IMG/VR virus record: IMGVR_UViG_3300035684_000077
Coordinates: 1 to 41,261 of that record
Origin: a virus
Strand: one strand, 5' to 3'
Length of the DNA stretch: 41,261 bases
Position numbers and translations under genes: made by a program
Notes under the pieces: generated by a model
What the model saw: the letters and a program-made list of their open reading frames with translations, nothing else
Database searches by the model: none
What the model was told of the DNA's origin: nothing
Shown here: in pieces, positions 1 through 41,261 of the stretch
Numbering within the stretch: the stretch's first letter is position 1
How the letters are laid out: each line of letters starts with the position of its first letter

Positions 1-603
1 ATGGCAGCGAATGAGGTCACTTGGGGAATCGACTTCTGGCAGAAAGTCCTCATCAGCGTCCTGGGCACAACGGGCAGCCTCTTAATCGCATTGATTGTCT
101 TCTGGCTCGGTCGGCGAGCAGTGCGTAGAGAGAAAGCTAGACAGGAGGCGGAGAACCATCTACAGCTAGAGCGTGAGCGCTATCATAAAGCAGGTAGCCA
201 GGTTCTCGCCCAACTCACCGACCTCATGGTTGTTACGTCCGAGCCAGTAAGCCCGGAGTGGCAAGAGAGATACCACTCCAGCATTCGCCGCTTCACACCA
301 GTCGCTAGCGAAGGGCTTTACAGGTTTCGGGGTACGCCTATATTTGAGCGACTTCGAGAGTTCCTGGAATTGTTGATCAAACTCAGCGAAGGGCAGTTCC
401 AGGAGGCGGAGAATCGCTTGCAGGGCGGAGGGGGCGGCAAGCCGTTCGCGGCACTGCTTTCGGAGAACGCGCAACTGTTGAACGTCAAGGCGCTCAAACT
501 GCACTCCGACATACTGCGCGCATTAGAAGCGATAGACCATGTTCAGCCGTCGGAGGTTCTCACCGACACAAAACGTCGTGCCCTTCGGGTGAAGAGACCC
601 TAA
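1..603 (+). CDS. Membrane-anchored coiled-coil protein, unknown function
   Basis: Open from the first base of the window to a TAA at 601-603; an earlier start beyond the left edge cannot be excluded. The predicted 200-residue protein has one hydrophobic segment at about residues 15-37, followed by a basic and then highly charged helix (residues 38-65) rich in R, K and E. This suggests a single-pass inner-membrane protein with a cytoplasmic coiled coil. The rest is helical and resembles no family I recognise. Its third codon positions are much richer in A/T than those of the prophage genes to the right, which suggests separate acquisition. It lies upstream of the integrase at 1255 and may be cargo of that element. 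Confidence 0.7.
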   Translation: MAANEVTWGIDFWQKVLISVLGTTGSLLIALIVFWLGRRAVRREKARQEAENHLQLERERYHKAGSQVLAQLTDLMVVTSEPVSPEWQERYHSSIRRFTPVASEGLYRFRGTPIFERLREFLELLIKLSEGQFQEAENRLQGGGGGKPFAALLSENAQLLNVKALKLHSDILRALEAIDHVQPSEVLTDTKRRALRVKRP

Positions 604-819
604 CCCCTAATTGCTTTATCCCTGCGAGGCTACGGTAATTATCTCCGCAAATCTGACCTCGGAACCGTGGCAAGATCTTGGCTGCTAAGCACTGGCGATG
701 CGGGAGCCGACCGGCATCGGGTCATACCCCACCCCCGGGGCGCCTGGCTCTGGCCGTGCTGATGCCGCGCATCTACCGACCGATCGGCGCCGCGCCATTG
801 TCTCCTGTCCTGTCGTCTC

Positions 820-875
820 GTCCGCCGATCCCCTGGCAGCCCTGACCTGCCTTCCCTGTCCGCCGATGCCCTGGC
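820..875. repeat. Direct repeat of 18 bp, two copies
   Basis: GTCCGCCGATSCCCTGGC occurs at 820-837 and 858-875, 38 bp apart, with one mismatch. The CCCTGGC end is complementary to the GCCAGGG repeats at 955-989, and CCCTGGCGTTG (869-879) matches CAACGCCAGGG (970-980) as an 11-bp inverted repeat. Confidence 0.6.
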
Positions 876-954
876 GTTGCTCCCTCTCGCCCTGTCAGGT
901 GCCCCAGGGGGACGAGGGCAGGCGCCCCGCCACGGGCTAGTCCGCCCGGTGGCA

Positions 955-989
955 GCCAGGGGCCAGGGCCAACGCCAGGGGCCAGGGGG
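955..989. repeat. Tandem GCCAGGGGCCAGGG repeats
   Basis: A 14-bp unit occurs at 955-968 and again at 974-987. It is in inverted orientation to the CCCTGGC part of the repeats at 820-875. Spacing by about two to ten helical turns would suit protein binding, for example by the neighbouring integrase. Confidence 0.5.
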
Positions 990-1138
990 CAGAGGGCAGT
1001 GACGTGTCCCCGGGGGACAAGGCGCGGGGGGATAGGGGAAGCGCCGTCCCCAGGGGCATCGGTTGCCCCCCGGAGGGCGCCGGACCCGGCACGGTCCCAC
1101 CCAAGGTCACGGCCTACCGACCAAGCCACGACAGGGGC

Positions 1139-1160
1139 GGCTCACCCCACCAGGTGAGCC
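1139..1160. promoter_or_regulatory. Perfect 8-bp inverted repeat upstream of left integrase
   Basis: GGCTCACC (1139-1146) and GGTGAGCC (1153-1160) form a perfect dyad with a 6-base loop. An A/T-rich AATAACAAT follows at once in an otherwise G/C-rich region. It is a candidate operator with promoter about 100 bp upstream of the integrase start. Confidence 0.4.
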
Positions 1161-1254
1161 CAATAACAATCCCCCGGTTTCAGGGCTACCGTCCAGCCAA
1201 GCAGAAGCCACGGCGCCGACAGAGAGGCAGGACCAGACAGTGCCGCGACAGCGG

Positions 1255-2436
1255 ATGGAACTGGGAGCGTGGGGCAACATCGCGTTGACCGGCTACGTGT
1301 ACGACGAGAGTGGCAAGCGCCAGCCGATGCCCGACGGCGCCCGGAAGGCCGACACCTGGCGGGCACGGACCAAGGTGCGCGACCTAGACGGCAAGGTCCG
1401 CGACGTCGAGCGGTGGGAGCCGACGAAGCCAGCGGCACGGGTTGCCCTGCTGGCTCACCTGCGAGAGCGGGTCACCCCTGCCGCCGCTGATGCCGTCATG
1501 ACGCGAGACACGAAGGTGAAGGACGCCGCAGAGGTCTGGCGCGCCGAGATGCAGGACAACGACCGGTTGGCCGTGAACACGAGGACGGTCTACGAGTCGT
1601 CGCTACGGAAGCACGTCATTGGGGGCGCGCTAGCTGACCTGACTCTCCGTGAGGTCAAGGTGGCCGGAATCGAGCGGTGGCTCAAGGGCATCGGCCGGAC
1701 CGGCGGACCAAGTGCGATGCGGACAGCCCGGTCCGTCCTCAGTGGTGTCCTCGGGCTGGCCGTGAAGCACGACGCGATCCCGCACAACCCGGTGCGGGAC
1801 GTCGGTCACGTCTCCGCTCCGGCCAAGGAGACCCAGCGCGACCCTCACCGCGCGTTCACCGAGGAGGAGCGGGCGGCCGTGCTGGCGTTCGCTGACGTTG
1901 ACGACACGGCCCGTCGTCGTCACCTGCCTGACCTACTGGCGTTCATGGCGGGCACCGGGGCACGCATCGGTGAGGCGTGCGGCCTGCGTTGGTCGGCCCT
2001 GGATCTGGACGCCGGGACGGCCAAGCTGGGGCCACTGCCCGTCCGAGTGCCGGGCGAGGGACTGAGGTTGCAGGAGCGCGGCAAGACCAAGACCAGCAAC
2101 CGGACGGTAGCGCTGCCGCCGTGGCTGGTGTCGCGCCTGTGGGACCGGAAGGTCAACGCCGAGCCGAACGCTTGGGACGTGGTGTTTCCCTCTCCGCTCG
2201 GGAAGCTGCGGGACACGTCCAACACGACCAAGCACGTCCGCGCCCTGTTGGACGCTGCCGGGTTTGAGTGGGCGGTCGGTCACACCTTCCGCAAGACCGT
2301 GGCGACGTGGCTAGACGAAGCAGGCTTGTCCGGTCGGCAGGCTGCCAACCAGCTCGGGCACGCGAAGCCAAGCATGACGATGGACCGCTACATGAGCCGC
2401 CGGACGGTCACCGAGCAGGCCGCCCTAATCCTCTGA
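1255..2436 (+). CDS. Tyrosine recombinase (integrase) of the left-hand element
   Basis: Phage/ICE-type tyrosine integrase, 393 residues from ATG 1255. The frame is open further upstream, but translates there to low-complexity sequence, so this start is preferred. Order: N-terminal arm-binding-like part with the AIM-like GNIALTGYVYDESGKRQ; SAM-like core-binding domain (about 88-190); catalytic domain with R237 (GTGARIGEA), a basic turn near K277-K279, H343-x-x-R346 (GHTFRKT), H369 (LGHAKPS) and nucleophile Y379. All six positions expected of the family are present, so it should be active. It points at the tRNA fragment 110 bp downstream, the normal position for an integrase beside its own attachment site. 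It lies outside the prophage described here, which has its own integrase at 4216, so it probably belongs to a second element inserted at the same tRNA. Confidence 0.93.
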   Translation: MELGAWGNIALTGYVYDESGKRQPMPDGARKADTWRARTKVRDLDGKVRDVERWEPTKPAARVALLAHLRERVTPAAADAVMTRDTKVKDAAEVWRAEMQDNDRLAVNTRTVYESSLRKHVIGGALADLTLREVKVAGIERWLKGIGRTGGPSAMRTARSVLSGVLGLAVKHDAIPHNPVRDVGHVSAPAKETQRDPHRAFTEEERAAVLAFADVDDTARRRHLPDLLAFMAGTGARIGEACGLRWSALDLDAGTAKLGPLPVRVPGEGLRLQERGKTKTSNRTVALPPWLVSRLWDRKVNAEPNAWDVVFPSPLGKLRDTSNTTKHVRALLDAAGFEWAVGHTFRKTVATWLDEAGLSGRQAANQLGHAKPSMTMDRYMSRRTVTEQAALIL

Positions 2437-2504
2437 CGAGGACAGTAGCGGAGGTCAATCCGGGGGATAACCGGGGGATAGACCTGCGAACAAGGAGGAC
2501 GAGA

Positions 2505-2542
2505 GCGGCCCCTGACTGGCATAAATGCTGGTCAGGAGCCGC
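2505..2542 (+). terminator. Terminator after the left integrase
   Basis: Arms 2505-2516 and 2531-2542 pair over 11 of 12 positions with a 14-base loop. It sits between the integrase stop and the attachment site. Confidence 0.7.
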
Positions 2543-2548
2543 TTCGTA

Positions 2549-2587
2549 GTGGGCCCCGTGGGGATCGAACCCACAACCCGCGGATTA
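2549..2587 (-). other. attL: displaced tRNA 3' end
   Basis: Read on the minus strand this is the 3' part of a tRNA. It has the anticodon-stem 3' strand TCCGC, variable loop GGGTT, a perfect T-arm (GTGGG TTCGATC CCCAC) and acceptor strand GGGGCCC followed by A. No matching 5' half follows at higher coordinates: the bases 5' of TCCGC cannot form an anticodon stem or D-arm. It is therefore a separated tRNA tail, as left when an element inserts into a tRNA gene. It shares AACCCGCGGATTA (2575-2587) and GGGGATCGAACCC (2560-2572) with the copy at 41221-41261 without any insertion or deletion, so the two define the prophage ends. Confidence 0.85.
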
Positions 2588-2701
2588 CAAGTTCCACTCT
2601 TCTCCCCCTTTCGTCACCCACAGTAGTGACGCGGTCGTCGTCCCGCTGCGCCCCCGCCACGCTCGCCCGATGCTCACCGCGACCCGGACGGCGGCCGCGT
2701 G

Positions 2702-2899
2702 ATGGCCACCTTCCGGCCGCACTGGCAGCTCGAGGTGGGCGACAGCTTCATCGCCCTCGGCGGCATCGCCCGCGTCACCCGGCGGGCCCGCTCCGGGACG
2801 TGGGTCGACATCGTGGTGGTTGCCGACGGCGGCGACGTGTGGAGCAAGCGCATGCCGGCGGGCATCCCCGCTGACTGGCCCCGGCTGGCTCGCCGGTGA
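2702..2899 (+). CDS. Small phage protein, first gene of integrase operon
   Basis: 65 residues from ATG 2702; GTG 2699 just before it is an alternative. Mostly beta-like pattern (FRPHWQLEVGDSFIALGGIARV...TWVDIVVV), compatible with a small SH3- or OB-like barrel; no family recognised. Its stop overlaps the next start (2896). The TGA at 2700-2702 overlaps this ATG. In the circular phage genome that TGA would end the repressor frame coming through the attachment site, so this gene may be translationally coupled to the repressor before integration. Confidence 0.7.
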   Translation: MATFRPHWQLEVGDSFIALGGIARVTRRARSGTWVDIVVVADGGDVWSKRMPAGIPADWPRLARR

Positions 2900-3681
2900 G
2901 CGCCGTCGAGGAAGCGGTCCCGGACCGCGACCAGCTGCTCGCCGAGGCGATCCGCGTGCTCACCGCGGCCGCGCGGTTGACCCAGGTCGTCCTCGACCGG
3001 GAGCAGGGGCGACGCGAGCTGCCAGCCGACTGGGCGGAGTTCGTCGCCGAGGCCCTCGCCGGCGCCGCGGCCAACGTCGGCAGCCTGGACGCGGCGCTGG
3101 CCGGCCGGCCCGGGTCCTGGGAGGCCGATCTGGTGCAACGGCTGGTCGCCGGCACCGTCGGGTGGGACGGCGAGTACCTGCTCGAGCACCGCACCGACCC
3201 GGTGCACGTCGTGCTGCGCCCGCTCGAGGCGCTGGTCGACGCCGGCGTCGACGCGGCCTACGACCGGGCGTGGGAGGAGCTCGAGCAGCGCAAGGAGACC
3301 GCCTGGCCGGCCGACGTCGACCACGAGGACCTCACCACCGAGCAGCGCGCCGCGCTCGAGGCGGCCGAGCAGCTGCAGGAGCGGCTGGACCGGATGCGCG
3401 AGGAGGACCTCGACGCCTACGGCACCGCACTCGCCCAGGCCGCGCAGGCCGCGCAGGCCGCCGCAGCCGGCACCGGGCTGCGCGTGCCGGTGTACATCGA
3501 GCTCGAGGGCGGCCTGCGCTCCCCGGACGAAGAGACCGGCGAGGAGGACCCGGTCGCGCTGCGGCTGATCGATCAGGCACTGGCCGCCGTCCCGGTGCCG
3601 GGCGCGGCCGGGCCTGGGCAGGCACCGCAGCCGCCGCTCGAGCGGCTGCAGGCCGGCGACGCCGGCGGTACGGCGTCGTGA
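2896..3681 (+). CDS. Hypothetical phage protein, helical, 261 residues
   Basis: Starts at GTG 2896 inside the stop of the preceding gene and ends over the start of the next (3678), so it belongs to the integrase operon. The sequence is acidic and almost wholly alpha-helical, with an alanine-rich stretch (AQAAQAAQAAAAG) near residue 200 and a short predicted beta segment (VPVYIELEGG) after it. I recognise no domain. Codon use is typical of the prophage, supporting real expression. Confidence 0.75.
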   Translation: MSAVEEAVPDRDQLLAEAIRVLTAAARLTQVVLDREQGRRELPADWAEFVAEALAGAAANVGSLDAALAGRPGSWEADLVQRLVAGTVGWDGEYLLEHRTDPVHVVLRPLEALVDAGVDAAYDRAWEELEQRKETAWPADVDHEDLTTEQRAALEAAEQLQERLDRMREEDLDAYGTALAQAAQAAQAAAAGTGLRVPVYIELEGGLRSPDEETGEEDPVALRLIDQALAAVPVPGAAGPGQAPQPPLERLQAGDAGGTAS

Positions 3682-3956
3682 CCACGAGTTTCGACGCGAC
3701 CCTGGCGGCGATCGACGGGGCCCTGGCCGACGTCGACCTGCCCGACGCCATGCGCTGGTCTCCGACTCCCGCCGACGTCGACGACGCCGGCGTCCCCTAC
3801 CAGGAGGACGAGGACCTCACCTGGACGCCGTGGACACTGCCACCTGCGCCTCCGCCGCACCCGGGCCTGTCCCCGAAGTGCATGAACTTCGAGCACGCTG
3901 CGTGCGCCAGCTGCCGGTTCTGCACCTGCCACGACCAGCAGGGAGAGATCCGGTGA
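3678..3956 (+). CDS. Small protein with C-terminal cysteine cluster
   Basis: 92 residues from GTG 3678, overlapping its neighbours by 4 bases at each end. The last 25 residues contain CMNFEHAACASCRFCTCH, with five cysteines and histidines able to bind zinc. The N-terminal half is acidic and proline-rich. Function unknown. Its place between hypothetical genes and the integrase suggests a role in lysogenic functions. Confidence 0.75.
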   Translation: MTTSFDATLAAIDGALADVDLPDAMRWSPTPADVDDAGVPYQEDEDLTWTPWTLPPAPPPHPGLSPKCMNFEHAACASCRFCTCHDQQGEIR

Positions 3957-4219
3957 GTCCGGTCGTCGACGTCGACGGGCTGACCGCGGTGCCCGACCTA
4001 CGAGCGGCCGCGGGACAGCGGTGGGCGGTGTACCGCGCCGGCGCCCGGGTCGGCGTGCTCGAGCAGCACCGCGAAGGCGGGCTGACGTGGCTGGCCGGAC
4101 GCGTCGTCGACGACGTCACCGGCGACCTGTCCGCCGTGGGCCCGACCGCACTGTCGGTGCTGCGGCGGCTGGCTACCCGCCGTGACCTCGCCGCCGTGGC
4201 GTCGCCCGTCCGGAGGTGA
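3953..4219 (+). CDS. Small hypothetical protein upstream of integrase
   Basis: 88 residues from GTG 3953, preceded by GGGAGAG about 8 bases upstream. Its stop TGA (4217-4219) overlaps the integrase start GTG 4216 in a GTGA arrangement, so the two are probably coupled in translation. The sequence has a short beta-rich core (QRWAVYRAGARVGVLEQ, GLTWLAGRVV) and a helical end. No known domain seen. Confidence 0.72.
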   Translation: MSPVVDVDGLTAVPDLRAAAGQRWAVYRAGARVGVLEQHREGGLTWLAGRVVDDVTGDLSAVGPTALSVLRRLATRRDLAAVASPVRR

Positions 4220-5157
4220 CCGCAGTCTCCGATGGTGGGCGACCCGGTGCTGCGCTGAACGCCGGCCCCTACACCTCCTCCATGGCGACCAACGGCCTGA
4301 CCGACGAGCTGCTCGAGGAGTGGGCGACGTGGATGCGGGCGGCGTCGATGAGCGAGCGCACCATCGGCTCGCGCTGCGGCCTGGTGCGCCTGCTGGCCCG
4401 CACCTGCGCCGTGGACGCCGCCGAGGCCGGCTGGCGCGACGTCGCGGCGTTCCTGGCTCGGCCGATGTCGCCGGGCACCCGGCAGACCTATCACGCCGAC
4501 CTGGTCGCCTGGTTCGGCTGGCTGCAGTCCCAGGAGTACCGGGTCGACGACCCGATGTCGCGGCTGCACAAGCCCAAGGCGGTCAAGCGGCGGCCGCGGC
4601 CGATCACGACCGAGCAGCTGCAGCGGATCCTGGCCACCGTCGTCCGCCGGCGGACACGGGCGATGGTGCTGCTCGCCGCGCTGCAGGGGCTGCGGGCGCA
4701 CGAGGTGGCCAAGTTCCGCGGGGAGGACCTGCAGGGGTCCTGGCTGCACGTCGTGGGCAAGGGCGGCAAGGAGGCCTGGCTGCCGCTGCACCCCGACGTC
4801 GCGGCGATCGCCGTCGACTTCCCGCGGTACGACTGGTGGTTCCCCTCCTACACCCGCCCGGGCAAGCCGGTGACGGCGAAGAGCGTGGTCAAGACGCTGT
4901 CGGACCTGATGGGCCGGGCGCAGGTCAACGGGGTCGGGCACCAGCTGCGGCACTGGTACGGCACTGAAGTGCTGCGCGCCGCCGGCGGGAACGTGCGGGT
5001 CGCCCAGGAGCTGCTCCGGCACGAGTCCCTGGCCACGACCGCGCTGTATACCGAGGTCGACGCCACCGAGCGGCGCGCGGCGATCCTCGGCCTGCCCTCA
5101 CTGCTGCCCGGCCGCTCGGCCGCGGCTGTCGGCCGGCGGCTACGGATTGTGGCCTGA
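4216..5157 (+). CDS. int: Phage tyrosine integrase
   Basis: Compact XerC/D-like tyrosine recombinase, 313 residues from GTG 4216 (coupled start, CCGGAG just upstream). ATG 4282 would give 291 residues but lacks a ribosome site. Counting from that ATG: core-binding domain about 7-90 and catalytic domain from 105, with R138 (QGLRAHE), K160/K163 in the beta hairpin (GKGGKEAW), H220-x-x-R223 (HQLRHWY), H247 (LRHESL) and nucleophile Y256 (ALYTEVD). It has the full catalytic set but no obvious N-terminal arm-binding domain, like several short actinophage integrases. It should join the phage core to the tRNA 3' end. As the last gene of an operon that in the circular genome follows the repressor, its expression is probably tied to the immunity switch. 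Confidence 0.93.
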   Translation: MTAVSDGGRPGAALNAGPYTSSMATNGLTDELLEEWATWMRAASMSERTIGSRCGLVRLLARTCAVDAAEAGWRDVAAFLARPMSPGTRQTYHADLVAWFGWLQSQEYRVDDPMSRLHKPKAVKRRPRPITTEQLQRILATVVRRRTRAMVLLAALQGLRAHEVAKFRGEDLQGSWLHVVGKGGKEAWLPLHPDVAAIAVDFPRYDWWFPSYTRPGKPVTAKSVVKTLSDLMGRAQVNGVGHQLRHWYGTEVLRAAGGNVRVAQELLRHESLATTALYTEVDATERRAAILGLPSLLPGRSAAAVGRRLRIVA

Positions 5158-5179
5158 CCGCCGCCGCCTGAACGACGAA

Positions 5180-5223
5180 GAGCGCCCCTCCCCCGCCATC
5201 AGATGGCGGGAGGAGGGGCGCTC
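5180..5223. terminator. Strong terminator after the integrase operon
   Basis: Arms of about 21 bases pair almost perfectly (GAGCGCCCCTCC.../...GGAGGGGCGCTC) with one bulge and a very short loop. It separates the rightward integrase operon from the leftward operon ending at 5329 and could serve both. Confidence 0.85.
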
Positions 5224-5328
5224 GATGGTGGGCTGACCAGGCCCGGTGCTGCTCTCCTACCGATGGCCCGCCTCCGCAGGCGACCCGCTGATCACGGTAG
5301 AGGCGGGTACCGACAGTGACCAGGGGCC

Positions 5329-6048
5329 TCACGGTGCGACGTCGTCGACCAGGTCCTCGACGAGGTCCTCGGCGAGGTCCTCGACCAGCTCGGGGACGGG
5401 CACCCAGGTGCCGAACTGGCCGCGGCGCTCCGGGGCCAGGTATCCGATGCGGCCGGCGTCGAACAGGCGGGTCAGCGCCGGGGCAACGACGTGCCGCGGC
5501 ATTCGGGCCTTCTCGCAGACGCCGACGACGGTCAGCCCGTCGGGGCCGGCCGCGGTGATGACCTCCACCAGCCGGTGGGTGCGGTGCACCCGACGCCTGG
5601 CCGTGGCGCCGGTGCGGGCGGCGCGCCGGCTGCCGTCGATGGAGGTGGTGGTGGCCTCGGCGTCGTCGAGCAGGCCCTGGGCGCGCAGCCAGGCCAGGTC
5701 GGCGATGACCGTCCCCTTGGACCCCATGCCCGGGGTGGCGGTGATGACGTCGGTGGACATGCCCGCGGTGCGCATGGCCAGCAGCCGCGGGCGGCGCAGC
5801 GAGGCCGGCAGCCGGAACTCGAGGTCCTCGTACTCCCCGGCGACGTAGGCCTGCCAGCCGGCCAGGCCCTCGCCGTAGCCCAGGGCCACCTGGTCCAGGT
5901 CACGCCAGGCGCACAGGAGCTCGTCGACGGAGGTCTTGAGCAGGCCGCGGATCCGCTGCGCGCGGCGGCGGGCGGAGCGGCGGTCGAGCACCGGGGCGGC
6001 GGCCTGCGCCGGCACGTCGGCGGCCAGGGCGAGCAGCTGGGCGGTCAT
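5329..6048 (-). CDS. Predicted winged-helix phage protein
   Basis: 239 residues from ATG 6048, with GGAGGAC just upstream; the start overlaps the previous stop. The N-terminal part (about 30-110) is a helical region typical of actinophage DNA-binding proteins. Two later segments look like winged helices: about 115-140 (TPGMGSKGTVIADLAWLRAQGLL) and 175-225 (LTVVGVCEKARMPRHVVAPALTRLFDAGRIGYL). The C-terminus is an acidic repeat (LVEDLAEDLVEDLVDD). It is the last gene of the operon that starts beside the HTH regulator at 7206. A regulatory role is inferred from fold and position only. Confidence 0.75.
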   Translation of the reverse strand: MTAQLLALAADVPAQAAAPVLDRRSARRRAQRIRGLLKTSVDELLCAWRDLDQVALGYGEGLAGWQAYVAGEYEDLEFRLPASLRRPRLLAMRTAGMSTDVITATPGMGSKGTVIADLAWLRAQGLLDDAEATTTSIDGSRRAARTGATARRRVHRTHRLVEVITAAGPDGLTVVGVCEKARMPRHVVAPALTRLFDAGRIGYLAPERRGQFGTWVPVPELVEDLAEDLVEDLVDDVAP

Positions 6049-6485
6049 CGGGTCCTCCGGCGGTCGGCGGGGGTGAGACGAAGGTGGTAGGCGCGGCGGG
6101 GGCCGAGCACGTGGTCGACGTCGTCGACGCCGTCGTCGGCGGGGAACGGGGCGAGCAGCAGCCGGCCGGCGGCGTCGCACTCGACGGCCTGCAGCACGCG
6201 CACCCGCCGACCGTCGTCGAGCAGGTAGACGGCGTCGAGGGGGTCACGCAGGTCACCGACGTCGTCGAGGACGACGACCGGGCCGCCGTCGCCGGTGGTG
6301 ACCTCGGTGGCCGCACCCTGTGACCAGCCACGGGTGGGCTGGTGGTTGTCCAGCGCGACGGTCCACAACCAGTGCCGGCGGGCCGTCCGCGGCCCCGGCG
6401 CGGCAGCCGGCGCAGTGGCCGGGGCCGGGCGGGGCGCACGGGCCGGACGGCGGCGGGCCCGGCGGGGCCGCAGGATCCCGATCAC
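6045..6485 (-). CDS. Hypothetical phage protein, 146 residues
   Basis: GTG 6485 is chosen because it overlaps the stop of the micro-gene 6482-6589 in a GTGA; the longer frame from 6518 would overlap that gene by 37 bases. The N-terminus is basic and proline/alanine-rich (about 1-40). The remainder is an acidic, beta-rich domain (VVVLDDVGDLRDPLDAVYLLDDGRRVRVLQAVEC). No family recognised. Coupled to both neighbours. Confidence 0.7.
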   Translation of the reverse strand: MIGILRPRRARRRPARAPRPAPATAPAAAPGPRTARRHWLWTVALDNHQPTRGWSQGAATEVTTGDGGPVVVLDDVGDLRDPLDAVYLLDDGRRVRVLQAVECDAAGRLLLAPFPADDGVDDVDHVLGPRRAYHLRLTPADRRRTR

Positions 6486-6589
6486 CGCGAGCGCCGGCGT
6501 CGCTGGCAGGCCCAGCACCGCCCGAGGCGCGCCCGGTCGCCGTCGCCCATCGGCCCCCGACAGTCGGGGCAGGGCACCGGTTCCGTCAC
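6482..6589 (-). CDS. 35-residue zinc-knuckle micro-protein
   Basis: From GTG 6589 with GGAG upstream. It has two cysteine pairs, CPDC near residue 7 and CWAC near residue 25, in a short basic protein that ends RRRRSR. Four cysteines in this spacing can hold one zinc ion. Both ends overlap neighbouring genes by 4 bases, which is the main evidence that so short a frame is real. Confidence 0.65.
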   Translation of the reverse strand: MTEPVPCPDCRGPMGDGDRARLGRCWACQRRRRSR

Positions 6590-6705
6590 AGCAGCGCTCC
6601 GCCGCCGACGACAGTGCCGAGGACGACCGCGAGCGCCAGCAGCAGGTACAGCAGCGCGCCGGCCCGGCCGAGCAGCACGACAGCCTGCTCGTCAGCCCCG
6701 GTCAC
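6586..6705 (-). CDS. 39-residue single-pass membrane peptide
   Basis: From GTG 6705. After a short acidic N-terminus, residues 9-38 are almost all hydrophobic (ALLYLLLALAVVLGTVVGGG), one transmembrane helix. It overlaps the genes on either side by 4 bases (GTGA). It could be a small membrane effector or holin-like peptide of the lysogenic operon; function unknown. Confidence 0.62.
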   Translation of the reverse strand: MTGADEQAVVLLGRAGALLYLLLALAVVLGTVVGGGALL

Positions 6706-6833
6706 AGCAGGCCCTCAGCGATCACCACGGCACCGGAGGACACGACCAGCGCGACCAGACCCAGGACCCGGTCCGAGGCGGTGGCCAGCACCAGCGGACG
6801 GCGACGGGCGGCGGCCGCGAGGCGCGCGGTCAC
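6702..6833 (-). CDS. 43-residue single-pass membrane peptide
   Basis: From GTG 6833, overlapping the stops and starts of its neighbours by 4 bases. An arginine-rich N-terminus (RRRP) is followed by a hydrophobic segment (VLGLVALVVSSGAVVIAEGLL). By the positive-inside rule the N-terminus is probably cytoplasmic. It is the second small membrane peptide in a row; the two may act together. Confidence 0.62.
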   Translation of the reverse strand: MTARLAAAARRRPLVLATASDRVLGLVALVVSSGAVVIAEGLL

Positions 6834-7138
6834 GCCGCGCTCCACTCGGCGCGCAGCTTCGCGTTGAGCGCAGCGGCGGCCTGGCGGGCGGTGCCGTAGG
6901 CGTCGATCAGGACGCGGGCCGGGACGCCGTCGAGCAGGTCGATGAGCGTGCCGTCGTCCTCGCCGAGGACCGGCCCGTCGACCTCGACCGAGGCGAACGC
7001 CGCGAGCCGGGGAACGTAGACGGCGGGCCCGGAGACGATCCCGGCCAGGTCGTGGATGACGGTGCCGGCCAGGCGGCGAGCGGCCTCCTTGAGGTCCGCG
7101 GCGCTCACCCGAGGGGCAGAGGCGGTGCGTGCGGTCAT
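6830..7138 (-). CDS. Hypothetical protein, first gene behind the twin operators
   Basis: 102 residues from ATG 7138, which directly abuts one of two 18-bp operator repeats (7139-7156). No clear ribosome site lies between, so translation may be leaderless or weak. The protein has helical ends and a middle beta region (GPAVYVPRLAAFASVEVDGPVLGEDDGTLIDLLDGVPARVLIDAYG). No domain recognised. Its position makes it the gene most directly controlled by the regulator at 7206. Confidence 0.7.
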   Translation of the reverse strand: MTARTASAPRVSAADLKEAARRLAGTVIHDLAGIVSGPAVYVPRLAAFASVEVDGPVLGEDDGTLIDLLDGVPARVLIDAYGTARQAAAALNAKLRAEWSAA

Positions 7139-7188
7139 GTTCTACTTATCGGACAGCACCTCACCCTAGTGTTCTATTTCTAGGACAT
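7139..7188. promoter_or_regulatory. Two 18-bp direct-repeat operators and promoter region
   Basis: GTTCTAYTTMTMGGACAK occurs at 7139-7156 and 7171-7188, same orientation, 32 bp start to start (about three helical turns). The stretch is the most A/T-rich in the region and lies between the HTH gene (7206-7442) and the gene it precedes (7138). It is a likely binding site for that regulator. Confidence 0.65.
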
Positions 7189-7205
7189 CGTGACCGGACC
7201 GTGAC

Positions 7206-7442
7206 CTAAGCGTCGCCGGCGGCGTCCTCTGCTCGACCGACCAAGTCCCGCACTGTCATGTCGAAGGCCTTCGCGACCGCGGTGAGGTCGACGACGTCGA
7301 ACGGCCTCGTCCCTGCCAGCTTGTACGCCGCCACTGAGGGCACGACACCGATCCGTCGAGCGAACTCCCGACCGCTCCAGCCTCGCTCCTCGCGCAGCCG
7401 GTTGATCTCCGCGGCCAGGGCGGCAGCCAACTTCTCGGACAC
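7206..7442 (-). CDS. Cro/CI-type helix-turn-helix regulator
   Basis: 78 residues from GTG 7442 (MSEKLAAALAAEINRLREERGWSG...). The HTH runs about residues 10-62: helix REFARRIGV, turn, recognition region PSVAAYKLAGTRP, then VVDLTAVAKAFDMTVRDLVG, the standard XRE pattern. The size fits a Cro-like or small accessory repressor. It is transcribed toward the operon 7138-5329, with twin operators between, so it probably regulates that operon and perhaps itself. The main immunity repressor candidate is a different XRE protein at 40953. Confidence 0.8.
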   Translation of the reverse strand: MSEKLAAALAAEINRLREERGWSGREFARRIGVVPSVAAYKLAGTRPFDVVDLTAVAKAFDMTVRDLVGRAEDAAGDA

Positions 7443-7596
7443 GGCCGCAGCGTATCGACCGACATGTAAGACACCCGGATCAGCAGAGCCCGGGAGCTGA
7501 TCCCCGGGACATCGGCACCCCGCAGCACGGCCGCGGACTGGGGGGTCTGGGCGGTCCTGGACTTGAGCCCTCCCCCACCCGGCCGAAGCTCCCTTC

Positions 7597-8217
7597 ATGT
7601 CCGCACTCGAGCAGTCCGCCGGCCCAACCCCGGCCGAGGTGACCGCCGCCTTTCAGCGCGTCAGCGACAGCTTCCGGGGCAAGGCGCCCGAGCTCACCCG
7701 CGACGAGCTCCTCCAGGCCCGCACCGTCCTGGCCAGCGGCACCAAGGCATCGACGGCGTGGTTCAGCCCCGCGCTCGTCACGCGTCAAGTCGTCCGCATC
7801 GACGCCCGGCTGCACGCGCTCGACACCGGCGAGCCCCTCGTCGAACCGACCCTCTCGAGGAGCGAGAACATCAAGGGCACCCTTGCCCTGCTGGGGATGA
7901 TCGGCCTGGTGGTCGCGGTCGTGTGGTGGATCATCGCGGCCGCCACGAGCGAGGACGAGGACGACGGGCCCAGCGACGTCGGCGCCTTCTACGCGTGCCA
8001 GCACTTCGTGGAGCAGGTGCTGAAGGCGCCGTCGACCGCGGACTTCGGCCTCTTCGAGGACTCGCGGGTCGCCCCGGAGGGGGACGACCGGTACACCGTC
8101 CGCGGGCTGGTCGACGCGGAGAACAGCTTCGGCGTCCCACTCCGGTCGACCTACACCTGCGAGGTGAAGTACGCCGGCGGGAGCTGGCTGCCGGTCAGCG
8201 TCCCCACGCTGGACTGA
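7597..8217 (+). CDS. Membrane-anchored protein, possible exclusion factor
   Basis: 206 residues from ATG 7597. The first 90 residues are soluble and helical. One transmembrane helix (about 92-113, LALLGMIGLVVAVVWWIIAAA) is followed by an acidic linker (SEDEDDGPSD) and an about 85-residue beta-rich domain with two cysteines (FYACQHFVEQVLKAPSTADF..., TYTCEVKY), probably outside the membrane. That domain resembles small lipoprotein- or sensor-like domains but I cannot name it. It stands alone with its own terminator, in the region where temperate phages carry lysogen-expressed genes, so superinfection exclusion is a reasonable guess. Confidence 0.75.
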   Translation: MSALEQSAGPTPAEVTAAFQRVSDSFRGKAPELTRDELLQARTVLASGTKASTAWFSPALVTRQVVRIDARLHALDTGEPLVEPTLSRSENIKGTLALLGMIGLVVAVVWWIIAAATSEDEDDGPSDVGAFYACQHFVEQVLKAPSTADFGLFEDSRVAPEGDDRYTVRGLVDAENSFGVPLRSTYTCEVKYAGGSWLPVSVPTLD

Positions 8218-8234
8218 GCCCACCAACGACGACG

Positions 8235-8272
8235 AAGAGCCCTCGTCCTGCCAAAGCAGGACGAGGGCTCTT
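8235..8272. terminator. Terminator, 17-bp perfect stem
   Basis: Arms 8235-8251 and 8256-8272 are exact complements (AAGAGCCCTCGTCCTGC) with a 4-base loop. It follows the stop at 8217. Confidence 0.9.
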
Positions 8273-8317
8273 GCCCGGGAGCCGACCCCCGGGGAGCCGG
8301 CGCGGTAGGTGCTCAGG

Positions 8318-8392
8318 ATGGCACGGCGGTACGACGCCTTCCGCTCGGCGCGTGAGCATTGCCGGTCGGCCTCGCAGACCTGGAATGCGTGA
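8318..8392 (+). CDS. Possible 24-residue leader ORF
   Basis: ATG 8318 to TGA 8390-8392, with a weak CTCAGG upstream. Its stop overlaps the GTG of the following 45-residue frame by a GTGA, the coupling used all over this prophage. Nothing in the peptide itself is recognisable. Confidence 0.35.
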   Translation: MARRYDAFRSAREHCRSASQTWNA

Positions 8393-8526
8393 GCAGCACC
8401 GAGCCACGCTCACCCGTCCGCCGTCTCCTGTCCGCCGCCCGCCGGTGGTGGGTCCGGAACCCCGAGGCCGTCCTGGCACTCGCCGAACTCCTGCAGGAGG
8501 TGCTGCGCACCGTCTACGGGGCCTGA
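8389..8526 (+). CDS. 45-residue hypothetical protein
   Basis: GTG 8389 to TGA 8524-8526. Basic N-terminus with RRWWVRN, then an amphipathic helix (EAVLALAELLQEVLRTV). A terminator follows 9 bases after the stop, which supports a real unit. The protein could be membrane-peripheral; function unknown. Confidence 0.5.
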   Translation: MSSTEPRSPVRRLLSAARRWWVRNPEAVLALAELLQEVLRTVYGA

Positions 8527-8534
8527 ACGACCAA

Positions 8535-8574
8535 GAGCCCCGCCCGCCACCCGAGTGGGTGGCGAGCGGGGCTC
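8535..8574. terminator. Bidirectional terminator between convergent mini-genes
   Basis: GAGCCCCGC.../...GCGGGGCTC pairs over about 18 positions with one bulge and a GAG-type loop. It lies between the 45-residue frame on the plus strand and the 41-residue gene ending at 8578 on the minus strand. Confidence 0.85.
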
Positions 8575-8577
8575 GGG

Positions 8578-8703
8578 TCAGAACAGCGGCGGCAGCTGGT
8601 CGATCCCGTAGTCGACGATCAGCATGAGGATGAACCAACAGATTGCTCGCAGGCGCTGACGCGTCCGGTTCGGGGTCGGCTCAGGGTTCTGGGGCGCGGA
8701 CAT
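8578..8703 (-). CDS. 41-residue single-pass membrane protein
   Basis: From ATG 8703, with GGAGTACTC upstream giving a good ribosome site at 8 bases. A polar, basic N-terminus (about 1-18) is followed by a hydrophobic helix (AICWFILMLIVDYGIDQLPPLF). It ends beside the terminator shared with the opposing mini-gene. Probably a small membrane peptide of the accessory island. Confidence 0.6.
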   Translation of the reverse strand: MSAPQNPEPTPNRTRQRLRAICWFILMLIVDYGIDQLPPLF

Positions 8704-8802
8704 GAGTACTCCGGGTGCTCAGGTGGTGAGCGCCCGGCCCAGAGCCAGCGACGGGATCAGCAGGCCGATCCAAGAAGGAACGTACGGGACCTCAAGGACG
8801 AG

Positions 8803-8836
8803 GAGCTCCCGCCACGCCGAAGCAGGGCGGGGGCTC
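8803..8836. terminator. Terminator-like hairpin
   Basis: GAGCTCCCGCC (8803-8813) pairs with GGCGGGGGCTC (8826-8836) with one wobble and a 12-base loop. The stretch 8704-8930 holds this hairpin and no clear gene. Confidence 0.7.
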
Positions 8837-8930
8837 TTGTCCGAGAGTCACCCGGAGCGTCGGGGGTCCCCAGTGCCAGCCCACCCGCTGGTGTGACGAC
8901 CGGGCGCCCGACGCTCCTGATCATCAGCGG

Positions 8931-9188
8931 GTGGCGACCTACGAGGCGAAAACGGCCCTCCCGTACAAGCACCTGCAGCGGGCGACCGCAGGGCTGCGGG
9001 CCGAGCTCCGCGACCAGCTGCTCGCTGCGGGCGACGGCGGTCTGCTCGACTGGTCGACGTTGCAGGTGACCGGTCCTGAGCGGGTGGTCGACGAGCGTGG
9101 CCATGTCTGGTGGACGTACGAGGCCTCGGTCGAGTCCAGGAGCAGCTGGGGACCGGTCGCGTCACCCGAGTGCGGCAGCATCGGCTGA
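8931..9188 (+). CDS. Small protein adjoining the HEPN-like gene
   Basis: 85 residues from GTG 8931. Its stop (9186-9188) touches the next start (9189), so the two are a pair. The N-terminal half is helical (HLQRATAGLRAELRDQLLAAG); the second half is beta-like (WSTLQVTGPERVVDERGHVWWTYEASVES). No known domain seen. In a two-gene unit with a possible HEPN protein it might be an antitoxin or a sensor; this is inference from position only. Confidence 0.6.
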   Translation: MATYEAKTALPYKHLQRATAGLRAELRDQLLAAGDGGLLDWSTLQVTGPERVVDERGHVWWTYEASVESRSSWGPVASPECGSIG

Positions 9189-9857
9189 GTGACCTCGGAG
9201 CCCTTCGTCCCGGCCGGCCCCTACTGCCGCTACCACGCGGTGGGTCCGCCGTTGACGGGCCCGTCCACTCTGCGCGTCGGGTTCACGCTTCCGGACGGGA
9301 CGCCGGCTCATGTCGCTGAGCTGCGCGGCGCCGATGCTTGGGAGGTGGCCGATCTCCAGAGCGTCCTGGAGGACCTTCGCCGAGTAGTGGCGCTGTGCGA
9401 CCTGTGGGGTCCTGCTGCCCAGCTCGGTCCAGTCGGACAGACCGCGCTGTGGGAGGCCGCATCCGTGACCTATGGCCGGTGCTTCAAGGACGGGAAGTCC
9501 GCGCGCGGCAAGGGCAAGAGGGCGCGAGTGCCGGATGACCTGATCGAGGGCTTGCCCGCTCATCTACGCGAGGAGCACGACGTGACCTTGCGGTCGAGGG
9601 ACAAGCACATCGGTCATCGGGTCGATGCTGGTCTGGAGCCGACTCGAGTGGTCGGATTGCGGCGGCGACCGGAAGGGCCGATCGAACAGATCGCCGTCAG
9701 CCTGGCCCGTGTTGAGCGGGCTGACCTGTCGCGTCTACGCGAGCTCGCCGAGACGCTGGCTGAGGCGCTGTGGCCTGTTGTCGATGCGCGGATGGCGGCG
9801 CTGCGCGAGCGTGTGAATGGCCAGTCGACGGGGGATCGCGGCGTCGGTCCTGGGTAA
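9189..9857 (+). CDS. Possible HEPN-type protein, 222 residues
   Basis: From GTG 9189, directly after the stop of its partner. The N-terminal 45 residues are beta-like. Residues about 50-205 are helical and contain R137-DKHIG-H143. That fits the R-x4-6-H motif of HEPN ribonuclease domains, and occurs as they have it near the start of a helix after an alanine-rich helix pair (TALWEAASVTYGRCF). HEPN proteins are frequent effectors in abortive infection. The match is one motif plus helical context, so it stays tentative; it could also be an unrelated helical phage protein. A terminator follows at 9896. Confidence 0.6.
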   Translation: MTSEPFVPAGPYCRYHAVGPPLTGPSTLRVGFTLPDGTPAHVAELRGADAWEVADLQSVLEDLRRVVALCDLWGPAAQLGPVGQTALWEAASVTYGRCFKDGKSARGKGKRARVPDDLIEGLPAHLREEHDVTLRSRDKHIGHRVDAGLEPTRVVGLRRRPEGPIEQIAVSLARVERADLSRLRELAETLAEALWPVVDARMAALRERVNGQSTGDRGVGPG

Positions 9858-9895
9858 TCACCGAACCCTTTTGGGCTGGCAGGCTCGGACGACGA

Positions 9896-9934
9896 ACAGC
9901 CCCCGCCCCGCCGGGGGAGGCGGGACGGGGCTGT
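9896..9934. terminator. Terminator
   Basis: ACAGCCCCG.../...CGGGGCTGT arms of 16 bases (one mismatch) with a loop of about 7 bases. It separates the rightward pair 8931-9857 from the leftward genes ending at 10021. Confidence 0.85.
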
Positions 9935-10020
9935 GTCGCGCTGCGGGCGTTCGCCCTGAGCGGCTTCCTCAGGGCGGGTCAGGTGATGGCGGGGCGAACC
10001 TTGGCCAGCCCAGGGCGGCG

Positions 10021-10218
10021 CTAGTCGATCGTCATGCCGCCGAAGGACATCAGGCCGATCTGCAGGTTGGTCGTCCCTGCCGGGACGGTGAACGGCGGGG
10101 TCTTGAGGGTCAGTACGCCGTTGGGCACCACCGACCGGCCGGCCCCGAGCGCGCTCTGCAACACGGACAGCCCCCCGTCCTGCCGAAGCGGGGCCGGCGC
10201 GGTTGCCCGGGGAGCCAT
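10021..10218 (-). CDS. 65-residue protein coupled to Fic; possible tail-gene remnant
   Basis: ATG 10218 overlaps the TGA of the Fic gene by one base (TGATG), so translation is coupled. The second half (LTLKTPPFTVPAGTTNLQIGL, then MSFGGMTID) resembles the end of a beta-sandwich as found in carbohydrate-binding or tail-fibre domains, where the strand usually continues. It could be a broken remnant of a tail gene, or a small Fic partner. I cannot decide between these. Confidence 0.5.
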   Translation of the reverse strand: MAPRATAPAPLRQDGGLSVLQSALGAGRSVVPNGVLTLKTPPFTVPAGTTNLQIGLMSFGGMTID

Positions 10219-11432
10219 CAGCGACTGGCGTCCCCTGCATGCAGCTGGCGTGCAGTGAGGATCTCCAGGACGGCGGGGGCCTCGAACTGGCGGCCGTAGG
10301 TGCGGCCGGTTCGTTCGCGGAGGATACCGAGGCTGACGAGGCGGGCGACGGCCTTGTTGACGGTCTGGAAGCTGCTGCCCAGACGGACCGCCGTCCGCGA
10401 CACGTCGATGAAGGGGTAGGCGATGAGGGACTCGGCCAGGTCGCGGATGAGGCCGGTCGCCCCGACGTCGCGGAGGGTGTTGGCGTAGTCCTCCTGCACG
10501 CGGAGCAGGCGGTCGACGCGGACCGCGGTGTCGAGCGCAGAGAACTCGATGCCCTCGGCGAAGAACCGCACCCAGCTGTCCCAGTCCCCCGTGGCGCTGA
10601 CCTCGAAGAGGCGGTCCTGGTAGTCGCGACGGCGCTGCTCGAACCAGGGGGAGATGCTCAAGAGGGGGTCCTCAAGGGCTCCGTCCTGGATCAACTGGAG
10701 CACGACGAGGAGGCGTCCGATGCGGCCGTTGCCGTCGTTGAAGGGGTGCAGGGCCTCGAACTGGTAGTGCGCCATCGCCGCCGCGACCACCGGGTCACGG
10801 CGGGTGGCGCGTGAGCTGTTCGCCCAGTCGAGCAGATCGCGCAGCGACCGCTGCAGTTCGGATCCAGGCGGCGGCGGGACGTAGCGGGCGCTCTCAAGGC
10901 TGGCCGAGGTGGTCGCGCCGATCGCCACCTGGATGTTGCGGACGTGGCCAGCCTGGTCAGTGTCGGCGTGCGTGCCGCGGGTAAGGCGGCCCTGCATGTC
11001 CTCCACCATGGCGACGCCGAGAGGTCGCCCGTCCGCGACCTCGGCGAAGGCGTACTCCGCGGTCAACACGTAGTTGAGGACCTCGGCCAGCTCCACCGAG
11101 CGAGGCACCTCATCGCCCGCGTCAGCGGCGAGCACGTCCTCCAGCGGCGCGAAGGTCCCCTCGAGGGCCGAAGTGCTCTGCGCCTCCCGCCGTAGCGTCG
11201 GGCGCCGGAGCAAGCTGGGCTGGGGAACTTGCCGCCCAGCTTGCAGCAGGCGCCCGAGGGCATGTCCCGCGCGGCTGACGGCTCGCCAGGTCGCGCCCGA
11301 CAGCATGGGCTCGTCGCTGAGCGGGTCGGGGATGAAGGCGAAGTGGTCGTACTCACGGCCGGTGCGACCGTCGGTACCGCGGATTACCTCCAAGTGACCG
11401 ACCGGCGACGCAGCGAAGCGCTCTGTCTGCAC
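10218..11432 (-). CDS. Fic-domain protein (probable AMPylator), self-inhibited type
   Basis: 404 residues from GTG 11432, with AGGAGGG just upstream. The open frame extends 14 codons further but lacks a ribosome site. The Fic motif is complete: H229-PFNDGNGR-IGR240. Upstream, T87-SAL-E91-G92 matches the (S/T)xxxE(G/N) inhibitory helix of class II Fic proteins, which blocks the active site until released. Residues about 300-400 look like a winged-helix tail (FIDVSRTAVRLGSSFQTVNKAVARLVSLGILRE), common in this family. It would transfer AMP, or a related group, from a nucleotide to protein side chains. It is a separate leftward unit in the accessory island, with a repeat GTGAC-AA-GTGAC about 20-30 bases upstream of the start. 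Confidence 0.93.
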   Translation of the reverse strand: MQTERFAASPVGHLEVIRGTDGRTGREYDHFAFIPDPLSDEPMLSGATWRAVSRAGHALGRLLQAGRQVPQPSLLRRPTLRREAQSTSALEGTFAPLEDVLAADAGDEVPRSVELAEVLNYVLTAEYAFAEVADGRPLGVAMVEDMQGRLTRGTHADTDQAGHVRNIQVAIGATTSASLESARYVPPPPGSELQRSLRDLLDWANSSRATRRDPVVAAAMAHYQFEALHPFNDGNGRIGRLLVVLQLIQDGALEDPLLSISPWFEQRRRDYQDRLFEVSATGDWDSWVRFFAEGIEFSALDTAVRVDRLLRVQEDYANTLRDVGATGLIRDLAESLIAYPFIDVSRTAVRLGSSFQTVNKAVARLVSLGILRERTGRTYGRQFEAPAVLEILTARQLHAGDASR

Positions 11433-11583
11433 GGACCCTCCTTCTGCCAAGTCACTTGTCACGCCGACGTGCATGTTGGAGACAACTTTTCACGTTTACA
11501 CGCAGCGACGTCAATTATGACGGCGCTACTTCACGTCGGGCACCACTCTGAACGCCTTGGCGCTGAGACGTCAGAACGCCGAA

Positions 11584-11620
11584 GAGCCCCTCGCCTGCCA
11601 CCGAGGCAGGCGAGGGGCTC
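11584..11620. terminator. Terminator of the leftward late operon
   Basis: Perfect 16-bp stem (11584-11599 with 11605-11620) and 5-base loop. It lies 47 bases beyond the stop of the last lysis gene (11667) and insulates the Fic unit. Confidence 0.9.
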
Positions 11621-11666
11621 GTGGACGTCAGGACGGCAGGCACGGGCCTCCGATAGCACGTGCCGG

Positions 11667-12071
11667 TCAGTCCAGGCCGTACTCGCGGCGCAGGGCATCG
11701 ACGTCGACGGGCCTGCGGATCTCCTCGGTCACTGCGGCCGCCGGCACGGACCGGACGATCTCGGCGGTCACTGCGTCCGGCCGCGGGACGGGCGGCCTGA
11801 CGGTCCGGCGGACCAGCTCGACGTCGTCGGCGTCGCGGGGGTCGGCCACCGGCGTGACCTTGTCCCGCGCGCGCCTCGCGGTGAGCACGCTGCTCGCCGC
11901 CGCAGCGGCGGCGACGATGCCAACCTCGAGCAGCTCGGCGAGCGGCTCGGCGACGCCGTCGGGCAGCAGCCACCCGCGGCGGTCGAGCCAGCCGACCAGC
12001 AGGGCGACGGCCCAGGCGGCGGCCGCGGAGGCCTGCGCGGCGGCGAGCACCGGCTGCGGGCGGCGGCTCAC
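11667..12071 (-). CDS. Membrane protein of the lysis cassette, holin candidate
   Basis: 134 residues from GTG 12071, overlapping the previous stop by 4 bases. There are two hydrophobic segments: about 8-28 (LAAAQASAAAAWAVALLVGW) and 46-64 (ELLEVGIVAAAAAASSVL), with a short loop containing DRR. A long polar C-terminal tail of about 70 residues follows. Two helices in the last gene of the lysis block fit a class II holin, though the long tail is unusual. Confidence 0.7.
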   Translation of the reverse strand: MSRRPQPVLAAAQASAAAAWAVALLVGWLDRRGWLLPDGVAEPLAELLEVGIVAAAAAASSVLTARRARDKVTPVADPRDADDVELVRRTVRPPVPRPDAVTAEIVRSVPAAAVTEEIRRPVDVDALRREYGLD

Positions 12072-12634
12072 CGTCGTTCCCCCGTGGCCGCCGCCCGCGT
12101 CCGGGCCCTGCCATCGTGGACCGTGCGCCGCCAGTCGCGCTCGATGAGGACGTTGGCCAGGTCCCCGGGTGTGACCTCGTGCGCCGGGCGGCCGTCGTCG
12201 AACAGAGTGACGCCGGCGCGGCGGTAGGCCTCGTCGACGAGCTGGGAGCAGATCATCGAGCCGCTGCGGCGGATGCGCCGGTCCAGCCGGCCCCAGCGGA
12301 TCCCGACCCGCAGCAGCGCCAGGTGCGCGTAGGTGCTGAACCCGTAGCCCACGCCGGCGAGTGCGCGGGCGTGGGCGACGACGTCGGCGCGCTGCGCCTC
12401 GGTGAGCGGGAGGGCCCAGGAGAAGGCCAGCGGCCGGCGGGCCAGGACGTCGGCCAGCGGCGCGATCCGGGCGCCGCCGGGCATGGCCTCGAGCACGGTG
12501 CCGTCGTCGAGAACGACGAAGGCGTGGGAGAACCGGGATGCGTCACCGACGATCCACTGTCCCAGGGAGACGAGCACGCCGAGCAGCCCGCCGATGCGGG
12601 TCAGCCCGAACATGCCGGGCGTGGGCGGGTGCAC
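12068..12634 (-). CDS. Permuted papain-fold (NlpC/P60-like) peptidase or hydrolase
   Basis: 188 residues from GTG 12634, with GAGGAGG nearby. The order of catalytic parts is permuted: H37 in SHAFVVLDDGTVLEA comes first and C129 in SMICSQLVDEAYRRAG comes later, as in the YiiX/DUF830-type group of the NlpC/P60 superfamily. Hydrophobic residues near the N-terminus (RIGGLLGVLVSLGQWIVG) may mediate membrane contact. In a lysis cassette it could cut peptidoglycan peptides, but this permuted group also has lipid-directed members. It is coupled to the putative holin downstream. Confidence 0.75.
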   Translation of the reverse strand: MHPPTPGMFGLTRIGGLLGVLVSLGQWIVGDASRFSHAFVVLDDGTVLEAMPGGARIAPLADVLARRPLAFSWALPLTEAQRADVVAHARALAGVGYGFSTYAHLALLRVGIRWGRLDRRIRRSGSMICSQLVDEAYRRAGVTLFDDGRPAHEVTPGDLANVLIERDWRRTVHDGRARTRAAATGERR

Positions 12635-12644
12635 GGCGTCCTCC

Positions 12645-13010
12645 TCAGCTGAAGTGGTTGATCACGCCGAACAGCACGCCGGAGCAGGCGCCGAGGGTGG
12701 CCAGCGCGGTGGTGACCAGCCACCGGCGCGTGGTGGTCCGCTCGGCGGCCGCCTGACGCTCACGCTCGGCGCGGGTGGTTTCGGCGCGCTGCAGGGAGGC
12801 CTCCAGCGCGCCGACGTCGACGCGGAGCTCGTCGAACCGGCGGTCGGCGTCGACCCGGGACAGGTAGATGCGCGGCAGCTCGGCGAGCTCCTTACGGATG
12901 CCCTCGAACCCGCGGGACTGGTCCCGGGCGAGCTCGCGGACGCTCTCGGCGATGTAGCTGAGCACGCCGGGCGCTCCTTCCTCGGTGCGCGGCGGCGGGA
13001 CCGTGCTCAC
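12645..13010 (-). CDS. Coiled-coil protein with C-terminal membrane anchor
   Basis: 121 residues from GTG 13010, overlapping the peptidase stop (13007) by GTGA. Residues about 20-95 are a charged helix with heptad-like pattern (RFDELRVDVGALEASLQRAETTRAERER in pieces). One transmembrane helix ends the protein (WLVTTALATLGACSGVLFGVI). This resembles the small XhlA-like or holin-accessory proteins found in lysis blocks. A role in lysis timing is inferred. Confidence 0.72.
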   Translation of the reverse strand: MSTVPPPRTEEGAPGVLSYIAESVRELARDQSRGFEGIRKELAELPRIYLSRVDADRRFDELRVDVGALEASLQRAETTRAERERQAAAERTTTRRWLVTTALATLGACSGVLFGVINHFS

Positions 13011-13738
13011 GCCGTCTGCTCCGTGGCCGGTCCGGGGCCCGGGAGCCTGCCGGGCTTGCGGCCGTGGGGGATCGCGGCCTCCCCGCCGTCGGCGAGCAGC
13101 GCGGCGAGGTCGGCGGCCCGCACCCAGCCGTTGCCGCGCACGCCGTAGGACCGGCCCCAGGAGTTGCGCCACCGGTAGACCTCGCCGAACACCGGGTGGG
13201 TGGGGTAGTAGCCGGTGAGCAGCAGGCAGTGCCCGCCCACGGGGCGGCCGCCGACGCGCACCAGACCGCCGGGGCCGGTGTCGTACATGCCCTCGGTCCA
13301 GGGGACGCCGATCACGACGGGCCCGAGCTGGATGACCGCCTGCTGGACGTCGTCGACGCCGAACGCCCACCGGTAGCCGTCGTAGAGGCCCAGCTGCCGG
13401 CCGACCTGCATGCCGGCCAGCACGCTAGTGCCGGTGTAGGACTCCCCGGTCCAGTCGTCCATGCGCTGAGCAGCCCGGTACCAGGCCTGGGCGGTGGCGT
13501 CGCTGGCGCCACGCACGCGCACCGGGGACGCCGACGCCTCGGCGACGCAGGCGAACCCCACGCAGGCGCCCTCGGCGGCCTGGTCGAGCACGGGCCCGCC
13601 GCGCCACAGTCGGGACCGCGGCGGCACCGGGGTGGGGATGGTCTCGGTGACTCCGTACCGGCGGGAGCGGGGGTCGTGGCGAGGTGCCCAGTCGAAGGTG
13701 CGCCCAGCCTGCCCGGTCACTTGCCCGGTGGCGGTCAC
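13007..13738 (-). CDS. Papain-family (C1) cysteine peptidase
   Basis: 243 residues from GTG 13738, overlapping the amidase stop by GTGA. It keeps the classical order of papain enzymes: oxyanion Q53 and nucleophile C59 (LDQAAEGACVGFAC), H170 (VGGHCLLLTGY) and N192 in RNSWG, followed by the usual G-rich NGWVRAADL. No signal peptide or propeptide is visible. Papain C1 peptidases are uncommon in phage lysis cassettes. It may cleave peptide cross-links with the amidase, or act on host proteins. The reading frame continues far upstream as an antisense-like frame, but the start is fixed by the overlap. Confidence 0.85.
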   Translation of the reverse strand: MTATGQVTGQAGRTFDWAPRHDPRSRRYGVTETIPTPVPPRSRLWRGGPVLDQAAEGACVGFACVAEASASPVRVRGASDATAQAWYRAAQRMDDWTGESYTGTSVLAGMQVGRQLGLYDGYRWAFGVDDVQQAVIQLGPVVIGVPWTEGMYDTGPGGLVRVGGRPVGGHCLLLTGYYPTHPVFGEVYRWRNSWGRSYGVRGNGWVRAADLAALLADGGEAAIPHGRKPGRLPGPGPATEQTA

Positions 13739-14622
13739 GTCCGCAGCCGGGTGGCCAGCTCGTCGGCGACGCGCTGGGCCAGGTTCGCCGGGATCGCTGC
13801 GGCGATCGCCGAGGCGACCGTGGCCGGGTCGGTGCCGACCTGCGGGCGGCCCAGCAGCTGCGCGACCCCGGCCGCGGCCGCGGCCGCGGCGGCGTAGGTG
13901 TCGCCGTGGTGCTTCACGCCCTCGACGCCGGGGGTGACCGCGTCGGCGGCCCGCAGCGCGTCCGCCGCGGCGGAGCGGGTCGCAGCGAACACCGGCCCGT
14001 CGTGCTTCACGCCGGCCTGCCCGGGGGTCAAGGTGTGGTAGACGGCGCGCAGCATCTGGTCCTGCTCGGGGGTCATGTCGAGGTCCTCCGTCGGGGGCGG
14101 GGTCGGGGTGGGGGCGGCGGGCGTGCCGCCGGCGATCTGCCGGGCCCGGGCGAGGACGACGTCCCAGGGGAAGCCGGGGCCGGGGTCCCAGTGGGTGCCG
14201 TCGGAGTAGCCGACGGTGTGGTCGTGGTGGCCGATGACGCCGGACGCGCCGGCCCGGTACTGCGCCGGGGTGATCTTCACCAGCGGGATGCCGCGGGCGG
14301 CCGACCGTCGGGCCAGCCACACAGCGCACAGCTCGAGCAGCGTGGGCCGGGCCAGCCACTGCGCGCGGGTCCACTTCGCGTGGGCGCAGAGCTCGATGTT
14401 CTCCGACCACGGGTTGCCCGAACGCAGCGTCCAGGCGGCCCGGGCGTGGTCGACGAAGCCGTCGCGGGCGCCGTCGAGCAGGACGCCGGTGTCGTCGGCG
14501 GCGGCGTGGGACGAGCCGGGCCAGGCGGTCCAGGCGCGCAGGTCGACGGCGCGCATGATGCCTTCGGTGGTGTGCACGGCGAGCACCCGGACGCGGGCGC
14601 CGTTGCGGCTGGACGACTTCAT
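13735..14622 (-). CDS. Endolysin: N-acetylmuramoyl-L-alanine amidase
   Basis: 295 residues from ATG 14622, with GGAGGGG upstream. Amidase_2 domain at residues about 8-165. Zinc ligands are H17 (AVHTTEG), H132 or H133 (IGHHDHTVG) and D146 (THWDPGPGFPWD), the last being the hallmark H-x-D-PG pattern. The C-terminal part (about 185-295) carries two related segments, TPGQAGVKHDGPVFAAT and TPGVEGVKHHGDTYAAA, possibly a wall-binding or oligomerising region. It would cut the bond between muramic acid and the stem peptide. First gene of the lysis cassette after the tail genes. Confidence 0.92.
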   Translation of the reverse strand: MKSSSRNGARVRVLAVHTTEGIMRAVDLRAWTAWPGSSHAAADDTGVLLDGARDGFVDHARAAWTLRSGNPWSENIELCAHAKWTRAQWLARPTLLELCAVWLARRSAARGIPLVKITPAQYRAGASGVIGHHDHTVGYSDGTHWDPGPGFPWDVVLARARQIAGGTPAAPTPTPPPTEDLDMTPEQDQMLRAVYHTLTPGQAGVKHDGPVFAATRSAAADALRAADAVTPGVEGVKHHGDTYAAAAAAAAGVAQLLGRPQVGTDPATVASAIAAAIPANLAQRVADELATRLRT

Positions 14623-14637
14623 CGTGTCCCCTCCTGC

Positions 14638-15405
14638 TCAGTACCGGGTGGGGGCGAGGTCGTAGGCGCCGATGTCCTCGACGACGAGCTGCATCGGCCC
14701 GTCGGTGGAGGACTTGCCGATCATCGACACGTCCCCGGTGCCGTAGATCCGCCCGCCGGCCAGCTCGAACACCAGCTGGGTGCGGGGCTCGAGGAACTCG
14801 AGGTGGAACTCGCAGTGCACCGGCACCGGCCAGGTCGCCACGGGCATGTGCACGATGGCGCGGCGCTCCTGCCCGGCGAACTCCAGCAGCAGCCCGTATC
14901 CGGTGCCGGCGGCGGTGGAGGCCAGCGCGCCGTCGAGGGTGACCCGCAGGTGCCGGCCGGCGGGGATGGCCACCGCCGGGGTGGCCAGCGCGCTCATCAG
15001 GTGCACCGCGTTGTTGAGCACGACGTTCGCCGTGGGGGCGAACGTCTGCCTCGACAGGACGCCCTGGGGCTCGCGCGGCCAGGTCCACTGCCCCTTGCCC
15101 TGCACGACGCGCCACTCCCAGCGCTGCCCGGAGGGCTCGATGGCCTCCATGCCCAGTGACCCGACCGCGGGCAGGTTCGCCGGGGAGTCCACGCGCAGCG
15201 CGCCGAGGGGCTCCCACTGGCGGCGGGCGGTGAAGTACTCGAACACGCCGGGCACGTCGAGCCAGGACAGCATCCCGACCTTCGGCTCGGGCACCGCGGT
15301 GCGCCGGGCGCTGGCGGTGGGGAACTGCAGCACGACCTGGTCCTGCAGGTAGTCCTGCAGCTCCGAGGACAGCAGCCGCTCCCGGCCCCACTCCTTGTAC
15401 GGCAT
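14638..15405 (-). CDS. Minor tail protein
   Basis: 255 residues from ATG 15405, with GAGAGGACG upstream. The N-terminus (MPYKEWGRERLLSSELQDYLQ, then DQVVLQFPTASARRTAVPEP) is typical of actinophage minor tail proteins that begin with a conserved attachment segment ending near GMLSWLDVPGVFEYFTA. The rest is beta-rich, fitting a receptor-facing sandwich. It lies between the SGNH tail protein and the endolysin and is probably part of the distal tail. Confidence 0.8.
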   Translation of the reverse strand: MPYKEWGRERLLSSELQDYLQDQVVLQFPTASARRTAVPEPKVGMLSWLDVPGVFEYFTARRQWEPLGALRVDSPANLPAVGSLGMEAIEPSGQRWEWRVVQGKGQWTWPREPQGVLSRQTFAPTANVVLNNAVHLMSALATPAVAIPAGRHLRVTLDGALASTAAGTGYGLLLEFAGQERRAIVHMPVATWPVPVHCEFHLEFLEPRTQLVFELAGGRIYGTGDVSMIGKSSTDGPMQLVVEDIGAYDLAPTRY

Positions 15406-15414
15406 GACGTCCTC

Positions 15415-16950
15415 TCAGCTGGGGTTGCCCGACAGCAGCCGGACGGTGTCGGTGAGCACGCGGCGGGCGAACCAGAGGTGGCCCCAGGCGGTCAGGTGGG
15501 CTGCGTCGTTGTGCAGGACCAGGTCGGCGGTGCCGCCGTCGTTGGCCAGGGCCTGGAAGCGGCCGGTGCCGGTGATCCAGGTCAGCGGGGTGAACCCGGC
15601 GCGCAGCAGCTGGTAGTCGGTGGCGGCGCCGGTGGTGTGCGCGGCCGCGGCCCGGTAGAACGACCCCGACGCGTCGCGGGCGATCTCGCCGGCGGCGTAG
15701 GACGTGGACGGGGCGATCAGCCGCGCGGCGGCGGCCTGGGCGGCGGTGACCCCGATTTGGTCGATGTAGCCGGTCACGTTGGGCGCGGCGGCTGCGGCGG
15801 CGCGCACCGCGTCGTTGTTGGCCAGTCGGGACGGCGAGGGGGCGGCGTTGAGCCGCGGTGGGCCGACGACGACGACGGCCGCGTCGGGGCAGGTGCGGGC
15901 CAGGTGGGCGTACACCGCGGCGGCGCCGTCGCCGATCTCGGCGGCGGTCTTGCCGGCGAGGTCGTCGTTCTGGGAGCCCTGCACGATGACCAGCTGCGGG
16001 GCGAACTCCGCCAGCCGCGCCAGCCGGGTCGGGTGGGTGTAGCGGACGACGCCGGCGCCGGGGTTGTCGGTGGCGTAGCCGGTGCCGCCCTGCCCCATCC
16101 GGCCGAGGTCGGCGCCGAGCATCTGCGCGAGCACGTGCGGCCACAGGTCGAGCTCCTCGATGCCCAGTGCGCCGCCGGTCCAGGAGTCCCCGAGCACCGC
16201 CAGCCGCAGCCGGCGGTCGTTGACCGGGCCGATCGCGGTGGTCGCCGGCGGGTAGGACAGGCCGGCGAACTGGCAGTTCTGCAGCCGGATCCGGACACGC
16301 ACGGGCAGCGCCGCGGACAGGGTCAGCGGCAGCACCTGGAAGGTGCCGGCGGCCAGGCTGGCGCTGGCGACGTCGCCGCGCTGCTGCCCGTTGGCCCACA
16401 CCTGGGCGCGCACCGGGCCGCCGTCCTTGGCCCACACGACCAGGTGCAGCGTGTTGGTGGCCGAGGTGGACCAGTCGAACTCGACGACGACGCCGCCGGC
16501 GTTGGCGTCGGGGTCGTTGACGGTGTTCAGCGCGACCTGCAGGCCCGGCGCCGACGTCCCGGCCAGGGCGGTGCCGGCCGGGGCGGTGCCCGAGTGCGGG
16601 CGGACCAGCCCGCCGCGGACGATCCCGGTGGGCAGCGCGAACGGGGAGAACAGCGTCCCGGCTCGGGTGCTGCTGGCGGCCCAGGAGCCGACGGTGACTG
16701 GCGGGGTCGCCGTGCCCAGGGCGGTGAGGACGTCGGGCACCAGGGCCAGCAGACCCTCGGCGGACTGGCCGCCGGCGGGCGGCGGCCAGTAGGGCAGGTC
16801 GGCCCACGGCAGCTGCCCGTCGCCGACCTTGCGCCGGCCGGTGCCGAGTTCGTGGCCTTCCTCGCCTTCGGCGAGGACGGGATTGGCGCCCGCCCACTCG
16901 GCCTCGGTGGCCCGGCGCAGCTGCACCAAGTTGGTCACGGGGTTGGTCAC
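15415..16950 (-). CDS. Tail protein with SGNH/GDSL hydrolase domain
   Basis: 511 residues from ATG 16950. The N-terminal about 50 residues (LVQLRRATEAEWAGANPVLAEGE...KVGDG) match the head motif of many tail fibres, which trimerises and docks to the tail. A beta-rich region follows (90-245). Residues 248-505 form an SGNH hydrolase: block I LAVLGDS256WTGG, G in GQGGTGY (about 288), N328 in QGSQND, and D482-AA-H485 in the last block. All catalytic positions are present. Such enzymes remove acetyl groups or split esters on surface sugars, so the tail can probably modify a host glycan during adsorption. Confidence 0.88.
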   Translation of the reverse strand: MTNPVTNLVQLRRATEAEWAGANPVLAEGEEGHELGTGRRKVGDGQLPWADLPYWPPPAGGQSAEGLLALVPDVLTALGTATPPVTVGSWAASSTRAGTLFSPFALPTGIVRGGLVRPHSGTAPAGTALAGTSAPGLQVALNTVNDPDANAGGVVVEFDWSTSATNTLHLVVWAKDGGPVRAQVWANGQQRGDVASASLAAGTFQVLPLTLSAALPVRVRIRLQNCQFAGLSYPPATTAIGPVNDRRLRLAVLGDSWTGGALGIEELDLWPHVLAQMLGADLGRMGQGGTGYATDNPGAGVVRYTHPTRLARLAEFAPQLVIVQGSQNDDLAGKTAAEIGDGAAAVYAHLARTCPDAAVVVVGPPRLNAAPSPSRLANNDAVRAAAAAAPNVTGYIDQIGVTAAQAAAARLIAPSTSYAAGEIARDASGSFYRAAAAHTTGAATDYQLLRAGFTPLTWITGTGRFQALANDGGTADLVLHNDAAHLTAWGHLWFARRVLTDTVRLLSGNPS

Positions 16951-17006
16951 GGGACGCTCCTCACGGTCGCAGGGGGCCGCCGCGCTCGGAGCCGGTCAGC
17001 GGGTGA

Positions 17007-19268
17007 TCAGGCGCCGCCGCCGTCGACGGGCGGGCCGGTGAGGGTGCGGCGGGCCGCGCCGCCGTCGACCGGCGGTCCGGTGTGCGCGGCGACCGCCCGG
17101 CCGCCGTCGATGTCGCCGAGCACCCACGTGGCGGGGTCGCCGTCGTAGGGGGCCAGCAGGTCGGGCCCGTCGAGGTCGCTGTCGTCGACCCGCCACCAGC
17201 CGTCCGGGGCGAACGGGTCGACCTCGGGCGCCTCGGCGGTGGCGAAGGTGACGTCCCAGCCCTCGGGGGTGATGCGGTGCTCGATGCCGAGCACGCCGAG
17301 GGTGCGCACCAGCGGCGGGCCGGTGGTCGGGCGCAGCAGGAACGCCCACCGGTCGCCGAGGTCGGTGGCGGCCACGTGCGGCCACGCCGCCATGTGCCCA
17401 TCGGGGCGCGGGGTGACGGTGTCCACCCGCAGCTCGGGGACGCTGTCGGCGGCGATCACGTCGCGCACCCAGCGGGCGGCCTGCCGGTCGGTGGCCACCT
17501 CGAGGGTGGAGTCGATGGCGTGCACGCCGTGCCGGTGCCGGGACCGCCCGTCCTCGGCGGAGGCCTCCACCGCCTCCACCGGGCGCCCGCCGTCGGCGGT
17601 GGGTTCCCACACCCGCCGGCGAGCCTTGGCCCGGTTGATCAGCAGCGTGGTGTCCGCCACCGCCAGGGCGTCGTCGTAGCAGCAGTGCTCGGCGCCGCCC
17701 ACCAGCTCCCCGTGGACGTCGGACAGGGTGCCGCGCAGCGGCCCGGTCAGCGGCGTCTGGCGGCCGAAGACGGCCAGGCGGTTGTGCCGGTCGGCCCACA
17801 CCCGACCCAGCTCGGCGTCGGCGGCCGCGGTCAGCTCCGCCCACGCGCTGCCGCCCAGCGTGGTCGGGGCCAGCGTGGTGGCGTAGCCGTAGTCCGACAC
17901 CGGCGACAGCCGCCCGGCGTGCCCGGCCTGGGCCAGCACCCGCTCGGCGCGCTGCCGCAGCGTCTCCCGCGCGCCCACCCCGGGGGCGGGCTCGGGATCC
18001 TGCTCGTAGCGGACCAGCTGCCCGATCAGGTCGGGCGCCGACAGCGTGACCAGCGGCGCGCCGTCCTTGACGTAGGACACGGCCACGGTGTCCACGACGC
18101 CGGTGAACAGCACCTGCGACCAGCGCGTACGCACCGGCTGCAGCTCGCCGGCGGCGTCGAGCTGCCAGTCCTCGGTGAACCCCCAGGCGCGCAGCCGGAT
18201 CGCGGTGCCCGGGTAGACGTCGCCGGCGGCGTAGGGGTCGAAGCGGCGGCCGGGGTCGGCCAGGACCAGGTCCAGCTGCCCGGCCTCGGCGCGGGTGAGC
18301 ACCCCCTGCGAGCGGGTCACGCCGCGGCGGACGGTCGCCGACCGCACGTCGCACACGACGTTGGACCAGCCGCGGTCGGCGTCGGGGCCCCAGCCGAGCA
18401 GTTGGTCGCTGTCGAGGGCGTCGTCGTCGAGCGTGAGCGTCTGCCCGCCGAGGTCGGCGTGGACTTCCACGGCGAGGTGCGGGGCCCGGTCGGGGCCGAG
18501 CGTGGTCACGTCCTGGGACTGCCACAGCTCCAGCCGCCCACCTCGGCCGCCCAGCTCGAGCTGCCCGCGGCCGGGCCCGGACCCGCGCAGCGCGAGCGTC
18601 CCGGCGCCGCCCAGGGCCAGCGTGCCGGCGCCGGGCGCGACGCCGTCGGTGACGGTCAGGTCGTCGAACCAGACCTGCTCCCCGCTGGTGCCCGGCCCCC
18701 TGCCGCAGAACCACAGCTTGCCGGTGGCGGTGGCGAGGGAACCAGGCGCCGGGTCGGTCCACTCCAGCTGCCAGGCGGTCGGCTCGGTGTCACTCGGCGC
18801 CCACGTCTTGACGCGCACGGTGGTGCCGATCACGGCGAACCGCACCCGCCGGGGAACGCGAGCCGTCCACGTGCCGACCCCGGGTAGCGCGGCATTGCCG
18901 CTGGTCACTACGTAGTTGCTGGCCCCGTCCGCGTTGCGGACCAGCCGCAGCCCGCCGTCGGAGTGCATCTGCAGTCGGTAGGCCGTGGTGGGTGTCGAGC
19001 TGGCGGCGGCATCGTTGGCACGCACAGCCAGAAACCACGTGAGGCTTAGCGCACTGACCTCGACATCGACCGTGACGTCCACGTCCCGGACGGCGGCCAT
19101 GCCGGACAGGTAGGCCTTGGCCGCGCTGCCGCTTGTGGCGAACGCCTGCAGCTTGCCCCGGCCGGCGTCCTGCGTGGCCGACCCGGAGTTGACGGCGGCG
19201 GTGGTCCACTGGGCCGGCCAGGCCGCACCGCTCGCGCCCGGCCAGGTCTCGGTGGCGAGGACGGCCAC
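17007..19268 (-). CDS. Large minor tail / baseplate protein
   Basis: 753 residues from ATG 19268. The first about 205 residues are a beta-sandwich (a carbohydrate-binding-like lectin fold is suggested by the ending VWFDDLTVTDG). Glycine-rich beta repeats follow (LALGGAGTLALRGSGPGRG). The middle part (about 260-540) resembles the tail-hub proteins that follow the tape measure in actinophages (ATVRRGVTRSQGVLTRAEAG...DPGRRFDPYAAGDVYPG). The C-terminus repeats TGPPVDGG twice. Position after the tape measure supports a hub or baseplate role. Confidence 0.82.
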   Translation of the reverse strand: MAVLATETWPGASGAAWPAQWTTAAVNSGSATQDAGRGKLQAFATSGSAAKAYLSGMAAVRDVDVTVDVEVSALSLTWFLAVRANDAAASSTPTTAYRLQMHSDGGLRLVRNADGASNYVVTSGNAALPGVGTWTARVPRRVRFAVIGTTVRVKTWAPSDTEPTAWQLEWTDPAPGSLATATGKLWFCGRGPGTSGEQVWFDDLTVTDGVAPGAGTLALGGAGTLALRGSGPGRGQLELGGRGGRLELWQSQDVTTLGPDRAPHLAVEVHADLGGQTLTLDDDALDSDQLLGWGPDADRGWSNVVCDVRSATVRRGVTRSQGVLTRAEAGQLDLVLADPGRRFDPYAAGDVYPGTAIRLRAWGFTEDWQLDAAGELQPVRTRWSQVLFTGVVDTVAVSYVKDGAPLVTLSAPDLIGQLVRYEQDPEPAPGVGARETLRQRAERVLAQAGHAGRLSPVSDYGYATTLAPTTLGGSAWAELTAAADAELGRVWADRHNRLAVFGRQTPLTGPLRGTLSDVHGELVGGAEHCCYDDALAVADTTLLINRAKARRRVWEPTADGGRPVEAVEASAEDGRSRHRHGVHAIDSTLEVATDRQAARWVRDVIAADSVPELRVDTVTPRPDGHMAAWPHVAATDLGDRWAFLLRPTTGPPLVRTLGVLGIEHRITPEGWDVTFATAEAPEVDPFAPDGWWRVDDSDLDGPDLLAPYDGDPATWVLGDIDGGRAVAAHTGPPVDGGAARRTLTGPPVDGGGA

Positions 19269-19271
19269 CGG

Positions 19272-19589
19272 CTAGCCCTGCGTGTAGCGCACGGCGAGGG
19301 TGTAGGTGCCCGGCCCGGTGTAGGGCTGCGGCAGCGGCCCGCCGTCCAGGAACCCGGTCCCGGTGGCGGCGTTCCACAGCCCGCCGTGGGTGATGGTCAC
19401 CCCGTCGGGCACGGTCAGGTCGACCACGCCGTCCACCACGCCGTCGGTCGCGCCCGGTGTCCAGGTCACTGCGCCGCGGACCAGCTCGGCGGCGCCGGTG
19501 CTCCCCGGGTCGGCGGTGTGCACCGAGGCGTGGGTGGCCGCGGCGGCGTAGGCGCGGGCCAGGTTCTCCCGCTGCAGGGCGGTGGGCAT
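19272..19589 (-). CDS. Small tail protein
   Basis: 105 residues from ATG 19589. A short helix with LARAYAAAATHASVHTADPGSTG is followed by a beta sandwich (WTPGATDGVVDGVVDLTVPDGVTITHGGLW). This pattern is seen in small actinophage tail proteins encoded near the tape measure. The stop lies 3 bases before the next start. Confidence 0.72.
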   Translation of the reverse strand: MPTALQRENLARAYAAAATHASVHTADPGSTGAAELVRGAVTWTPGATDGVVDGVVDLTVPDGVTITHGGLWNAATGTGFLDGGPLPQPYTGPGTYTLAVRYTQG

Positions 19590-19601
19590 CGGTGGGTCCT
19601 C

Positions 19602-22553
19602 TCAGCGGGATGGGCTGGTGCGCCAGCCCGGGCCGTTGCGGGACTCGTAGGCGCGGATGGCGGACACGTACTGCCGGCCGGCCTCGGCCGCGGACGCCGC
19701 GGTGAGCCGGCCACCGCCGTCGACCTGCGGCTGCACGATCAGCTGCCCGATCGACACCGACCCGTAGGCCGCGGCCGCGACCGTCCCGACGGCCGGGGCG
19801 CCGCGCAGCGCGGAGACGGCCGGCGCCGGGGCGCCGGTGCGTGCGACGTCGATGCGGGCGGTGCGCGAGCCGGCCAGACCGTCGAGGTAGGCCTTCACCG
19901 CGGGTCCGTTGCGGGACTCCACCCGGATGATGGCCAGCCGCTCCTGGTCGGCCAGGCCGTCGAGGTAGGTGTCCACGGCCGGCCCGTTGCGCGACTCGAC
20001 CCGGATCAGCGCGAGCCGGTCCCGGCCGACGGACAGCCCGTCGAGGTAGGTGTCCACGGCCGGGCCGTTGCGGGACTCCACCCGGATCAGGGCCAGCCGG
20101 GGGGCGTTGGCGATGCCGTCGAGGTAGGCGACGACGGCCGGCCCGTTGCGGGACTCGACCCGCACGGTGGTGTCCCGGTCCTCGGAGGCCTCGTCGATCT
20201 CGCTGGCGGTCTCCTGCGCGCCGGTGAGCCGCAGCACCGCCTCGATGTCGCCGTTGTCCTGCGCGATCACCAGCTGGTCGATCAGCGCCTGCATCTCGTC
20301 GCGGGCGCCCTGCGACAGGCCGGGGGTGTTCAGCCGGGCGCGGAGGTCGGCGATGACCTCGGCGGCGCGGATGTTGGCCCGGTCGACGTCGGTGAGCACC
20401 TGCCCGATGGCCTCGCGGGACTCGATGGCGGCGTCCGCCGTCGCGTCGGCCGCCGACAGCGCGGCCTCGAGCAGCTCCACTTGCGCCTGCCGCTGCTCGT
20501 TGACGCTGGTCGTTCCGTCGTCGGTGGCCACCTTCGCGGCGTCCAGGGCCTGCAGGAACCGGAAGTCGGCCGACTCGGCTGCGTAGACGGCGTCGATCCG
20601 CTCCCGGGTCGCGGCCACCGCGTCCCGGGTCACGGCGTTGTGCGCCTCGATCGCGGCCTTCGCCCGGTCGGTGGCCGCGGCCTCGGCGTCCTGCGCCGCG
20701 GCCGCCTCACCAGCGAGCCGGGACAGCTCGGCGGTGCCAGCGGTGCCGCCTTCCAGCGCTGCGGTGAGCGCGTCCATCGCGGCCTGGGCGAGCGCGGCCT
20801 TGTCGGTGGTCTGCTGCAGCTCGCCGGCGAGCGCGGCCTGCGACTCGGCGGTCGCCGCGTTCTGGCCAGCCAGCTGCTCGAGGACGCCGATCACCTCGTC
20901 GGCGGCCTCACCCTGGGCGTTGAGCTCGGTGAACCCGCGGTTGTTCTCCCGGGAGTTCTCGTCCCGGTAGCGGGTCAGCGCGGCGATCACCCGGTCGTAG
21001 GCCGCCTCGTTGCCCAGCAGCGCGTCGGTAACGTCGCCCTGGGCGACACCGGCCTTCTTCGCGACCTCGAGCAGCCCGGACTCCTGCGCGGACAGCGCCG
21101 CCTTCTTCCGCACGGTGTCGGTGATCACGCCACCGGACTCCTGCAGCGCCGAGGTCAGCGCCTCCTGCGCCTGCTTAGCGTCCTCGGAGTCGGCGGTGTT
21201 GTCCCCGAGCACGGCGTTGAGCAGCGTGTACCCGCCTGCGACGGCGAGCAGCGCGACCCCGAGCGGGCCGCCGAGCACGGCCGCGGCACCGCTGCTGGCG
21301 CGAGCGGCGACCGCCTTGGCCGCGGCCAGGCCGGTCGCTCCGGCCGCGGCCGAGCTCATCGCGCCGGTGGCGCGGGCCGCGGCGCCCTGCACGGCGGCCA
21401 GGGACGCGGCGAGCAGCCCGCCGGACTCGGCGGTGGCCCGGTTCGCGAAGCCGAGCAGGACCGCCGCGGCGGTCGCGACCGCCATGGGGCCGGGCACCGC
21501 GGACACGCCGTCGACGAGCAGCCCCACGCCCTGGGCGATGACGGTCAGGACCGGCACCAGCACCGACCCGAGCTCGCGGCCGGCGCCGCCGGCGGCCAGC
21601 GCCAGGCCGGCCATGGCCTCGTCGAAGCGGCGGGTCGTCTCCACGTCGTCCTCGTCGGGGCCGTTCATGGCCGCGAAGACCTCGTTGACCGACTTCCCCG
21701 ACAGGAGCAGCCGGGACATCTGCTTGTAGCCCTCTTCGCCGAAGACCTTGAAGCCGAGCGCGTTGCGCTGGGTCGCGTCGGGCACCTTCTGCAGCGCGGC
21801 CAGCGCGTTCTGCAGGGTCAACGCCCAGTTGGTGGTGCCGTCGGCGTTCTTCACCAGCTGCGCGCCGAAGGACCCCAGCAGGTCGGCGTCGGCCTGGACC
21901 TGCCCGGCGAACTCCGCCTGGATCTCCAGCAGGTCGTCCATCTCCAGGCCCAGGGAGGATGCGACGGCGAGGAACTTGCCGCCCTCGGCGACGGTCGCGT
22001 TCATCGACTGCGCCAGCGCCGAGGCGCCGCGGGCGCCGTCGAGGAACCCGCGGACGCTGTCGCTGACCCAGTCGGCCAGGGACACCCCGGCGACCAGGCC
22101 GACGACGGTGTCGCGCAGCCCGCCGACCTCGTCGCGGAACCGCTGCGTGCCGCGGCCGGCCTCTTCGCTGGCCGCGACGTTGTCCTCGGCGGCGTCGGTG
22201 GCCTGCCGCTGCGCGGCCTCCTGCTGCTCGAGCGCGTTGCGGGTGTTCGCCGACGCGGCCTGCATCTGGCGGGACGCCGACGCCACGCGCTCCTGCGCGG
22301 CGACCAGCTGGGAGGAGCCTTCGCCGTAGCGGGCGCGGACCTCCTCGAGCTTGGCCTCGGCGACGGTGAGCCGGCCGGCGGCGTCGGCCTCCTTAAGGCG
22401 GGCCTGGGCGACGGCGTCGGCGGCCGCCGCGACGGAGGCGGCGGCGGTGTCGGAGGAGCGTGCGGTGTCCCGGGCGGCGCCGGTGAGCCGGGCGAAGGAG
22501 GCCTCGGCGGTGCCGGTCGTCGCGTCGACGATCAAGCGCAGGCGCTCGTCCAC
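19602..22553 (-). CDS. Tape measure protein
   Basis: 983 residues from GTG 22553, 4 bases after the gpGT stop, the expected place. Long, alanine-rich and helical, with hydrophobic segments in the middle (GPMAVATAAAVLLGFANRA; GGPLGVALLAVAGGYTLL) typical of tape measures. By the usual scaling of length to tail it would give a tail of roughly 140-150 nm. Residues about 795-895 hold four copies of a repeat with RVESRNGPAV and YLDGLA. The last residues repeat the motif as AYESRNGPGW. Confidence 0.92.
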   Translation of the reverse strand: MDERLRLIVDATTGTAEASFARLTGAARDTARSSDTAAASVAAAADAVAQARLKEADAAGRLTVAEAKLEEVRARYGEGSSQLVAAQERVASASRQMQAASANTRNALEQQEAAQRQATDAAEDNVAASEEAGRGTQRFRDEVGGLRDTVVGLVAGVSLADWVSDSVRGFLDGARGASALAQSMNATVAEGGKFLAVASSLGLEMDDLLEIQAEFAGQVQADADLLGSFGAQLVKNADGTTNWALTLQNALAALQKVPDATQRNALGFKVFGEEGYKQMSRLLLSGKSVNEVFAAMNGPDEDDVETTRRFDEAMAGLALAAGGAGRELGSVLVPVLTVIAQGVGLLVDGVSAVPGPMAVATAAAVLLGFANRATAESGGLLAASLAAVQGAAARATGAMSSAAAGATGLAAAKAVAARASSGAAAVLGGPLGVALLAVAGGYTLLNAVLGDNTADSEDAKQAQEALTSALQESGGVITDTVRKKAALSAQESGLLEVAKKAGVAQGDVTDALLGNEAAYDRVIAALTRYRDENSRENNRGFTELNAQGEAADEVIGVLEQLAGQNAATAESQAALAGELQQTTDKAALAQAAMDALTAALEGGTAGTAELSRLAGEAAAAQDAEAAATDRAKAAIEAHNAVTRDAVAATRERIDAVYAAESADFRFLQALDAAKVATDDGTTSVNEQRQAQVELLEAALSAADATADAAIESREAIGQVLTDVDRANIRAAEVIADLRARLNTPGLSQGARDEMQALIDQLVIAQDNGDIEAVLRLTGAQETASEIDEASEDRDTTVRVESRNGPAVVAYLDGIANAPRLALIRVESRNGPAVDTYLDGLSVGRDRLALIRVESRNGPAVDTYLDGLADQERLAIIRVESRNGPAVKAYLDGLAGSRTARIDVARTGAPAPAVSALRGAPAVGTVAAAAYGSVSIGQLIVQPQVDGGGRLTAASAAEAGRQYVSAIRAYESRNGPGWRTSPSR
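19630..20170 (-). repeat. ESRNGP coding repeats in the tape measure gene
   Basis: Four tandem units of about 72-78 bases encode [IV]RVESRNGPAV-x2-YLDG. A fifth, separate copy near 19630-19645 encodes AYESRNGP at the C-terminus. Copies differ at silent positions, so the repeat is kept at protein level. Confidence 0.75.
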
Positions 22554-22556
22554 GGC

Positions 22557-23110
22557 TCACCCCCTGTGCTGCTGGGCCGCTCTCTGCAGCTGGAGCCAGC
22601 CGGCGCGGACGGCCTCGAGGTCAGCGATGCGCTGCCGTCTGGTCTCGGATGGGGCCCATCCGAGGGCGAGCGCTGCCCACGCCACCCATCCGCGGGCGTA
22701 GGCGGTCAGCTCGGGGGGACAGGCGGCAGCTCGTCGACGTCGGAGTCGGTGCCCCCGCCGGTGTCGCCGAGGACGTCGCGCAGGTGCCCGGCGTCGCCGG
22801 AGTGCAGCTGGAACGCGCCCTTGATGCCGCGCAGGTTCAGCCCGGCGAGCAGCTCGGTGGCCTGCTGCTCGGTGGCGCCGGCGTGCAGCGCGGCGACCAG
22901 CAGGAACGCCTTGGCCTGCTTGAGGGAGGCCAGCGGGTTCATCGTCGCCCAGGCGACGTCGGTGAGGGTCTCGATCCGCTCGACGTCGTCGAGGGTGAAG
23001 TCGTCGGAGTCCACGGTGCGCCCGTCGGGCAGGTGCACCCGCCAGTAGTGGCCGCGGGCGTACATCGGTGCGGACGTCCCGCCCGCCGGGCGGGTGGCCA
23101 GTGCGCTCAT
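22557..23110 (-). CDS. Tail assembly chaperone gpGT (frameshifted product)
   Basis: The gpG frame contains the slippery run C CCC CCG (plus-strand 22712-22718) two codons before its stop. A -1 slip there continues in an open frame of 51 codons (ELTAYARGWVAWAALALGWAP...) to TGA 22557-22559, giving about 184 residues. The extension ends exactly before the tape measure start. This is the classical lambda G/GT layout: the fusion protein carries the tape measure to the tail initiator during assembly. Confidence 0.85.
22706..23110 (-). CDS. Tail assembly chaperone gpG
   Basis: 134 residues from ATG 23110, which overlaps the stop of the previous gene (TGATG). It contains YWRVHLPDGRTVDSDDFTLDDVERIE, then a helical domain rich in alanine (LKQAKAFLLVAALHAGATEQQATELL) and an acidic end. 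Size, place before the tape measure and the frameshift site identify it. Confidence 0.85.
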   Translation of the reverse strand: MSALATRPAGGTSAPMYARGHYWRVHLPDGRTVDSDDFTLDDVERIETLTDVAWATMNPLASLKQAKAFLLVAALHAGATEQQATELLAGLNLRGIKGAFQLHSGDAGHLRDVLGDTGGGTDSDVDELPPVPPS

Positions 23111-23655
23111 CAGGAGCCCTTCATGTGTCGTCGGGCCGTCTCGGCGAACACCGCGACGCCGGCCACGCCGGCGTCAGGGCCGGCCGCGGCGAACGCCCGC
23201 CCGATCGGCTGCTTGCCGCTGGTGCCGGGGTGGCGGGCGTGGGCGCGGTAGCCGACGCCGGGGATGTAGAGGAAGCCGCGCCGGCCGGCCACCTTGCGGC
23301 GGGCCATGGAGTAGGAGCGGGTCCCACCGGTGCGCGCGGACAGGTACTGGAACGGGGCCCGGTGCGCCCGGGTGGCCTCCTCGACCAGCTTCACCGGGCC
23401 GGTCGGGGTGACGACGCCCTGCGCCGAGCGGCCGGCGCCCTTCACCTCGACCTCGAGGTCGACGCGCGCGCCCTTGCCCGACCGGACGCGGGACAGGTGC
23501 AGGTCACCGCCGGTGGCGGCGGTGAGGTTGGTGCGGGCGGCCCGCTCGAGGACCTCGGCGCCGGTGCGCACCGCGCGTGGGGTGGCCTCGACCAGCGCGG
23601 CGGGCAGGGTCGCTGCCCGCCGCGCCCAGTCCTCCAGCGGACCGCCAGCGGACAC
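23110..23655 (-). CDS. Tail completion-type protein (HK97 gp10-like)
   Basis: 181 residues from GTG 23655. Starts with GGPLEDWARRAATLPAALVEA and a helix, followed by a beta-rich basic domain (ARVDLEVEVKGAG, RGFLYIPGVG) and a C-terminal helix with HPGTSGKQPIGRAFAAA. This resembles HK97 gp10-type minor tail/neck proteins. It lies after, rather than before, the major tail gene, a less usual order. Start overlaps nothing; the stop overlaps gpG. Confidence 0.65.
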   Translation of the reverse strand: MSAGGPLEDWARRAATLPAALVEATPRAVRTGAEVLERAARTNLTAATGGDLHLSRVRSGKGARVDLEVEVKGAGRSAQGVVTPTGPVKLVEEATRAHRAPFQYLSARTGGTRSYSMARRKVAGRRGFLYIPGVGYRAHARHPGTSGKQPIGRAFAAAGPDAGVAGVAVFAETARRHMKGS

Positions 23656-23660
23656 CGGTC

Positions 23661-24251
23661 CTACTCGGCGGCCGCGCGGCGGGCGGCCGCGGCGCCGGAG
23701 TTGGTGACCGTCCCGGCGCCGGTGATCAGCCGGGTGGAGCCGGCGACACCGAACGCGATGTCGGGCTTGCGGGAGCACGGCAGCGTGAGGTCGGCCTTGA
23801 GCAGGGCGCGGGCGTCGCCACCGAACGCGCCGGCGGCCAGCCGCACCCGCCCGATCGCCTTCGGCGGGTGCTCCCCGTCCAGGCCGAACATGAAGTAGGC
23901 CTCCTCGGTGTCGTGCTGGAAGAGGAACGAGCTCAGGCCGGCCCGCAGGCTGGGGTCCTGGTAGAAGCTGATCTCCAGGTTGAAGCTGGTCTTGCCCGGG
24001 TTGGGGCGCTCCTCGGCCGGCGCGCAGAAGGTGGCCTCGATCGTCTTCGTGGTGTTCGACGGGGAGGCGGTGAGCTGGCCCTTGGTCAGCTGCGCGCGGA
24101 AGTCCTCGGCGCCGACGTAGTCGGCCAGCGTCGCGGTCAGCGCGGTCTTGCCGGCGGGGGCCTGCCAGTCGTCGCTGTAGCCGGCTGCGGTCTTGTCGAC
24201 CAGGGCGAGGGCGAACATGCCGTCCTCGATCTCGAAGATCGTCAGTGCCAT
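23661..24251 (-). CDS. Major tail protein
   Basis: 196 residues from ATG 24251, with GAGGAGACGC upstream. Mixed alpha/beta sequence typical of tail tubes: N-terminal strands (LTIFEIEDGMFALALVD), a helical loop and a run of long strands (KTSFNLEISFYQDP, EEAYFMFGLDGE). The position between connector genes and the tail chaperones fits. The C-terminus is alanine-rich. Confidence 0.85.
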   Translation of the reverse strand: MALTIFEIEDGMFALALVDKTAAGYSDDWQAPAGKTALTATLADYVGAEDFRAQLTKGQLTASPSNTTKTIEATFCAPAEERPNPGKTSFNLEISFYQDPSLRAGLSSFLFQHDTEEAYFMFGLDGEHPPKAIGRVRLAAGAFGGDARALLKADLTLPCSRKPDIAFGVAGSTRLITGAGTVTNSGAAAARRAAAE

Positions 24252-24262
24252 CGTGCGTCTCC

Positions 24263-24685
24263 TCAGGAGGGGTCTGCGACGGAGGCGTCGCAGAAGGTCG
24301 GGGTGATGACGTCGACGTCGACGGAGAGGACGACGCCGAGCAGGGTGGAGCCCTCGGGGCCCAGGGGCTGGATCTGCGAGCCGGTGACCCGCACGCGCTG
24401 GCCGCCGATCTTGACGCGGTCCAGGGCGTCGAACAGGCGGGCGGTCTCGGCGTCGATGACGCGGGTCTGCGGCTCACGGGCGCCGTCGACGGCGATCACC
24501 ACGGGCAGGGTGAGCTTCCTGCTGCGGCGGTCGTCGGCGCGGACCTCGGGGTAGCCGACCCACGCGCACGGCGTGACGTACTGCCCGTGCTGCGGGTAGA
24601 GGTGGGTGCGCGACGCCGGGAGGGTGTCGCCGCCGGCGAGGACGGCGTGCAGCGTGGCGCGGGCGGCGGTGATGCGGTCGCTCAC
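24263..24685 (-). CDS. Neck / tail terminator-type protein
   Basis: 140 residues from GTG 24685, which overlaps the preceding stop by GTGA. Helical N-terminus (ISDRITAARATLHAVLAG type), then a strand-rich core (LTLPVVIAVDGAREPQTRVIDAET, LLGVVLSVDVDVI). The pattern is that of tail terminator or head-tail joining proteins located just before the major tail gene. Exact family not certain. Confidence 0.7.
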   Translation of the reverse strand: MSDRITAARATLHAVLAGGDTLPASRTHLYPQHGQYVTPCAWVGYPEVRADDRRSRKLTLPVVIAVDGAREPQTRVIDAETARLFDALDRVKIGGQRVRVTGSQIQPLGPEGSTLLGVVLSVDVDVITPTFCDASVADPS

Positions 24686-25047
24686 GCGATCCCCCACCCG
24701 CCGATGTAGGGCTCGAGCAGGTACTCGACACCGGCCAGCGGGTCACGGGAGACGCGGATCGCGCCACCGTCGGGACCCCAGGCGCCGGTGACCCCGAACG
24801 GCGCGTCCTTGCGCCGGTACAGCTCGACGGTGGCGGCGATCGCGGCGTCGATGACGGGGGCGGGGAGGACCGCGCCGTCGACGGCGAGGTCGGGCCGCTG
24901 CAGGCGCTGGTGCACCAGTCCGAGTGCCACCTGGGCCTTGCGCTCGACCCGGTCGGCGTCGAGGTCGGTGACCGTGAGGCGGAGCTCCTGCAGCGCCTGG
25001 TCGCAGATGAACTCGACCAGGTCGGGCTGGGCGTCGGGCTGGGTCAC
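24682..25047 (-). CDS. Head-tail connector protein
   Basis: 121 residues from GTG 25047, coupled to both neighbours. Mainly helical with PAPVIDAAIAATVELYRRKDAPFG and the end LLEPYIGGWG, the pattern of HK97 gp6-like adaptors that bind the portal. Position after the capsid gene supports this. Confidence 0.75.
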   Translation of the reverse strand: MTQPDAQPDLVEFICDQALQELRLTVTDLDADRVERKAQVALGLVHQRLQRPDLAVDGAVLPAPVIDAAIAATVELYRRKDAPFGVTGAWGPDGGAIRVSRDPLAGVEYLLEPYIGGWGIA

Positions 25048-25241
25048 CGCGCCCCCCTCCCCCGACGTGGGTCGACGTCGACGGCGCGCTCAGGGCGGGC
25101 CTGCCGCTCGATGACGCGCTCGGCGCGGACGCCGTCGGCCCAAGTGCGGGCGGTGGCGGGGTCGACGTCGAGGACGTCGCCGGCGTCGCCGGCGACGGGA
25201 CCGTCACCGGCGATGCTGGTCAGCAGGCGGATGCGCGCCAC
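25044..25241 (-). CDS. Small head-region protein
   Basis: 65 residues from GTG 25241, one base from the previous stop. MARIRLLTSIAGDGPVAGDAG and VLDVDPATARTWADGVRAE resembles small actinophage head-assembly proteins with a KOW-like or LRR-like first strand. Function unknown; conserved position between capsid and connectors. Confidence 0.65.
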   Translation of the reverse strand: MARIRLLTSIAGDGPVAGDAGDVLDVDPATARTWADGVRAERVIERQARPERAVDVDPRRGRGAR

Positions 25242-25421
25242 TCAGCGGCCCTCGGCGGCCAGCGGGTCCGGGGAGGTGATGACCTCGGGGTCGCGCTGGT
25301 CGGGGGTCCCGTCGGCGCGCAGCGACAGCATGGCGACCCGGTCGCGCTCGCCGTGGCGGGCAGCGGTCTTCGCGGTCGCCCGCGCCGGCCGCTTCGTGGC
25401 AGGGGTGCTGACCTCGGCCAT
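25242..25421 (-). CDS. 59-residue protein after the capsid gene
   Basis: From ATG 25421 with GGAGG about 10 bases upstream. Basic, disordered N-terminal half (KRPARATAKTAARHGERDR) and an acidic end. No domain. It follows the capsid gene across a strong hairpin and might be a decoration or chaperone peptide. Confidence 0.6.
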   Translation of the reverse strand: MAEVSTPATKRPARATAKTAARHGERDRVAMLSLRADGTPDQRDPEVITSPDPLAAEGR

Positions 25422-25459
25422 GGCCGGGCCTCCTTCCGTGGTCGGGAGGGGATAGCCGG

Positions 25460-25499
25460 GTCGGCGTCGACCGGTCAGTTCCGCCCGGTCGACGCCGAC
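25460..25499 (-). promoter_or_regulatory. Long hairpin with CCGGTC element (site A)
   Basis: Perfect 15-bp stem (25460-25474 with 25485-25499) and 10-base loop between the capsid gene and the next gene. It contains TTCCGCCCGGTCGA, one of four related elements in leftward-operon gaps. It may attenuate transcription after the capsid gene, or be bound by a repressor. Confidence 0.7.
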
Positions 25500-25510
25500 G
25501 AACGGCCTGC

Positions 25511-26755
25511 TCAGGCGGCCGGGTGCTGGTACGCCCGGACGGCGGCGGCGTCCTGCACGGTGCCGTCGGACCGCTGGAAGCCCAGGAAGCCGACCTGCAG
25601 GTACTCGGCGTAGCGCTCCTGCAGGCGCAGCAGCTGGAACCCGGACACGTCGCGCACCAGGTAGGCGGTCTTGATGTCGCCGAACAGGACCGACTTGGCC
25701 CCGGCGGCCGGCGCCGGCACGTGGTTGTTGATCGCGATGCCGTAGCCCATGAGCGTGTCCGGGGTGCCGGCCTGCACCGACGGCTCCCACAGCGGGCGGC
25801 CGTTGCCGTCCTTGAGCTTGCGGATCACCTTGCGCGCGGACTGGCTGAACATCCAGCCCAGGCCGTTGGCGTAGGCCAGGTCGATGGCCTCGGTGAGGTC
25901 GACCAGGTCGTCGTAGGTGATCGACGTGGTCTGCCCGGCGGCGCCCTCCTTGCCGACCGGCGCGGCGGTGACCAGGCCCTTGGGCTGGTTGGTGCCGGTG
26001 CCGACGGTGAAGTGCCGGTTCTGCACGCGGCCGATGCGACGGCCCAGGGCGCCGGCCAGCCACGCCTCGAGGCCGAAGGCGTTGTCCTGCAGCAGCTGCT
26101 GGGAGACCCGCACGAGCTTCGAGGTGTACATGTGCGCGCCGATGTCGGCCTGGCCGAAGACGGCGTCCTGCTCGGTGACCTGGGTGTTCTCCCCGAGGAT
26201 CGCGCCCTCGTTGGAGCTGTCGTCGGCGGTGGGCCAGGGCAGGTTCGCGCCGGTGTCGGTGGTGATGACCTCGGCGTACTGCCGCATCGGGGCGACGAAG
26301 GTCATCGCCTCGATGAGCTTGGCGCGGAACGCCGGGGGGACGAGGTAGCCGCCGGCGGCCGCGGTGGCCACGCCCTGGGCGCGCAGCTCCGAGCCGTCGA
26401 CCCAGCCGCCGCGCAGCGCGGCGCGCTCCTCGGTGCTGATGTCGGTGGTGCCGCGGCGCATCCAGGAGGTGAAGGCCTCCGAGTAGCGGGTCTCCTCCGC
26501 CTCGCCGGCGCCGGCGGGGACGCGCTCGCCCTCGATGACGCCGCGGCGGTCGACGGCGGTGTACTCGCGGGCGCGGGCCTCGTGGCGCTCCTGGCGCTCG
26601 AGGTCCTCGCCGACGCGGTCGAGGTCGGCCTCGGCGGCGTCGTAGGCGGAGCGGTCCTCGGCGGACAGCTCGCCGGACTCGGCGCGCGCCATGATCGCCT
26701 GCATCTGGTCCCAGACGTTGGCGCGCTTCTCACGCAGCTGCTGCGTGGTGGGCAT
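25511..26755 (-). CDS. Major capsid protein, HK97 fold
   Basis: 414 residues from ATG 26755. Residues 1-70 are a charged coiled coil (LREKRANVWDQMQAIMARAESG), the delta-domain scaffold that the protease removes. The mature domain starts near residue 105 and shows the usual HK97-type features: GGYLVPPAF, VAPMRQYAEV, a long spine helix region and LLRLQERYAEYLQVGFLGFQRSDG in the C-terminal half. Preceded by the protease and portal genes. Confidence 0.93.
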   Translation of the reverse strand: MPTTQQLREKRANVWDQMQAIMARAESGELSAEDRSAYDAAEADLDRVGEDLERQERHEARAREYTAVDRRGVIEGERVPAGAGEAEETRYSEAFTSWMRRGTTDISTEERAALRGGWVDGSELRAQGVATAAAGGYLVPPAFRAKLIEAMTFVAPMRQYAEVITTDTGANLPWPTADDSSNEGAILGENTQVTEQDAVFGQADIGAHMYTSKLVRVSQQLLQDNAFGLEAWLAGALGRRIGRVQNRHFTVGTGTNQPKGLVTAAPVGKEGAAGQTTSITYDDLVDLTEAIDLAYANGLGWMFSQSARKVIRKLKDGNGRPLWEPSVQAGTPDTLMGYGIAINNHVPAPAAGAKSVLFGDIKTAYLVRDVSGFQLLRLQERYAEYLQVGFLGFQRSDGTVQDAAAVRAYQHPAA

Positions 26756-26851
26756 GTGGGGTGTCCCTTCTTCCGCGTGGCGGAGGTGGCCCCGCTCGCG
26801 GACGCGGCGGGAGCCCGCGCGGCGGGCGCCGGGCGGGTGGTCGGGGGAGGG

Positions 26852-26876
26852 CGACCGGTCAGTTCCGACCGGTCGA
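26852..26876 (-). promoter_or_regulatory. Dyad with CCGGTC element (site B)
   Basis: CGACCGG and CCGGTCG (26852-26875) flank TCAGTTCCGA. It holds TTCCGACCGGTCGA at 26863-26876, in the same orientation as sites A and C. It lies in the 126-base gap between the protease stop and the capsid start. Confidence 0.6.
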
Positions 26877-26881
26877 GCGGG

Positions 26882-27568
26882 TCAGCGGGGCAGCCGGTGG
26901 CGGGCGGCCAGCGCCCGGTGCCGCAGCTGCAGCGCCGAGGCGGCCGCGGCCGCGAGGTCGGTGCCGGGCTGCACGTCGACGACGACCTTGCTGGTGGTCG
27001 CGGTGCGGGGGTCGTAGCCGCGGTGCCGGCGGACGACCTCGGCGACCGACGCGGTCAGCTCGTCGCGCATGCCGGCGTCGGTGCCGGCGTAGGCGGGGTA
27101 GGTGACCAGGGAGACGTCGTAGAGCCGGTCGGCCTTGAGCAGCGTGCGGACCTCCTCGCCGCTGTCGGGGTCCTCGGCCCACTTCTCCTCGGCGACGGTG
27201 AACGCGAACGACATCTGCGTGACGTCGCCGCGGCGCACCCGGCCGGCCCACATGACGGCGTCGGGGTCAGCGGGGTCGAACTCGGCCTCCGGGACCAGGC
27301 CGACGTCGTCGACCGACAGGGTCATCGTGTTGCCGTTGCGGGCGAGCACGATGTTCGGGTCGTGGTTGACCAGGAACGCGGTGGGGTCGGTGAGGACGTC
27401 GGCGAAGAAGCCGGGGTCGATCTCCTCGTAGAAGCCCCACTTCTTCGGGCCGATCCAGGTGCGCTGGTTGAACACCGCGGCGTGGCCGGTGAAGCGCAGG
27501 CCGCCGGTGTTGTCGGTGGCCGCGCGGACCTCGGTGTTCTGCAGCGCGACGGTGCGCAGCTCACGCAT
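26882..27568 (-). CDS. Prohead protease
   Basis: 228 residues from ATG 27568, overlapping the portal end by 8 bases. HK97-type serine protease (U35): H69 in FLVNHDP and S120 in VTQMSFAFTV; the following LYDVSLVTYPAY is a family signature. It cleaves the capsid delta domain during maturation. The C-terminal about 40 residues are helical and probably self-removed. Confidence 0.92.
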   Translation of the reverse strand: MRELRTVALQNTEVRAATDNTGGLRFTGHAAVFNQRTWIGPKKWGFYEEIDPGFFADVLTDPTAFLVNHDPNIVLARNGNTMTLSVDDVGLVPEAEFDPADPDAVMWAGRVRRGDVTQMSFAFTVAEEKWAEDPDSGEEVRTLLKADRLYDVSLVTYPAYAGTDAGMRDELTASVAEVVRRHRGYDPRTATTSKVVVDVQPGTDLAAAAASALQLRHRALAARHRLPR

Positions 27569-28856
27569 CGACGTCCTCCTCGTCAGGGTCGCCGGCGCCC
27601 GCGGACGGGCCGGTCGGCGGGGGATCGGGGTCGGGCGCGCCGAGCTCGCCCATGTTCAGCGGGCGGTAGCGGACGTCGCCGCCGGGCACCGGCGGCTGGT
27701 CCTCCAGCCGGCGGATGTCGTTGGTCGAGTAGGCGCCCAGCTCCCACATGGCCTTGTAGAAGGCGCTGCGCTTCGCGGAGTCACCGCGCAGCAGCCCCTC
27801 GACGGAGAACTGCACGTACTGCGGGGACGGCAGCAGCCGGCTCAGGCGCTGCTCGAAGCGGACCAGCCAGGGGCGGAGGGTGTAGACGACGAAGCCGAGG
27901 GACTGCTCCTCGATGCCGCTGCCCCACGACGTGGACTTCTCGGTGTCCATGAGCATGTGCGGCGGGACGCCGAACATGCGGGCGACCTCGGCGATCTGGA
28001 AGCGCCGGGACTCGATGAACTGCACGTCCTCGGGCGGGAAGCTGATCGACTCGAAGGACACGCCGGCGCCGAGCACCCCGACGTCGTGCGCGGAGTCCGG
28101 GCCCGAGTGCTGCTGCTTCCACCGGGCCTTGATCATGTCGGCCTGGTCAGGGGTGAGCTTCTGCTCGGTCTTGAGGATGCCGGTCATCAGGTTGCCGGAG
28201 CCGAACAGCTTGGCGCCGAAGGCCTCGGCGGCCATGGCCAGGCCGATGCCGTTGCGCGCGAGCCCGACCGGGGACAGCCCGGCGACCCCGTCGTAGCCCA
28301 TGCCGGGCACGTGCAGCACGTCGTCGTCGGTGTAGGGCAGCCACGTCTCGGCGGCCTCGGCCGCGGTGACCGGGGCGCCGCGGCGGTCCTTGCCGTCGAT
28401 CGCGTAGACCTTGGTGCCGTCGGCGGCGCGGCCGGGCTTGACCCGGGACGGCTCGATCGGCCACAGCTCCCGGACGACGCCCAGGCCGTCGGTGACCTTG
28501 CGGTAGTAGGTGTTGCCCCAGGACAGCTGGTGGACCAGCGACAGCTCCATCCACTCGAACGGGGTGAGGTCCGGGTGCGGTGCGGCGATGAGGCGGGGCT
28601 TGGGGCTCATCCGCTGCCGGACGCCGTCCCGGTCGTCGCGGTAGCCGTGCAGCGGCAGGGACCCGACGGTCCCGGACAGCAGCGCGACCGCCCGGTACAC
28701 CGCCGGCATCCCGAACGCGGTCTTCTCCGTCACCTGGACGCCGGAGGCGGACTTCGGGCCGACGAGCAGGTCGACCAGCGTCGTGGACGTCAGCGGCGTC
28801 GCCGGGTTCTCCACACTGGCTCGGGCCTCTCCGCGCAGCGCGGACAGCCACGTCAT
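27561..28856 (-). CDS. Portal protein
   Basis: 431 residues from ATG 28856, which overlaps the stop of the small membrane gene by 4 bases; a longer frame exists but its extension is low-complexity. HK97-type portal with FGMPAVYRAVALLSGTVGSLPL, ELSLVHQLSWGNTYYRKV, and the crown and stem region (SISFPPEDVQFIESRRFQ, AEVARMFGVPPHML, STSWGSGIEEQSLGFV). It forms the dodecameric DNA gate at one capsid vertex. Confidence 0.93.
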   Translation of the reverse strand: MTWLSALRGEARASVENPATPLTSTTLVDLLVGPKSASGVQVTEKTAFGMPAVYRAVALLSGTVGSLPLHGYRDDRDGVRQRMSPKPRLIAAPHPDLTPFEWMELSLVHQLSWGNTYYRKVTDGLGVVRELWPIEPSRVKPGRAADGTKVYAIDGKDRRGAPVTAAEAAETWLPYTDDDVLHVPGMGYDGVAGLSPVGLARNGIGLAMAAEAFGAKLFGSGNLMTGILKTEQKLTPDQADMIKARWKQQHSGPDSAHDVGVLGAGVSFESISFPPEDVQFIESRRFQIAEVARMFGVPPHMLMDTEKSTSWGSGIEEQSLGFVVYTLRPWLVRFEQRLSRLLPSPQYVQFSVEGLLRGDSAKRSAFYKAMWELGAYSTNDIRRLEDQPPVPGGDVRYRPLNMGELGAPDPDPPPTGPSAGAGDPDEEDVDA

Positions 28857-28990
28857 CGGGCTCGCCTCACGGCGGCCGCGAGCTCGGGCACGAACACCAG
28901 CAGCGCGCCGGCGATGACCAGCGCCCACGGTGACCACAGCGCGGCGGCGCCGAGGGCGAGCAGGGCCAGCCCGATCGTCTGTGCGTTCAC
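28853..28990 (-). CDS. 45-residue membrane peptide between terminase and portal
   Basis: From GTG 28990, overlapping both neighbours by 4 bases. Nearly all of it is hydrophobic (IGLALLALGAAALWSPWALVIAGALLVFVPEL), enough for two short or one long membrane helix, ending RRAR. A membrane peptide at this place in a packaging operon is unexpected. It could be a holin-like peptide or help assembly at the membrane. Confidence 0.65.
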   Translation of the reverse strand: MNAQTIGLALLALGAAALWSPWALVIAGALLVFVPELAAAVRRAR

Positions 28991-30408
28991 CAGACCTGCA
29001 CCTCCCCGTCGTCCTTGCCGGCCTGCCACACCGCGAGGGCGGCGGCGGCCAGCGGGCTGATGTCGACCTCGCCCTTGCGGTCGAGGACCTGCGTGTTGCC
29101 GCGGGGCTTCCACACCGCGGCGCGCACCGCGGTGTTCAGCGCGCCCTCGTTGCCGTGGCAGACGGTGCCAGCGGCGATCGCGTCGGCCAGCGCGTTGTGC
29201 GCCTGCGCCTGCTGGTCCTCGCCGGGTTCCTCGGCGTCGGGGACGAGGCCGCGGGCGGCGACGTCGACGACGGTGGCGTCGGACTGCCACCGGCGGCGGA
29301 GCTCGGCGATCCGGCCGGTGACCCAGGCCGCGCCCGGGCGGTAGCCGTCGTCGACCAGCTGGACCTGCATGCGGCCGTCGGGCCGGCGCCACGCGACGGC
29401 GATCGCCGACCAGGAGCGGTCGGGGGCGGTGGCCACCGCGAACACCGGCTGGTCGCCCCGCTCGCCGGGGTCGGCGGCGAGGGTCTTCCAGCGGTCGTAG
29501 TCCAGCGCGGCGCCGTCCTCGACGGCCGGGTCCTCCCACCAGGAGAGGAACTCGCGCATGAACTCCAGCGGCGTGCCGGCCAGGATGCGTCGCTGCTTGC
29601 GCATCGACTCCAGGCTGACCCGGCCGGTGCGCAGGCCGGGATTGGCCTGCCGCCACAGCTCGACGTCGTTGAGGGCGCAGCCGGGGTCGTCGAGCTCGTG
29701 GGCGCAGCGGTCCTCGGCGCGGCACTTCACCCGGGGCGTGCCGTGCTCGATGTAAGCCAGCGACAGGTCCTGCCCGCTGCGGCCGCGGGAGCGCAGGCCG
29801 CGCAGCGCCGCCGACGTCGTCTTGCCGGCGGAGGAGGCGTAGAGGATCCGGGCGTCGGGGATCGTGACCATCGTCGGCGCCAGCGCGCCGAGATCGCCGG
29901 GCTGCCCGTACAGCCACTCGTCGAGGACGAGGCGGGACGTGGTGAACCCACGTCCCGAGCCGCCGGAGCGGGCGTGGAACTCGATCGCCGCGCCGGTGTC
30001 GAGGATGATCGCCTCTTCGCCGTGGGAGTCGCGGAAGGTGCAGCGGCGGGCGTAGTCCTCGTGCCGGCTGATCCGCTGCTTCATGTCCAGGTAGGAGCGG
30101 CGGGCGGTCTTGAACTCGTGCGCGGTCCAGATGACCAGCGGCACCTCGAAGACGAAGACGTCGGTCACCGCGGAGACCGTCAAGGTGACGGACTTGCCGA
30201 CGGTCTGGCGGGGACCGACGACGCAGAACTCGGGGCACACGGGCAGCAGGTCGTCGGTCTCGGCGTACATCGCGTCCAGCGACCAGCGCTGGTCGGCGTC
30301 GAGGTCGAAGCCCAGGTGGGTGCCGACCATCGCGGCGATGTCGCCGTTGGTCCGCGCCCAGCGGGGAGCGGTGCGGTGCAGCGGCCCGTAGGGAGCGGCC
30401 GCGGTCAC
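28987..30408 (-). CDS. terL: Terminase large subunit
   Basis: 473 residues from GTG 30408, coupled to the small subunit. ATPase: Walker A GPRQTVGKS (65-73), coupling motif region VPLVIWTAHEFKTAR and Walker B LVLDEW (160-165, E164 catalytic). The nuclease half begins near residue 320 (VFAVATAPDRSWSAIAVAW) with further acidic residues at VVDVAARG. Pumps DNA into the prohead through the portal and cuts it. Confidence 0.93.
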   Translation of the reverse strand: MTAAAPYGPLHRTAPRWARTNGDIAAMVGTHLGFDLDADQRWSLDAMYAETDDLLPVCPEFCVVGPRQTVGKSVTLTVSAVTDVFVFEVPLVIWTAHEFKTARRSYLDMKQRISRHEDYARRCTFRDSHGEEAIILDTGAAIEFHARSGGSGRGFTTSRLVLDEWLYGQPGDLGALAPTMVTIPDARILYASSAGKTTSAALRGLRSRGRSGQDLSLAYIEHGTPRVKCRAEDRCAHELDDPGCALNDVELWRQANPGLRTGRVSLESMRKQRRILAGTPLEFMREFLSWWEDPAVEDGAALDYDRWKTLAADPGERGDQPVFAVATAPDRSWSAIAVAWRRPDGRMQVQLVDDGYRPGAAWVTGRIAELRRRWQSDATVVDVAARGLVPDAEEPGEDQQAQAHNALADAIAAGTVCHGNEGALNTAVRAAVWKPRGNTQVLDRKGEVDISPLAAAALAVWQAGKDDGEVQVW

Positions 30409-30926
30409 GTGCCGGTGCGCTCGCGGCGCTTCTTGAGGTCGTCGCGGAGCTTCTCGACCGCCGACTTCTGCGCCCCGACGCCCTTCATGGCCTCGGTGAC
30501 GGCCGCGCGGAGCTCGCGGGTGAGGGACGCGACCGCGGACCCGGTGTCGGCGGCGCTGTGCTCAAGCCGGACGGCCAGCGCGAGCGCGCTCTGTCCCTGC
30601 CAGGTGTCGAGCCGGCCGGCGTCGCGCAGCTCGCGGGTCAGCGTGGCGACCAGGTCGCCGGCGACGTCGACGCCGCCCTCGGGGACGCGGTCGGCCTCGG
30701 AGGTCGCCGGCGGTGTCGGGACGGCGTGAAGCGTCGTGACGGTGGCGGCGGTCGGCGCCGGGCTCGGCGTCGTCGCCGCGGTGGTCGCCGGGGTGGTTGC
30801 CGGGGTGGTCGGCTTGCTGGCGCCGGAGCGGTTGGCCCGGCTGCGGCAGGTCGCCCCGCAGTAGCGGGCCCGCGCGGTGGCCGCCTCAAAGGTCTTGCCG
30901 CAGACGACGCAGGGACGTGCGCTCAC
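30405..30926 (-). CDS. Probable terminase small subunit with zinc finger
   Basis: 173 residues from GTG 30926. N-terminal zinc-binding motif C6-x2-C9 with C23-x3-C27 (CVVCGKTF...YCGATCRSRA), like a FCS finger. A T/P/A-rich linker (35-75) and a helical C-terminal half that may oligomerise (VASLTRELRAAVTEAMKGVGAQ) follow. The position directly before the large subunit supports the assignment. The zinc finger would recognise the packaging site. Confidence 0.75.
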   Translation of the reverse strand: MSARPCVVCGKTFEAATARARYCGATCRSRANRSGASKPTTPATTPATTAATTPSPAPTAATVTTLHAVPTPPATSEADRVPEGGVDVAGDLVATLTRELRDAGRLDTWQGQSALALAVRLEHSAADTGSAVASLTRELRAAVTEAMKGVGAQKSAVEKLRDDLKKRRERTGT

Positions 30927-30970
30927 GCAGCGTCACCCCCGTTGCGTTGCAGCGTTGCGTTGCGTTGCAT
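30923..30970 (-). CDS. Possible 15-residue leader ORF before the terminase
   Basis: ATG 30970 to TGA, which overlaps the start of the small terminase gene by GTGA. It consists largely of a repeated CAACGC motif (encoding QRNATLQRNG). No ribosome site visible. It may be a leader, or the repeat may have another role. Confidence 0.3.
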   Translation of the reverse strand: MQRNATLQRNGGDAA

Positions 30971-31051
30971 GGCGGCCGCGGGGAGAGAGAAGGAGAGATG
31001 GCGGGTCTTGGTCCCGCACGCTCCCAGGGATCCGACCCACCCCCCGGGCCC

Positions 31052-31315
31052 TCACCAGGACAGCCGGCGGACCTCCTGCGCCGCCCGGGCCTTCACCGCG
31101 CCGGCCCGCACGTTGCACCGGGCGTGGGCGAACCCGCGGTAGCCCGACCGGTCGTCGGCGTGGTCGTAGTGCAGCCACGGGCCCATCGGCCCCAGCGGCT
31201 GCCCGCAGCGGGTGCACCGGTGGTCGGGTGAGTGGAGCGCGGCCGCGGCGGCGCGCGCCTTGACGTGCGCGGTGCCGTACTCGCCGGAGCGGGGGCGGGC
31301 GCGGTCCCAGGGCAC
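31052..31315 (-). CDS. HNH endonuclease
   Basis: 87 residues from GTG 31315. C-x2-C (CTRCGQP), then LHYDHADDRSGYRGFAHARCNVRAGA: the D-H pair, H and N of the HNH motif with a fourth metal cysteine. Small HNH proteins next to terminase genes are a standard part of HK97-type packaging, where they assist DNA cutting at cos. No separate terminator follows. Confidence 0.88.
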   Translation of the reverse strand: MPWDRARPRSGEYGTAHVKARAAAAALHSPDHRCTRCGQPLGPMGPWLHYDHADDRSGYRGFAHARCNVRAGAVKARAAQEVRRLSW

Positions 31316-31328
31316 CGGGCCGCCAGGG

Positions 31329-31634
31329 TCAGCGGTAGACGCCGAGGAACAGGCCCAGGACGTGCAGCTCGACGAACCAGGACCCGTCGCTGCAGCGGAC
31401 GGCGTCGACGTCGAACCGGCGGGTGCGGCCGTGGGTGCGGCCGGCGCTGAGCACGAGCGGCCCGACATCGACGGTGCGCACCGAGTACTCGACGCCGGGG
31501 ACGTCGACGGAGGGGTCGACCACGGTAGGGCCGGCGTTGCGCTGCTCGTAGGCGCGGATGGCCATGAGCAGGTCGTCGGTCGTCGGGCGGTGCCCGGCAT
31601 CGACCATGACGCGGATCTCGACGGTGTCGGACAC
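31329..31634 (-). CDS. Hypothetical protein with AIRAYEQRN motif
   Basis: 101 residues from GTG 31634 with AAGGAG 8 bases upstream; a start 8 codons earlier is possible. The N-terminal part holds IRVMVDAGHRP and LLMAIRAYEQRNAGP; the C-terminal part is beta-rich (YSVRTVDVGPLVLSAG, SWFVELHVLGLFLGVYR). The AIRAYE-x-RN motif also ends the tape measure (AIRAYESRNGPGW). First gene of the packaging block; function unknown. Confidence 0.7.
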   Translation of the reverse strand: MSDTVEIRVMVDAGHRPTTDDLLMAIRAYEQRNAGPTVVDPSVDVPGVEYSVRTVDVGPLVLSAGRTHGRTRRFDVDAVRCSDGSWFVELHVLGLFLGVYR

Positions 31635-31664
31635 GGGCGTCTCCTTCGGGTTGATCACGAGGTC

Positions 31665-31797
31665 GTGTCACCCGGCCGCCGCTCAGGGCCAGGACGCGCG
31701 CATGCCGATCGCCGAGGAGGTCGCCCCCAACACGGAGGGGCGCAAGGTCGTCTCGGATCGCTGCGGGTCCGGCTGCCGTGGCGGGGCCGGGTGACAC
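31665..31797. promoter_or_regulatory. 13-bp inverted repeat flanking a gap before packaging genes
   Basis: GTGTCACCCGGCC (31665-31677) and GGCCGGGTGACAC (31785-31797) are exact inverse copies 107 bases apart. The core GGGTGACAC also makes up the dyads of the origin-like cluster at 35922-36026. The stretch 31635-31825 shows no gene and probably contains the promoter for the packaging and virion genes. Confidence 0.5.
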
Positions 31798-31825
31798 GGT
31801 CGAAGCCGACCGCGCCCGGGTCAGG

Positions 31826-32146
31826 TCACCGGGTGCGGTCGGAGTCAGGGGACGGTGCGGCCACGAGTCCGGATGCCGGGTCGAGGCAGGAAGGCCAGCG
31901 GCGGTGCCGCGGCCGGCGGGAGCGCACCTGCCTGAGGGCATGGCTCACCGCCGTGCGGACACCATACACGTCGTAAGCGTTCGACCGCGCACCGTTACCG
32001 GATCGTGACGGGTGCGCGTGTCGGCCAACGGGTCGGCGACGTCGGGACCGGCGCCGGTGCTGCAGCCACCAGTGGGCGTGGTCGACGACGATCGCGACCG
32101 CCAGCACCACCAGACCGATCACGGCGTCGACGTGCCCGGGACGCAT
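31826..32146 (-). CDS. Possible small membrane protein
   Basis: 106 residues if read from ATG 32146. The start is hydrophobic (HVDAVIGLVVLAVAIVVDHAHWWLQHRR), one plausible membrane helix, but the rest is arginine-rich, without domain, and crosses A/T-rich sequence that looks regulatory. No ribosome site is visible. The true gene may be shorter or absent. Confidence 0.35.
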   Translation of the reverse strand: MRPGHVDAVIGLVVLAVAIVVDHAHWWLQHRRRSRRRRPVGRHAHPSRSGNGARSNAYDVYGVRTAVSHALRQVRSRRPRHRRWPSCLDPASGLVAAPSPDSDRTR

Positions 32147-32172
32147 CCGATCGGTCAGTTCTGACCGGTCGG
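32147..32172 (-). promoter_or_regulatory. 12-bp dyad with CCGGTC element (site C)
   Basis: CCGATCGGTCAG and CTGACCGGTCGG flank TT, with 11 of 12 pairs. The half TTCTGACCGGTCGG is the third copy of the leftward-operon element. It overlaps the stop codon of the gene ending at 32155. Confidence 0.6.
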
Positions 32173-32394
32173 CGTGGGCGCCGGGGTGGCGCGCATCAGC
32201 ATCGCGTCGACCGCGTGGTGCACGTGGTCCAGGCAGAGCACCTCGCCGATGGGGTGGTCGCTGGTCAGCGGCCGGACGACGGCGAAGGCGGCAGGGTTGG
32301 CGGGCGGGACCGCGACGCGGGCGGCCGGGCGCTGGCCGCAGTCGATGGCCGCACAGCGCAGCCGCTTGCCGGCAGGGTGGTCGGCGTGACCCAT
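32155..32394 (-). CDS. Small protein with Cys/His cluster
   Basis: 79 residues from ATG 32394, with GAGGAG upstream; TGATG overlap with the nuclease gene. CAAIDC near residue 14 and CLDHVHH near 56 could bind zinc. Resembles small actinophage proteins of the replication region; function unknown. Confidence 0.65.
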   Translation of the reverse strand: MGHADHPAGKRLRCAAIDCGQRPAARVAVPPANPAAFAVVRPLTSDHPIGEVLCLDHVHHAVDAMLMRATPAPTPTGQN

Positions 32395-32840
32395 CACGAG
32401 CTCCTCGTCGTCGTCCCGGTGACGATCCGGGGCCAGGTGGGCTTGGGCTGGCGGCCGCGGCCGTTCCACGACACCGCCCAGCCGTCGGCGATGAGCGCCT
32501 CGACGAGGTCGGTGGTGCGGCCGCCGTCGCGGTAGTAGAGGCGGCCGAGCATTCGGCCGCCGTACTTGTCCGGCTTGACGGTGGCCAGCACCACGGTGCT
32601 GCCCGGTGGGCGGCGCCGGGTGAGCTCGGCCTGGGTCTCCGGTCCGCCGGGCTCGTCGAGCTCGAGGGTGGCGCAGCCGAGCAGGCGCACCGACCAGGTC
32701 GAGTAGTCACGGTCGCCGCGGTCGACGCGCAGCAGCGCGGTGTCGCCGTCGTGCCACTCCAGCACGGTGGCGTTGAACAGGAACGGCGCGGGCACCGGCA
32801 CGGCAGCCGCAGGCGGAGCACCGGTCATGACGCCGCTCAT
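32394..32840 (-). CDS. Thermonuclease (SNase)-like nuclease
   Basis: 148 residues from ATG 32840. SNase OB-fold: FNATVLEWHDGDTALLRVDRG with D of WHDGDT, then YSTWSVRLLGC with the conserved R, E in LELDEPGG and DKYGGRMLGRLYY with the second R. These are the metal and arginine positions of the family. Probably degrades host or recombination DNA. Coupled to both neighbours. Confidence 0.85.
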   Translation of the reverse strand: MSGVMTGAPPAAAVPVPAPFLFNATVLEWHDGDTALLRVDRGDRDYSTWSVRLLGCATLELDEPGGPETQAELTRRRPPGSTVVLATVKPDKYGGRMLGRLYYRDGGRTTDLVEALIADGWAVSWNGRGRQPKPTWPRIVTGTTTRSS

Positions 32841-33586
32841 GCCGGCACCGGCTCGAGCTCGCCGCCCGCGGCGTCGACGTCGGCGGTCAGCGAGGCGGCC
32901 ATCGCCGCGGCGAGCCGGTCGATGCCCTCGCCGCGCCACCAGCTCTCGCGGCACTGCCGGCAGGTGACGTTGAGGACCTGGCTCTCGCGGAAGGCGACGA
33001 CCAGCGCGGGGACGCGGACGTGCTCCCCGTCGCGCTCCTCGAGCACGAAGGCGGTGCGGCAGTCGGGGCAGGTCACGCCGTGGACGGGTCGGACGGTGTC
33101 GTCGGTGTCGAGGTCGAGGACCTCCTCGGCGCGCAGCACCCAGCTGCAGAAGCGGTCGGCCCACCAGTCGATGAGGTCGTCGTCCCCGGTGGCCACCACG
33201 GTGACCGCCAGCGCCCGCACGCTGGCGGGGACGTCGAGGACCCGGCAGCCGTAGGCGGCGGTCCGCCCGGCGCCGGGCGAGTAGCGCAGCTGCTGCTCGT
33301 GGGACACCAGGGCGTCGACGGTGAGCCGGGTGACCTCGGCCAGCAGAGCGGTGACGCCGAGGTTGAGCGGGGCGCGGGAGCCGGTGGACGCCTTGCCGCG
33401 GCCGCCGCCGGCGTTGCTGGAGGCCTGGGCGTCGACGAGCTGCTCCCACAGCGAGGGCAGCTCGACGTGCTCGACGGTGGGCTTCTCCCCCACCGGCGTG
33501 CGGGTCAGCCGGCGCCGCACGGGCCGGGTCAGGCGGTCGACCCAGCGCCACAGGTCGCCGGTGTCGACCGGCTGCTGCCCGCTCAC
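32837..33586 (-). CDS. Zinc-ribbon phage protein, 249 residues
   Basis: From GTG or ATG region at 33586. Central helical part with LWEQLVDAQASS and ALLAEVTRLTVDALV; a zinc ribbon follows, CPDC (about 173) and CRQC (about 210), with FRESQVLNV between. This layout is common in early regions of actinophages; function not known. Overlaps the genes on each side by 4 bases. Confidence 0.7.
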   Translation of the reverse strand: MSGQQPVDTGDLWRWVDRLTRPVRRRLTRTPVGEKPTVEHVELPSLWEQLVDAQASSNAGGGRGKASTGSRAPLNLGVTALLAEVTRLTVDALVSHEQQLRYSPGAGRTAAYGCRVLDVPASVRALAVTVVATGDDDLIDWWADRFCSWVLRAEEVLDLDTDDTVRPVHGVTCPDCRTAFVLEERDGEHVRVPALVVAFRESQVLNVTCRQCRESWWRGEGIDRLAAAMAASLTADVDAAGGELEPVPA

Positions 33587-33990
33587 ACCAGGACCTTGAA
33601 CGGGCGCTGCACGCGGGGGCGCTGGTACTGCGCGGCCACCTGGGGCTGCTCGGCCTTGAGCCGGGTGCCGTCCAGGACGTAGGCGGTGACCTCGCGGTGC
33701 TCGGCCACCGCCCGCTGGGTCTCGGCGACCACGAGGACCTCGGCGCCGGCCATCGCGTCGAGCAGGCCGGCCTTGGCCGCCTCGAGGGCCTCCTTCGCCG
33801 CGGCGGCGCGCTTCTCGGCCCGCTTGTAGGCGCGCAGCAGCGGGTCGACCTCAGCGCGCGGCAGCTCGGCGGTCGGCGCCGTCTGCTCCTGCGCCTCGGC
33901 GTCGGCGAGCTCGCTCAGCCTCGCGCTGAACTCGTCGACGACCTGGCGGAGCGGGGACGACGCGCGCTTGCTGGACACAGACAGTGACAT
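33583..33990 (-). CDS. Stand-alone YqaJ-tail-like protein
   Basis: 135 residues from ATG 33990. After a short basic start it is a long helix pair (LLRAYKRAEKRAAAAKEALEAAK) and ends with TAYVLDGTRLKAEQPQVAAQYQRP in two parts and PFKVLV. Helix pair plus D-x-K-x2-P-x5-Y-x4-R-F is the pattern found after the nuclease core in YqaJ/RecB-family phage exonucleases. No nuclease domain is present in this gene or beside it. It may be a split-off part or a recombination accessory. Confidence 0.6.
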   Translation of the reverse strand: MSLSVSSKRASSPLRQVVDEFSARLSELADAEAQEQTAPTAELPRAEVDPLLRAYKRAEKRAAAAKEALEAAKAGLLDAMAGAEVLVVAETQRAVAEHREVTAYVLDGTRLKAEQPQVAAQYQRPRVQRPFKVLV

Positions 33991-34174
33991 TCCCAGTACG
34001 GGCAGCACTTACGCCACGGCGTCGAACACCCGTTCGCCCCCACATTCGTGGGCAGCTTGCGACAGTGCGCCGTCCCCATGGTCCCGGCTGTCCCCAGGAT
34101 CTCGGCTCAGCACCCGAGAACCGGGCCCGACGAGTCGGGAGAGCTCATCGACGACCGTCGAGCATCCTGGTCGG

Positions 34175-34471
34175 GTGAGCACCAACGAACCGTGGTGGCC
34201 GCGCTTGGAGCCCGCTGACTTCCCCCGGGTCTACGGGCCGTCGGAGGAGGAGGAGCAGGAGCTGGACCGAGATCTCGCGGAGATCGCCGAGGGACGGGCG
34301 CGGGAGAAGCAGGAGGTCTCGCTGCGGGAGGACCGCCTCCTCGCGCTCGCTGAGGAGGCCCAGCGGCGGGACGCCGCGCGGGTGAAGCGCGAGAGGCTGA
34401 TCCTGCTGGTCACGATCCTCACGTTGGTCGTCGCCATCGCGACGCTCATCGTCACCATCGCCGTCGCCTGA
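34175..34471 (+). CDS. Plus-strand moron: coiled coil with C-terminal membrane anchor
   Basis: 98 residues from GTG 34175. Acidic/charged helix with heptad pattern (EEEEQELDRDLAEIAEGRAREK, then LREDRLLALAEEAQRRD) and a final hydrophobic helix (LILLVTILTLVVAIATLIVTI), a tail-anchored topology. It is read against the surrounding operon, and 34009-34174 before it has room for its own promoter. Such single reversed genes are usually expressed in the lysogen. Confidence 0.72.
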   Translation: MSTNEPWWPRLEPADFPRVYGPSEEEEQELDRDLAEIAEGRAREKQEVSLREDRLLALAEEAQRRDAARVKRERLILLVTILTLVVAIATLIVTIAVA

Positions 34472-34510
34472 CATGCCCATCGCCGACGCTGTCTGCGGCC
34501 GGGACCACCG

Positions 34511-35029
34511 CTACCCGGCGCCACTCCCCCGCTCCCCCACCTCGCCCGTCCCGCCGCCCGTGCGGTGCTGCTCCTCCAGCTGGCCAGCAACGTCGTGCAT
34601 CCACCGGCCGATCGACGTCGATGTCGGCCAATAGGCGTCCTCCTGCCCGGAGCCGGCCGGGTGGTCCCGGGAGTACACCCGGGCGGCCTCGAGCGCGCTG
34701 TGGTCGGCCAGCGCGTGCAGGACGACGGCCACCTGCGCCGGCGTGAGCCGCGGCGTGCCGGGTGGGGCCAGCCGGTAGTCCAGAGCGGACATCAGCCGCT
34801 CGCCCGCCGGTCGGTCGGCGACCCGCGGAGTCCGGCGGCTGCGCAGGTAGGCCTGCACCCAGGAGCGGCGGACCCGGATAGAGCTGCGGATCCGCACGTG
34901 CTGCAGCTGCCCGGCGTCGATGAGCCGGTGGACGCTCATCCTCGACACCCGCAGTCGGCCGGCTATCTCCTCGACGGTCATCCAGGGGTCGTCGCCGGCC
35001 GGCGGCGCTGGCGGGACGGGACCGGTCAC
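34511..35029 (-). CDS. MerR/excisionase-type helix-turn-helix protein
   Basis: 172 residues from GTG 35029. DNA-binding part at residues 16-70: MTVEEIAGRLRVSRMSVHRLIDAGQLQHVRIRSSIRVRRSWVQ in pieces, the excisionase/HTH_17 pattern. The C-terminal 90 residues form an added helical domain (LTPAQVAVVLHALADHSALEAARV). May regulate early genes. It ends at TAG 34511-34513, facing the plus-strand moron. Confidence 0.72.
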   Translation of the reverse strand: MTGPVPPAPPAGDDPWMTVEEIAGRLRVSRMSVHRLIDAGQLQHVRIRSSIRVRRSWVQAYLRSRRTPRVADRPAGERLMSALDYRLAPPGTPRLTPAQVAVVLHALADHSALEAARVYSRDHPAGSGQEDAYWPTSTSIGRWMHDVAGQLEEQHRTGGGTGEVGERGSGAG

Positions 35030-35520
35030 GCGTCGGCGTCCGGCTGGCGCGTCGCCTGCGGAGCCTGCGCGCGGCGCCAGAGGTCGAGGGCCTCGCCGAG
35101 CTCCTGGTCGGTGAGCGTCGCGGCCGCCTCTCGGGCGCTGCGCCGCCGGGCGGCCAGCACCAGAGCGACACGCAGGTCGCGGATCGCCCGGGGGCTCAAG
35201 TTCGCACGCATCGGCGGCCGGCCACGGCCGCCGTCGGAGCCGACGGGCTCGATGAGGGACAGGTGCACCCCGTACTCCCCCGGCTCGACGGCGATGATCT
35301 TCCCGCAGGCGGTGTCGATGAGGATGCGGTCGACCCCCTGGTCGTCGGGCACGGTCGGCCTCCTGGAACTCGTCGACGGCGTGGAGGACGACGTCGGCGT
35401 GGAGGACGACGTCGCTGGCGGGTGGGTCGGGCAGGACTCGGTGACGGTCCAGCCCCAGGTGTCGGGCGTCCAGGTGACGACGCAGCCGCAGCGACGCCGT
35501 CGGACACGCTCAGCGGTCAT
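35026..35520 (-). CDS. Hypothetical protein, possibly two translation starts
   Basis: 164 residues from ATG 35520 with GAGGAGA upstream. The first 40 residues hold CGC and CPTH, a possible zinc site. A S/T/P linker (SSSTPTSSSTPSTSS) separates a C-terminal domain of about 105 residues (ILIDTACGKIIAVEPGEYGVHLSLIEP...). An internal GTG at 35352 with AGGAGG 6 bases upstream would make the second domain alone. Function unknown. Confidence 0.65.
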   Translation of the reverse strand: MTAERVRRRRCGCVVTWTPDTWGWTVTESCPTHPPATSSSTPTSSSTPSTSSRRPTVPDDQGVDRILIDTACGKIIAVEPGEYGVHLSLIEPVGSDGGRGRPPMRANLSPRAIRDLRVALVLAARRRSAREAAATLTDQELGEALDLWRRAQAPQATRQPDADA

Positions 35521-35528
35521 GCGTCTCC

Positions 35529-36365
35529 TCAGAACGCGGGGGCCGCGGCGCGGCGGGGCGGATTGGGCGCCGGCCAGGCGCGGGCGGGCCGGTCGGCGAC
35601 GGCCGTGAGGTGCCGCCGCGGTGCGGGGCCGACGACGACGTCGGGATGGCAGCGCGGGCACTTGGCGACGACGTCGGTGACCCGGCCGAGGCGGCGGTCC
35701 TGGGGGCTGCAGTCGGCGTCGCCGCACCAGGGGACGGCGGCGCGGGCGGCGACGAGCTCGGTGTCCCGGGCGGCCGCGGCGGCCTGGGCGGCCTGGGCGT
35801 CGGCCGCTGCGGTCTGCCGGCTGCCGGTGCCGCAGGCCCGGCAGCGGGATCGACCGTGGGTGCATTTCGCCCCCCCGGCTTGCCGGGGGGGTTGGGGGGG
35901 AGAAGGACGTTCAGGACGTTCGGGTGACACCTGGGTGTCACCCCTGGAGCGACACAGCTCTGTCACCCCGGGTGACAAGTTGTCGCCCCCCTCCGGGCCC
36001 GCGGCAGGGGGTGTCAGGTTGTCACCCCCCTGCGGGTTATCCACAGGGTTCGCCGGGGCGGCCGCGCGCGGACGGCGGGGCCGCGGCGGCTTGGCGGCCC
36101 GCTCGTCCATGTGCACGCGGTAACGGTGCGTGCCGTTGCGGCCGGCGCCGCGGATGACGGTCAGGCAGCCGATCTCCTCCAGGTGCTGGATGCGCCGTTG
36201 CACGGTGCGCTCCGAGCAGGTGGCCTTGTCGGCCAGGGTCTCCACCGAGGGCCAGGCGTTGTCGCCGTCGTCGTCGGCGCAGTCGGCGATCGCCAGCAGC
36301 AGCAGCCGGTCGTTGCCGGTCGTCTTCGAGCGCTGCCAGACCCAGGTCTGGCAGACGACGCTCAT
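35529..36365 (-). CDS. Helix-turn-helix replication protein
   Basis: 278 residues from ATG 36365, overlapping the previous stop by 4. N-terminal winged helix (about 38-90): WPSVETLADKATCSERTVQRR, then HLEEIGCLTVIRGAG, the HTH_36 pattern of phage replication initiators (lambda O-like). The middle has duplicated GGDNLTPP/GGDNLSPG and is low in structure, because this DNA also carries the dyads listed below. The C-terminal part has a cysteine cluster (CTHGRSRCRAC, CGDADC, CPRCHP), probably zinc-binding. Confidence 0.78.
   Translation of the reverse strand: MSVVCQTWVWQRSKTTGNDRLLLLAIADCADDDGDNAWPSVETLADKATCSERTVQRRIQHLEEIGCLTVIRGAGRNGTHRYRVHMDERAAKPPRPRRPRAAAPANPVDNPQGGDNLTPPAAGPEGGDNLSPGVTELCRSRGDTQVSPERPERPSPPQPPRQAGGAKCTHGRSRCRACGTGSRQTAAADAQAAQAAAAARDTELVAARAAVPWCGDADCSPQDRRLGRVTDVVAKCPRCHPDVVVGPAPRRHLTAVADRPARAWPAPNPPRRAAAPAF
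35869..36045. other. Origin-like cluster: dyads, iteron-like motifs and DnaA box
   Basis: Inside the replication gene: hairpin of C/G runs at 35869-35890, GGTGACAC/GTGTCACC dyad at 35923-35942, perfect palindrome GTCACCCCGGGTGAC at 35962-35976, GACAAGTTGTC at 35974-35984, GTGTCAGGTTGTCAC at 36011-36025, and TTATCCACA at 36037-36045, a perfect DnaA box. An origin embedded in the initiator gene is known from lambda O. Confidence 0.6.
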
Positions 36366-36607
36366 GACGCTCTCCGGGCGGCGAGGTTGTGCGCGGTGTG
36401 CGCGGCCCGGCAGGGCGGGCAGGCCGGGGCGTGGTCGGCGCGGTGCTGCCAGTAGCCGCGCTCGGTGCCGTGCTCGCGGGGCGCCCGGGGGCGGCCGCCG
36501 GTCCGCCGGGTGCGGCGGTGCTGCTCGAGCACGACGGTCGCGGCCACGGTCGTGGGCACGCCGGTGCCGACCAGCCGCAGGTACTCGGCCCATTCAGGGG
36601 TGGGCAT
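36362..36607 (-). CDS. Small phage protein with HGT-GY-H-C-C motif
   Basis: 81 residues from ATG 36607 with GAGGAG upstream. C-terminal motif HGTERGYWQHRADHAPACPPC followed by AH, a cysteine/histidine pattern repeated in many small actinophage proteins. Probably zinc-binding; function unknown. Its stop overlaps the replication gene start. Confidence 0.7.
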   Translation of the reverse strand: MPTPEWAEYLRLVGTGVPTTVAATVVLEQHRRTRRTGGRPRAPREHGTERGYWQHRADHAPACPPCRAAHTAHNLAARRAS

Positions 36608-36655
36608 GACGGGGGACTCCTCGCTGGTGCGGAGGCGGGAAGGGGCGGGAGCCAG

Positions 36656-36682
36656 CGGTCGGGCAGGCTTCCGCCCGGTCGA
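36656..36682 (-). promoter_or_regulatory. CCGGTC element (site D)
   Basis: TTCCGCCCGGTCGA at 36669-36682 is identical over 14 bases to that of site A at 25479-25492 and in the same orientation. The facing half is degenerate (CGGTCGGGCAGG). It lies in the 115-base gap 36608-36722. Confidence 0.5.
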
Positions 36683-36722
36683 GACGACGGGACAGGTCAG
36701 GTGGCGGAGACCTCCCAGCTGG

Positions 36723-37163
36723 TCATGGGGAGGCCCCACTGGTGCGTCGTCGCCGGCGGCGGGCGGCGAGCTCGTCGACGAACTGGTCGCCGACGTCGAC
36801 CTCAAGGGGGACGTCGGCGACCAGCGACGGCGGGGCGGGCCGGCGCAGCAGTCCCCGGCGGGGTTCGGACTTCCCCGACGGGTGCGCGGCCTGCGCGGCG
36901 GCCTTCGCGGCGCGGGCCGCGGCCTCGGCCGAGCACGTCGCGGCGTGCGGCATGCCGCGGTGCTCGAAGCCGGCCAGCGGCCGGTCGGCGGAGATCACCC
37001 GCACCCGGACCCGGCGCAGGTGGTCGGTGTACACGGCGAGGTTCGCCTTGTCGTCCTCGCGCGGGTAGCGGGCCGGGTCGACCGGCATCCGCCGCCCGTT
37101 CTCGGTGACCGCCCACAGGATCTCGGCGCCGCAGCCGCGGCACGTGTTCGGCGGGGTCCACAT
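36723..37163 (-). CDS. Zinc-finger phage protein
   Basis: 146 residues from ATG 37163 (TGATG overlap). Begins CRGCGAEILWAVTENGRRMPVDP, a C-x2-C strand motif very common in actinophages; more Cys/His follow (HRGMPHAATC). The end is basic (RRRRRRTSG). Presumed DNA or RNA binding. Confidence 0.7.
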   Translation of the reverse strand: MWTPPNTCRGCGAEILWAVTENGRRMPVDPARYPREDDKANLAVYTDHLRRVRVRVISADRPLAGFEHRGMPHAATCSAEAAARAAKAAAQAAHPSGKSEPRRGLLRRPAPPSLVADVPLEVDVGDQFVDELAARRRRRRTSGASP

Positions 37164-37606
37164 CAGGACAGCCCCGACCAGGGTGCCGGCGCCCGGTGGG
37201 AGGTCCGGATCTGCGGCCACAGCACCGGGCAGTACGCGACCAGCAGCACCGAGGAGCCCTGCAGGGCGATTGCCTCGTCGTACATGGTCAGCGCGACACC
37301 GATCCGGTCGACCGGGACGTGACGCAGCGGCGCACGGCGCAGCCCGTCGGTGACGGCGTCCCGGGAGCAGAACGCCTCGACGGCGACCGGTCCGTAGAGG
37401 GTCGGCCCCAGCTCGTGGGTCATGTGCGCGACCAGGGCCCGGCCGCCGCCGTCGACCATCAGCGGTTGCACCGCGGCGAAGCTCACCTGTCGCGCCACCG
37501 GCCGCCCGGCGGCCGGGCGGGCCAGGTACGCCAGCGGCCGGCGCAGACCCAGCGCTGGGGACGCGTCCGGTGCCAGCCACACGGTCCGGACGACGTCGTC
37601 AGCCAT
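37163..37606 (-). CDS. Hypothetical protein, 147 residues
   Basis: From ATG 37606 with GAAGGTG upstream. Mixed alpha/beta (FAAVQPLMVDGGGRALVAHMT, DRIGVALTMYDEAIALQG, SSVLLVAYCPVLWP). No family recognised. Overlaps the upstream zinc gene by 8 bases and the downstream gene by one. Confidence 0.68.
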   Translation of the reverse strand: MADDVVRTVWLAPDASPALGLRRPLAYLARPAAGRPVARQVSFAAVQPLMVDGGGRALVAHMTHELGPTLYGPVAVEAFCSRDAVTDGLRRAPLRHVPVDRIGVALTMYDEAIALQGSSVLLVAYCPVLWPQIRTSHRAPAPWSGLS

Positions 37607-37811
37607 CGCGGGCACACCTTCGACAGCGACCGAGGTCATCCGGTGCGGCGACCAGGCCGCAGTCCTCGCACAGGCAGGCGCAGCACAGGTCGCCCTCCAG
37701 CTCAGGGTCGGGCACCCACCAGCAGCCGCCGGCGCACGCACGATCCTCGGTGCACCCGCAGACCCGACACGAGGCCTCGTCCTGGTCCTCGTCGACGACG
37801 GCCGTGGTCAC
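37599..37811 (-). CDS. Cysteine-rich zinc protein
   Basis: 70 residues from GTG 37811. It has at least twelve cysteines: CRVCGCTEDRACAGGCWW, then CCACLCEDCG and CRRC. The first block is a recurrent phage/actinobacterial motif (CRVCGCT...ACxGGCxW). It could bind two zinc ions. Coupled to both neighbours. Confidence 0.72.
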   Translation of the reverse strand: MTTAVVDEDQDEASCRVCGCTEDRACAGGCWWVPDPELEGDLCCACLCEDCGLVAAPDDLGRCRRCARDG

Positions 37812-38017
37812 CACAGCGACCCCGCGTACTCGTCCGCGTCGGCCGGCTGCAGGCAGCCCGGGTGCACGCGCCGCCGCCCGACCGCGGTGCGCGCCGCCGG
37901 CCGGTCGCCGTGCCACAGCGGCTGCCCACACCAGGTGCACAGCGACCGCCGGAACTCCCGGCGTGCGCTCCACCAGGCGCGGATCGCCCGCCACCAGCGG
38001 CGCAGGACGGACCTCAT
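37808..38017 (-). CDS. Small basic protein with CxxC-H-C motif
   Basis: 69 residues from ATG 38017, overlapping the ParB-like gene stop by 4. Tryptophan/arginine-rich start (RRWWRAIRAWWSARRE) followed by CTWCGQPLWHG and HPGC. Probably zinc-binding. Confidence 0.68.
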   Translation of the reverse strand: MRSVLRRWWRAIRAWWSARREFRRSLCTWCGQPLWHGDRPAARTAVGRRRVHPGCLQPADADEYAGSLW

Positions 38018-39450
38018 GCCGTCGTCCCATGGCGGTCGACGATGATCTGCTCGATGTCGGACAGCTCGTAGCCCTCCTCGACGAGGAAGCGGAACCACCG
38101 GACGGCATCGCGCCCGCGGTGGTCCTGCCAGCGCCAGGCGTCGCGGGTGATGCGGCCCTCGAGGGCGGCAGCGACGTGGGCGAGCAGCTGCAGGGGCAGT
38201 CGGGCGTCAGGCACTCGGGCGCCGCTGGTGAGCGTGTCCTCCTCGCCGGAGAGTCGCCAGGAGGGCCGGGACAGGCCGAGCTCGGCGGCCGCGTCGTCGA
38301 CGTCCTGGGAGCCGTTGCCACCGAACCAGTCGGCGAGTGCGCTGCGGTCGGTGGCCAGCGTCTCGACGGCGAAGCGCAGCACGCCGGCGGGCGCCTTCCG
38401 CCGGGCCAGCAGCTCGCAGATCCAGGCGCGGCGGGTGCTGTTCGCGGCCGTCATGGCCCGGTTGTTCTCGATGACCTGGCGGCGCTCGGCGCGCTGCCGC
38501 TCGAGCTCCTCGTCGGACATGGCCGCGCCCTTGCCGGGCCAGGAGCGCGCCCAGCGGTAGACGTGCCCGTGGCCGGCCGGGTCGGTGCACACCTCGACGT
38601 GGTGGACGTCGCCGTTCCAGCTGTCCTGCAGCACGACGGCGGCGCCCGGGCAGTCAGCGTGCTGCTCGGCGTCGAGGACCTCGCCGCCCTGGAGCAGATC
38701 GTGCACACGGAGTGCGTCGCCGTACTCGAGCAGCACGGTGCGGCCGGCCCGCTCGAGCTCGGCCTGCCGCTCGGCCAGGCGCTGCGCCGTCGCCCGCTCT
38801 TGCTCGGCGCGGGTGACGGCGTGCGCGAAGCGGCCCGGGCCCTCCCCCGCCGCGGCGACCAGCTCGCCGACGACCTCGGGGGCGTTCGCGTAGTCGGCGA
38901 CGACGGCGACCTGGTCCAGCGTCAGCCCGGCGCCGGTCACCGCGGCGGCCACCGCCGGGGACAGCCGGGCGGCGCCGGCGGCGGTGGCCACCCGACGGCG
39001 GTCCAGCCCGGTGCGGGCGGCGATGCCGTCGACGTCGACGCCGAGGTCGAGCATCATCTGCACGCCGCGGGCCTCCTCCACCGGCGTGAGCCCTTGCCGG
39101 TGCAGGTTCTCGGCGAGCATCGCGCCCACGTGCTCGGCCAGGCCCGCGTCGTCGGCGGCGATGAGGTCCGGGCGGAGGATGCACGGCACCAGCGGCGTGC
39201 CGGCGGCGATCGCGGCCGCGGTGCGGCGGTGCCCGGCGAGCAGCTGGTGGCCGCCGTCGGGCAGCGGCACCACGATCAGCGGCTCGAGCACGCCCTGCGC
39301 GGCGATCGACGCGGTCAGCCCGGTCAGGTCACCGAGGTCGACGTGCAGGTTGCGCGGGTGCACGGACAGCGTCCGGGGGTCTAGCAGGACGACGTCGACC
39401 TCGTGCGGCTCGGTGATCACGGGCACGAGGGTGACGGGCACCGCTGTCAC
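38014..39450 (-). CDS. ParB-like protein
   Basis: 478 residues from GTG 39450. ParB N-terminal domain at about 25-115 with LIVVPLPDGGHQLLAGHRRTAAA and the box II-like AENLHRQGLTPVEEA; then a HTH (VDVDGIAARTGLDRRRVATAA). The long C-terminal part (about 210-470) is helical without known domain. Phage ParB-like proteins may act in plasmid-like partition, in regulation or as nucleases; no ParA gene is in the window, so partition seems unlikely. Confidence 0.85.
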   Translation of the reverse strand: MTAVPVTLVPVITEPHEVDVVLLDPRTLSVHPRNLHVDLGDLTGLTASIAAQGVLEPLIVVPLPDGGHQLLAGHRRTAAAIAAGTPLVPCILRPDLIAADDAGLAEHVGAMLAENLHRQGLTPVEEARGVQMMLDLGVDVDGIAARTGLDRRRVATAAGAARLSPAVAAAVTGAGLTLDQVAVVADYANAPEVVGELVAAAGEGPGRFAHAVTRAEQERATAQRLAERQAELERAGRTVLLEYGDALRVHDLLQGGEVLDAEQHADCPGAAVVLQDSWNGDVHHVEVCTDPAGHGHVYRWARSWPGKGAAMSDEELERQRAERRQVIENNRAMTAANSTRRAWICELLARRKAPAGVLRFAVETLATDRSALADWFGGNGSQDVDDAAAELGLSRPSWRLSGEEDTLTSGARVPDARLPLQLLAHVAAALEGRITRDAWRWQDHRGRDAVRWFRFLVEEGYELSDIEQIIVDRHGTTA

Positions 39451-39731
39451 GACGCGATCACCGGAGCCTGACCGGGAGCCGGCAGGCAGGGAGTCGGCCG
39501 GCCGCGGTGGGCGTGGCCTGGGCCCAGGATGCAGGAGAACCAGGACCGGTCGGCACCGGGGTGCGGCGTCACCACGCTGCAGGTCGACCGAGTCGGCCAG
39601 GACGCCGCCCGCGACGGCCGGCCGGCGGCGTGCCGGCCGGCACCGAGGCGGGCGGTGGTGCCGGCGGCCGGCGCGGGCACCTCAGCACCGGCCGCCGGGG
39701 ACGGGCGCCGGCCGAGGACGGCGGGGGTCAC
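39447..39731 (-). CDS. Hypothetical protein before the ParB-like gene
   Basis: 94 residues from GTG 39731, overlapping the leader stop and the ParB start by GTGA. Proline/alanine-rich N-terminal half; end with CSVVTPHPGADRSWFSCILG and a histidine pair, perhaps a zinc site. No domain seen. Confidence 0.6.
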   Translation of the reverse strand: MTPAVLGRRPSPAAGAEVPAPAAGTTARLGAGRHAAGRPSRAASWPTRSTCSVVTPHPGADRSWFSCILGPGHAHRGRPTPCLPAPGQAPVIAS

Positions 39732-39772
39732 CGGGTCACCGCCGCGGCGTACTGGCTGGTCGGGTCGGACAT
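39728..39772 (-). CDS. 14-residue leader peptide
   Basis: ATG 39772 has the best ribosome site of the operon (AGGAGG, 7 bases). The peptide MSDPTSQYAAAVTR ends at a TGA that overlaps the next GTG. It is the first ORF of the long leftward operon and may start translation of what follows. Confidence 0.5.
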   Translation of the reverse strand: MSDPTSQYAAAVTR

Positions 39773-39791
39773 GGGATCCTCCTGGTGGTCG

Positions 39792-39832
39792 GCGCTGCCC
39801 GTTGGGCTCCCGCCACAGGAGGCGGGCAGCGC
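39792..39832 (-). promoter_or_regulatory. 5' leader hairpins before the leftward operon
   Basis: GCGCTGCCCG (39792-39801) pairs with CGGGCAGCGC (39823-39832). An inner alternative, CCCGCC/GGCGGG, would exclude the outer one. They lie 20-60 bases upstream of the leader start. Confidence 0.5.
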
Positions 39833-39955
39833 TGGTCGCATTACGGACTGCTGGAAATGGCGACGCTCAGCCGGCTGGTCGCCCGACGTGCGCATTCGAC
39901 CGCGCAGCGTGCTGACCTGCGGGTATGCGAAAGTGCATCGGCTCCCCCTTACCGA

Positions 39956-39977
39956 TGTACGGACGGTGTACGTACGG
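39956..39977. promoter_or_regulatory. Tandem 11-bp repeats, probable operator
   Basis: TGTACGGACGG (39956-39966) directly followed by TGTACGTACGG (39967-39977), in the A/T-richer interval between the leftward operon and the next genes. The interval 39833-40018 shows no convincing gene and is probably the main early promoter region. Confidence 0.5.
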
Positions 39978-40018
39978 CGCCGCCGGTCAGGGCCTCGTGT
40001 CGAGGCCCGTCCTCAGCG

Positions 40019-40648
40019 CTACGGGCGGCCCCGGAGGCGGGGCAGCCGCCAACGCCCCCGGGGCCGCGCACCGCCGGCGCCGCGCCCCGCCGAGGACGAC
40101 GGCGGATGGGCGTCGGCGGGCGCCCCTACGGTCGACGCGAGCGGCCCGGTGTTCTCAGCACCAGGAGCTCCGACCGCAGAGGACGACTCATGGACATGCA
40201 CTACGCCGGCGAGCGCTTCCCGCTGCACAGCAGCGTCCAGCTCGCCGACCTCGAAGGTCTCGCTCGACGGCCGAAGCCCCAGGTCGTCACGATCCGCCTG
40301 GAGGGCGTCGACGCCTACGGCCGCTTCCTGCTCGGCGGGAACGTCCCCGTCGCGTTCCTGGGACTCGGCGGCAACGACCTGCCCCAGCCGCGAGAGTCGC
40401 AGATGCAGGTCTTCTGACCGCCCCTCGAGCAACCTGATCGGTGCGAGGACCTCGTCGAGCTCGCGCGCCGAGAGCAGGACGTCGGCGAGGGCCTCACGGG
40501 TGAGCTGGTTGCACCGCTGCTGGTAGTGCTGCCGGTCGACGATCCCGGCCGCAGTGCTCACCGACTCCGCCAGCCGCTGCAGGTGCTCGTGCACCAGCCA
40601 GCGCGACACCGTCGGCGCGCCCGCCGGACGTGTCTCCACCGCGGTCAC
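40019..40648 (-). CDS. Helical phage protein in immunity region (C-terminus uncertain)
   Basis: 209 residues from GTG 40648, overlapping the HTH gene stop by GTGA. The first about 90 residues are a good helical protein (WLVHEHLQRLAESVSTAAGIVDRQ, LTREALADVLLSARELDEVLAPIRLLE). The last 60 are low-complexity and overlap a terminator (40025-40067), and the middle is antisense to the plus-strand gene 40190-40417. The start is well supported; the true length is not. Confidence 0.55.
   Translation of the reverse strand: MTAVETRPAGAPTVSRWLVHEHLQRLAESVSTAAGIVDRQHYQQRCNQLTREALADVLLSARELDEVLAPIRLLEGRSEDLHLRLSRLGQVVAAESQERDGDVPAEQEAAVGVDALQADRDDLGLRPSSETFEVGELDAAVQREALAGVVHVHESSSAVGAPGAENTGPLASTVGAPADAHPPSSSAGRGAGGARPRGRWRLPRLRGRP
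40025..40067 (-). terminator. Terminator of the leftward immunity unit
   Basis: GCGGCCCCGG (40025-40034) and CCGGGGCCGC (40058-40067) form a 10-bp stem with a 23-base loop, at the end of the 40019-40648 frame. Confidence 0.55.
40190..40417 (+). CDS. 75-residue protein, antisense to the neighbour
   Basis: From ATG 40190 with GAGGACG upstream; nearly every third base is G or C, the mark of coding in this genome. Beta-rich: PQVVTIRLEGVDAYGRFLLG, GNVPVAFLGLGG. No family recognised. It lies wholly opposite the 40019-40648 frame. Confidence 0.65.
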   Translation: MDMHYAGERFPLHSSVQLADLEGLARRPKPQVVTIRLEGVDAYGRFLLGGNVPVAFLGLGGNDLPQPRESQMQVF

Positions 40649-40839
40649 GCCGCACCGGCCTCGTCGGCGGTGGCGCGGCGCTCGAGGTCCTCGCGCACCC
40701 GCTCGACCTCGGCCCGGTCGAACAGCAGGGGGCCCTTGTAGCCAGGCACGCGGGTGGCCGGCAGGCGGCCGGTGTCCACCATCCGGTGCACGGTGCGCAC
40801 CGACTTGCCCAGCCGACGCGCCACCTGGACGGTGGTCAT
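40645..40839 (-). CDS. Excisionase-like helix-turn-helix protein
   Basis: 64 residues from ATG 40839 (GGTGA upstream); GTG 40860 would add 7 residues. HTH_17/MerR pattern MTTVQVARRLGKSVRTVHRMVDTG and GRLPATRVPG, followed by LFDRAEVERVREDLE. This is the usual form of phage excisionases and of small Cro-like regulators in actinophages. It diverges from the repressor gene across shared operators. Recombination directionality factor or Cro are both possible. Confidence 0.8.
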   Translation of the reverse strand: MTTVQVARRLGKSVRTVHRMVDTGRLPATRVPGYKGPLLFDRAEVERVREDLERRATADEAGAA

Positions 40840-40862
40840 CGGTTCACCCGTTCTGGTCACAC

Positions 40863-40949
40863 GACCAAGCTAGGTCGGATGTCTGAGAGTGCGCAAGCAG
40901 GCGCGCGGCGCGCCGTTTGCCTAGCTAGGACACATGACCTAGCTTGGTC
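40863..40949. promoter_or_regulatory. Divergent operators between excisionase-like gene and repressor
   Basis: GACCAAGCTAGGTC (40863-40876) and its exact inverse GACCTAGCTTGGTC (40936-40949) flank the intergenic region; CCTAGCTAGG (40919-40928) lies between, and a partial copy GACCAAGCTGG follows inside the repressor gene near 40970. The second site overlaps the repressor's start region, implying autoregulation. Confidence 0.75.
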
Positions 40950-40952
40950 GCC

Positions 40953-41261
40953 GTGGACGTCAAGCAGCGACCAAGCTGGCAGGGGGGCGTCGTCCCCGAA
41001 TGGACGCTCGGCGATCGGCTGCGCAAGGCGCGCCTGCACGCCGGGCTCGAGCAAGCGGAGCTGGCGACCGAGCTCGGCATCGCGCGCAACAGCGTGGCCA
41101 GCTACGAGAACCAGCGGACGGCGCCGCGGCGGCCGGTGCTGCTGGCGTGGGCCATGCGGACCGGGGTGTCCCTCGACTGGTTGGTCGGGGACACCCCGTC
41201 GCGCCCCGATGGTGACGCTGGGTGGGCCTCCAGGGGATCGAACCCTGAACCCGCGGATTAA
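40953..41261 (+). CDS. XRE-type repressor whose end lies in the attachment site
   Basis: 102 residues in the prophage from GTG 40953 (TTG 40944 is an alternative; no ribosome site, perhaps leaderless). HTH at about 20-62: LGDRLRKARLHAGLEQAELATELGIARNSVASYENQ in pieces, then AWAMRTGVSLDWLVG. The last 15 codons are the tRNA-like att sequence (ending GSNPEPAD), and TAA 41259-41261 is created by the junction with bacterial DNA. Joined to the left prophage end through the common core, the frame runs on for 38 codons, to a TGA at 2700-2702 that overlaps the next phage gene, giving about 140 residues ending TRTAAA. This matches repressors that are shortened, and so stabilised, by integration. Confidence 0.85.
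   Translation: MDVKQRPSWQGGVVPEWTLGDRLRKARLHAGLEQAELATELGIARNSVASYENQRTAPRRPVLLAWAMRTGVSLDWLVGDTPSRPDGDAGWASRGSNPEPAD
41221..41261 (-). tRNA. 3' part of a tRNA gene (Lys or Asn) = attR, cut by window end
   Basis: On the minus strand: TTAA of the anticodon loop, TCCGC, variable loop GGGTT, T-arm CAGGG TTCGATC CCCTG, acceptor GAGGCCC, A, CC. T35 and T36 fix the anticodon as NTT, so lysine (TTT/CTT) or asparagine (GTT); the GGGTT variable loop and GGGCC-type acceptor favour lysine. The 5' half is outside the window. The part within the window comes from the phage and would rebuild the tRNA. Confidence 0.75.

Follow-up and report, generated by a model that had tools for sequence, protein, structure and literature searches.

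We propose that the prophage described here carries an integration-dependent immunity switch of a temperate tailed phage, a reading to which we assign a probability of about 0.87. The window, the whole stretch of 41,261 nt that was analysed, is an entire IMG/VR record running from an ATG to the stop codon of the repressor gene, its ends apparently having been trimmed at gene ends. Positions 2588-41260 belong to an actinobacterial tailed-phage prophage, which encodes a portal protein at 27561-28937 (Pfam, 2.9e-93). With less confidence, we lean towards the view that the switch marks a distinct lineage within a single family of actinobacteria, perhaps Geodermatophilaceae. Repressor heads of several unrelated kinds would there be joined to a common hinge encoded by tRNA-Lys and a common degron tail, with a stop codon antisense to the region of the lysine anticodon (tRNA positions 35-37). 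The features of the locus are listed in Table 1.

Table 1. Coordinates of the proposed immunity locus in the window.
Feature	Position	Strand	Basis
rep, prophage form: XRE repressor, 102 residues	40953..41261	+	ORF, HTH_3 and PHROG 2328 matches; stop TAA 41259-41261
Detached 3' part of rep: tail of 38 codons encoding YKFHSSPPFVTHSSDAVVVPLRPRHARPMLTATRTAAA, the first of them completed by core bases, plus TGA 2700-2702	2588..2702	+	Homologous tails unbroken in L008 and L058
Junction, repressor side: phage-borne tRNA-Lys 3' half, antisense to the rep reading	41210..41261	-	Core 41248-41260; host sequence starts with 41261
Other junction: core copy 2575-2587 in a displaced tRNA 3' half that belongs to no intact tRNA	2543..2587	-	Sequence comparison
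Four small genes (2702-2899, 2896-3681, 3678-3956, 3953-4219)	2702..4219	+	Linked by stop-start overlaps (TGATG/GTGA) between the rep tail and int
Tyrosine integrase of the prophage, C terminus RLRIVA	4216..5157	+	Phage_integrase 3e-16
Divergent xis/cro-like HTH_17 gene	40645..40860	-	HTH_17 match
Operator-like palindrome GACCAAGCTAGGTC, at the start of the divergent gene	40863..40876	.	Exact pattern twice in the window, 0 in 100 shuffles
Operator-like palindrome GACCTAGCTTGGTC, over the -10-like TAGCTT, 7 bases before the rep GTG	40936..40949	.	Exact pattern search

The repressor gene at the two prophage ends

The repressor matched HTH_3 (E = 2e-12) and PHROG 2328 "transcriptional repressor" (8e-28). 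GTG at 40953 was taken as its start; TTG at 40944 is also possible. The last base of its TAA is the first host base, and this single base is all of the host sequence on the right side, the 5' half of the tRNA gene lying outside the record. The core AACCCGCGGATTA is common to both ends and is embedded in a 39 nt stretch that is 87% alike between them; the core is followed by C at the left end and by A at the right. When the right 3' half was joined in silico to the 5' half of the host gene of relatives, the product folded as tRNA-Lys(UUU), and by inspection its acceptor stem (GGGCCTC/GAGGCCC) was fully paired. The left 3' half runs on into phage sequence that is not tRNA. The attB site overlaps a host tRNA-Lys gene that is rebuilt on integration, with only its 3' half visible in the window.

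The repressor TAA is the antisense of UUA at tRNA positions 35-37 and is dictated by the lysine anticodon and A37, so that the host should not be able to lose the stop without changing the tRNA. The phage form has C in place of A, giving TAC (Tyr) instead of TAA. Joining the ends at the core, by which the attP of the window was reconstructed, resulted in a frame that reads TAC AAG and stays open for 38 codons up to the TGA, which overlaps the ATG at 2702-2704 as TGATG. The joined viral repressor, VDVKQRP...PAD followed by the tail, has 140 residues and the C-terminal end TRTAAA. Its frame contains the attP core. The sequence-only reading had described an XRE frame that enters a tRNA-like att sequence, is stopped at the junction and, once the ends are joined, continues for 38 codons into the first gene of the integrase operon; all of this was confirmed, including the coordinates of the frame, the core and both stop codons.

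A second tyrosine integrase gene (1063-2436) and another gene (1-603) lie outside the left core, beside the displaced tRNA 3' half. At the corresponding place, the related prophage in genome G404 (contig C54) is flanked by a different integrase and that in genome G335 by ordinary host genes, a pattern that suggests a tRNA-Lys hotspot occupied by tandem elements. The integrase at 1063-2436 was rejected as the prophage's own enzyme on account of its position outside the left core, and because it is the inner integrase that is related to known systems.

Related phages and the lost tail

Six relatives confirm the layout of the switch. L008 and L058 are independent IMG/VR phage contigs with the core unbroken inside the repressor gene, which has 140 codons and ends in PRTAVA in L008, and has 163 codons and ends in LESAAA in L058, both at TGATG. 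A third relative, L007, carries a tail ending in CRTAVA. Bacterial genomes of one order and then of one family were searched, and three of them had close integrases (G335, G240 and G404). In each, the repressor frame closes after ...PAD at a TAA that lies in an intact tRNA-Lys(UUU), and the tail is found detached from it, ending in SLQTAA, RMAAAS and GNRAVA, respectively. Integration yields a shorter repressor through a stop at the junction in these genomes as in the window, and the change from 140 residues in the phage to 102 in the prophage, put forward earlier for the window, is backed by both the unbroken and the truncated genes of the relatives. The repressor heads look like three types on the same tRNA-coded hinge: one in G335, G240 and L058, one in G404, and one in the window and L008.

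Two sequences with the same 17-mer core (L056 and L060) were rejected as relatives, as they are unrelated coding sequence. In the searched stretches of two Mycobacterium sequences with related integrases (L009 and L010), no repressor matching the queries was found. L008 carries a Peptidase_M78 (ImmA/IrrE-like) gene after the integrase gene (8990-9469; Pfam, 3.6e-18), which was not seen at the corresponding place in the window. ImmA-type proteases cleave repressors in other elements, and a second induction route through this protein is therefore possible in L008.

In G335 the phage forms a separate contig of 40,378 bases, and it is found again as IMG/VR 2857790187_000001 with the same length and core end. 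On the repressor side this contig has 127 nt in common with the attR contig, on the other side the same length in common with the attL contig, and its own ends share just CAACCCGCGGATTA; the crossover falls within these 14 bases. Since the assembly breaks coincide with the points where attP parts from attR and attL, attP is probably present in the G335 reads. The breaks probably imply that attL, attR and attP occur together and that spontaneous excision is active; a second tandem copy instead of excision would be a less likely cause. Break points at the att core in L037, L038, L049 and L051 (G335 contigs C20, C17 and C8) reveal the coexisting sites, and breaks of this kind could serve to find active prophages in draft genomes.

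The open frame beyond the core is not telling by itself, because in this GC-rich DNA 77% of the shuffled versions of the window tail also stayed open; the evidence comes from the relatives. An ordinary prophage whose repressor gene abuts attR, with a tail open by chance, would agree with this value and with the lack of purifying selection by codon position in the tail (window versus L008; pN 0.36, pS 0.27). The same lack suits a loose linker with a functional end, and adds no support. Such an accident is, however, already largely contradicted by the unbroken genes of L008 and L058, and the frame, the stop/start overlap and the way the tail ends are retained across seven related phages with apparently three types of repressor. 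We give it hardly any credence. Conservation past the core could also act on the DNA, in integrase binding sites or in the start region of the next gene, with the protein tail as a by-product. The DNA near the 3' end of the tail is indeed alike in several relatives (ACGGCGGTCGCGTGATGG) and could be a translation start region. But tail length varies from 37 to 53 codons with the frame always kept, and the tail scores at the protein level against the repressor family, which makes this explanation very improbable. The prophage form scored 97.8 bits against PHROG 2328, reaching profile position 102 of 128, and the joined form 110.2 bits (1e-31), reaching position 121. With eight shuffled tails the scores were 100.0-104.3 bits, so the tail itself carries some family signal. 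The match covers the HTH and the C-terminal part, and PHROG 2328 is also matched by Phayonce, Brujita and phiGD34-2.

The end of the tail bears on its function. Six of the seven viral tails (window, L008, L058, L007, G335, G240 and G404) end in [AV]A, compared to 15 of 168 TGA-ended frames in the same sequences; due to shared descent the seven count for less than independent cases. This background of about 9% in real frames replaced a shuffle estimate of about 2%. The window tail ends in AAA and most relatives in AVA, versus the classic LAA; G240 ends in AAAS. An ssrA-like C terminus is present on both the viral repressor and the integrase of the window, 5 of 6 integrases end in [AV]A, and the host tmRNA tag ADSNQRDFALAA ends in ALAA. 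It could still be that integration truncates the repressor and that the tail alters oligomerisation or DNA binding, or merely carries translation to the integrase operon, instead of causing degradation. Since the stop overlaps the next start codon in each of the seven phages, coupling might by itself maintain the frame, and some M. abscessus phages of the class have no ssrA-like ends (PMC8092301), as is also the case for G240. On the other hand, [AV]A at the tail ends is about ten times as frequent as in the background and recurs on the integrases, and the two forms of the BPs repressor differ in stability and not in DNA binding (PMC4557955). We regard a tail without a role in degradation as unlikely. 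A switch based on degradation, the mechanism suggested by the sequence-only reading, gains support from the ssrA-like ends and next-gene overlaps that recur in the relatives, and from the advantage of the joined tail over shuffled tails.

Integrase operon, operators and proposed mechanism

The viral form looks like one coupled operon from the repressor to the integrase, which is cut in two by integration. After the TGATG, four GTGA overlaps lead through the four small genes, none of which had a Pfam match, to the integrase gene. Systems of this class are marked by an integrase that lacks an arm-type binding domain and by the absence of a dedicated excisionase. The integrase of the prophage is short, with Pfam matches to the core-binding and catalytic parts only. 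Gene order and the stop/start chain place repressor and integrase in one predicted operon, with the repressor divergent from the cro/xis-like gene. The product of the latter resembles excisionases; genes annotated in this way occur in cluster P and I phages too. The divergent starts lie between two exact copies of GACCNAGCTNGGTC in inverted orientation, and an element similar to the -10-overlapping palindrome precedes the repressor start in most relatives. A strict sigma-70 scan found no promoter, and the promoters of the divergent region are putative. The prophage also encodes a second small XRE-type HTH protein (7206-7598, minus strand) and, close to the repressor end, a ParB-like protein (38014-39450, minus strand; PHROG 6218, 1.6e-69), with similarity at the DNA level to phages of Gordonia, Eyes and Bowser among them.

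The repressor gene of the free phage runs through attP and encodes the 140-residue protein, as read from the joined form and from the relatives with an unbroken gene. The overlapping stop and start codons would couple it via the four small genes to the integrase. The tail probably exposes this repressor to ClpXP-type proteolysis, which would leave the free phage without immunity; the host tmRNA tag and the ends of the integrases favour this step. The integrase recombines the core in the gene with the host tRNA-Lys gene, which is rebuilt. As can be read at the junction, the host A then replaces the C of TAC, giving TAA, and the prophage gene encodes the 102-residue repressor without the tail. 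Integration would also part the integrase operon from the repressor promoter, which ought to make lysogeny harder to reverse. Binding of the short repressor to the pair of inverted operators (40863 and 40936) would silence the divergent early genes and tune the repressor's own promoter. Degradation of the long form and immunity by the short form are carried over from BPs by analogy. If varied repressor heads are indeed combined with a shared hinge and tail, the switch would be a portable module that may supply attP, integrase and immunity parts for actinobacteria with few genetic tools.

Comparison with known systems

Integration-dependent immunity is known from mycobacteriophage clusters G, I, N and P, from M. 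abscessus and Bifidobacterium prophages, and from roughly half of the examined integrase phages of Gordonia, with tRNA-Lys sites among them; it was also proposed in a Streptomyces phage. In the literature we found no report of it for the host family studied here. The earlier claim of a new example therefore stands as an extension of a system worked out in mycobacteriophages to a phage group for which no such report was found, and not as a new class. The tRNA, the repressor and the gene order had also been taken as new. Various tRNAs including tRNA-Lys, unrelated repressors and intervening genes have already been described (PMC5559632, PMC8092301), and the order of divergent xis/cro-like gene, repressor, attP and integrase is the usual one.

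An ssrA-like tag directs the viral repressor of BPs to degradation, the prophage form being stable and active, and the two do not differ in DNA binding (PMC4557955); integration shortens gp33 from 136 to 103 residues (PMC4557955, PMC9262239). By its description gp33 is like the repressor studied here: attP lies in the repressor gene, which is upstream of a tyrosine integrase gene and divergent from a cro-like gene, the stop stems from the host base beside the core, and the lost tail is of similar size (33 residues in BPs, 38 here). BPs uses tRNA-Arg instead of tRNA-Lys, and its integrase gene adjoins the repressor gene, whereas four small genes intervene here.

Mycobacteriophage clusters P and I also use integration-dependent immunity (PMC4557955). 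Phayonce, Fishburne, BigNuz and Brujita share with the window a homologous repressor (PHROG 2328), the integrase (about 43%), an xis-like divergent gene and a repressor tail ending in VA or AA. Identity to the immunity repressors of cluster P is 40-45% for the L008 repressor, and the window integrase is 43-46% identical to the integrases of Brujita and M. abscessus phages. Clusters P and I differ from the window in host, tRNA-derived stretch and operators, and their integrase gene directly follows the repressor gene. In several M. abscessus prophage groups the first bacterial base completes the stop, and in some the repressor and integrase genes are separated by three to five others (PMC8092301). 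Prophages such as phiGD34-2 thus agree with the window in both respects and in the integrase (46% identical), but differ in the host and have only a distantly related repressor. Gordonia cluster CW phages combine integration-dependent immunity with attB in a tRNA-Lys gene, and Gordonia phage GMA5 has an extra gene between repressor and integrase (PMC5559632). By description, cluster CW is like the window in its attachment site and type of immunity; its members are other small phages.
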